A stretch of DNA of 37,118 nt from an uncultured Dokdonia sp. (GTDB lineage Bacteria > Bacteroidota > Bacteroidia > Flavobacteriales > Flavobacteriaceae): positions 1 through 37,118 of the forward strand of contig CAJXSW010000016.1 of the NCBI GenBank assembly GCA_913060645.1, in the 5' to 3' direction. Both the position numbers and the translations under genes were made by a program. Shown in pieces: positions 1-37,118 of the stretch (its first letter is position 1; each line of letters starts with the position of its first letter). The notes under the pieces are model-generated. The model did not search any database and was not told the origin of the DNA. It saw only the letters and a program-made list of their open reading frames with translations.

Positions 1-65
1 CGATGAAATACACAGCATATTCCTTGAAATTTCTTACAAATCAACTTTTTTTGTGTATTTCATCG
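1..65. repeat. Inverted repeat at the contig start
   Basis: Bases 1-14 (CGATGAAATACACA) are the exact reverse complement of bases 52-65, with a 37-base spacer. The left arm starts at base 1, so its true length is unknown. It may be a real dyad upstream of the first gene, or a fold-back assembly artefact, since the other end of the contig carries adapter sequence. Confidence 0.6.
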
Positions 66-141
66 ATTAAATACACAAAATATACGTTTAAGTGCAGAAT
101 AGTTTTATATTGCAGTCATAATAAACTCATAACCCCAAATT

Positions 142-636
142 ATGAAATTGATTAGCCAAACTTTATACGCACTAGTTGCGTTGTGCCTCCTAAGCGCGTG
201 CACCAGCGAAGAATCTACAGAGATAGATACTCTTGCAAATTTAGAAACTACTATTGAAGTAGAAAATAACATTGAGCTTGCCGAAGAGGTACTTGATGTA
301 CTTAATGACTATAGAGCATCTCTAGGTCTCAATGCACTGCAATGGCACACAGATTCAGAAAACCTTGCCGTAGGACACTCTAGTTATATGGTAGCTCAAA
401 ATGCTGCTAGTCACGATAACTTTTATGAGCGTGCTGCTATATTGCAAGAAAATGGGGCAGACATGGTGAGCGAGAATGTTGCTTATGGTTTTAGAGATGC
501 AGAGTCAGTTCTAGAAGGATGGCTTAACAGTCCAGCTCATAAGCAGGCAATAGAAGGTGATTACACTCATACAGGTGTAGGCATCGTCATGACAGAAACA
601 GGAATACCTTACTATACACAATTATTTATACGATAA
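142..636 (+). CDS. CAP/SCP-domain lipoprotein
   Basis: The protein has 164 residues. Its N-terminal signal ends in a lipobox (LLSAC, Cys20), so it is probably a lipoprotein. Residues 48-162 match the CAP (SCP/PR-1-like) fold: an NDYR start, conserved histidines in GHSSYM and SHDNF, the SENVAYG motif, and WLNSPAHKQ followed by TGVGIV. CAP proteins are secreted proteins of varied and mostly unknown role in bacteria. The gene stands alone and is followed by a strong terminator. The family assignment is firm; the substrate or partner is unknown. Confidence 0.85.
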   Translation: MKLISQTLYALVALCLLSACTSEESTEIDTLANLETTIEVENNIELAEEVLDVLNDYRASLGLNALQWHTDSENLAVGHSSYMVAQNAASHDNFYERAAILQENGADMVSENVAYGFRDAESVLEGWLNSPAHKQAIEGDYTHTGVGIVMTETGIPYYTQLFIR

Positions 637-665
637 AAAGATACCCCCAAATCAGTTTTGATTAT

Positions 666-702
666 CAACCCCGTTTACAACAGTAGACGGGGTTGTTTTT
701 TT
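666..702 (+). terminator. Rho-independent terminator after the CAP gene
   Basis: Stem CAACCCCGT (666-674) pairs with ACGGGGTTG (687-695) and is followed by a T-run (696-702). It ends the CAP-protein transcript. Confidence 0.85.
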
Positions 703-721
703 ACGCTTTCGCGAAAGCGTA
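702..721. repeat. Palindromic repeat, perfect 20-mer
   Basis: TACGCTTTCGCGAAAGCGTA is a perfect 20-base palindrome just after a terminator and 37 bases before nbaC. It is the full-length form of a family with ten exact TTTCGCGAAA cores in this window. Confidence 0.9.
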
Positions 722-758
722 CTTCTATAAATTGTATTTTTATACAAAGAATAAGATT

Positions 759-1295
759 ATGGCAATTCAACAACCGTTTAATTTAAATAAGTGGATTGAG
801 GAAAACAGAGATCTCCTCAAGCCACCCGTAGGCAATAAGAACTTGTACAAAGACGCAGGTGACTATATCGTAATGATTGTAGGTGGCCCAAATGCTCGTA
901 AAGACTACCACTACAATGAGACCGAAGAACTATTTTTTCAAATAGAAGGTACTATTGAAGTGCACGTGCAAGATGAAGGAGTAAAGCGCACCATGCACCT
1001 AGGTCCTGGTGATATGTATTTACATCCCGCTGGTGTGCCACACTCACCCGTGAGGCATGAAAACTCTATAGGTCTCGTGATAGAACGCAAGAGAGTAGAC
1101 CTTGATGGTAAGGATGGTTTATTATGGTTCTGCGATAACTGTAATCATAAATTATATGAAGTTTTCTTCAAGCTTAATGATATTGAAAAAGACTTTTTAG
1201 GTCACTTTAAAGATTTCTACGGAAATTTAGAACATAGAACTTGTAATAACTGTGGGACTGTTATGGAAGTAGATGAGCGATTTACTACAGATTAG
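759..1295 (+). CDS. nbaC: 3-hydroxyanthranilate 3,4-dioxygenase
   Basis: This cupin enzyme (178 aa) opens the ring of 3-hydroxyanthranilate, a step of the kynurenine pathway leading to quinolinate/NAD or to tryptophan breakdown. Numbered from the ATG at 759, the iron ligands are His51, Glu57 and His95, the substrate-binding residues are Arg47, Arg99 and Glu110, and a rubredoxin-like zinc site is formed by Cys125, Cys128, Cys162 and Cys165; all match the characterised bacterial enzyme. An in-frame TTG at 693 would add 22 residues, but it lies in the preceding terminator and its extension is encoded by the palindromic repeat, so 759 is preferred. No other kynurenine gene is adjacent. Confidence 0.95.
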   Translation: MAIQQPFNLNKWIEENRDLLKPPVGNKNLYKDAGDYIVMIVGGPNARKDYHYNETEELFFQIEGTIEVHVQDEGVKRTMHLGPGDMYLHPAGVPHSPVRHENSIGLVIERKRVDLDGKDGLLWFCDNCNHKLYEVFFKLNDIEKDFLGHFKDFYGNLEHRTCNNCGTVMEVDERFTTD

Positions 1296-1317
1296 TAAAA
1301 AAACAGAATAATTTTTA

Positions 1318-1345
1318 GGGTGTGTTTAATAACACGCCCTTTTTT
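1318..1345 (+). terminator. Terminator after nbaC
   Basis: GGGTGTGTT (1318-1326) pairs with AACACGCCC (1331-1339), including one G:U pair, and is followed by six T residues. It separates nbaC from the aldehyde dehydrogenase gene. Confidence 0.8.
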
Positions 1346-1479
1346 ATGGAAGCCTTTGAATTATCCTTAGATTTGACTCAGGACAACACCTCTATTGCAG
1401 CAGGTGTATATTAAAGAAATTATTAACCATTGAGTAAGATCGCTATCTATGTTTTCTTCACTCAATAATTCAAAAAATT

Positions 1480-3033
1480 ATGAGCACAGTAGCAAAAGAT
1501 TTTGGAATGGACGAAGCGCTTAAAATACTTGGCATTTCTGATATAAATGAAGGAACCTCTACAGGTCAAAAAAGTTTTGGTAATGGTGACATTATCGAAT
1601 CTTACTCTCCAGTAGATGGACAGTTAATAGGTAAAGTAAAAACTACCACAATAGAAGATTACGAGAAAGTAATGACCTCTGCAACGGCAGCGTTTAAAGA
1701 CTTTAGAACAATGCCAGCTCCAGCACGTGGAGAGATGGTACGTCAGTTTGGAAACAAGCTTCGTGAGGTAAAAGAACCATTAGGTAAACTTGTTTCTTAT
1801 GAGATGGGTAAATCATACCAAGAAGGACTAGGTGAAGTACAAGAGATGATAGACATCTGTGACTTTGCAGTAGGTCTTTCTCGACAGTTACACGGTCTTA
1901 CTATGCACTCAGAACGTCCTGGTCATAGAATGTATGAGCAATATCACCCGTTAGGTGTGGTAGGTATTATCTCGGCATTTAACTTTCCTGTAGCCGTTTG
2001 GGCTTGGAACACAGCGCTTGCTTGGGTTTGTGGAGATGTTTGTGTTTGGAAACCATCAGAAAAAACACCGCTTTGTGGAGTAGCTTGTCAAAACATAATC
2101 GCCGAAGTTCTTAAAGCTAATGACATGCCAGAAGGTATCTCTTGCCTTATAAACGGAGATTACAAAGTAGGTGAGATGATGACTGCAGATAAGCGTGTCC
2201 CTCTTATTTCTGCTACGGGTTCTACTCGTATGGGAAAAAAGGTATCTGCTACTGTAGGAGAACGTCTAGGAACTTCACTACTTGAGCTAGGAGGAAACAA
2301 TGCAATCATTGTAACTCCAGACGCAGATATTAAAATGACAGTAATTGGCGCTGTTTTTGGCGCTGTAGGAACTGCTGGACAACGCTGTACATCTACTAGA
2401 CGTCTTATTATACATGAGAGTATGTATGACAAAGTAAAAGACGCCGTTGTAAAAGCATATGGCCAGTTGCGCATAGGCAACCCTCTTGACGAAAATAACC
2501 ACGTAGGACCATTAATTGATACAGATGCAGTTGCTAATTACAACAGCGCGCTAGAACGTGTGGTTGCAGAAGGTGGAAACCTTATTGTAGAGGGTGGTGT
2601 TCTTAGTGGAGAAGGTTATGAGAGCGGTTGCTACGTAAAACCAGCGATTGCAGAGGCTAGTAATGATTATGAGATTGTACAGCACGAGACTTTTGCTCCT
2701 GTATTATACTTATTAAAATACAAAGGTGATGTGATGGATGCCTTAGAGCTTCAAAACGGAGTTGCACAAGGACTTTCGTCTGCTATTATGACTAACAATC
2801 TTCGCGAGGCAGAGCGTTTCTTAAGCGTTGCCGGTTCAGATTGTGGTATTGCAAATGTAAACATAGGTACTTCTGGTGCAGAAATAGGTGGAGCCTTTGG
2901 TGGTGAGAAAGACACTGGAGGAGGCCGTGAGTCTGGATCAGATGCTTGGAAAGTATATATGAGAAGACAGACTAACACTATTAATTACACGACAGAGCTA
3001 CCGCTTGCTCAAGGAATTAAATTTGACTTATAA
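1480..3033 (+). CDS. amaB: ALDH7-family aldehyde dehydrogenase (aminoadipate-semialdehyde / piperideine-6-carboxylate type)
   Basis: This 517-residue NAD-dependent aldehyde dehydrogenase has catalytic Cys303 (GQRCTSTRR), general base Glu269 (LELGGNN), Asn168 and cofactor Lys191 (KPSEKTPL). The segment around 166-177 (AFNFPVAVWAWN) is a hallmark of the ALDH7/antiquitin family, which oxidises 2-aminoadipate 6-semialdehyde in lysine breakdown. Its position after nbaC might suggest aminomuconate-semialdehyde dehydrogenase, but that enzyme belongs to ALDH8, so lysine catabolism is the better guess. The gene sits between two terminators and is probably monocistronic. The family is certain; the substrate is inferred. 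Confidence 0.88.
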   Translation: MSTVAKDFGMDEALKILGISDINEGTSTGQKSFGNGDIIESYSPVDGQLIGKVKTTTIEDYEKVMTSATAAFKDFRTMPAPARGEMVRQFGNKLREVKEPLGKLVSYEMGKSYQEGLGEVQEMIDICDFAVGLSRQLHGLTMHSERPGHRMYEQYHPLGVVGIISAFNFPVAVWAWNTALAWVCGDVCVWKPSEKTPLCGVACQNIIAEVLKANDMPEGISCLINGDYKVGEMMTADKRVPLISATGSTRMGKKVSATVGERLGTSLLELGGNNAIIVTPDADIKMTVIGAVFGAVGTAGQRCTSTRRLIIHESMYDKVKDAVVKAYGQLRIGNPLDENNHVGPLIDTDAVANYNSALERVVAEGGNLIVEGGVLSGEGYESGCYVKPAIAEASNDYEIVQHETFAPVLYLLKYKGDVMDALELQNGVAQGLSSAIMTNNLREAERFLSVAGSDCGIANVNIGTSGAEIGGAFGGEKDTGGGRESGSDAWKVYMRRQTNTINYTTELPLAQGIKFDL

Positions 3034-3068
3034 GGGACCATATCTTTTAAGTAACTACTTATTTTCAA

Positions 3069-3100
3069 AACCGTTTCCCATTAGAGGAAGCGGTTTTTTT
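3069..3100 (+). terminator. Terminator after the aldehyde dehydrogenase gene
   Basis: AACCGTTTCC (3069-3078) pairs with GGAAGCGGTT (3086-3095), with one T:G wobble, and runs into a T-tract ending at 3100. Confidence 0.8.
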
Positions 3101-3104
3101 ATGC

Positions 3105-3117
3105 GCTTTCGCGAAAA
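3105..3117. repeat. Palindromic repeat, half-degenerate copy
   Basis: The exact core TTTCGCGAAA is at 3107-3116. The left arm keeps GCGC but the right arm has drifted to AAAAATT. It lies directly after a terminator, as at 702. The rest of 3118-3323 is AT-rich with no gene and no convincing promoter. Confidence 0.75.
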
Positions 3118-3323
3118 ATTGAACACATCAAGCCCACTCTTCTCACAATAAGTAAAACAGTATATAACCTACGTTTTGCGCTTGAACTTGATAATTTTTA
3201 CTCGATTAATCTCTTAAAATTATCGGGGAAATACATAATCTGCTGAATATCAAACCTAAAAAGTTGTAAGTGTTAATATTTTAACTAACTTTAAGAAACA
3301 GTAATCACCTAAAAAACAACCAA

Positions 3324-4274
3324 ATGAGTAAAAAAACGGGATACCTACTAGGTATGCTGCTTACGATTGTTATTTGTATGATTCTCGCATGGATTTTTTG
3401 TTGTAACACCACTGGAAATAGTGATTTGCAAAACAATCAAAGAGAAAAAACTATTGACAATCCTCCTGCAGTAGCTACTCCAAAAGTAGCAACCTCAATG
3501 GCCTTTAACCTTAAAGGACCTGATGGTAATTTTGCTTTTACAAGCAATGACAATTTTAACTTCAACACTTCATCATTTTCAATACTACCTCCTATTTCTG
3601 GGAAGGTTACAGATGGCGTAGCTGAGCTCAAAACATACTTTGAGACCACAGGTAATGAAGATAAAATGATAGACATCACAGGATATTATGACAGTGAAGA
3701 AAAAAACACCTCAGCATTTGCAGATCTTGGACTTGCGAGATCTAATTCTGTAAAAAACTATTTTGTTGATCAAGGAATTCCTTCTAGCCGCATTAATACG
3801 TATGGAGAGCTACGCTCATCACTAGTTCCCGATGGCAACGTTTACAAAGGCCCTATGGAATACAGGATCTTTAATCAAGCAAATGGAGATCTTGATGCTA
3901 CTAATACCGCACTACAAGACATAGAGAATAGCCTAAAAGCAGACCCACTAGTATTGTACTTCGATTATGGAGAAGCCTCCGTAACGCTAAGCGAGAAACA
4001 ACGTTTACAGATAGGAGACATAAGCCGTTATCTAGATAAAGAAGAAGGTGCTACCATCACTGTAGAAGGACACACAGATAGCCAAGGCAGCCTCACAACT
4101 AACGATAGATTAGGATTAGAAAGAGCAGAGTTTGCTAAGGCATACCTCGCAAACAACGGTATTCCGGGATCAAAAATTAAAACAGTTTCAAAAGGAGAGC
4201 GCAGCCCTATTGAAACTAATGATACCGAGGAGGGACGCAATAAAAATAGACGCGCAGTCATCACATTAAACTAA
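3324..4274 (+). CDS. OmpA-family envelope protein with two OmpA-like domains
   Basis: The protein has 316 residues, with one N-terminal membrane segment (about 6-26, ending in CC). Residues 207-315 form a good OmpA peptidoglycan-binding domain, with LYFDYGEASV, GHTDSQG (Asp252) and the NKNRRAVI end (Arg309/310). Residues 95-183 look like a second, degenerate copy: they contain an ITGYYDSEE segment, the LARSNSVKNYF and GIPSSRINTYGE signatures, and lack the paired arginine end. It probably ties the inner membrane or periplasm to peptidoglycan. It is followed 21 bases later by the HhH membrane gene, so the two are probably co-transcribed. Confidence 0.85.
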   Translation: MSKKTGYLLGMLLTIVICMILAWIFCCNTTGNSDLQNNQREKTIDNPPAVATPKVATSMAFNLKGPDGNFAFTSNDNFNFNTSSFSILPPISGKVTDGVAELKTYFETTGNEDKMIDITGYYDSEEKNTSAFADLGLARSNSVKNYFVDQGIPSSRINTYGELRSSLVPDGNVYKGPMEYRIFNQANGDLDATNTALQDIENSLKADPLVLYFDYGEASVTLSEKQRLQIGDISRYLDKEEGATITVEGHTDSQGSLTTNDRLGLERAEFAKAYLANNGIPGSKIKTVSKGERSPIETNDTEEGRNKNRRAVITLN

Positions 4275-4295
4275 CAGACCAAAAACAAAATAATT

Positions 4296-4979
4296 ATGGA
4301 TTTTTCAAACATAGCTTGCTGGATATGGCCACTCATCGCGGGTGTCATCTGCGGTATTTTAGGATATTTATTGGGTCGCCTTTTTGGCAGTAGTACTAAT
4401 AAAACAATAGACTATAGCGCAGATCTTGAAGATTGCAAGCGTAAAACAGCATCTCTACAAGCAGATCTAGATGCGTGTACTCGCAAAACTGCATCCTTGG
4501 AAGCAGATTTAGCTTCAAGTGAGTCTAAGCTTAGTCTAGCAAAAAAAGCTCCATTGGCGGCAACTAGTACCGCGAGCATCGCAAGTTCATTTGCGGCAGG
4601 GGCAGCTACAAGTAAAACAGTTATTGAAAATACAAATACGAGTGAACCATCACCATCTATAGGTATTATAGGCGTACCGTTTGATGCAGCAGTTGCAAAA
4701 GGTGCCTACGGGAAGAAAAAAGTAAGAGAGAATGACCTCACCATTGTAGAAGGTATAGGTCCAAAAATCTCAGAGCTCTTCCATAATCACGATATTAAAA
4801 CATGGGCAGCACTAGCAAGCACCTCTGTAGAGAAGTGCCAGGAAGTACTTAATTCTGGTGGAAAACGCTATGAAATACATCGCCCAGGGACATGGCCTAT
4901 GCAAGCAGAAATGGCAGCACTAGGAAAATGGGCAGAACTCAAAAAATGGCAAGATGAGCATGATTACGGTAAGGCGTAA
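4296..4979 (+). CDS. Membrane-anchored coiled-coil protein with helix-hairpin-helix domain
   Basis: The protein has 227 residues: an N-terminal membrane segment (about 8-30), a short coiled coil (41-85) with a repeated CxRKTASLxADL unit, an Ala/Ser/Thr-rich linker, and a C-terminal domain (148-227) starting LTIVEGIGPKISELF, a helix-hairpin-helix of the type annotated as a flap-endonuclease-like 5' DNA nuclease. No catalytic nuclease residues are evident, so a binding or scaffolding role is possible. It is paired with the OmpA gene upstream and ends before a bidirectional terminator. Confidence 0.75.
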   Translation: MDFSNIACWIWPLIAGVICGILGYLLGRLFGSSTNKTIDYSADLEDCKRKTASLQADLDACTRKTASLEADLASSESKLSLAKKAPLAATSTASIASSFAAGAATSKTVIENTNTSEPSPSIGIIGVPFDAAVAKGAYGKKKVRENDLTIVEGIGPKISELFHNHDIKTWAALASTSVEKCQEVLNSGGKRYEIHRPGTWPMQAEMAALGKWAELKKWQDEHDYGKA

Positions 4980-5003
4980 ATAGCTCTATATCTTCTATAT
5001 AAA

Positions 5004-5037
5004 AAAGTCCGCTATGATATCTTTCATAGCGGACTTT
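5004..5037. terminator. Bidirectional terminator between convergent genes
   Basis: AAAGTCCGCTATGA (5004-5017) pairs perfectly with TCATAGCGGACTTT (5024-5037), with A-rich and T-rich flanks. It serves the HhH gene (+) and the OsmC gene (-). Confidence 0.9.
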
Positions 5038-5058
5038 CATTTTGTAAACAGCTGTTTA

Positions 5059-5475
5059 CTATAATAATGTAGCGTCTAGTGCGATTTCTGCTTTCATAAG
5101 CTTAGAGAGTGGACACACTTCCTTTGCCTTTTGAGCAATCTCTTCAAATTTCTCTTTTGAGATATTTGGCACTTTACCTTTGGTTACTAACTTGATTGTG
5201 GTGATTTCGCCATCTTCAAAAGTTACGTGAGCGTCTGTGTCTAGACTCTCTGCAACAAAATCTTCTTCATTCAATAAGAAGCTCAATTGCATCGTGTAAC
5301 ATCCTGAATGTGCTGCACCTATAAGCTCTTCTGGGTTAGTCCCTACTCCATCTTCAAATCTTGTCCCAAATGCATATTGTGCTTTGTCTAATACAGTACT
5401 CTCTGTTGATATTGATCCTTTACCTTCTTTCCCACTTCCTGCCCAATGGGCGCTTGCTTTCCTTGTAAACTTCAT
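5059..5475 (-). CDS. OsmC-family peroxiredoxin
   Basis: The protein has 138 residues, the usual OsmC length. The two redox cysteines are Cys59 (GAAHSGCYTM) and Cys121 (KEVCPLSKLM), and the conserved Arg39 lies in GTRFEDG. OsmC proteins reduce organic and lipid hydroperoxides in the cytoplasm using Cys-based chemistry. It is transcribed alone between the bidirectional terminator and a palindromic repeat. Confidence 0.93.
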   Translation of the reverse strand: MKFTRKASAHWAGSGKEGKGSISTESTVLDKAQYAFGTRFEDGVGTNPEELIGAAHSGCYTMQLSFLLNEEDFVAESLDTDAHVTFEDGEITTIKLVTKGKVPNISKEKFEEIAQKAKEVCPLSKLMKAEIALDATLL

Positions 5476-5547
5476 AATTGGTAATTTAAGACGACAAGAA
5501 CATGTCTTTATCGCTGTTGTTAATATGGAGTAAAAGTAATTAGATTA

Positions 5548-5563
5548 CGCTTTCGCGAAAGCG
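5548..5563. repeat. Palindromic repeat, 16-base copy
   Basis: CGCTTTCGCGAAAGCG is a perfect palindrome between the divergently placed start of the OsmC gene and the end of csaA. The flanking TA is kept on the left only. Confidence 0.9.
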
Positions 5564-5652
5564 GTATTAACAGCATATAACATCATCTTTAACAAAGGTT
5601 TATAATGACCTCAACTAATAGTCTACACTTGTTTTGAGGAAGTTGAAAGTCA

Positions 5653-6003
5653 TTAACCTATTTGAGTGCCATTTGCTACTTCTCTATCTGGAGCTATTAA
5701 AATAACATCATTATCATTACCTAAACCTCCCAAAACGAGACACTCACTCATCATCGTTGCAATTTGCTTAGGCGGAAAATTAAGGACTGCAACCACTTGC
5801 CTTCCCACTAATTCTTGAGTAGCATATAACTGAGTGATTTGTGCAGATGTTTTTCTTTTACCATACTCACCAAAGTCCACCACCATTTTATATGATGGAT
5901 TTCTAGCCTCTGCAAATACCTCTGCAGATAATATGGTACCTACTCGCATTTCTACCTTAGTAAAATCACTCCAAGTTAAATTTTTATGCTGCTTATCTTC
6001 CAT
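5653..6003 (-). CDS. csaA: CsaA-type tRNA-binding-domain chaperone
   Basis: The 116-residue protein consists of a single tRNA-binding OB-fold domain of the CsaA type: an N-terminal DFTKVEMRVGTIL, a central KRKTSAQIT, VVAVLNFPPKQIA and a MMSECLVLG end. CsaA has been described as a secretion-related chaperone with affinity for tRNA and unfolded proteins. It starts 54 bases after the end of the zinc-ribbon gene upstream on the same strand, so it may be read from the same transcript. Confidence 0.92.
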   Translation of the reverse strand: MEDKQHKNLTWSDFTKVEMRVGTILSAEVFAEARNPSYKMVVDFGEYGKRKTSAQITQLYATQELVGRQVVAVLNFPPKQIATMMSECLVLGGLGNDNDVILIAPDREVANGTQIG

Positions 6004-6057
6004 AGTTGACTTTTAAAACAGAAACTACATAGCTCATGAGTTAGTTAATAATCTACA

Positions 6058-7161
6058 TTACTGTTGACCATTATTTGCTAGCAAAACAATAACTCCTATC
6101 ACAATGAGACCCGCTAGTATCGCAAAGAAAATCTTCCAGAATGAATACGGTCGTTTTCCAGAGAGTGCTCCCGTTTCTCCATTAACAAAGAAGTTATATT
6201 CCTTACCGTTATAGCGGTATGAACTCACATAAACAGGTAATAAAATGTGTTTAAACGTCTCTTCTGCAAGCTTCATGTCTATAGATGACACTCGTTGTGT
6301 ATCACCACCTATGTCTCTAGCTGCCCACGTAGATGCTATTTGCTTTGCAACATCACGAGATTTACCATAACCATCTTTAAGAGGAATCGTATATTTTTCT
6401 GTCACAAAACCAGATAAAAATCCGCTATTGAAGGGTTGTAATTTTTTAAGGTCCCATCTAGCAATTTTGGAAGGAACCCTTCCTGCTCGCTGTTTTGAGG
6501 CTTCTATCAAGGTGTCATCTACAAATCCAGATACACTGCCAGAAGCAGGATACCATCGCGTTTTTCGCACCTGTCTAGATTGCGTTTTTCCTTTACTATC
6601 TCGATAGGCTTCTGTCACATAGTAGTACTCCCCTCGCTGGCCCGTATAGTTTGCAGCAAGCTGCGCATCAAAGGTCCAGTAAGGTAAATACAGTCCCTTT
6701 GTAAATTGTGGATCTAGTGAAGCTTTCTTTAATTTATTAGGAGCCCACCACAACCCATTTACCCACTTTTTAAAAATAGTAAACGAGGCACCCTGATCTA
6801 TTTGAAATGGTAATACAGCTCCTGGCAAGATCCAGTCTTCCTTACGCATATCTTCAAGTATGAGCGGCATACTGCAATACACGCAATGCAGGGATTTATA
6901 ATGCTCTTCTACATGCTGGTTTGCCCCACAGTTTTTACAGTGAAGCATTGAGATTTCTTCGCTGTTTTTTTGATCTCCCATTTTATCCAAATAAGGATAA
7001 AGCTCTAGTTCTTCAAACTTACTGGTCTCAAGTGATATTTTTTCTTGATGCCCGCAGTACTCACAGGTAATAGACGTTGTACCTGGCTTATACTTAAGCT
7101 CTGCACCACAATTGATACATGCCTTTTTAAGTTCAGTTTTATGAATGGGTGTTTCTTCCAT
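6058..7161 (-). CDS. Zinc-ribbon membrane protein (TFIIB-type ribbons, YdjG-like)
   Basis: The 367-residue protein has two CxxC-CxxC zinc ribbons (Cys15/18/33/36 and Cys75/78/93/96), a long middle domain with repeated aromatic-rich segments (for example YLPYWTFDAQ and LPVYVSSYRY), and one C-terminal membrane helix (about 343-362), so it is tail-anchored with the ribbons in the cytoplasm. Such proteins are often misnamed helicase or primosomal protein. It follows the SPFH-GYF gene, and a zinc-ribbon plus SPFH pairing is known from the Bacillus ydjFGHI membrane-stress operon. A 10-bp hairpin lies between the two genes. A membrane-surveillance role is inferred. Confidence 0.72.
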   Translation of the reverse strand: MEETPIHKTELKKACINCGAELKYKPGTTSITCEYCGHQEKISLETSKFEELELYPYLDKMGDQKNSEEISMLHCKNCGANQHVEEHYKSLHCVYCSMPLILEDMRKEDWILPGAVLPFQIDQGASFTIFKKWVNGLWWAPNKLKKASLDPQFTKGLYLPYWTFDAQLAANYTGQRGEYYYVTEAYRDSKGKTQSRQVRKTRWYPASGSVSGFVDDTLIEASKQRAGRVPSKIARWDLKKLQPFNSGFLSGFVTEKYTIPLKDGYGKSRDVAKQIASTWAARDIGGDTQRVSSIDMKLAEETFKHILLPVYVSSYRYNGKEYNFFVNGETGALSGKRPYSFWKIFFAILAGLIVIGVIVLLANNGQQ

Positions 7162-7175
7162 ATAGGAATAATAAT

Positions 7176-7201
7176 AGGTGCGTATGTAGAAATACGCACC
7201 T
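7176..7201 (-). terminator. Strong hairpin between the SPFH and zinc-ribbon genes
   Basis: AGGTGCGTAT (7176-7185) pairs perfectly with ATACGCACCT (7192-7201) around a 6-base loop. On the minus strand only a mixed TATTATTATT follows, so it may be a weak terminator, attenuator or mRNA-stabilising hairpin that sets the ratio of the two products. Confidence 0.55.
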
Positions 7202-7224
7202 TAAAAAGTTTTAGTTATAAAATA

Positions 7225-8364
7225 TTATTGTGGTAACGGCGGCGGTGTGTTACCTCCTAAGAAAGACTTAAGCTCTTCCACCTCTTGCAATGCAGTCCAT
7301 GCAGCCATTCCCTGTTTCCACACAAGGCTCTCCTTATTGATAGTGCGGTTTGCAAATAAAGCCTTGAGCTGATCGATACCTACGGGTCCTTGTTGCGCAC
7401 CGTTTACAGCATAAAAATATTGTACTGCGGCTGGCATAGGTGGAGGCATCATTCCTCCTTGATTCATTTGGGGTTGTGCTTGTTGTTGTCCTCCCATTTG
7501 TGGAGACATCATTCCGCCCATTTGTTGTGCGAGTACAAAGCCCATTCCCATACCCATTCCTGCTCCTGCAGTACCACCTTCATTTGTAGCTGCAGCTTCT
7601 ATTGCTTTTGCGGTTTTGAACTTAGTAAGTTTATCTAGGTCTATTTTATCCAGACGACTGTATTCAAATATTTCTTTCTTGAGGTCTTCTGGCATCGATA
7701 CATTCTCGATGTAAAACTTCTCAAGAGAAATACCTACAGACATGAACTCTGGCTTCATTACCTCTTGGCACGTATCAGAAAGCTCAGACGTATTTGCAGC
7801 ATACAGCTCTATAGGAAGATTTGCTTCTCCTACCGTATCTGTAAATCTTGTTGCAATGAGACTTTTGAGATGCTCATTAATCTCAAAATTAGTAAAGTTG
7901 TTATCTGTCCCTACGATGTCTACAATAAACTTCCCAGCATCTGCAATTTTAAATGCATAGGTTCCAAAAGCGCGAATCTCAACCAGTCCAAAACGGTCAT
8001 CGCTTAATGTAATTGGATTTTTAGTTCCCCACTTTTCGTCTGTAAATAAGTGTGTGTTTACAAAATAAACTTCTGCTTTAAATGGAGAATTAAAGCCATA
8101 TTTCCAACCTTTAATAGTAGATAATATTGGTAAATTTTGAGTAGTCAGGTCATATGTTCCTGGTGTAAAAACATCTGCCAGTTGGCCTTCATTTACAAAC
8201 ACTGCCGTCTGTCCTTCACGTACAACAAGCTTTGCACCATTTTTTATCTCATTTTGATAGCGCTCAAAACGGTGAGCAATGGTGTCATCTGTATAGTCTA
8301 ACCACTCGACAATATCTATAAACTCATTACTGAGTTTCTCTTTAATTTTACTAAAAATATCCAT
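7225..8364 (-). CDS. SPFH-domain protein with C-terminal GYF_2 domain (YdjI-like)
   Basis: The 379-residue protein has an SPFH (band 7-like) domain over about 20-255, resembling the so-called virion-core-protein YdjI type. A flexible Met/Gly/Gln/Pro-rich linker (262-312) follows, then a GYF_2 domain (about 315-366, YFYAVNGAQQGPVGIDQL to WKQGMAAW) and a Pro-rich tail. There is no transmembrane helix, so it is probably a cytoplasmic or membrane-peripheral scaffold. GYF domains bind proline-rich peptides, and its own linker and tail are possible ligands. It precedes the zinc-ribbon gene and follows the unrecognised module at 8460-10594, separated from it by a terminator. Confidence 0.82.
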   Translation of the reverse strand: MDIFSKIKEKLSNEFIDIVEWLDYTDDTIAHRFERYQNEIKNGAKLVVREGQTAVFVNEGQLADVFTPGTYDLTTQNLPILSTIKGWKYGFNSPFKAEVYFVNTHLFTDEKWGTKNPITLSDDRFGLVEIRAFGTYAFKIADAGKFIVDIVGTDNNFTNFEINEHLKSLIATRFTDTVGEANLPIELYAANTSELSDTCQEVMKPEFMSVGISLEKFYIENVSMPEDLKKEIFEYSRLDKIDLDKLTKFKTAKAIEAAATNEGGTAGAGMGMGMGFVLAQQMGGMMSPQMGGQQQAQPQMNQGGMMPPPMPAAVQYFYAVNGAQQGPVGIDQLKALFANRTINKESLVWKQGMAAWTALQEVEELKSFLGGNTPPPLPQ

Positions 8365-8413
8365 AGGTTGTGTTGTTTTATTTTGTGTTTTAAAGTTATG
8401 AAAAAATAGTGCA

Positions 8414-8451
8414 CAAAAAATCGGCTATTGTTATTCCTAACATAGCCGATT
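8414..8451 (-). terminator. Terminator closing the paralogue/small-gene operon
   Basis: On the minus strand AATCGGCTAT (8442-8451) pairs with ATAGCCGATT (8419-8428) and is followed by a T-run (8420 down to 8415). It separates the small gene at 8460-8576 from the SPFH gene, which therefore probably has its own promoter. Confidence 0.8.
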
Positions 8452-8459
8452 CAAATAGG

Positions 8460-8576
8460 TTACTTTATAATAATTAGAGTTCCGTCGGGTAATAATATAC
8501 TGATGTCAGTAATTTCTAACGGAAGGTATCTTACGAGATTCACAAGATATTTAAGTTCGTGTATGATTTCTTCCAT
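8460..8576 (-). CDS. Very small protein B (38 aa) with SIxxPDG motif
   Basis: I translated this frame by hand: it starts at ATG 8576-8574 and stops with TAA at 8462-8460. The product begins MEEIIHELKYLVNLVRYL and ends EITDISILLPDGTLIIIK. The start lies 2 bases after the stop of the 266-aa gene, which implies translational coupling, and a terminator follows at once. Its last half matches the 39-aa gene at 10475-10594 (SI, two residues, PDG at the same distance from the end). I recognise no family. The coupling, the terminator and the shared motif argue for a real gene. Confidence 0.7.
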   Translation of the reverse strand: MEEIIHELKYLVNLVRYLPLEITDISILLPDGTLIIIK

Positions 8577-8578
8577 TA

Positions 8579-9379
8579 TTACACCGTTTTAAATCTTATT
8601 GTAACCTCACTATATAATGTAGCATTACTACTAGCACTTTTTGTACTAGCGGGCCTTGCAATAATTCTAACAGAAGGAATGGAAGCTCCTATAGATCCTT
8701 TTTCAATCATTGCTGCCTTATCTACCATAATAACCTTGGTATTTCGCTCAGAATCGAATACCTCTTTAATAGAAATTCCTTTGATAGAAATTGGAGTTGC
8801 TTCAAGATTTACAATTGATTTTATATCGTCTTTGTCTATTACTATATCCTTAGCTTCAACTTTTGACTTCATTTTTTTAGCAAGGATAGGCTTAGAAACT
8901 TGAGACTCTTGATAGTAATTAGAAAGTTCAAGCTTTGCTTTGATTTCTCCAGAATCAACAACTAATTGTGTAGACTCAGCTCTATTAAGGAGTAACTCAA
9001 TAGAACCTTTATATTCATCTACAAGATTTTCTATCGTGAGGTTTTTAACCTTTTGAACACCGTCCTTAGTCAATTTACCACGATACACAATCCCTTTAAG
9101 ACTATCAAATTGAGTTTCAAGATAGCTTAATTGATCATCTGTAATTACACCTAGATTTTCAATAAGCACTCCAAATTGAGCAAGCTCTTTATCAGCTATC
9201 ATTTCTGCGTTGAGGTAATCTTTTTTAAAGGCATCAGATGAAAGATTTAATGCTTCTTGAAGCTCTCTGTATTTTTCCAGTTGGTGATTTTGAGCGGAAA
9301 GGGTAGCGTCAAATGTTTCTTGTAACAGCTGCCCCACAAATTCTGAAAATCCTAAACCTACTTCGCTAAAATTTTCCAT
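8579..9379 (-). CDS. Unrecognised protein, paralogue 1 of the 8460-10594 module
   Basis: I do not recognise this 266-residue protein. It has no signal peptide or membrane helix. Residues 10-40 form an amphipathic helix with FSEFVGQLLQETFD and QLEKY. Residues 139-150 read LVVDSGEIKAKL, followed by a lysine-rich KMKSKVEAKD stretch, and the last residues are VTIRFKTV. All these blocks are found in the same order in the neighbouring 296-aa protein, so the two are diverged paralogues: a helical N-terminal half and a beta-rich C-terminal half. It follows that gene by 3 bases and is followed by small gene B 2 bases on, so all three are probably co-translated. Confidence 0.8.
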   Translation of the reverse strand: MENFSEVGLGFSEFVGQLLQETFDATLSAQNHQLEKYRELQEALNLSSDAFKKDYLNAEMIADKELAQFGVLIENLGVITDDQLSYLETQFDSLKGIVYRGKLTKDGVQKVKNLTIENLVDEYKGSIELLLNRAESTQLVVDSGEIKAKLELSNYYQESQVSKPILAKKMKSKVEAKDIVIDKDDIKSIVNLEATPISIKGISIKEVFDSERNTKVIMVDKAAMIEKGSIGASIPSVRIIARPASTKSASSNATLYSEVTIRFKTV

Positions 9380-9382
9380 ATC

Positions 9383-10273
9383 CTATCCGTTTAATGGAGC
9401 ATAATCCGTTTTGAACTTGATTAGTACTCGTCCGAAGATGTCAACTTTAGTTCCACTAGAATCTCTTTGATACGACTTTGCTGTGTTTACAGTCACAGTT
9501 CTACTCACATTTTTTCTTTTTCTCTTTGATCTAAAAATCCCGATGATTCCCCCACCTCTCACATCCTTTGCTTTGGTCTTAACCTTTGCTTTTTGGTTAT
9601 AGCCGCTACTACTCCCTGAAGTACTATTATTCCAGGTAGAAAAAGTAATCTTAGTCTCTATTTCTCCTTCAGTTACTACTAAGCGCATTACACCTTGCTT
9701 TGCTATGGTTTGTAACAGACCATACTTGTTTGAAGCAATGAGAGAAGCAATGGCATCGTTTATCTCATTGTAGGTGGGAAGGTGATCTGCGATAGCTTCG
9801 GCTCCCTCAAGCACTTTTTCATTATATTTATTAAGCGCGTCAAGACCTTGCATTTCACTAGGATCGTTAATTTTATCTACAAGTCCTGTTGCTACTGGAG
9901 CGAGTGCATTAATAAGACCTCCCCACCATTTATCGTCAACTGCTGGCTTATCTGCAGCGGCTGGTGCTCCAGGTGCGCTGGGAGGTTGTAATTTATCCAA
10001 GTGTTCTGTTATGGCGGTGGCGTCTGGTTCAGGGAGGTCATAAGCTAGTACAAACTCAGATATTTGATCAAAACTAACGTCGTCTTTTGTGTTGTTGATA
10101 TAAGTAGATAAATCATCTGTAAGTGAAGATACAAATGCTGCATACTCTTCCATTTGTAGAATATGAGCTTCTACTAAAGAATCAAAAACACCTGTAACTA
10201 GTTCTTTTGTAAACTCTACAAATGGAATATCTCCAAATCTTGAAGCTGTGTCGATTGCATAATTGTCATTCAT
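9383..10273 (-). CDS. Unrecognised protein, paralogue 2 of the 8460-10594 module
   Basis: I do not recognise this 296-residue protein. Residues 18-50 (FVEFTKELVTGVFDSLVEA, QMEEY) match the N-terminus of the 266-aa neighbour. An insert rich in Ala and Pro (95-125, including WWGG) is unique to this copy. Residues 198-210 read LVVTEGEIETKIT, then a Ser/Gly-rich stretch, KVKTKAKDV (230-238), a very basic SKRKRKN segment and a final VLIKFKTD. No signal or membrane helix is seen; GGGIIGIF is too short to count as one. A promoter-like box lies 27 bases upstream. It appears to be the first gene of the three-gene unit ending at 8460. Confidence 0.8.
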   Translation of the reverse strand: MNDNYAIDTASRFGDIPFVEFTKELVTGVFDSLVEAHILQMEEYAAFVSSLTDDLSTYINNTKDDVSFDQISEFVLAYDLPEPDATAITEHLDKLQPPSAPGAPAAADKPAVDDKWWGGLINALAPVATGLVDKINDPSEMQGLDALNKYNEKVLEGAEAIADHLPTYNEINDAIASLIASNKYGLLQTIAKQGVMRLVVTEGEIETKITFSTWNNSTSGSSSGYNQKAKVKTKAKDVRGGGIIGIFRSKRKRKNVSRTVTVNTAKSYQRDSSGTKVDIFGRVLIKFKTDYAPLNG

Positions 10274-10299
10274 AATATTTAGTTTAAAAGATTAATTTG

Positions 10300-10309
10300 T
10301 ACAAATATG
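10300..10309 (-). promoter_or_regulatory. Shared upstream box of the paralogue operon
   Basis: On the minus strand this reads CATATTTGTA, ending 26 bases before the ATG at 10273. It resembles the Bacteroidota -7 element TAnnTTTG with one mismatch. The identical 10-mer stands at almost the same distance before the 39-aa gene (10623-10632), which suggests co-regulation. Confidence 0.45.
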
Positions 10310-10385
10310 GCTTAATAACACAACTACCTCCATCTCTAAAAACCTATTTATCAATAGGTTAAATACCTGTTAAAAAAAGGAGCAT

Positions 10386-10423
10386 AAAAAAACCTACTCT
10401 TGTTCCCTCAAACAATAGCAGGT
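10386..10423 (-). terminator. Terminator after the 39-aa gene
   Basis: On the minus strand ACCTGCTATTGTT (10423-10411) pairs with AACAAGAGTAGGT (10404-10392), with one G:T pair and one mismatch, followed by seven T residues. The 39-aa gene is therefore a separate transcript from the paralogue operon. Confidence 0.7.
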
Positions 10424-10474
10424 CTTAATTGCCTACATAAAGGCAACTCAAAACAATGTATAGTGGCTTATCAT

Positions 10475-10594
10475 CTATCCTTGGTACTCATATGAGCTTC
10501 CATCTGGAAACTCTATTGAGAAATAAGAAACATCAAATTCCTCATCTTGAAAAATTTCTTCTAGAAGTCCCCACTCTTCCGTATTTGTATTCAT
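10475..10594 (-). CDS. Very small protein A (39 aa) with SIxxPDG motif
   Basis: Hand translation gives ATG at 10594-10592 and TAG at 10477-10475. The product starts MNTNTEEWGLLEEIF, is strongly acidic, and ends DVSYFSIEFPDGSSYEYQG. The SIEFPDG segment lines up with SILLPDG of the 38-aa product at 8460-8576. It has its own promoter-like box 29 bases upstream and its own terminator, which makes a chance frame unlikely. No known family is recognised; an anti-activator, adaptor or peptide ligand is possible, but this is only a guess. Confidence 0.62.
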   Translation of the reverse strand: MNTNTEEWGLLEEIFQDEEFDVSYFSIEFPDGSSYEYQG

Positions 10595-10622
10595 GACATA
10601 TCTTTTTAAGTGATTAATACAT

Positions 10623-10632
10623 TACAAATATG
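10623..10632 (-). promoter_or_regulatory. Shared upstream box of the 39-aa gene
   Basis: The minus strand reads CATATTTGTA, identical to the box at 10300-10309, and it is followed in both places by a TTAATC about six bases on. No clear -33 TTG was found. The rest of 10633-10786 holds no supported gene. Confidence 0.4.
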
Positions 10633-10786
10633 AACCAGATTTATGGATCCCTAAGGGATATAATGGCGTGAATGTGTAAAGGTCTATACCCCTATATTTA
10701 TAAGTGGTTTTTAAATGCGTCATACAAAACCTTACTAATAGAGCTGCTAGCTACCTTTTCAATCAGCGCTATAGAGGTTCTTGTTA

Positions 10787-10803
10787 AGCTTTCGCGAAAG
10801 CGT
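10787..10803. repeat. Palindromic repeat, near-full copy
   Basis: AGCTTTCGCGAAAGCGT contains the 14-base perfect palindrome GCTTTCGCGAAAGC at 10788-10801. It is intergenic, between the divergent 39-aa gene and the flavin reductase-like gene. Confidence 0.88.
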
Positions 10804-10826
10804 TATTAATACCCTCAAAGAATTCC

Positions 10827-10834
10827 TATTTTTG
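10827..10834 (+). promoter_or_regulatory. Candidate -7 element of the flavin reductase-like gene
   Basis: TATTTTTG matches the Bacteroidota -7 consensus TAnnTTTG and lies 23 bases before the ATG at 10858. No clear -33 TTG is present at the usual spacing. Confidence 0.4.
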
Positions 10835-10857
10835 ATACACTTTTAAAATCAATATGT

Positions 10858-11733
10858 ATGCTCACGATAGATCCTAAAGAAATTCCAGTTCCACAATTAT
10901 TTGCTCACCTTACAGGTGCTGTGGGACCGCGTCCTATTGCATTTGCAAGTACGGTAGATAAGAATGGTAAAGTAAATCTTGCTCCTTTTAGCTTTTTTAA
11001 TGTCTTTGGGGCAAATCCTCCTATTCTTGTGTATTCCCCCTCTAGAAGTGGTCGTGATAACACCACAAAACACACGCTAGATAACGTACTTGAAGTACCT
11101 GAATGTACTGTAAACATTGTAAACTATGCAATGGTACAGCAAATGTCACTTGCAAGTACGGCTTATGCAAAAGGTGTTAATGAGTTTGCAAAGTCTGGAC
11201 TTACTGAAAAACCATCTGAGATGGTGCAACCTCCTTGCGTTGCAGAGGCTCCTGTACAGTTTGAGTGTAAAGTAATTGAGGTAAAGCCACTAGGTGATCA
11301 AGGTGGCGCAGGAAATCTTGTAATTTGCGAGATTTTAAAAATGCATATTAATGAGGAGGTATTAGATGCTCATGGAGCGATAGATCCTCTCAAGATAGAT
11401 CAAGTCTCACGTATGGGTGCAAACTGGTATAGTAGAGCAAAAGATGGACTTTTTGAAGTGCCTAAACCAGTTTTGAGAACAGGTATAGGGGTGGATATGA
11501 TTCCTCAAGAAATAAGAAACAGTACAATACTCACTGGTAACGATTTAGGTATGTTAGGTAATGTAGAGCAACTACCTACCGAAGATGAGATTTCTGACTT
11601 TATAAAACAGCATGAAGATTTAAGAACAAATCTTGCTACAGCAAGTGAGGAAACGGTGCATAAACTAGCAAAGGAATATTTAGATAAAAAAAATGTGGAT
11701 AATGCGTGGAGAGTTCTGCTCGCAAAACGCTAG
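10858..11733 (+). CDS. Flavin reductase-like FMN-binding split-barrel protein
   Basis: The 291-residue protein carries a flavin reductase-like domain over about 12-195: VGPRPIAFASTVDKNGKVNLAPFSFFNVFGANPP is split here by position only (residues 22-55) and shows the RPIA, N-x-APFS and PP features of the FMN-binding split barrel, followed by SRSGRDNTTKHT and a C-terminal helical extension (230-291). Proteins of this type bind FMN and act as NAD(P)H:flavin oxidoreductases or flavoprotein partners. The electron acceptor cannot be told from the sequence. The DUF3127 gene follows after 36 bases. Confidence 0.85.
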   Translation: MLTIDPKEIPVPQLFAHLTGAVGPRPIAFASTVDKNGKVNLAPFSFFNVFGANPPILVYSPSRSGRDNTTKHTLDNVLEVPECTVNIVNYAMVQQMSLASTAYAKGVNEFAKSGLTEKPSEMVQPPCVAEAPVQFECKVIEVKPLGDQGGAGNLVICEILKMHINEEVLDAHGAIDPLKIDQVSRMGANWYSRAKDGLFEVPKPVLRTGIGVDMIPQEIRNSTILTGNDLGMLGNVEQLPTEDEISDFIKQHEDLRTNLATASEETVHKLAKEYLDKKNVDNAWRVLLAKR

Positions 11734-11769
11734 GATTTTCATAAATTTACACCCTAATAATTGAACGCG

Positions 11770-12153
11770 ATGGAAGTACAAGGTAAAGTAAAGATGGTCG
11801 GTGAGACTCAAACATTTGGGAGCAACGGCTTTAGAAAAAGAGAACTTGTCGTAACGACAGAAGAGCAATATCCACAGCACATTATGGTGGAGTTTGTACA
11901 AGATAAAACAGATCTTTTGAACAACTATGCTGTTGGTCAAAACGTAAAAGTGAGCATTAACCTAAGAGGTCGCGAGTGGGTAAATCCACAAGGTGAGACT
12001 AAGTATTTTAACTCTATACAAGGATGGCGCATTGAGAATGTAGCTGCTGAAAATGCAGGTGGTGGTCAACCACTTCCTCCTATGCCTCCTGCAGATTCTT
12101 TTGAGCCTGCAACAAACCTTAATAGTGACGATCACGACGATCTACCATTTTAA
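11770..12153 (+). CDS. DUF3127 OB-fold protein with an SSB-like acidic tail
   Basis: The protein has 127 residues from the ATG at 11770; an in-frame TTG at 11761 would add three. The N-terminal 90 residues (EVQGKVKMVGE to YFNSIQGWRIE) form the DUF3127 domain, a small OB-like fold. A Gly/Pro linker follows and the protein ends in DDHDDLPF. This closely resembles the acidic protein-docking tip of single-stranded DNA-binding protein (DDDIPF in E. coli), which recruits repair and replication proteins. A role as an accessory ssDNA-binding protein is inferred; no biochemical role is known to me. Confidence 0.85.
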   Translation: MEVQGKVKMVGETQTFGSNGFRKRELVVTTEEQYPQHIMVEFVQDKTDLLNNYAVGQNVKVSINLRGREWVNPQGETKYFNSIQGWRIENVAAENAGGGQPLPPMPPADSFEPATNLNSDDHDDLPF

Positions 12154-12182
12154 GACGATAAAGGTCAACGTATTGATATTTG

Positions 12183-12217
12183 AACCCAAAACAATTAACT
12201 TGTTTTGGGTTCTTTAT
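12183..12217 (+). terminator. Terminator after the DUF3127 gene
   Basis: AACCCAAAACA (12183-12193) pairs perfectly with TGTTTTGGGTT (12201-12211), followed by a T-rich stretch. It overlaps the longest possible reading frame of the next gene, which argues for the ATG start at 12238. Confidence 0.85.
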
Positions 12218-12237
12218 TTTTACACCTTTATCAACCT

Positions 12238-12603
12238 ATGATTGTATACGGAGTTTGTAAAAGTTGCCATAACCACTTGAGCTTAAATGTTCTTGCGGAT
12301 ACACGCACAGAACTCTCAAAACAAATAGGTGCAAGCATTTCAAAAAAATGTAACCGATGCGGAGTCACTACCACCTTTGCTGCAAATCAACTTAAAGCCA
12401 AACTCTCAAAACGCATACGTCATGCAGTTTTGGAGGTTGCAATTGTAGGTGTTGTAATATTATCTTCTGCCTACTACTTTCTCACAGACATCACCTATAT
12501 CGCCTTAATTATTGCACTTTACACGCCACTTGCAATAGGCTATGTGTGGCATACAAGAAGAAATTTTAAGTTAATTGATACTTTTAATAGAAGCAAAGCA
12601 TAG
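12238..12603 (+). CDS. Zinc-ribbon two-helix membrane protein of unknown function
   Basis: Starting at ATG 12238 the protein has 121 residues; the in-frame TTG at 12205 lies inside the terminator stem. The N-terminus has a CKSC pair and, about 35 residues on, CNRC, suggesting a small zinc ribbon. Two adjacent membrane helices follow (about 60-80 and 84-103), then a short basic tail. It is 31 bases upstream of aat, and a promoter-like element lies at their junction. The function is unknown. Confidence 0.65.
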   Translation: MIVYGVCKSCHNHLSLNVLADTRTELSKQIGASISKKCNRCGVTTTFAANQLKAKLSKRIRHAVLEVAIVGVVILSSAYYFLTDITYIALIIALYTPLAIGYVWHTRRNFKLIDTFNRSKA

Positions 12604-12604
12604 T

Positions 12605-12612
12605 TATCTTTG
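12605..12612 (+). promoter_or_regulatory. Candidate -7 element of aat
   Basis: TATCTTTG matches TAnnTTTG exactly, 22 bases before the GTG start of aat and just after the previous stop codon. The predicted transcript would have a leader of about 15 bases. Confidence 0.45.
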
Positions 12613-12634
12613 TGTATAGCTATTAATTATACTC

Positions 12635-13291
12635 GTGCTTTTACTCCCAGAAGATCAACATTGGAATAATGAACCTTGGTTTCCAGAACACCATCTGGCA
12701 GACGAGGAAGGGCTACTTATGGTAGGTGGTGATCTCACTACAGACTGGTTATTGCTTGCTTATAATTCTGGCATTTTTCCTTGGTATAATGAGGGCCAGC
12801 CTATTTTGTGGTGGACACCAGACCCACGTATGGTAGTAAAACCTAGTGATGTACACGTATCAAAATCTATGCGCAAAGTGTTACGTGACAATCACTATAC
12901 GGTTACCTACAATAAAAATTTCTTAGAAGTAATTCTCGCCTGTAAACGTATTAAACGCAACGGTCAAGACGGCACATGGATTACTAATGATATTATAGAT
13001 GCATATCTAAGATTGCACGAGTTAGGCCATGCTATATCTGTAGAGGTGTGGTATGAAGACAAGCTCGTAGGCGGACTTTATGGAGTAGATTTAAAGGAGA
13101 AAGGGATTTTTTGTGGAGAAAGCATGTTTGCAACCATGAGCAATGCTAGCAAAGTGGGATTTATTACGCTTTCGCGAAAGCTAGAAAAAGAAAATTACCA
13201 CCTCATCGACTGCCAAATGTATACAGACCATCTAGCGAGCCTAGGTGCCGCCGAAATTCCGAGAGATTTATTTCTTAAATATCTACAGTAG
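12635..13291 (+). CDS. aat: Leucyl/phenylalanyl-tRNA--protein transferase
   Basis: The enzyme (218 aa, usual size) moves Leu or Phe from tRNA to N-terminal Arg or Lys of proteins, marking them for ClpAP degradation through ClpS. Diagnostic segments are FPWYNEGQPILWWTPDPR (about 50-67), GTWIT, HSVE-type GHAISVEVWYEDKLVGGLYGV, GESMF and IDCQMYTDHLASLGA. The start is GTG at 12635, since an in-frame stop lies shortly upstream. Codons for ITLSRKLE carry a copy of the palindromic repeat (13168-13181) without changing the length expected for the family. Confidence 0.95.
   Translation: MLLLPEDQHWNNEPWFPEHHLADEEGLLMVGGDLTTDWLLLAYNSGIFPWYNEGQPILWWTPDPRMVVKPSDVHVSKSMRKVLRDNHYTVTYNKNFLEVILACKRIKRNGQDGTWITNDIIDAYLRLHELGHAISVEVWYEDKLVGGLYGVDLKEKGIFCGESMFATMSNASKVGFITLSRKLEKENYHLIDCQMYTDHLASLGAAEIPRDLFLKYLQ
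13168..13181. repeat. Palindromic repeat inside aat
   Basis: GCTTTCGCGAAAGC is embedded in the aat coding sequence, where it is read as part of ITLSRKLE. This frame differs from the copies in truB and the Tat-exported isomerase gene. Confidence 0.88.
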
Positions 13292-13306
13292 CAATGCCTT
13301 GCGTCC

Positions 13307-13876
13307 CTACTGCACCTTATTATATCTGAAGCAGCTTACCTCGTGGTCATTTACCATACCAATAGCTTGCATGAATGCATAGATAATGGTGCTTCCCACA
13401 AATTTGAATCCGCGTTTTTTTAGGTCTTTTGATATAGCGTCACTCAGCGGAGTATTTGCTGGTGCTTCTTTGTACGACTGTACCTCATTTTGGATAGGAG
13501 TATTATCTACATAAGCCCAGAGATACTTAGAAAAACTCCCAAACTCTTCTTGAATCTCCATATATAGCCTAGCATTTGTAACTGTACCACGTACTTTTAA
13601 TTTATTTCTGATAATGCCGGCATCTTGCAATAATGATTGGATTTTATCTTCCTTATATGCTGCAATACGCTTGTAATCAAAATTATCAAAGGCTACTCTA
13701 AAGTTCTCTCTCTTCTTTAAAATGGTAATCCAACTCAATCCCGCTTGAAAAGTTTCTAACACAAGGAACTCAAAAAGCAAATCTTCATCTCTCAAGGGAG
13801 TTCCCCACTCATTATCATGATAAGCTTCATAGAGATCATCACCTACACACCAACCGCATTTATTTTTTGTCATCAT
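13307..13876 (-). CDS. tag: DNA-3-methyladenine glycosylase I
   Basis: This base-excision enzyme (189 aa) removes 3-methyladenine from alkylated DNA. It shows the Tag signature from the start: CGWC, YHDNEWGTPLRDEDLLFE, LETFQAGLSWITIL with the catalytic-site Glu, and the zinc ligands (the first Cys, a His near 177 in NDHEVSCFRY, and the following Cys). The start is ATG 13876 or the adjacent ATG 13873. It converges with aat, whose stop lies 15 bases away, and is divergent from the thioredoxin-like gene. Confidence 0.95.
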   Translation of the reverse strand: MMTKNKCGWCVGDDLYEAYHDNEWGTPLRDEDLLFEFLVLETFQAGLSWITILKKRENFRVAFDNFDYKRIAAYKEDKIQSLLQDAGIIRNKLKVRGTVTNARLYMEIQEEFGSFSKYLWAYVDNTPIQNEVQSYKEAPANTPLSDAISKDLKKRGFKFVGSTIIYAFMQAIGMVNDHEVSCFRYNKVQ

Positions 13877-13908
13877 TGCATCATTTGGGATTCTAAGGTG
13901 AAAGATAG

Positions 13909-13916
13909 TAAGTTTG
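13909..13916 (+). promoter_or_regulatory. Candidate -7 element of the thioredoxin-like gene
   Basis: TAAGTTTG matches TAnnTTTG, 25 bases before the ATG at 13942. A 7-of-8 match on the opposite strand (TATCTTTC, 13901-13908) could serve tag. Confidence 0.35.
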
Positions 13917-13941
13917 TAGCAGAGCTCACGACATATGAGCT

Positions 13942-14556
13942 ATGGAAACAATGGAAAAAACAACAACACAATTAATAGCAGAGGGTCTCTCTCAGGCTAT
14001 TTCATATCAAGATTATAGAGTACTTACAGAGACTCACGCCCTAGAAGGAACTAATACAGGTCCAGAAGTGACAGAGGCGCTACATAACTATACAATGCTT
14101 AATCACAAGCGCATGAAACGTCTAGACAAGACACTCAAGCTCTCTGATGATGTGCAGCAGCAGATAAAAGATTTTAAAGGAGATGTAACGTGGCTAGTAC
14201 TTACAGAGAGCTGGTGTGGTGATGCTGCTCAAACGATGCCTATGATGCAAAAGTTTGCAGACCTCAACCCTAACATTAAATTTAAAGTTGTTCTTAGAGA
14301 TGAGAATCTTGATCTTATGGATCAGTTTCTATACAATGGAGGGCGTTCTATTCCGAGACTTATCGCTGTAGATAGCGGCACAAATGAAGTGATAGCAGAC
14401 TGGGGACCACGTCCATCTGAGGCCACAAAAATGGTTAATGATTATAAAGAAGCTCACGGTAAGTTAACTCCAGAATTCAAAGAAGATTTACAAGTGTGGT
14501 ATTACAAAGACAAAGGACAAGGAACTGCTCAGGATTTACTTAAACTACTTAAGTAA
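13942..14556 (+). CDS. Thioredoxin-family protein with a single active-site cysteine
   Basis: The protein has 204 residues and no signal peptide. It matches the Thioredoxin_9-type family: a helical N-terminal part, then VTWLVLTESWCGDAAQ at about 92-107 in place of the WCGPC active site, and the cis-proline motif RSIPRL. The second cysteine is replaced by Ala, so the classic dithiol exchange is not possible; a monothiol or binding role is more likely. An alternative start at the second Met (13951) is possible. Its terminator appears to lie within the end of the convergent TonB-like gene. Confidence 0.85.
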   Translation: METMEKTTTQLIAEGLSQAISYQDYRVLTETHALEGTNTGPEVTEALHNYTMLNHKRMKRLDKTLKLSDDVQQQIKDFKGDVTWLVLTESWCGDAAQTMPMMQKFADLNPNIKFKVVLRDENLDLMDQFLYNGGRSIPRLIAVDSGTNEVIADWGPRPSEATKMVNDYKEAHGKLTPEFKEDLQVWYYKDKGQGTAQDLLKLLK

Positions 14557-14562
14557 GCTCCT

Positions 14563-15288
14563 CTATCCTTGAAAATCAAAAGTCACACTCCCTAGTTGTG
14601 TGACTTTATTTCCTTTATCAAAGTAAGCTCTTGTTAAATACTCCATTGCCTGATCTATGAGACATCCGTTTGAACTTGTAGAGGCACTTTTATTATAATC
14701 CTTATCTATGATAGTTCCTTTATCGTTTACGGTGATATTCACTACTATTTTACCGTAAGCATCGCAGGTATACACAGGATTAGGTAAAACTATTGCAGTA
14801 CGGCCTACTAGATCGTAAGAAACCGTACTCTGTCTATAAGCACTTTTCTTTTTCTTATTACGTGCAGCTTCTCGAGCATCTATAGCCGCTTGTACCTCTT
14901 CTCTTTTTGCTTCTAGATTACCTTCTCTAGCTTCTTGAAGCGCCTTAAGCTTAGCCTCATTGTCGTCATTAAGTTGCTCTACACTATTCTGCTGTTGAGC
15001 TTCTATTGCTTTTCTAATTTCGTCGTTATCTTGAAAGCTTCTATTTTCCTCCCTAAGTTGAGCGGTATTGTAGGCTTGGTTAGTTTTTGAAATACGACGC
15101 TCTTGAACTTGATCTTCTTGTTGCTCTTGAAGCTCCCCTACTATCTCCTCAGTAATTACAGGAATCTCAATAAACTCCTCTATCTCTCCTTGATATGGTT
15201 TTACTCCCAGAAAGAAAAAAACGAGCACAAGTAAACTTGCCCCCGTAACGGTAATTAGTAAAGCCTTATCAGAATGAGAGATCTTCAT
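14563..15288 (-). CDS. TonB-like energy transducer family protein
   Basis: The 241-residue protein has one N-terminal membrane helix (about 8-28), a long charged helical or coiled segment (45-150, many Gln/Glu/Arg), and a C-terminal domain with LPNPVYTCDAYGKIVVNI and SNGCLIDQAMEYL, a form common in Bacteroidota proteins annotated as energy transducer TonB. It lacks the proline-rich spacer of classical TonB. The two conserved cysteines of the C-terminal domain may form a disulfide in the periplasm. It follows truB by 59 bases on the same strand, and its stop is 6 bases from that of the convergent thioredoxin-like gene. Confidence 0.75.
   Translation of the reverse strand: MKISHSDKALLITVTGASLLVLVFFFLGVKPYQGEIEEFIEIPVITEEIVGELQEQQEDQVQERRISKTNQAYNTAQLREENRSFQDNDEIRKAIEAQQQNSVEQLNDDNEAKLKALQEAREGNLEAKREEVQAAIDAREAARNKKKKSAYRQSTVSYDLVGRTAIVLPNPVYTCDAYGKIVVNITVNDKGTIIDKDYNKSASTSSNGCLIDQAMEYLTRAYFDKGNKVTQLGSVTFDFQG
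14579..14612 (+). terminator. Hairpin terminator inside the 3' end of the convergent gene
   Basis: AAAGTCACAC (14579-14588) pairs with GTGTGACTTT (14598-14607) and is followed by ATTT. It ends the plus-strand thioredoxin-like transcript but lies within codons for QLGSVTFDF of the minus-strand TonB-like gene. Confidence 0.5.
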
Positions 15289-15347
15289 AAAGAACTAAAA
15301 TAATAAAAGTAAAATAGCTGAATCGCCTAATAACAGTGTTTCACAAA

Positions 15348-16055
15348 TTATTCTTCTGTGGAACCAGCTGTAATTTCGGCTATAAATCCATCAAGAGACT
15401 GTGCATCATCTACGTTGTAATCACCTATTTTGGTTCTTCTCAAAGCGCTTAAGTGAGCTCCACTTTTGAGTCCTTCTCCAAAATCAAATGCTAGGGATCT
15501 AATATATGTTCCTTTACTACAGCGCACTTTAAAATCTACTTCAGGCATTGCGATGCGAGTGATTTCAAAAGATGAGATATTAATCTCACGTTTAGGAATA
15601 TCTACTTCTTCTCCTGCTCGTGCAAATTCATACAAGCGTTTCCCCTCCTTTTTGAGTGCAGAAAATACTGGCGGGCGTTGCATGATGTTTCCTTGGTACG
15701 CTTTCGCGAAAGCGTAAATATCCTCATCAGTAATATGTTCTGTAGAAAAAGTTTGATCTACTTCTGTCTCAAGATCATAACTAGGCGTAGTACCACCTAA
15801 AACAATGGTGCCCGTATATTCCTTTTCTTGCCCAACGAACTCATGTAACCGCTTTGTAAACTTCCCCGTGCAAATAATCATAAGGCCAGTTGCCAAAGGA
15901 TCTAACGTACCTGCATGACCTACTTTTATCTTCTTTATATTAAGATTCTTACGTATAAGCCAGCGCACTTTGTTAACCAGCTGGAATGAGGTCCACTCTA
16001 ACGGTTTATCAAAAATGAGTACTTGCCCATCTTTATAATCTTGGTCTGTAAGCAT
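15348..16055 (-). CDS. truB: tRNA pseudouridine(55) synthase
   Basis: TruB makes pseudouridine 55 in the T-loop of tRNAs. The 235-residue protein shows the nucleophile Asp52 in GHAGTLDPLATG, the KPLEWTS start, the RPPVFSALKKEGKRLYEFAR region (127-146) and CSKGTYIRSLAFDFGE. It is shorter than proteobacterial TruB because it lacks a full PUA tail. Residues 114-120 (YAFAKAY) are encoded by a full 20-base palindromic repeat. In many Flavobacteriia truB follows ftsX, a DUF3098 gene and uppP in one run; here a plus-strand lyase gene interrupts that run. Confidence 0.95.
   Translation of the reverse strand: MLTDQDYKDGQVLIFDKPLEWTSFQLVNKVRWLIRKNLNIKKIKVGHAGTLDPLATGLMIICTGKFTKRLHEFVGQEKEYTGTIVLGGTTPSYDLETEVDQTFSTEHITDEDIYAFAKAYQGNIMQRPPVFSALKKEGKRLYEFARAGEEVDIPKREINISSFEITRIAMPEVDFKVRCSKGTYIRSLAFDFGEGLKSGAHLSALRRTKIGDYNVDDAQSLDGFIAEITAGSTEE
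15697..15716. repeat. Palindromic repeat inside truB, perfect 20-mer
   Basis: TACGCTTTCGCGAAAGCGTA lies in the truB coding sequence and is read as YAFAKAY just before the QGNIMQRPP motif. Confidence 0.92.
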
Positions 16056-16256
16056 AGCCAGCTTGGTTTTGTAGTTTTTGTTAGGGACTAGGAGGCAAAG
16101 TTATCAAGATAATGCTATTTAACTAGAAATATCACGCATAACTTATTATGCTTTTTATGATATCAAAATACTCTTATTGTGGTTTAATGATATATTTTTA
16201 TAAGAAATCACTTCCTTATCTCCGTAATAAATAAGAGATATACTTTAAAATAAGAT

Positions 16257-17138
16257 ATGTCCCAGTTGCAAAGAATTATTGTTTTAGTAGGTTTAAGTCT
16301 AATGTGTGCGCAATGTTCATCTAATGATGGGTCGTCTGATGATGCAGTGGAAGTTACTGTTCCTGTAGTTACACCCACAGATGAAACAGATGACGATGGT
16401 ACAACAGATGAAGACAATGCTCTAGACACCGAGGCCTTCTCATTTGAGTCAAATTTAGTTATAGAAAATAGTTTCAATACGGGTGGTTGTACACCTGGAC
16501 CTTGTGATACTGACGATGAAGATCTCGATGACATTTTTGAAAGTGGGCAGCCAGATGACGAGTATTTTTATTCTTCTAATAACGGAACTATTTTGAATTT
16601 GAAGTGCCAACTAGAAAAAGGAAGAAGAACCGAGTTTAAACAATCCTCAGAAGGTCCATTAACAACACCATCTCGCATGGAATTTGAAGCAGTATACTTA
16701 GATATTCCTACAGAAGGAATAACCATTGCGCAGGTTCATAATAGGGGAGGTAGTTCTAATAAGCCTTTCTTTAGACTTGAATTGCATAATGATGAACTAG
16801 AAACTGTCGTACGAAGAGATCCAGAAGTAAGCTCGAGTGATACAGAATTTGATAAAGATTTTTATTCTTTTGTCAATGGTGCAAACTATAATAGTGAGCC
16901 TTTAAAAATCATTATTGAAAAAGGTAATGGTGTTGTACATCTTATTGTAGCCCAGGGAGGTCAAACGCTTATAGATGAAACTTACAGCCCAGAGTTAGGT
17001 ACAAACTGGATAGAAGATAATGGTATTGCAAATGGATATTATCTTAAGGCTGGAATCTATAATCCAGCTGCAAACCATACTGAAGCTATTGAATTACAGT
17101 ATTCAATGTTTCACTTTACATCAGAAGACGAGAACTAG
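16257..17138 (+). CDS. PL7-family alginate-lyase-like lipoprotein
   Basis: The 293-residue protein has a signal ending near Cys20 (LMCAQC, an unusual lipobox with Gln at -1), an acidic Asp/Thr-rich linker (22-57), and a lyase-like domain from about 60. The three hallmark regions of polysaccharide lyase family 7 are present in order: RRTEFKQ at 123-129 (family RxELR), QVH at 159-161 (family QIH) and YYLKAGIYNP at 261-270 (family YFKAGxYNQ). PL7 enzymes cleave alginate by beta-elimination. The Leu-to-Phe and Arg-to-Lys changes in the first motif may alter specificity. It stands alone, in opposite direction, between uppP and truB. Confidence 0.82.
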   Translation: MSQLQRIIVLVGLSLMCAQCSSNDGSSDDAVEVTVPVVTPTDETDDDGTTDEDNALDTEAFSFESNLVIENSFNTGGCTPGPCDTDDEDLDDIFESGQPDDEYFYSSNNGTILNLKCQLEKGRRTEFKQSSEGPLTTPSRMEFEAVYLDIPTEGITIAQVHNRGGSSNKPFFRLELHNDELETVVRRDPEVSSSDTEFDKDFYSFVNGANYNSEPLKIIIEKGNGVVHLIVAQGGQTLIDETYSPELGTNWIEDNGIANGYYLKAGIYNPAANHTEAIELQYSMFHFTSEDEN

Positions 17139-17150
17139 AGATAGAACGTA

Positions 17151-17951
17151 TTAAGCTTGATTATAGATGGAAAATCCTATTGCAATTACTCCTACAATGA
17201 GACAGTAAATAGCAAACCAAGAGAGTTTACTTTTCTTAACCAGTTTAATCATCCACGTGCAAGCTACAAGTCCTGCTACAAAAGCTGCTACAAAGCCTAT
17301 TACTAGTACAGATACGTTACCCGTTTGTGTGGTAAGCGCTCCATCCATTAGGTCTTTTGCAATCTTCCCAAAAATAAGTGGGATCACCATTAAAAATGAA
17401 AAACGCGCTGCTTTGCTCTTATCATTACCCAATAACACAGAGGTAGATATAGTTGCTCCACTACGAGAAATACCTGGTATCATTGCTACTGCCTGAGACA
17501 CGCCAATTATAAATGCATTTGAAAAAGTAACATTCTTTTGAGTGTCTTTTGCTCTATCTGCGAAGTATAATAGTACCGCAGTTACAAGAAGCATACAGCC
17601 TACGAGCATGATATTTCCTCCAAAAAGCGCTTCTAGCTGTTCTTCAAAAAACAGCCCTACAATTACTGCAGGAATCATGGATAACACGATTTTTGCCGAA
17701 AATTGTGTTTCTTCATTCCACTTGAATGAAAACAATCCGCTCAAAATTTCTACAATATCTTTTCTAAAGACTACGATGGTAGAAAGTGCCGTGGCAAAGT
17801 GCACAACAACGGTAAACATCAAGCTTTCTTCTGGGACAGAAGTGTCTCCTAGGATTGCCTTCCCTAGTTCTAAATGACCACTAGAAGAAACTGGTAAAAA
17901 CTCTGTGAGTCCTTGAATGACACCAAGGATTAATGCGTCTAAGTTATCCAT
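17151..17951 (-). CDS. uppP: Undecaprenyl-diphosphatase
   Basis: This inner-membrane phosphatase (266 aa, about eight helices) recycles undecaprenyl diphosphate for peptidoglycan and O-antigen synthesis. The two signature motifs are QGLTEFLPVSSSGHL (13-27, including Glu17 and His26) and PGISRSGATIS. It follows the DUF3098 gene by 38 bases and ftsX further upstream, so it belongs to an envelope-division operon. It converges with the PL7 gene across 12 bases. Confidence 0.96.
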   Translation of the reverse strand: MDNLDALILGVIQGLTEFLPVSSSGHLELGKAILGDTSVPEESLMFTVVVHFATALSTIVVFRKDIVEILSGLFSFKWNEETQFSAKIVLSMIPAVIVGLFFEEQLEALFGGNIMLVGCMLLVTAVLLYFADRAKDTQKNVTFSNAFIIGVSQAVAMIPGISRSGATISTSVLLGNDKSKAARFSFLMVIPLIFGKIAKDLMDGALTTQTGNVSVLVIGFVAAFVAGLVACTWMIKLVKKSKLSWFAIYCLIVGVIAIGFSIYNQA

Positions 17952-17989
17952 AACCGCAAAGATAAGATTGTCGTTATAAGGGGCAAGTG

Positions 17990-18253
17990 TTACTTCCCTT
18001 TATTAGGGTTAAGTAGTATCGCATATACTTCTATACCAAAACCTATGAGAATCACAGCAGGTGCTAGACGTATACGTCTCCATGAGTAGATTTCAGGATT
18101 AAAAACATTAGGGTCGTCACTACCACCACCAGACATTAGTATAAAGCCTAAGGCAATCACGCCAAGTCCAATAAGCATCCAGGTAAAGTTCTTCTTACCA
18201 AAGATAAATTCGGTTTCTTGTTTAATGACTTCTTTACGTTTTTGTTCTCCCAT
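17990..18253 (-). CDS. DUF3098 small membrane protein
   Basis: The 87-residue protein has two membrane helices (about 24-42 and 60-80) joined by a loop with GGGSDDPNVFNPEIYSWRRI. This is the DUF3098 pattern, a Bacteroidota family of unknown function nearly always placed between ftsX and uppP. It lies 18 bases downstream of ftsX. The constant pairing suggests a role in division-linked cell wall synthesis, but this is inference from position only. Confidence 0.88.
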   Translation of the reverse strand: MGEQKRKEVIKQETEFIFGKKNFTWMLIGLGVIALGFILMSGGGSDDPNVFNPEIYSWRRIRLAPAVILIGFGIEVYAILLNPNKGK

Positions 18254-18271
18254 AGTAATACTTTTATACTG

Positions 18272-19150
18272 CTAGTAGTATAATTCGTCTGTGCGCAAAT
18301 TTAAGAAACGTTGTGTTGCAAGAAAGGTGCTAAACCAAGTAATCACGATACCCATCATAAATACACCTCCAAAAAGTGCTCCTAGTAGAAGTGGATCATC
18401 AAGTAATGTGAGTTGAGGAAAAGTCTTGTTTGCATAATACAATACTCCAGCCATCCCTGCTATAGCTATAAGCGCTCCTATAATCCCTAAACGCACACTT
18501 TTCCAAACGAAAGGCCTGCGTATAAATTTTTTAGTCGCTCCAACCATCTGCATGGTTTTTATGGTAAATCGCTTAGCATACACGGATAATCGTATAGAGC
18601 TATTAATAAGCAATACTGCTATAAAAGTGAATATCCCTGAGATAATGAGAATCCACAAGCTCATTTTCTTAATGTTGTCGTTAAGAAGTGAGATCAACGG
18701 CTTGTCATACGTCACTTCCTCAACAAAGTTTTTAGAAGCAATCTCTGCAGCAATTTCTGATACTTTCTCTGCTGAAACGTAATCTGCATTAAGATATAAA
18801 TCAATGCTATTTTGTAGGGGGTTTTCTCCAAGGTAGTCTACAAAATTTTCTCCTAAAGCCTCGCTATGTGCTTCAGCAGCTTCTTCTTTTGATACAAACT
18901 GTATAGATTTTGTGTATTCTGCCAGTGATAAAGACTTCTCAAGCTGCTTCATCTCCACATCTTTTGCTCCATCTTTAAAGTAAACACCTACTGCAATAGT
19001 CTCCTTAAAATAGTCGGCTACTTTTTTGGTGTTAAGTACTAGTAATCCTAGTATTCCCAGTAGAAATAGCACCAAAGCAATACTAATTACCACCGAAAAA
19101 TAGGAAGTAATTAATCGTCTTTTCTGGTATTTCTCAAAGGATGAACTCAT
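18272..19150 (-). CDS. ftsX: Cell division protein FtsX (ABC-type permease)
   Basis: The 292-residue protein has the FtsX layout: a cytoplasmic N-terminus (SSFEKYQKRRL), one membrane helix (about 15-38), a periplasmic domain (45-160) and three C-terminal helices with the MQMVGATKKFIRRPF segment typical of MacB/FtsX permeases. FtsX works with the ATPase FtsE to activate peptidoglycan hydrolases at the septum. No ftsE is nearby, as is usual in Bacteroidota. It is the first gene of the ftsX, DUF3098, uppP run. Confidence 0.93.
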   Translation of the reverse strand: MSSSFEKYQKRRLITSYFSVVISIALVLFLLGILGLLVLNTKKVADYFKETIAVGVYFKDGAKDVEMKQLEKSLSLAEYTKSIQFVSKEEAAEAHSEALGENFVDYLGENPLQNSIDLYLNADYVSAEKVSEIAAEIASKNFVEEVTYDKPLISLLNDNIKKMSLWILIISGIFTFIAVLLINSSIRLSVYAKRFTIKTMQMVGATKKFIRRPFVWKSVRLGIIGALIAIAGMAGVLYYANKTFPQLTLLDDPLLLGALFGGVFMMGIVITWFSTFLATQRFLNLRTDELYY

Positions 19151-19340
19151 CTGCTAGGGTTTTGAGTAAAAGTAGTAAATCCTACACACTCCGTTATCAA
19201 ACGTATAGATTCTGATTGTATTATTTTAAAAAATAATTTACAAGAAGAGATCACTCTCCATGCGAGAGCTAATTACAAGATATTTCTACCACTTAACATA
19301 ACAAACGACCTGTAATACTTTAAAACTAATAAGCAAAGAC

Positions 19341-21515
19341 TTATATAACTATCCTGCCTAAAGTAACCCTTGATGAATTTTCATTGAGGCTAAAAAACTT
19401 TACCTCCGTATTCTCTGTAGGCCTTCCCAAATCTTTAGTAATTGTCATTTTTAAAAATGAGTTTGGACTTCTTTCTTTCTTCTCGTCCATTAGAATATTG
19501 AAAAACCACTCTCCTTTCTCTGCATTTATAAGTTGAAATTCTTGAAATCTTGTATCACGTTTCAACTCATTATTCATTTCATTTTGACTCCTAAAACTAT
19601 CATGCTTCCATTGATGATAATTCTTTGTAGGATTAACAAATTGAAAGGAAAAATTCTCATTAGGCACATTCCACTCTAACGTTACAAGACCATCTAATGC
19701 TATTTTGGAAGGTTTAAAAGTAGAGAGGCTCCATGGTAATACAACGCTCGGAAACTTGTTATAAATCCCTCTAATTTCAGTTGTAATCGCCATTTTAAAA
19801 TCTTCAGAAAGTGGAAAGGTGCTTAAGATTTCTTCATAAAGTACACCTGCACTTTCAAAATCATTCAAATGTATGTAGCTTTTTGCAAGATCACGTTTAA
19901 GTTGCAAGGAACTAGGATACTCTTTAGAAAGTTTTGAAATCAGATTATGAGCATCAAGATGATACTTTTCTTTCTCAAATTTATAGGTCAATGCAATCAA
20001 TGCATCTTTATCAAATTCATAAACTTCTTCGATATTAGACAATACTCGCTTAGCTATTTCAAGTTGCCCTTTTGCTTTAAATGCATCAAATGCATCAAAA
20101 TAAAAATCTACATCACCACCTGCTATCAAACGTTCTTTCAAATAAACAGAGTAAGCCTCCTGAGACGCTATTAACTTAACTTTTATAGCATTGAAATTAT
20201 TGAGGTCAATAACTTTTAGATCCCCTTTCATTCTTCTAGTGGTTCCTCTACGACCACTTTTCTTTTCTTCCTTATTGATTATACCACTCTTAGTAGTAAT
20301 TAATACTACCCCATTTACAGCATTAGGTCCATAAATTGCAGTAGCAGCTAGACCTTTGAGGACCTTAACATCTTTAATAGTTGAAGGATCAATATATGAA
20401 TAATCTGTTTTACTACTTACTTGGCTTTGCTCAGTAATTATTCCGTCAATATAAACAACGGGATGATTTGTGTTTACGTATGAAGAAAAACCTCTTATTA
20501 TAGCACTTCCTAAATCTTGTTTACCTTGGTATTTTACACCTGGCACTTTACCAGATATAAGTTGGCCTACATCTGTATGTCCCGTCTTATATTGGTCTGA
20601 TGTTACTCTCACAATAGAATAACCTTTTGAACGATCTTCCTCCCAATATTCATTTTCCGGTAATCTTTCTTTTTCTTGTTTATCAGTAATAATAACTTCT
20701 TTAAGTTGATTCATTTTATTTCCAAAATCTAGCTGAATTTCCACATCGCCTTTATCTTCTATTTTTATAAGCTGTTCTTTACCTCTTACAGTTTTAACAC
20801 TTACTATATCCTTAGTGTAACTCTGATAAGTATACCAGCCATCCTTATTTGACCTTGTACTATTCTGTTGATCATAAATAGAACTTATTTGAGCTCCCTC
20901 AATAGCTCCATCCTCGTTGAAAATATAACCTGATACTGTGATTTCTTTTTTTAATGTGGATTCCGTTTGTTGTTTTTTTAAATATTTATCAACTATTTTT
21001 TTTGAAAAATCATTTACAACAATTTCGGATAGGTGTTCTTGATCTATATTATAAAGTGGCAAGTACTTTACTTTGACATCTTCAAGATTATTAGGTGTAC
21101 TATTTACAATGATAAGTTTATCCGAAAAGTCACCCATCTTAGGCAATTGATCTGAAAAGTAAAGGATCTTTCTAGATTGTCCTGATCTTAGAAGAATGTC
21201 AGGATGTTTAGTTGACCCATCATAATTAACCATTTTGAGAAAATCTAAAAATTCTCTGGTATTACTATTTACGTCCGAAAACATTTTTTTTTCTAAAACA
21301 GTATTAGCAAATACTGTTATTTCAATATCGTCAACTGAATTTATCCGAATATATTCTTCGAGTACATTAATCTCTAGATCAAGGTTTTTTTCAATCATAG
21401 AAAATGAAGCATCCCAATAAACGGAAAGTTTATTAGGCGCTTCTTGAGACAAAACCGTTAAAGTGAGTATAAGAAAGAAGCTAAGTAGTATAGATTTTTT
21501 AAATATAGTTATCAT
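19341..21515 (-). CDS. Barrel-less TonB-plug protein with VWA-like, regulatory and TPR-like segments
   Basis: The 724-residue protein has a Sec signal (1-24). Residues 29-155 resemble a von Willebrand A domain, with DxSxS at Asp35/Ser37/Ser39. Residues 190-265 fit a carboxypeptidase-regulatory-like beta domain. Residues 296-412 are a clear TonB-dependent receptor plug (VGQLISGKVPGV, IRGFSSYVN, VVYIDG, KVLKGLAATAIYGPNAVNGV). Residues 440-585 are helical and TPR-like, and the C-terminal 130 residues look beta-rich. No outer-membrane barrel or terminal beta signal follows the plug, so it cannot be a transporter itself. It is the only gene in its stretch; 19151-19340 downstream holds nothing recognisable. 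Confidence 0.75.
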   Translation of the reverse strand: MITIFKKSILLSFFLILTLTVLSQEAPNKLSVYWDASFSMIEKNLDLEINVLEEYIRINSVDDIEITVFANTVLEKKMFSDVNSNTREFLDFLKMVNYDGSTKHPDILLRSGQSRKILYFSDQLPKMGDFSDKLIIVNSTPNNLEDVKVKYLPLYNIDQEHLSEIVVNDFSKKIVDKYLKKQQTESTLKKEITVSGYIFNEDGAIEGAQISSIYDQQNSTRSNKDGWYTYQSYTKDIVSVKTVRGKEQLIKIEDKGDVEIQLDFGNKMNQLKEVIITDKQEKERLPENEYWEEDRSKGYSIVRVTSDQYKTGHTDVGQLISGKVPGVKYQGKQDLGSAIIRGFSSYVNTNHPVVYIDGIITEQSQVSSKTDYSYIDPSTIKDVKVLKGLAATAIYGPNAVNGVVLITTKSGIINKEEKKSGRRGTTRRMKGDLKVIDLNNFNAIKVKLIASQEAYSVYLKERLIAGGDVDFYFDAFDAFKAKGQLEIAKRVLSNIEEVYEFDKDALIALTYKFEKEKYHLDAHNLISKLSKEYPSSLQLKRDLAKSYIHLNDFESAGVLYEEILSTFPLSEDFKMAITTEIRGIYNKFPSVVLPWSLSTFKPSKIALDGLVTLEWNVPNENFSFQFVNPTKNYHQWKHDSFRSQNEMNNELKRDTRFQEFQLINAEKGEWFFNILMDEKKERSPNSFLKMTITKDLGRPTENTEVKFFSLNENSSRVTLGRIVI

Positions 21516-21570
21516 AGTTGCTTATTTATAAAGTTTGTAAGTTTCCTTATCACACATCAAAATCTTTAAT

Positions 21571-22521
21571 TTACAGAAAGAGATCACTCTCCACATACGC
21601 ATCTATTACACGCTGCTCGCCTTCCTTCCCTTTTATACTATTGCCATGCTCCATTCCTAAAATTCCTTTGAAATCTCGGCTATGAATGTATTTAAATACA
21701 TTTTTATAGTTAATCTCTCCAGAGGTAGGCTCATTGCGCCCAGGGTTATCTCCTATCTGGAAATAAGCAATCTCGTCCCAGCACTGCTCTATGTTAGGAA
21801 TCAAGTTTCCTTCTTGAATTTGCTGATGGTAAATATCAAATAGAATCTTGCACGACGGACTATCTACTGCTTTACAAATTTGATATGCTTGCGGTGACTT
21901 AGATAAAAAGAGTCCTGGGTGATTTCTAAAATTTAATGGTTCAAGCACCATTACAATTCCATGTGGTTCTAGAATCGCTGCAGCTTGTTTTAAAGTCTCT
22001 ACCACGTTTGCCGTTTGATATGCCATGTCTTGACGCATATCCACATGACCAGGTACGACTGTCATCCACTTTGCATTTACACGTTTGGCAACAGTAACAG
22101 ATTTCTTAATATCACCTAGAAACTCTTCTCTCCATTCTTGCTTTCCGCTCGCTAGATGAGGTGTTGTCCAGTATATTTTATGAGCTACAAAAACTCCCAT
22201 AGTCATCCCGCGTTCTTTCATAACAAGTGCCATAGCCTCTTGTTCGGCAATGGGACGGTTGCGCATCTCATTATCTTCGAAGGCGGTAAATCCCTGATCT
22301 GCCATAAAGTTGAGCTGATCGATCACATTTTCGCCAGCGAGCTCTTTAAACATACCTACATGTGGAGCATAGTTGAGATTAAAAGAGTATGCTCCATTTT
22401 TCGCTTTCGCGAAAGCGGAAACATCTCCTATCCCATTAATCATAGCGTTTACCCCAATACTACCTAAACCTAAAAAGGAACCCGTGAGAGCTCCTTTTTG
22501 TATAAATTTCCTTCTGTCCAT
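21571..22521 (-). CDS. Tat-exported hydroxypyruvate-isomerase-like TIM-barrel protein
   Basis: The 316-residue protein starts with a twin-arginine signal (RRKFIQKGALTG). The mature part is a xylose-isomerase-like TIM barrel with the metal-site features of the hydroxypyruvate isomerase/epimerase group: VLEPLNFRNHPG, ILFDIYHQQIQEGN (metal-ligand Asp and His), FQIGDNPGRNEPTSGEINY and MEHGNS. A periplasmic location is implied. The codons for residues 36-40 (AFAKA) carry the palindromic repeat in the linker after the signal. It is downstream of the GMC oxidoreductase and its small subunit on the same strand, so it probably handles an oxidised sugar they produce. Confidence 0.85.
   Translation of the reverse strand: MDRRKFIQKGALTGSFLGLGSIGVNAMINGIGDVSAFAKAKNGAYSFNLNYAPHVGMFKELAGENVIDQLNFMADQGFTAFEDNEMRNRPIAEQEAMALVMKERGMTMGVFVAHKIYWTTPHLASGKQEWREEFLGDIKKSVTVAKRVNAKWMTVVPGHVDMRQDMAYQTANVVETLKQAAAILEPHGIVMVLEPLNFRNHPGLFLSKSPQAYQICKAVDSPSCKILFDIYHQQIQEGNLIPNIEQCWDEIAYFQIGDNPGRNEPTSGEINYKNVFKYIHSRDFKGILGMEHGNSIKGKEGEQRVIDAYVESDLFL
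22402..22417. repeat. Palindromic repeat inside the Tat-exported isomerase gene
   Basis: CGCTTTCGCGAAAGCG encodes AFAKA in the linker just after the Tat signal peptide, where extra residues would be tolerated. Confidence 0.88.
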
Positions 22522-22588
22522 AACTTATTAAAATTCTTGCAACATTGTCATTTATAGCATTCCATTTATTAATTACATCTGGTGTAAT

Positions 22589-23233
22589 TTATAGAGAATA
22601 TGTCTTTCCTCCTGTTGCTTCCTCTAGTGGCAAGCAACCTACTTGTTTACCTGGAATAGGCTCATAAGCGAGTACATTTTCTCCTATTTCTTCTGAGGCT
22701 TTCCATCCCCATATAGTCATTCCTCTTATATTTCCTAAAAGGCTAAAAGAACCAGCATCTGGATCTACTTTTACCGTCTTATCATTCTCATAAACTTGAT
22801 AGAACTCACCTAAACCTTTATTGTAAATAGCTTGTTCTTCTTGAGATGCATTAAGATACTTTGTGAGTAAGGCATCATAATCTTCTGCTTCCGCCTCTTC
22901 AAATGTCTTTCCAGTTGCGTCTTGCAATCTATTTGCAAGTGCGTCAAACCCTGCTAGAATTTGCGTTTTACCTTCTGCATCTACTGCTTGATTCCAGTAA
23001 GTATCTATAAACTTGTGTACACCTACATCTACCGCTCCTGGGATCATCTCGTCAGAAGGAATAATAAGATCTACCATATGGCGCAATGCTTTACCTTGAG
23101 ACTTGCTTAAAAATACAGGCTCAAACACAGGTCCATCTGCTTTACAACTTTGTAAAAGGCTCAATATCGTAGGTGTTGCAACAAGTGCTACTCCACCTAA
23201 TCCTAAGTTCTTTATTAATTGTCTTCTATTCAT
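22589..23233 (-). CDS. Gluconate 2-dehydrogenase subunit 3-family protein (GMC small subunit)
   Basis: The 214-residue protein has a twin-arginine signal (MNRRQLIKNLGLGG) ending in a lipobox-like LLQSC (Cys30), so it is probably exported folded and lipid-anchored. The body matches the gluconate_2-dh3 family, the small subunit of GMC-type sugar dehydrogenases. The start is set at ATG 23233, two bases after the GMC stop; a longer frame to 23278 would overlap that gene and bury the Tat motif. The GMC subunit has no signal of its own, so this subunit probably carries it across the membrane. Confidence 0.88.
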   Translation of the reverse strand: MNRRQLIKNLGLGGVALVATPTILSLLQSCKADGPVFEPVFLSKSQGKALRHMVDLIIPSDEMIPGAVDVGVHKFIDTYWNQAVDAEGKTQILAGFDALANRLQDATGKTFEEAEAEDYDALLTKYLNASQEEQAIYNKGLGEFYQVYENDKTVKVDPDAGSFSLLGNIRGMTIWGWKASEEIGENVLAYEPIPGKQVGCLPLEEATGGKTYSL

Positions 23234-23234
23234 C

Positions 23235-24938
23235 TTACGCTTCTTTTTTGATTTGAGCAGCAGCGTGATTTGCAGCACGTGCGCTAAAAGCCATATATGT
23301 GAGTGATGGGTTTACACAACTTGCAGAGGTCATAAACGCTCCGTCTGTTACATAAACGTTAGGAACAGCGTGTAACTGGTTATTACCGTTACAAACCGAT
23401 GTCTTAGGATCACGACCCATACGAGCCGTACCCATTTCATGTATTCCGTTACCCGGAGCACTAGGATCATCCATAGTCTGGATATCTGTAAATCCAGCCT
23501 TTTTAAGCATATCTTTTGCACTTGCAATCATATCCTTACGCATTTCCCACTCATTCTCTTTCCACTCTGCGTCAAAGTTTACCTTAGGTTGTCCCCATTT
23601 ATCAAGATCATTATAATCTAGCGTCATTTTATTCTCATGGTAAGGAAGACATTCTCCAAAGCCCATAAGACTCATAGTCCATCCTCCTGGTTTTTGAATC
23701 TCTTCTTTAAGCTTTGCTCCGTATCCTGCTTCGGCAATTTGTGGTTGGTAATCACCACGACCTGCACCACCTTGATAACCGTATCCACGCTTAAAAGTTT
23801 TTTGATCTGTTACTCCACCTATGTTTCTAAAACGAGGAATATATAATCCATTAGGACGACGTCCTTTGTAATATTTGTCTTTATCACCATCCCACTTTGC
23901 AGTTGCTCCTGCTTTAAAGTGGTGATCCATTAAGTTATGACCTAGCTCTCCAGAGTCATTACCCATTCCATTAGGGAAACGCTCACTCTTAGAGTTCATA
24001 AGAATACTAGCAGAGGCAATTGCAGAAGCACAAAGGAAAACGGTCTTTGCTTTAAACTCCATAGTCTCCATGGTCTCTTGGTCGGTAACTTTTACTCCAG
24101 TTGCCTTCCCTGTTTTATCATCATACACCACTTCTGTCACAATAGAAAATGGACGTAACGTCATATTCCCTGTACGCTCAGCCGCTGGTAAAGTAGATGA
24201 GTTACTTGAAAAGTATCCTCCAAAAGGACATCCTCTCACACAGCGATTTCTAAACTGGCAAGCAGAGCGACCATCATATGTTTTTGCTCCTGTAATGTGC
24301 GCAACACGCCCAATAGTAAGTAAACGACCGTCTTTATAATTTTCGGCCATGTTTTTCTTAAGCACTTCCTCTACACAATTAAGCTCCATAGGAGGTGAGA
24401 ATTTACCATCAGGTAATACTTCAAGACCTAGATTCTCTCCAGAGACAGAGATATACTCTTCCACCTTATCATACCAAGGAGAAATATCGCTATAACGCAC
24501 AGGCCAGTCTACGGCTATGCCTTCTTTTTTATTTGCTTCAAAATCAATATCAGATAAACGATAACTCTGGCGTCCCCACATAATAGAACGACCTCCCACG
24601 TGATATCCACGTATCCAGTCAAAACGTTTTGTCTCATTATAAGGATGATCTACATCATCTACAAAAAAGTGACGACTCTCTGCTTTATGAACATAACCCG
24701 TACGAGCTTGCTTCTCATAACGAGCCTCTACTTCTACACTATTATTACCCTTTAACTCAAAGTCCCAAGGGTCTTTATGCATAGTAGGGTAGTCTTCAAT
24801 GTGATTAACCATACGACCACGCTCTAAAACAAGCGTTTTCATACCATTCTCACATAACTCTTTTGCTGCCCATCCTCCGGAGATTCCTGAGCCTACGACA
24901 ATTGCGTCGTACATTTCGTTTTCGTTGGCTGTGTTCAC
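23235..24938 (-). CDS. GMC-family FAD sugar dehydrogenase, catalytic subunit
   Basis: The 567-residue flavoprotein begins with the FAD-binding GxGxxG segment (AIVVGSGISGGWAAKELC). It has a cysteine cluster (CQFRNRCVRGCPFGGYFSS) typical of three-subunit sugar dehydrogenases. The catalytic pair is His500 (HEMGTARMG) and Asn543 (CVNPSLT). Homologues paired with a subunit-3 protein oxidise the C3 hydroxyl of glycosides to 3-keto sugars. No cytochrome subunit is adjacent, so the electron acceptor is unknown. It is the first gene of the minus arm, with a candidate promoter at 24980. Confidence 0.92.
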   Translation of the reverse strand: MNTANENEMYDAIVVGSGISGGWAAKELCENGMKTLVLERGRMVNHIEDYPTMHKDPWDFELKGNNSVEVEARYEKQARTGYVHKAESRHFFVDDVDHPYNETKRFDWIRGYHVGGRSIMWGRQSYRLSDIDFEANKKEGIAVDWPVRYSDISPWYDKVEEYISVSGENLGLEVLPDGKFSPPMELNCVEEVLKKNMAENYKDGRLLTIGRVAHITGAKTYDGRSACQFRNRCVRGCPFGGYFSSNSSTLPAAERTGNMTLRPFSIVTEVVYDDKTGKATGVKVTDQETMETMEFKAKTVFLCASAIASASILMNSKSERFPNGMGNDSGELGHNLMDHHFKAGATAKWDGDKDKYYKGRRPNGLYIPRFRNIGGVTDQKTFKRGYGYQGGAGRGDYQPQIAEAGYGAKLKEEIQKPGGWTMSLMGFGECLPYHENKMTLDYNDLDKWGQPKVNFDAEWKENEWEMRKDMIASAKDMLKKAGFTDIQTMDDPSAPGNGIHEMGTARMGRDPKTSVCNGNNQLHAVPNVYVTDGAFMTSASCVNPSLTYMAFSARAANHAAAQIKKEA

Positions 24939-24979
24939 TATATATTGTATTAATGAAAAAAAATTGTGATGTAGTTTAC

Positions 24980-24987
24980 CAAATATA
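24980..24987 (-). promoter_or_regulatory. Candidate -7 element of the GMC operon
   Basis: The minus strand reads TATATTTG, an exact TAnnTTTG match 41 bases before the ATG at 24938. The 166-base divergent spacer also holds GAAAACGTTAT (25067-25077), reminiscent of half a LacI-type operator ahead of the plus arm; that second point is weak. Confidence 0.4.
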
Positions 24988-25104
24988 TAAATTTTAAGTT
25001 GTTTTTTGTTAATATGAGAAAAAGGTTACCTTAGTCAAACACTAGATTTAACAGTAATTCACGGGCGAAAACGTTATAGTTCTACCCTCCAATTAAATTA
25101 TATT

Positions 25105-26094
25105 ATGAAAAAATATCTTCTAGGAGCATTTTTATGCGCATTTACACTCTTTTCTTGTAAAACAGATCAAAAAAAAGAGGGTGATAACGCTTCCGTGAAA
25201 GCTGAAATTGAAAATTCTCAAAAAACAGCTCCAACTTTCAAACATTCGCTAGCTCAATGGTCACTTCACAAACCGTTTCAAGATGGTACTATGGACCCGA
25301 TGGAATTCCCGCAAATTGCCAAAGATCTTGGTTTTACCGGAGTAGAATATGTGACACAACTATATCCATCTGTTGCTGAAGTAGGGACAGATTATAAAGA
25401 ACGTGTAATGAAACTTGCAAACGACCTTAATGCTAAGGCAACTGCTGCAGGAATGGATAACGTTCTTATTATGGTTGATCATGCTGGCGAACTAGCAGAT
25501 CCAGACCCTAAAAAACTAGAAGAAGCTATTGCAAATCACAAAATATGGATGGATGCAGCAAAACTTATGGGAGCACACTCGGTAAGAGCAAATCTCTTTG
25601 GAGAGCTAGATCCTGTAAAATGGCATGCTCTATCTGTAGCATCTCTTAAAGAGCTAGGAGCTTACGGTAAAGAAGTAGGTGTAAACGTAATCATAGAAAA
25701 CCACGGAGGATGGTCTAGTGATGGAGAAAAGCTTATTGCTGTGATGAAAGAGGTTAATATGGAAACAGTAGGTGTTTTGCCTGATTTTGGAAACTTTTGT
25801 GTTAAACGTGAAGGTGGAGAACGCTGGAGCGCTCCTTGTGTGTTAGAATATGATACTTATAAAGGAATAGAAGAAATGATGCCGTTTGCAAAAGGAGTGT
25901 CTGCAAAGTCATATAACTTTGATGAAAATGGTAATGAGACAAAATTAGACTACCAACGATTAATGCAAATCGTTGCCGATAGTGGTCTTGAAGGATATGT
26001 AGGTACAGAGTATGAAGGGCCACTAGAAGATCCAAAAGAAGGTATCGCTCTTACTAAAGCACTAGTTCAAAAATCAATAGACAACCTTAAATAA
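25105..26094 (+). CDS. Sugar phosphate isomerase/epimerase-family lipoprotein
   Basis: The 329-residue protein is a lipoprotein (lipobox LFSC, Cys18) with an AP-endonuclease-2/xylose-isomerase-like TIM barrel: LAQWSLHKPF, LGFTGVEYV, VIIENHGGWSSD, GVLPDFGNFC and GTEYEGPL. The Glu and Asp ligands of the metal site are present. Despite the family name the substrate is probably a non-phosphorylated sugar or keto sugar in the periplasm. It begins the plus arm of the divergent locus, and the transporter gene follows 5 bases later. Confidence 0.88.
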   Translation: MKKYLLGAFLCAFTLFSCKTDQKKEGDNASVKAEIENSQKTAPTFKHSLAQWSLHKPFQDGTMDPMEFPQIAKDLGFTGVEYVTQLYPSVAEVGTDYKERVMKLANDLNAKATAAGMDNVLIMVDHAGELADPDPKKLEEAIANHKIWMDAAKLMGAHSVRANLFGELDPVKWHALSVASLKELGAYGKEVGVNVIIENHGGWSSDGEKLIAVMKEVNMETVGVLPDFGNFCVKREGGERWSAPCVLEYDTYKGIEEMMPFAKGVSAKSYNFDENGNETKLDYQRLMQIVADSGLEGYVGTEYEGPLEDPKEGIALTKALVQKSIDNLK

Positions 26095-26099
26095 ACCCT

Positions 26100-27323
26100 A
26101 TGAAATCAACTACTAAATTCCAGTTATCTTTTATGATGTTCCTCGAGTTCTTTATTTGGGGAGGCTGGTTTGTGACCTTAGGCACATTCATGGGCAATAA
26201 CCTGAATGCAGAAGGAGGCGAAATTGCAGCAGCATTCTCAACACAATCTTGGGGTGCTATAATTGCACCATTTATTATAGGTCTTATTGCAGATCGATTT
26301 TTTAATGCAGAGCGCATACTAGGTGTACTTCACATCATTGGTGCTGCATTAATGTATATGATGTCTCAAGCAACAGACTCGGCTGTCTTTTATCCTTATG
26401 TTCTAGGGTATATGATTGCTTATATGCCTACACTAGCACTTGTAAATTCCGTTGCGTTTAATCAAATGAAAGATCCTTCAAAAGATTTTCCATTCATACG
26501 CGTATGGGGAACCATCGGGTGGATTGTTGCTGGTTTATTAATCAGTTTTGCATTTGGATGGGATTCACAAGATTCAATCGCATCTGGAATGCTTAAAAAT
26601 ACATTTGTAATGACAGCTATAGCTTCGGCAGTATTAGGAGTGTTTAGTTTTACGCTTCCTAAAACACCACCAAGTGCAAAAGGAGAAAAAGTTGCAATCA
26701 AAGATATTTTAGGTTTTGAAGCATTAGGACTTTTAAAAGATAGAAACTTTCTAGTATTCTTCCTTTCTTCTGTACTTATCTGTATTCCGCTTGCGTTTTA
26801 CTACCAAAACTTAAGTCCGTTCCTCACAGAATCTGGAGTAGAAAAGTCTACAGCCCTTGCTTCTATTGGTCAAGTGTCTGAGGTAGTATTTATGCTATTA
26901 CTTCCATTCTTCTTTAAGAAGTTTGGGTTTAAGAAGACTATCCTAGTGGGAATGTTAGCGTGGACATTACGCTATTTATTATTTGCTTATGGAAACACTG
27001 GGGATTTATTCTTTATGGTTATCACGGGGATTGTACTTCACGGTATTTGTTATGATTTCTTCTTTGTATCTGGACAGATATATACAGACAGCAAAGCTGG
27101 GCCAAAAATTAAAAGTGCTGCACAAGGTCTTATTACACTTGCAACCTATGGTGTAGGAATGCTTGTAGGGTTTTATGTGGCAGGAAAAATAACAGATGCA
27201 AATATTCTAGGTGAAGGTCACGATTGGAATTCTGTATGGGTATTCCCAGCAATTTTTGCAGCAGCAGTATTTGTGATTTTTGCAGTGCTATTTAAAGAAG
27301 AAAAAATAGAATATACGGAGTAG
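26100..27323 (+). CDS. MFS transporter, nucleoside/H+ symporter-like
   Basis: The 407-residue protein has about twelve membrane helices and starts with LSFMMFLEFFIWGGWFVTLG, typical of the NupG-like nucleoside:proton symporter group of the major facilitator superfamily. In this neighbourhood it is more likely to import a sugar or oxidised sugar than a nucleoside, because homologues often sit beside isomerases and Gfo/Idh/MocA oxidoreductases. It is tightly spaced with the isomerase lipoprotein upstream. A GC-rich imperfect hairpin with a T-run (27345-27376) may partly terminate transcription after it. Confidence 0.85.
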   Translation: MKSTTKFQLSFMMFLEFFIWGGWFVTLGTFMGNNLNAEGGEIAAAFSTQSWGAIIAPFIIGLIADRFFNAERILGVLHIIGAALMYMMSQATDSAVFYPYVLGYMIAYMPTLALVNSVAFNQMKDPSKDFPFIRVWGTIGWIVAGLLISFAFGWDSQDSIASGMLKNTFVMTAIASAVLGVFSFTLPKTPPSAKGEKVAIKDILGFEALGLLKDRNFLVFFLSSVLICIPLAFYYQNLSPFLTESGVEKSTALASIGQVSEVVFMLLLPFFFKKFGFKKTILVGMLAWTLRYLLFAYGNTGDLFFMVITGIVLHGICYDFFFVSGQIYTDSKAGPKIKSAAQGLITLATYGVGMLVGFYVAGKITDANILGEGHDWNSVWVFPAIFAAAVFVIFAVLFKEEKIEYTE

Positions 27324-27476
27324 TAGTTCAGGCTTAAAAAATTGTTCCCCTACCTTGAAGGGTGGACTTTTTTAGGACAAGTAATAATATACTCAGTATA
27401 AATAAAAATCTAAAAATTCGATTAACACACCCTTTAAGACAGGGAAATGGAAATCGGCAAATAAAAACACAACACA

Positions 27477-28613
27477 ATGAGCAATAAAATAAGATGGGGC
27501 GTCCTAGGTGGCGGCGGAGATAGTTTAATAGGTGTGTTGCACCGCGTGGCGGCAAGTATGTTTGACGCATACCAGCTAGTAGGTGGTTCTTTTAACCCAG
27601 ATATAGAGATAAGCAAAGACTTTGCTACTCAAATAGGCATCCCGACAGATCGTATATACAAAGATTTAACGGAGCTTATAGAAAAGGAAACCGCGCTCCC
27701 AGTAGACCAGCGCATGCAGGTGGTGTCTATACTTACACCTAACTTTTTACACTTCCCGATGGCAAAGCAGCTTCTAGAAGCTGGCTTTAACGTGATTTGT
27801 GAGAAGCCTATGACAATGACGCACGCAGAGGCGCTAGAGCTTGAGGCTATCCAAAAGAAGAATGGTAACGTCTTTGGACTTACACATACCTATACAGGCT
27901 ACCCTATGGTGCGCCAAATGAGGGAAATGATAGCAAATGGAGAACTGGGCGAGATACAGAAAGTTGATGCTCAATATTACCAAGGCTGGATTAATAATCT
28001 CATACACGACAAGGAGCAACGCAATAGCACTTGGCGTTTGATGCCTGAGAAATCGGGAATTTCTTGCTGTCTTGGCGATATAGGCGTTCACGCTTACCAG
28101 ATGCTAGAGTTTGTGACTGGCAAGAAAATTAAATCTGTACTTGCAGACCTCAACCATCTATATGCAGATAATGAGATGGATATAGACGGCACCGTATTAC
28201 TACGCCTAGATGAATATACAAAAGGTGTATTGCGATCTAGTCAAATAGCAACAGGTGAGGAGAACAACTTTACCGTAGCTGTTTATGGTACAAAAGCAGG
28301 CCTCAAGTGGGAGCAAGAAAACCCTAATTATCTTTATTTACTAGAAGATGGACAACCTATGCGCGTGCTTAAACCAGGCCACGCTTATAACAGTACGCTA
28401 TCGCTAGATGGCACAAAACTACCTCCGGGACACCCAGAAGGTATTTTTGACGCGATGGGTAATATCTATAAGGGTGTTGCAAAAGCAATACGTGGAGAAG
28501 ACTACAATTCTGGAGAGTTTCCAGGGATGACAGATGGTGTACGAGGAATGAATTTTATAGAGAAAGCCGTGCAATCTCATCGAGATGGGAATGTGTGGGT
28601 AGACCTAGAGTAG
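27477..28613 (+). CDS. Gfo/Idh/MocA-family oxidoreductase
   Basis: The 378-residue protein has an N-terminal Rossmann fold (WGVLGGGGDSLIG), the EKPMTMTHAEA motif with the catalytic-site Lys, and a C-terminal alpha/beta domain (GDIGVHAYQMLEF). No signal peptide is present, so it acts in the cytoplasm. Such enzymes oxidise or reduce sugar hydroxyl/keto groups with NAD(P); here reduction of an imported 3-keto sugar is a reasonable proposal. It is 153 bases after the transporter and shares direction with the next genes. Confidence 0.9.
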   Translation: MSNKIRWGVLGGGGDSLIGVLHRVAASMFDAYQLVGGSFNPDIEISKDFATQIGIPTDRIYKDLTELIEKETALPVDQRMQVVSILTPNFLHFPMAKQLLEAGFNVICEKPMTMTHAEALELEAIQKKNGNVFGLTHTYTGYPMVRQMREMIANGELGEIQKVDAQYYQGWINNLIHDKEQRNSTWRLMPEKSGISCCLGDIGVHAYQMLEFVTGKKIKSVLADLNHLYADNEMDIDGTVLLRLDEYTKGVLRSSQIATGEENNFTVAVYGTKAGLKWEQENPNYLYLLEDGQPMRVLKPGHAYNSTLSLDGTKLPPGHPEGIFDAMGNIYKGVAKAIRGEDYNSGEFPGMTDGVRGMNFIEKAVQSHRDGNVWVDLE

Positions 28614-28619
28614 TATAAG

Positions 28620-28639
28620 TACGCTTTCGCGAAAGCGTA
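28620..28639. repeat. Palindromic repeat, perfect 20-mer
   Basis: TACGCTTTCGCGAAAGCGTA lies between the oxidoreductase stop and the next isomerase gene, identical to the copies at 702 and 15697. Confidence 0.92.
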
Positions 28640-28658
28640 AAAAACAACAACTGAAAAG

Positions 28659-28678
28659 ATTCTCGCCTTCGCGGGAAT
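28659..28678. repeat. REP-like hairpin of a second type
   Basis: ATTCTCGC (28659-28666) pairs with GCGGGAAT (28671-28678) around a CTTC loop, with one T:G pair. Repeats of the form ATTCCCGCCTTCGCGGGAAT are widespread in bacterial intergenic regions. Only this copy was noticed in the window. Confidence 0.6.
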
Positions 28679-28694
28679 GAAAAAAATATATCCA

Positions 28695-29747
28695 ATGAAA
28701 ACAATAAAAGGACCCGCAGTATTTCTCGCCCAGTTTATGGATGACAAAGCACCATTTAATTCGCTCGACGGATTATGCAAATGGGCAGCAGATCTTGGGT
28801 ATAAAGGAATACAAATCCCAACTTGGGAAAATAGATTAATTGACCTTACCACAGCAGGAGAAAGTAAAACCTACTGCGACGAACTTAAAGGAAAAATTAA
28901 TAGTTATGGTTTAGAAATCACAGAACTTTCTACACACTTACAAGGTCAACTAGTGGCTGTGCATCCCGCATATGACTTGATGTTTGATGGTTTTGCACCA
29001 GATGACTGTAAAAACAACCCTAAGAAGCGTACAGAATGGGCTCGCAAGCAAATGATAAGCGCTGCGCACGCAAGTAAACATCTGGGACTTGATGTGAGTG
29101 CGACCTTTAGTGGTTCGCTGCTTTGGCATACAATGCACCCTTGGCCACAACGCCCTGCAGGACTTGTTGAAATGGGCTTTGAAGAACTAGCCAAACGATG
29201 GTTACCACTTCTCAACACCTATGATGAATGCGGTGTAGATGTGGCTTATGAGATTCACCCTGGTGAAGATTTACACGATGGAGTGACTTTTGAGCGTTTT
29301 CTAAAAGCTACAGGCAATCATAAGCGTTGTAACATCTTATATGATCCAAGTCACTTTGTGTTACAGCAGCTAGATTATATCTCATACATAGATCACTATC
29401 ATGAATTTATAAAAGCCTTTCACGTAAAAGATTCTGAGTTTAAACCAGATGGTAAACGTGGGACTTTTGGAGGATACAGTGACTGGCAAGATCGCGCTGG
29501 GCGTTACCGATCTCCGGGAGATGGACAAATTGATTTTAAAACCATCTTTACAAAACTTACAGAATATGGTTGTGATGTTTGGGCTGTGATGGAATGGGAA
29601 TGTTGTGTAAAAAGTCCTGAGCAAGGAGCTCGAGAAGGCGCACCTTTTATCGCTTCACATATTATTGAGGCTACACAGAAACGCTTTGATGATTTTGCTG
29701 GAGAAGATATAGACAAGGAGCAGTTGAAGAAGATACTTGGACTTTAA
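28695..29747 (+). CDS. Sugar phosphate isomerase/epimerase (cytoplasmic)
   Basis: The 350-residue TIM-barrel protein, counted from ATG 28695, has the segments VAYEIHPGEDLHDG, ILYDPSHFVLQQLD, AFHVKDSEF and MEWECC that carry the metal ligands (Glu, Asp, His, Glu) of this family. There is no signal peptide, unlike the other two isomerase-like proteins of the locus. The in-frame ATG at 28677 lies inside the REP-like hairpin and is less likely. It probably isomerises or epimerises the keto sugar formed by the neighbouring enzymes. The first DUF1080 gene follows after 9 bases. Confidence 0.9.
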   Translation: MKTIKGPAVFLAQFMDDKAPFNSLDGLCKWAADLGYKGIQIPTWENRLIDLTTAGESKTYCDELKGKINSYGLEITELSTHLQGQLVAVHPAYDLMFDGFAPDDCKNNPKKRTEWARKQMISAAHASKHLGLDVSATFSGSLLWHTMHPWPQRPAGLVEMGFEELAKRWLPLLNTYDECGVDVAYEIHPGEDLHDGVTFERFLKATGNHKRCNILYDPSHFVLQQLDYISYIDHYHEFIKAFHVKDSEFKPDGKRGTFGGYSDWQDRAGRYRSPGDGQIDFKTIFTKLTEYGCDVWAVMEWECCVKSPEQGAREGAPFIASHIIEATQKRFDDFAGEDIDKEQLKKILGL

Positions 29748-29756
29748 AAAACTATT

Positions 29757-30515
29757 ATGAAAAAAACAATCTATATCGCAGCAGTGGCTTTAATTGCACT
29801 TGCTTGTAAAAATGAAACTAAAACTACGGTTGTAGACATTAGGAGCGGAGAAGGCAATACCTTCTCTATAAACGGTAAAAAAATTGCCGAGCCTAGTGAT
29901 AAAGTAGTTCTTTTTGACGGCTCTAATCTAGATGCTTGGAAAGGATATGGCACAGACGGAATACACGATAACTGGACCATAGAAGATGGAGCGATAGCTT
30001 TTACTCCTGGAGAAGAAGGTGGTAAAAACATCATTACAAAAAACACCTATAAAAACTTTGAACTCAAGCTCGAGTGGAAAATCTCTGAAGGTGGTAACAG
30101 TGGTATTTTTTGGGGTGTAAAAGAGTCTCCAGAATTTAAAGAAGCTTATGAAACTGGCCCAGAGATACAAGTACTAGATGACGATCGTCACCCAGATGCA
30201 AAAGTTGCCAATGGCACACACAAAGCAGGATCACTTTATGATATGATTAAACCAGCAGATGGAATGATTAATCCCGCTGGTGAGTGGAATGCTGTACAGC
30301 TTACTATTAACCATGATGAAAATCTTGGCAAAATAAGCTTTAATGGTAAAGAAGCATATACCTTCCCAGTAAATGGAGAAGAGTGGGATGCTATGGTTGC
30401 AAAGACTAAGTTTGCAGACTGGAAAGGCTTTGGGAAATACCAAGAAGGTCACATAGGTCTCCAAGATCACGGAGACAAAGTATGGTACCGAAACATTACA
30501 ATTAAAGAACTTTAA
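29757..30515 (+). CDS. DUF1080 (3-keto-disaccharide hydrolase family) lipoprotein, copy 1
   Basis: The 252-residue protein has a lipobox (LALAC, Cys17). Residues 45-252 match the DUF1080/3-keto-disaccharide hydrolase domain, a concanavalin-like beta sandwich: VVLFDGSNLDAWKGYG, LEWKISEGGNSGIFWGV, GPEIQVLDDDRH, HKAGSLYDMI, GEWNAVQL and HIGLQDHGDKVWYRNI. Members cleave the glycosidic bond of 3-keto glycosides. With the GMC dehydrogenase of the divergent arm it forms a plausible oxidise-then-cleave pathway in the periplasm. The second copy starts 3 bases downstream. Confidence 0.92.
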   Translation: MKKTIYIAAVALIALACKNETKTTVVDIRSGEGNTFSINGKKIAEPSDKVVLFDGSNLDAWKGYGTDGIHDNWTIEDGAIAFTPGEEGGKNIITKNTYKNFELKLEWKISEGGNSGIFWGVKESPEFKEAYETGPEIQVLDDDRHPDAKVANGTHKAGSLYDMIKPADGMINPAGEWNAVQLTINHDENLGKISFNGKEAYTFPVNGEEWDAMVAKTKFADWKGFGKYQEGHIGLQDHGDKVWYRNITIKEL

Positions 30516-30518
30516 ATT

Positions 30519-31277
30519 ATGAAATTATACCATTTAGGAATTATAGCAACAGCACTAACTATAGCCTCTTGTGGCTCAGGAAATGTGGGCGATGAACCTA
30601 CAAAACCAGAACAAACAGAAGTATGGGGTCCAAAACCTGCAAAGGTGGCCATAAACGGGCAGACCGGTATCCCTAGTGATGCTGTTGTATTGTTTGACGG
30701 CACAAACCTCAACGCTTGGAAAAGTAAAAACGACGGCGGCGCTCCTAAGTGGACGATTAATCAAGACGGGAGTATGACCGTAAAGGATAAAACGGGAGAT
30801 ATTGTGACCAAAGAAGACTTCGGGAGTGTGCAATTACACCTAGAATGGCGCAGTGATCCAAACAACACACAGACTAACCAAAACAGAAGTAATAGTGGTG
30901 TGTTTTTTCAAGGCTTATACGAAGTACAAATCTTGAATAACAATGATAATGACACCTATGTAAACGGTATGGTAGGCTCTATCTACAAGCAAAAAGCTCC
31001 AGACGTGATGGCTGCAAAACCTACAGGTGAGTGGAATACGTATGATATTGTTTTTCACGCGCCAGAATTTGACAGTGCAGGAAAAAGAACAAAAGCAGGT
31101 ACGCTCACAGTATTACTCAATGGTGTACTTGTTCAAGATCACTATGAGCTACAAGGAAGCACAGAATATATAGGGTTTCCTAAAAACAATGCCCATGGAG
31201 ATGGACCAATCATACTTCAAGATCATGGCGATATGAGTGGTGTAGGGTATAGAAATATTTGGTTACGTAAACTTTAA
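30519..31277 (+). CDS. DUF1080 (3-keto-disaccharide hydrolase family) lipoprotein, copy 2
   Basis: The protein is again 252 residues, with lipobox IASC (Cys18). The domain shows VVLFDGTNLNAWKSKN, LEWRSDPN, NSGVFFQGLYEVQIL, GSIYKQKAP, GEWNTYDIVF and ILQDHGDMSGVGYRNIWLRKL. It is related to copy 1 but clearly diverged, with a longer Asn-rich loop near 120-128, so the two may act on different linkages or anomers. It ends the sugar locus; the SdpI-type genes begin 28 bases later. Confidence 0.92.
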   Translation: MKLYHLGIIATALTIASCGSGNVGDEPTKPEQTEVWGPKPAKVAINGQTGIPSDAVVLFDGTNLNAWKSKNDGGAPKWTINQDGSMTVKDKTGDIVTKEDFGSVQLHLEWRSDPNNTQTNQNRSNSGVFFQGLYEVQILNNNDNDTYVNGMVGSIYKQKAPDVMAAKPTGEWNTYDIVFHAPEFDSAGKRTKAGTLTVLLNGVLVQDHYELQGSTEYIGFPKNNAHGDGPIILQDHGDMSGVGYRNIWLRKL

Positions 31278-31305
31278 AAAATTCTAACTAAACCAATTGA
31301 AAAAC

Positions 31306-31674
31306 ATGAAAGATCTTGCTACAGTAAATCAAGAAGTAATTTGGGCAATGATCACCATTGCTTTTATCATGCTCTGTATCGCTGTTTTTTACTATAAAAA
31401 CCCTCCCGTAAAAATCAATAAATTATACGGTTACCGCACGCGACACTCTATGAAAAACCAAGAGATATGGACAGCAGCAAATAAGCATAGTTCGATTATG
31501 TTTATAAACCACGCACTTATTTTATTTGTGAGTACCGTTGTTCTAAGTTTTTTAAAAATACCATACTCCCTTCTTATTTTTCTGGTAGTTCTGTTAGGTG
31601 GTATTTTATTTGGAGCATTAAGAACAAGTCAATTTCTAAAAAACAATTTTGACCAAGAAGGAAATAAAAAATGA
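31306..31674 (+). CDS. SdpI-family membrane protein
   Basis: From ATG 31306 the protein has 122 residues; the in-frame TTG at 31297 would add three. Three membrane helices (about 10-28, 63-80 and 83-102) surround the SdpI signature YGYRTRHSMKNQEIWTAANK. SdpI in Bacillus gives immunity to the SdpC toxin; most other members have no known role. It overlaps the next gene by four bases (ATGA), so they are translationally coupled. Confidence 0.82.
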   Translation: MKDLATVNQEVIWAMITIAFIMLCIAVFYYKNPPVKINKLYGYRTRHSMKNQEIWTAANKHSSIMFINHALILFVSTVVLSFLKIPYSLLIFLVVLLGGILFGALRTSQFLKNNFDQEGNKK

Positions 31675-32006
31675 TAGATCTCCCTACAATACTTACCACA
31701 CTCGCACCAGCACTCATAAGTCTAGCATTATTTATAAATACGCGTTACTTCCCACCGTCAATGGGTAACTCATTCTTAGCAAAATCTCCAGAATGGTGGA
31801 TGAGAGATCAAGCCACCTGGAATAGTGCATATTCGTTTTTAGCTCAAAAATATGGCATTGGTACTGTTGCACTTTTTGCAATTTGCAGTTGTTTGTTCTT
31901 TCTTGAAAGCCCTTATGCAGCATACGGCGGCTATGTTGCGCTTATCGCTTATGTGATTTTAGCAAATTACCAAGTGCGCTCATATATGACTGATAAAATA
32001 AAATAG
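31671..32006 (+). CDS. SdpI-like membrane protein, coupled second gene
   Basis: The 111-residue protein has three helices (about 8-24, 60-78 and 84-102). The loop GNSFLAKSPEWWMRDQATWNSAYSF sits where the YGYRT signature lies in the gene before it and keeps the W...A..S pattern, so it is probably a diverged SdpI-type partner. The start overlaps the previous stop by four bases. I cannot tell what it does. Confidence 0.65.
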   Translation: MIDLPTILTTLAPALISLALFINTRYFPPSMGNSFLAKSPEWWMRDQATWNSAYSFLAQKYGIGTVALFAICSCLFFLESPYAAYGGYVALIAYVILANYQVRSYMTDKIK

Positions 32007-32014
32007 CATTGTCC

Positions 32015-32027
32015 CGCTTTCGCAAAA
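32015..32027. repeat. Palindromic repeat, degenerate copy
   Basis: CGCTTTCGCAAAA has one core base missing or changed relative to TTTCGCGAAA. It lies about 100 bases from a well-kept copy at 32117-32130. Confidence 0.5.
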
Positions 32028-32116
32028 ATTTGATTGCATTCACTAAATGTCTTGAATGATTGTATGTAAGCACGACTTAAATACTCTTAATTGCAAGATT
32101 ATGGGAATACAACTAT

Positions 32117-32130
32117 GCTTTCGCGAAAGC
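32117..32130. repeat. Palindromic repeat, 14-base core copy
   Basis: GCTTTCGCGAAAGC, with GTA kept on the right only, lies in the spacer before yicC. Confidence 0.88.
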
Positions 32131-32165
32131 GTACAATCCCCATTCATAATTAATAACTGAACCTT

Positions 32166-32173
32166 TATCTTTG
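32166..32173 (+). promoter_or_regulatory. Candidate -7 element of yicC at leaderless distance
   Basis: TATCTTTG is an exact TAnnTTTG match ending four bases before the ATG at 32178. Transcription would begin at or next to the start codon, giving a leaderless or nearly leaderless mRNA for the yicC-gmk operon. Confidence 0.5.
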
Positions 32174-32177
32174 CCGA

Positions 32178-33041
32178 ATGATAAAATCGATGACTGGTTT
32201 TGGGAAAAGTGTACTACAACTTCCTGGAAAAAAAATTACAATAGAGATCAAATCGCTTAACAGCAAAAATCTAGATCTCAATGCTCGTATACCTTCTACC
32301 TATCGTGAGAAAGAACTTGCCCTGCGCAATATGGTTGCAAAAGCACTAGAACGCGGTAAGATTGATGTAGGTCTTTATGTAGAAAGTACTGGAGAAAACA
32401 CCAATACAGTTATTAATGGAACGGTGGTAAACGCTTATATGGCTCAGCTCTCTGATGCTGTGAGCGGTAATCCTAGCGAGACAGAACTTCTTAAAATGGC
32501 AATGCGCCTTCCAGATGCTCTTAAAACAGAACGTGAGGAACTAGATGAAAATGAGTACACATCGATTGTATCAAATCTAGAGGAAGCACTTAAGGAAATA
32601 AACAAGTACCGTCTAGATGAAGGGAATTCTCTTAAAACGGAGTTTGAACTACGTATTGCAAACCTACAGCGCTTGCTGGAAGAGGTTATTGTACTTGATG
32701 TAGATAGACTGAGTGATGTAAAAGTAAGGCTTGAGAAAGCTGTTTCTGATCTTAAAGTAAATGTAGATGAGAATCGCTTTGAGCAAGAGCTTATCTATTA
32801 CTTAGAGAAATATGACATTACTGAGGAAAAAGTTCGCTTAAAAAATCACCTAGATTACTTTACAGAAGCGCTAGAATCTGATGATTCTAACGGTAAAAAA
32901 CTTGGCTTTATAGGTCAAGAAATAGGTCGCGAGATTAATACAGTAGGATCTAAGTCTAACTATGCACCTATGCAGCAGCTGGTAGTGCAAATGAAGGACG
33001 AACTAGAAAAAATAAAGGAGCAAGTTTTAAATGTACTCTAA
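32178..33041 (+). CDS. YicC-family endoribonuclease
   Basis: The 287-residue protein starts MIKSMTGFGK, the family signature, has EIKSLNSKNLDLNARIP, and ends DELEKIKEQVLNVL, with the GREINTVGSKSNY segment that is highly conserved in YicC. YicC proteins are cytoplasmic endoribonucleases linked to RNA turnover and stationary-phase survival. It overlaps gmk by one base, a pairing seen across many bacteria. Confidence 0.95.
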   Translation: MIKSMTGFGKSVLQLPGKKITIEIKSLNSKNLDLNARIPSTYREKELALRNMVAKALERGKIDVGLYVESTGENTNTVINGTVVNAYMAQLSDAVSGNPSETELLKMAMRLPDALKTEREELDENEYTSIVSNLEEALKEINKYRLDEGNSLKTEFELRIANLQRLLEEVIVLDVDRLSDVKVRLEKAVSDLKVNVDENRFEQELIYYLEKYDITEEKVRLKNHLDYFTEALESDDSNGKKLGFIGQEIGREINTVGSKSNYAPMQQLVVQMKDELEKIKEQVLNVL

Positions 33042-33640
33042 TGGCAAAGCAACCAGAAGATAATAATAGTGAACATCAAGGAAAGCTCATCGTATTTTCG
33101 GCACCTTCAGGAAGTGGAAAAACAACTATAGTGAGACACCTTCTAGCACAAGAAGAATTAAACCTTGAGTTTAGTATCTCTGCAACGAGTCGTGAGTCTC
33201 GTGGAGAAGAAAAAAATGGGAAGGACTATTATTTTATAGATCTCAAAGAATTTAAAAACCACATCAAGGCAGACGACTTTCTAGAGTGGGAAGAAGTTTA
33301 CCGCGATAATTTCTATGGAACACTGTGGAGTGAGGTACAACGTATCTGGGCCATGGGCAAACATGTGATTTTTGATATTGACGTTGTGGGAGGTTTACGT
33401 ATCAAAAAGAAATTTCCAGATAAGACACTTGCTGTATTTGTAAAACCACCTAGTGTAGACGAGCTTAAGATACGCCTTAAGAAGCGTAGCACAGAGAGTG
33501 AGGATAAGATTAACATGCGCATCGCAAAAGCTTCTGTAGAGCTCGCTACGGCACCACAGTTTGATCATATCATTCTTAATGACAATCTAGACAAAGCACT
33601 TAGAGAGGCTGTAACACTTGTTACTGATTTTGTAAAATAA
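33041..33640 (+). CDS. gmk: Guanylate kinase
   Basis: The enzyme (199 aa) phosphorylates GMP to GDP with ATP. It has the P-loop APSGSGKTT (19-27), the GMP-binding SRESRGEEKNGKDYYF region, the EVYRDNFYGT segment and VIFDIDVVGG. The start codon overlaps the last base of yicC, and the HopJ-family gene follows 7 bases after the stop, so it is in the middle of an operon that also includes nadD. Confidence 0.97.
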   Translation: MAKQPEDNNSEHQGKLIVFSAPSGSGKTTIVRHLLAQEELNLEFSISATSRESRGEEKNGKDYYFIDLKEFKNHIKADDFLEWEEVYRDNFYGTLWSEVQRIWAMGKHVIFDIDVVGGLRIKKKFPDKTLAVFVKPPSVDELKIRLKKRSTESEDKINMRIAKASVELATAPQFDHIILNDNLDKALREAVTLVTDFVK

Positions 33641-33647
33641 CACCAAG

Positions 33648-33992
33648 ATGACATTACAAGATTTTAAAACCAAACTTGCTACCACACCTAGTCATATTCA
33701 ATTTACCGATACCATGGAGGTTATAGAATCTCTATATACTTTTACGCCTAGCTCCTTTACAAATGGAGACATTCGTAATGATAGCGGTGAGAACAATGGC
33801 TCTTGCAAGTTATTCGGTTTTGCAAAAGACCAAGGGTTGAATAAAAGTGACACACTACACTGTTTTGGCGCATATTACAGAGAAGATGTACTACAAAACC
33901 CAGAGGGTACAGATCACCAAAACATTAGAAACTTCATGCAGCAGGGCTGGGAGGGTATTTCCTTTGATGCAAATCCTCTCCATAAAAAATAA
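33648..33992 (+). CDS. HopJ-family protein
   Basis: The 114-residue protein matches the HopJ family named after a Pseudomonas syringae type III effector: YTFTPSSFTNGDIRNDSGENNGSCKLFGFA, here given only as the span 31-60, and HCFGAYYREDVL followed by NIRNFMQQGWEGI. The family is widespread in free-living bacteria with no type III secretion, so the effector name is misleading. Placement between gmk and nadD argues for a cytoplasmic housekeeping role that is unknown. Confidence 0.88.
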   Translation: MTLQDFKTKLATTPSHIQFTDTMEVIESLYTFTPSSFTNGDIRNDSGENNGSCKLFGFAKDQGLNKSDTLHCFGAYYREDVLQNPEGTDHQNIRNFMQQGWEGISFDANPLHKK

Positions 33993-34010
33993 CATACAAA
34001 TACTACTCCA

Positions 34011-34589
34011 TTGAAAATAGGTCTCTACTTCGGAACATTTAACCCTATTCACATAGGGCATCTTGCGATTGCAAATCACATGGCAGAGTATAGCGACCTA
34101 GATAAAATCTGGATGGTCATCACACCGCACAATCCATTTAAGAAAAAGAGTAGCCTACTAGATAACAATCATCGTTATCAGATGGTCTTAGAAGCTCTTG
34201 AAACCTATGATAAAATAGAGCCAAGTAATATTGAGTTCAATTTACCACAACCTAACTATACAGTATACACACTAGCTCATCTAGAAGAAAAGTATCCTCA
34301 GCATGAGTTTTGCTTAATCATGGGAGAAGACAATCTTAAAAGTCTTCATAAATGGAAAAACTATGAAGTTATTCTTGAGCGTCACGATATATATGTATAT
34401 CCTAGAATCTCTGAAGGCACAGTTGAAACACAGTTTGACAACCACTCAAAGATTCACAAAGTAGACGCTCCTATCATGGAAATTTCTTCTACAATGATTC
34501 GCAAGGCTATTAAGGATGGCAAAAATATAAGACCTTTATTACCACCTGAGGTGCACACTTACATAGATCAAATGAACTTTTACAAATAG
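34011..34589 (+). CDS. nadD: Nicotinate-nucleotide adenylyltransferase
   Basis: The 192-residue enzyme joins nicotinate mononucleotide and ATP to make deamido-NAD, in the shared end of NAD synthesis. It shows the nucleotidyltransferase motif GTFNPIHIGHL (8-18) and ISSTMIRKAIKDG near 157-169. The start is TTG at 34011, since the GLYFGTFNP segment must be kept close to the N-terminus and no ATG precedes it. It is the fourth gene of the yicC-gmk-hopJ-nadD run. Confidence 0.95.
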   Translation: MKIGLYFGTFNPIHIGHLAIANHMAEYSDLDKIWMVITPHNPFKKKSSLLDNNHRYQMVLEALETYDKIEPSNIEFNLPQPNYTVYTLAHLEEKYPQHEFCLIMGEDNLKSLHKWKNYEVILERHDIYVYPRISEGTVETQFDNHSKIHKVDAPIMEISSTMIRKAIKDGKNIRPLLPPEVHTYIDQMNFYK

Positions 34590-34600
34590 GCAATAAGAGT

Positions 34601-34930
34601 ATGTCTAAACGGGATTTAACACAGCAAAATAGTAAAGAGGCTACCTACTACGGTATCTTGATGGTTATTTCATTTCTTGTACACCTCGCTTTACAACGTG
34701 TAAAAGCTTCAGATAATGATTTACCTGATTTTCTCTTGGGATTTACGGTTGCCTTATTTATTGCATCTAGTATACTTACTATCATCAAATATCTCAAAGC
34801 TAGAAAGGAACCTCAAAGCCCTAAGCTCGCTAAGGCTCGCGTTTTCGTAATTATATCAGCTGTTTTCTGGCTATTTTTCTTAATGAACCTTTCTAAAGAA
34901 GTTTTGGAGGTTTTTAGTCAGCTATCTTAA
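34601..34930 (+). CDS. Small three-helix membrane protein of unknown function
   Basis: The 109-residue protein has three predicted membrane helices (about 17-33, 42-64 and 80-98) separated by short charged loops. No family is recognised. It starts 11 bases after nadD and ends before a bidirectional terminator, so it is the last gene of that operon. Confidence 0.7.
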   Translation: MSKRDLTQQNSKEATYYGILMVISFLVHLALQRVKASDNDLPDFLLGFTVALFIASSILTIIKYLKARKEPQSPKLAKARVFVIISAVFWLFFLMNLSKEVLEVFSQLS

Positions 34931-34944
34931 TTACTACACATAAA

Positions 34945-34990
34945 AAAAGAACAAACATTCCAGACTATCGTCCTTCATATTTGTTCTTTT
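34945..34990. terminator. Bidirectional terminator between convergent genes
   Basis: AAAAGAACAAA (34945-34955) pairs with TTTGTTCTTTT (34980-34990) around a 24-base loop. It lies between the small membrane gene (+) and the LysM gene (-). Confidence 0.75.
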
Positions 34991-35023
34991 AATTAGTCTA
35001 TAATCGCGCTTGAGCGCTTTCTT

Positions 35024-35524
35024 TTATTTCTCTAAGTGAGGAATACGTAATACTTGACCTGGATAAATCTTATCTACATCCTTAAGCATTGGTTTGTTTG
35101 CTTCAAAGATTTGTGGGTACTTCATTGGGTCTCCGTACATCGCTTTTGAGATCTTGCTTAAAGAATCTCCGCTTACTACTGTATAGAAACGAGCTTCTGG
35201 CTCTGGGTTCTCTACTGTAAGTCTATCATCTACTGTTGCAATACCTGTAGAGTTTCCTACTACAAGGATTACCTTTTCTTTAGTTGCTTGATCGTTTGCA
35301 CTTCCAGTAACTACAGCAACATCTCCATCTATTGAGATATCAAGGTTATCAACATCAAGACCTAAGTCATTAATTGTTTCTGCCATGTTACTTGCTGCTT
35401 TAGCGTTTGCCATTGCAATTTTTTCTTCGGCTACTGCTGCTTTTTCTGCTGCTTCTTCTGCATCTGTTTTTCCTATTCCAAAAACTTTTGCTCCTGCATT
35501 TTTAATGAATGAAAATAATCCCAT
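35024..35524 (-). CDS. kbp: BON-LysM domain protein (Kbp/YgaU-like)
   Basis: The 166-residue protein has no signal peptide. It has a short amphipathic start, an Ala/Glu-rich helix (20-50), a BON domain (about 52-105) and a C-terminal LysM domain (112-163, FYTVVSGDSLSKISKAMYGD to VLRIPHL). This is the architecture of E. coli Kbp (YgaU), a potassium-binding protein made under osmotic stress. The leader (35525-35697) is long and AT-rich with no clear promoter. Confidence 0.88.
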   Translation of the reverse strand: MGLFSFIKNAGAKVFGIGKTDAEEAAEKAAVAEEKIAMANAKAASNMAETINDLGLDVDNLDISIDGDVAVVTGSANDQATKEKVILVVGNSTGIATVDDRLTVENPEPEARFYTVVSGDSLSKISKAMYGDPMKYPQIFEANKPMLKDVDKIYPGQVLRIPHLEK

Positions 35525-35697
35525 AGTTATAATATTTAGTTAGTGTTTTTATTGAGTACGGAAGTTACAAAAAAGCTAGAGTTATCAATCTATTGTTATG
35601 ATGACTTTAGTAAATCTCAACGTATATTAACCCTTACCTAACATTTAAGCAGATCATCTATGTTTTTGTAAAATCTCATTCACATGAGCCACTTCCC

Positions 35698-35745
35698 AAA
35701 AAAAAGAGAATCCTCACACTAAGTAACACTTAGGTAAGGATTCTC
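35698..35745 (-). terminator. Terminator after the repeat lipoprotein gene
   Basis: On the minus strand GAGAATCCT pairs with AGGATTCTC (35737-35745 with 35706-35714), with an inner CTAAGT/ACTTAG stem, and eight T residues follow (35705 down to 35698). Confidence 0.85.
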
Positions 35746-35804
35746 CAACTAAATAACCAACCAAAAATTCTTGAATCACACTACCGTGGCTAGTGCAGTG
35801 ATTA

Positions 35805-36767
35805 TTACTTTTTAAGCGCTGCTGCCTTCTTTGCGGTAAGCGCTTTTATTTCTGCTTTAATGTCTGCCGTTTTCTTACGAAGTTTCGGCGCATTTTTACT
35901 CTTTCCATCTGTTGCTGTTCTAAACTGGATATACCCTCTACCTCTAAACTGGTAAGTAGTTCCCGTATTTACTTGATACAGCTCTATCGTTTCATCATCA
36001 ATAACGGTAAGGTCAAAGAACTCATTGTCTGGAAAATTATAATCTAATGTTAAAGTCTTCAAGTAGAAATCTCCAGGCACATCATTTACATCATAGATTC
36101 CATCATAATCCCAAAAGATGTTATTTGTAGATGTTCCGTTTCCATCTTCAGAACTTCTAAAGTTACCAGACTGTCCCGCAGGTAGAAACTGTAAGAAATT
36201 CTCATTATCAAATGGGTTTATTGCTCCTTCTTCACTAGTATATATTTTTTCCCAAGCTTCAAATTCTTGCAAGAAGTAGTGGATATTGTTATAGAAAACC
36301 AAGTCATAGTCAAAAGTGCTTCTTTGGTATCCTACTAGAATATAAACTGCTCCAGTTGATGGGTGAAATAACTCTATCTCATTGCTAGATAATACACGAA
36401 CATCGAATGAATAATCTCCATCTAGATCATGATAAGCATCTAGCTCATAATTAAAGGTGTCATAAGCTCCCACATCAATACCAAATCCTCCACCATTCTG
36501 ACCTAAACCAGATAAGTTATTGTTTGCAAAGATGGTTCCGTTTCTAAAGGATACTGTAAATGCCTTTTGTAAAAATGGTACGGTAAGATTACCAGAAGAG
36601 GCATCGATATCTACATAAAATATTTCATACTGACTCAACACTTGATTAAGTGAAGGTCCATTATTTACTTCAACATAAGGATCTACTACTACGATCTCTT
36701 CTGTATAACAAGAAGTAAATAGAGCTGCGATAAGCGCTACTGCAAATAATTTTTTGATCGTTTTCAT
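35805..36767 (-). CDS. Lipoprotein of unknown function with an internal duplication
   Basis: The 320-residue protein has a signal with lipobox FTSC (Cys20). Two beta-rich segments resemble one another: DYSFDVRVLSSNEIELFHPSTGAVYILVGY is at about 128-157, and a second copy with FFDLTVIDDETIELYQVNTG is at about 250-278 and ends YQFRGRGY. The C-terminal 35 residues are rich in Lys and Ala. Homologues in Flavobacteriia are sometimes called nicotinic acid mononucleotide adenyltransferase, for which no motif is present here. Role unknown, probably outer-membrane attached. Confidence 0.7.
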   Translation of the reverse strand: MKTIKKLFAVALIAALFTSCYTEEIVVVDPYVEVNNGPSLNQVLSQYEIFYVDIDASSGNLTVPFLQKAFTVSFRNGTIFANNNLSGLGQNGGGFGIDVGAYDTFNYELDAYHDLDGDYSFDVRVLSSNEIELFHPSTGAVYILVGYQRSTFDYDLVFYNNIHYFLQEFEAWEKIYTSEEGAINPFDNENFLQFLPAGQSGNFRSSEDGNGTSTNNIFWDYDGIYDVNDVPGDFYLKTLTLDYNFPDNEFFDLTVIDDETIELYQVNTGTTYQFRGRGYIQFRTATDGKSKNAPKLRKKTADIKAEIKALTAKKAAALKK

Positions 36768-36811
36768 ACTGTTTGTTTTTTGATTCCCTTAACAGTATTC
36801 AAACGGCGTGC

Positions 36812-36819
36812 CAAAAATA
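36812..36819 (-). promoter_or_regulatory. Candidate -7 element of the repeat lipoprotein gene
   Basis: The minus strand reads TATTTTTG, an exact TAnnTTTG match 44 bases before the ATG at 36767. No clear -33 TTG is seen. Confidence 0.35.
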
Positions 36820-36855
36820 TAAATATCTAATTATTAGATTATTGTGTTTTAATTT

Positions 36856-36869
36856 CGCTTTCGCGAAAA
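36856..36869. repeat. Palindromic repeat, half-degenerate copy
   Basis: The exact core TTTCGCGAAA is at 36859-36868 with CGC on the left, but the right arm has drifted to AAT. It lies upstream of the lipoprotein gene and downstream of dprA. Confidence 0.75.
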
Positions 36870-36964
36870 TGTTCTCAACCTCTTAAAAGTGCATTATATA
36901 TAAAGTATTCACTTACGATGAGAGCGACTAACTCATAACCAAACCTCTCAAAATATTTTAAAGA

Positions 36965-37069
36965 TTACGTCAACTCAAACAACTTCCCTGGCAATGGTCT
37001 TACCACTCCTTTAAGTTCCATTTGCAATAATATACTTGCGATTTTAAAAGTGGGTAGCTTGCAGTTGAG
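36965..37069 (-). CDS. dprA: DNA-processing protein DprA, 3' end only
   Basis: Only the last 34 codons and the stop (TAA at 36967-36965) are present. The fragment reads LNCKLPTFKIASILLQMELK and then GVVRPLPGKLFELT, which is the C-terminal winged-helix segment of DprA (pattern ASLLLELELKGLVxxLPG). DprA loads RecA on incoming single-stranded DNA in natural transformation. The gene is cut by the end of real sequence at 37069, where adapter begins. The short length limits certainty, but the segment is characteristic. Confidence 0.75.
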   Translation of the reverse strand, partial: LNCKLPTFKIASILLQMELKGVVRPLPGKLFELT

Positions 37070-37118
37070 CTGTCTCTTATACACATCTCCGAGCCCACGA
37101 GACGGACTCCTATCTCGT
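37070..37118. other. Nextera-type sequencing adapter (not genomic)
   Basis: The transposase mosaic end CTGTCTCTTATACACATCT is at 37070-37088, the read-2 side adapter CCGAGCCCACGAGAC at 37089-37103, an 8-base index GGACTCCT at 37104-37111, and the first bases of the P7 tail (ATCTCGT) at 37112-37118. This is untrimmed library sequence at the contig end. Confidence 0.98.

Follow-up and report, generated by a model that had tools for sequence, protein, structure and literature searches.

Three adjacent genes, two of them old paralogues, inserted as one segment in an uncultured Dokdonia genome

Results

A pair of related genes and a small third gene

The window analysed here is the whole stretch of 37,118 nucleotides from an uncultured Dokdonia sp. 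It contains two large genes on the minus strand, called big1 and big2, and a small gene downstream of them (Table 1). The two reading frames lie exactly where an earlier note on this DNA had put them with respect to position, strand and spacing, and the blocks that it had seen in both products are present in the order claimed. The N-terminus of big1 is a long helix bearing the motif F..F...L...VFD....A...Q...Y, which is followed by a variable middle. Its C-terminal part contains RLVV..GEIETK..F, then a stretch rich in Ser, Thr and Lys that includes GGIIGIF, and a final strand, GRVLIKFKTDY; big2 terminates in SEVTIRFKTV. Across 13 big1-type proteins, the invariant columns were F, F, L, F, Q and Y of the N-terminal helix, VV..G.......F, and G.V...F near the end, and no catalytic residue set was evident by eye among them. 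Both proteins had been described as helical in the N-terminal and beta-rich in the C-terminal half. For big1 this agrees with an AlphaFold2 model with one long helix, several further helices and, C-terminally, three long strands, a model that is poor (pLDDT 44) and serves as a secondary-structure hint only; the model of big2, also poor (pLDDT 47), contained short strands only. As had been claimed, no membrane helix is indicated in either protein, the highest hydropathy means over 19 residues being 0.99 and 0.97.

Table 1. Features at and around the gene pair in the window
Feature	Position	Strand	Remarks
big1	9383..10273	-	296 aa
big2	8579..9379	-	266 aa; paralogue of big1; begins 3 bases past big1
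Small third gene	8460..8576	-	38 aa; by eye, a helix plus DISILLPDGTLIII; begins 2 bases past big2
Inserted segment	8401..10372	.	1972 bases; absent from the relatives read
Terminator-like hairpin and T run	8415..8450	-	near the insert end; -15 kcal/mol, z -4.3
SPFH/Band7-GYF gene	7225-8364	-	one flank of the trio
Flavin-reductase gene	10858-11733	+	other flank of the trio
Upstream 39-aa ORF	10475-10594		in the flank common to relatives without the trio

The trio is a single insertion between conserved neighbours

Among 18 genomes of the genus, the SPFH gene was found in 17 and big1 in one, the source genome. Both flanking genes, SPFH and flavin reductase, were present in 16 of the 17 relatives; they are adjacent in six (G202, G205, G203, G199, G214 and G206) and far apart or on separate contigs in the remaining ten. 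The six were all read, and none carries the trio: the flanking genes are 458-522 bases apart in these genomes, compared to 2493 in the window. The two nearest relatives have flanking proteins that match those of the window at 97-99% identity; relative to these genomes the window has 1972 extra bases. The empty site, CTCCTTTTTTCATAAC, is seen in L036 and L037, and the spacer between the flanking genes has diverged in L038-L041. The trio of big1, big2 and the small gene thus entered the source genome as a single insertion of 1972 bases. Gain is simpler than repeated loss because 17 of the 18 genus genomes, some of them incomplete, lack big1.

The insert is bordered by the T run of an upstream terminator-like hairpin on one side and by CATAAC ahead of the SPFH gene on the other. 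A run of six T is present at both junctions, and where in the T run the insert exactly ends is ambiguous. No integrase was seen among the ORFs of the insert, and inverted repeats at its ends did not exceed 6 bases. The hairpin near the end of the insert (Table 1) is absent from the list produced by a separate consensus scan.

Small ORFs on both sides of the pair had been counted as members. The downstream one stands as such, and the upstream 39-aa ORF does not, since it sits in the flank of relatives that lack the trio. An exact 30-base piece of this ORF occurs in L036-L038, and there is no exact copy in L039-L041. It is only slightly similar to the small gene of the window (6 of 500 shuffles scored at least as high), and it shows no similarity to the small genes of L006 and L016 (154 and 238 of 500 shuffles). 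Genus relatives keep the ORF, and by eye a terminator-like hairpin follows it; the ORF may be a genuine gene for a small protein with no relation to the trio.

Big1 and big2 are old paralogues

The earlier note had proposed that big1 and big2 are paralogues. Within the window alone the signal is modest: BLASTP gave E = 1e-4 in a single comparison, and a Smith-Waterman z of 5.3 was obtained, with the score reached by 1 of 1000 shuffles. Relatives were decisive. When big1 and big2 of the same locus were aligned at four other pair loci, z was 5.4, 10.8, 15.1 (L017) and 23.1 (L074), and 0 of 300 shuffles reached the score in each case. HHalign of the big1 family against the big2 family (12 and 5 sequences) gave 99.2%, E = 8e-20; with fewer sequences (8 big1-type and 4 big2) the value was 98.5%.

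A tree was built from 17 proteins, 12 big1-type and 5 big2, omitting L003 as a near copy of L002. It has no outgroup, the midpoint root is for drawing only, and two of the big2 proteins are unusual in make-up. The five big2 proteins form one side of a branch with support of 95/94, which was recovered in 94% of 200 bootstrap trees. The five big1 proteins from pair loci are likewise on their own side of a branch (99/98), and the other seven big1-type proteins make up a third group (98/97). Since both phyla are represented within the big1 group of the pair loci and within the big2 group, the duplication predates the spread of the pair across two phyla. These sequence comparisons show that the two genes are old paralogues, as had been proposed. 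They also indicate a faster divergence of big2 than of big1: among the three closest loci, identity is 34.9-42.2% for big2 and 62.0-64.4% for big1, and between L017 and L074 it is 31.7% and 42.9%, respectively.

Relatives fall into a pair lineage and a peptidase-linked lineage

Eleven loci were tabulated with tblastn (E <= 1e-3; queries drawn from the same loci). The pair lineage comprises the window, L006 (a Myxococcales MAG), L016 (G510), L017 (G804) and L074 (G1021, from the phylum of L006), for which stretches of 37, 13, 17, 19 and 8 kb were compared. The second lineage, which lacks big2, comprises L008/L009 (G036, G072), L007 (Fulvivirga marina), L018 (G772), L073 (G985), with three big1-like copies, and L075 (G1133). 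In the tblastn table big2 occurs at all five pair loci, and big2 queries match big1-like genes in L073 and L075.

The order big1, big2, third gene is found at 5/5 pair loci, where adjacent genes overlap by up to 4 bases or lie up to 15 bases apart. The coupling suggested by the earlier note therefore extends to every locus with a big1 in the clade of the window (99/98), and homologues that never co-occur were not what was found; yet six loci have a more distant big1 relative without big2. All six of these have an S8 subtilase gene near the big1 relative (partial in L075) and a protein of ~330 aa that is helical; neither was found at any of the five pair loci within the 8-37 kb stretches, which accordingly lack the features that define the S8-linked lineage. 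Other companions in the S8-linked operons are a 247-aa protein (5/6 loci) and proteins of ~740 and 92 aa (the four Bacteroidota loci).

The third gene is of two kinds. It encodes 38 aa in the window, 60 aa in L006 and 40 aa in L016, and the window copy is homologous to the other two (z 10.3 and 11.9; 0 of 500 shuffles each). At the same place L017 and L074 have genes of 227 and 205 aa, sharing 1 and 4 bases with the end of big2. These two genes are homologues of one another (z 9.7; 0 of 500 shuffles) and contain, by eye only, a helix-hairpin-helix-like part. By HHalign and shuffle tests the small genes could not be linked in sequence to the 205-227-aa genes. A kinship of either with the 247-aa gene of the S8 operons was considered and set aside, there being no HHalign link.

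Big1 is patchily distributed. The samples in which its frequency was assessed overlap, and the figures are not summable: 1/18 in the genus sample, 1/296 in the order sample, and 4/395 in the phylum sample (the window, two pair loci and one S8-linked locus). The family sample gave 5/199 at E <= 0.01, the real ones being the window and two S8-linked loci; G132/L004 proved unrelated on inspection, G095/L005 was left unclassified, and both were excluded from the counts. We found 2/79 in the family of G510, one of them false (G882, CdaA-like by eye), 1/98 in the order of G804, and 5/282 in the L006 phylum (two loci of the pair lineage, two of the S8-linked one and one doubtful). In this last phylum G1099 has the N-terminal helix motif only and was kept out of the alignments. 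An isolated ORF, L076:8340-8978, matches that motif alone (E 5.7e-5) and is either a remnant or chance. No match to the big1 query was obtained in 72,556 plasmid and 50,697 phage records, nor in viral contigs by exact-pattern scans, which are not exhaustive; a similar scan of genome contigs, also not exhaustive, found two loci and missed the G510 type. Contamination across phyla is disfavoured because the GC content of the islet tracks that of its host contig (islet/host 0.61/0.66, 0.37/0.38, 0.41/0.43 and 0.74/0.76).

Some neighbouring genes were recorded in passing. In L016 an OLD/AriA-like ATPase (7278-9059; PADLOC Old E 4e-72, AriA E 7e-41) is encoded just upstream of the pair, in the same orientation. 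In the S8-linked operons, downstream genes (L008:1321-5442, L007:11972-14307, L018:1314-6192) have, by eye, a common short basic N-terminal tag resembling M.NR.L..QQEL. The domains behind the tag differ and include that of a phage-type lysozyme (PF00959, E 9e-29) and that of a DUF4347 protein (E 8e-23); the tag is perhaps a sorting or packaging signal for cargo. A gene of 352-364 aa is common to L073:3612-4706 and L075:2994-4052 and absent from the four Bacteroidota S8-linked loci; PF11991 (tryptophan dimethylallyltransferase) matches the L073 copy very weakly (E 0.13) and the L075 copy not at all.

No known family accounts for the proteins

The earlier note knew no family for the pair, and the database searches agree. 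In Pfam no family reached the cut-off for any of the 13 big1-type proteins, the five big2 proteins or three small proteins. An example of the weak matches below the cut-off is Focal_AT, seen in 5/13 big1-type members (best E 0.0012). NCBIfam gave no match above cut-off for the members scanned, and the PADLOC anti-phage defence models gave no family for big1 and big2 of the window at E <= 0.05. In PHROGs nothing was found for the window big1, and for its big2 there was one family of unassigned function (E 0.019), for which no stretch passed. In the PDB, nothing was below E 0.18. A profile search could have assigned the two proteins to different known families, and no such assignment arose. Pfam DUF2589 (PF11655) matched 0/13 big1-type proteins at E <= 1 and 0/5 big2, and neither Trypco2 (PF19631) nor, in the family scans, gasdermin gave a match. 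Among the matches listed from the open-licence literature there was no description of this module, which has no name to serve as a search term.

Discussion

Big1 and big2 are of common origin, are paired with a third gene at five of five loci and arrived in this genome in a single insertion, and a recognised enzyme or membrane domain is absent from all three products. We propose that the trio is a self-contained islet that moves horizontally, in which big1 and big2 would be subunits, duplicated long ago, of a soluble alpha+beta family not described before; for this reading as a whole we see about an even chance. Transcription as one message and co-assembly of the three products are somewhat favoured. 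Big1 and big2 would likely build one hetero-oligomer through the helices conserved at their N-termini and the strands conserved at their C-termini, and the small helix-hairpin protein may be accessory to it. A role for the assembly in conflicts, with phages or with other bacteria, is suggested only tentatively. A conflict module fits because the islet is patchy, mobile and without a recognised enzyme. Counted against the reading as a whole are the blank PADLOC result for big1 and big2, the poor AlphaFold2 models of both, the negative plasmid, phage and viral searches and the weak profile matches below cut-off. A scan for defence genes that covered the neighbourhood of L016 gives a defence-like neighbour at one of the five pair loci. 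The pair may instead have a housekeeping or stress role.

An alternative that ties the pair to its present neighbours, as an accessory of the SPFH/Band7-GYF and zinc-ribbon genes, has the shared strand and the position directly upstream in its favour. The genus distribution and synteny, in which the pair is a later insertion beside a gene that nearly all of these genomes possess, argue strongly against such a coupling, and we regard it as most improbable. The relationship between the two subunits could also be antagonistic: big1 would be the active effector and big2 a faster-evolving duplicate that restrains it. The identity values given above and the S8-linked loci that have no big2 of their own would agree with this, but those same loci apparently need no such neutraliser, and a difference in rate alone can be explained by many causes; we consider this reading quite unlikely. 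Somewhat unlikely, too, is that big1 and big2 are a distant branch of the DUF2589 family, which likewise consists of two adjacent helix-plus-strands paralogues (a-type against b-type, HHalign 94.9%) and a gene of ~91 aa (~88-93 aa beside the pair at L045, L046, L048 and L078), and which by eye has the same order of elements as the pair: a helix, a strand, a Ser-rich stretch that carries a G.G tip, and another strand. HHalign of big1 against DUF2589 b-type scored 25.3 (at most 18.9 in 60 column shuffles), big1 with big2 scored 19.3 (at most 17.1 in 60), and the C-terminal part of big1 scored 21.8 (at most 14.2 for 8 other alignments); column shuffling, however, favours a DUF2589 match because the strand pattern is destroyed. 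The alignments held 4 and then 7 b-type and 3 and then 5 a-type sequences, leaving out L047 and not including L044 and L081. HHalign probabilities were only 0.4-5.2% for profiles containing big1 and 0.1-0.2% for big2 alone, the a-type gave no signal (16 or 10 of 60 shuffles as high), and the Pfam model had found none of the proteins. The pair, below thresholds in every profile comparison, is not filed there, and DUF2589 also differs in a third gene that is unlike by eye and in that several copies adjoin peptidoglycan-active genes.

Another possibility is that the proteins act on membranes. The stretch of big1 from the first to the last conserved strand would then be a two-strand hairpin that unfolds into the membrane in the manner of beta-barrel pore formers, big2 would be a second subunit or a brake, and the subtilase would be the activator in the S8-linked relatives; we think this improbable. 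The stretch is 56-92 residues long in big1-type proteins and 65-72 in 10 of 12 sequences, though the two lineages are only ~20% identical. Its content of Ser/Thr/Asn/Gly is 31-53%, compared to 24-35% for whole proteins, the only comparison set, and the strings GGIIGIF, AGIIGLF, GFLQTIF, LLGSIFG and GGLFGIF occur within it, these being the most hydrophobic 7-mer, which was reported for every sequence whatever its value. An S8 gene is nearby at all six loci of the lineage without big2. Against this, the value of that 7-mer is ~1 or less in L006, L073a, L073b and L075, the strings in L073a, L073c and L075 depart from the glycine-aromatic type, and Lys/Arg reaches 23% of the stretch, which is unusual for a pore-former stem; the structure models are of low confidence (pLDDT 44 and 47). 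The composition fits an extendable hairpin and equally a flexible basic loop. A wider version of the idea is a slim prospect when its parts are taken jointly: an undescribed superfamily in Bacteroidota and Myxococcota that exists in two forms, as a mobile pair standing alone with its third gene and as an operon linked to a subtilase, and whose members would form putative hetero-oligomeric pores through a Ser/Thr-rich beta hairpin, activation being controlled by big2 or, in the other lineage, by the subtilase. Bacterial gasdermins are pore formers with protease partners. The likeness to them is confined to the idea of a protease-activated pore former in the S8-linked lineage, and the pair loci differ in having no S8 gene within the 8-37 kb stretches and no gasdermin match.

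For the S8-linked lineage only, the Trypco2/peptidase-linked conflict systems may offer an analogy. In the systems of Kaur et al. (2020; PMC7159879) a peptidase gene stands beside companion proteins, and the lineage resembles that arrangement. It differs in that the peptidase is S8 and that no NTPase family was above cut-off in the proteins scanned. The 240-aa neighbour of L018 has a weak Trypco2 match below cut-off (E 0.14), and big1 and big2 differ in having none.

The islet as we read it belongs to a family that spans two phyla and keeps its pairing at all five loci, and here it is a compact insertion of less than 2 kb without a recognised helper gene. Such islets are a common place in which new mechanisms of defence or antagonism are found. 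The near-isogenic relatives with an empty site enable a direct comparison with and without the trio, and the S8-linked operon is a second entry to the biochemistry of the family.

Two further observations were made. The DUF2589 loci L045, L046, L048 and L078 are on plasmids and a viral contig; the pairs and ~91-aa gene adjoin genes annotated as peptidoglycan-binding in L045 and L046, and neighbours in L045, L048 and L078 resemble lytic transglycosylases or lysozymes by eye. Elsewhere in the window, at 19341-21515, a 724-aa protein without a barrel combines, by eye, a signal peptide with carboxypeptidase-regulatory-like, TonB-plug-like and TPR-like repeat regions.
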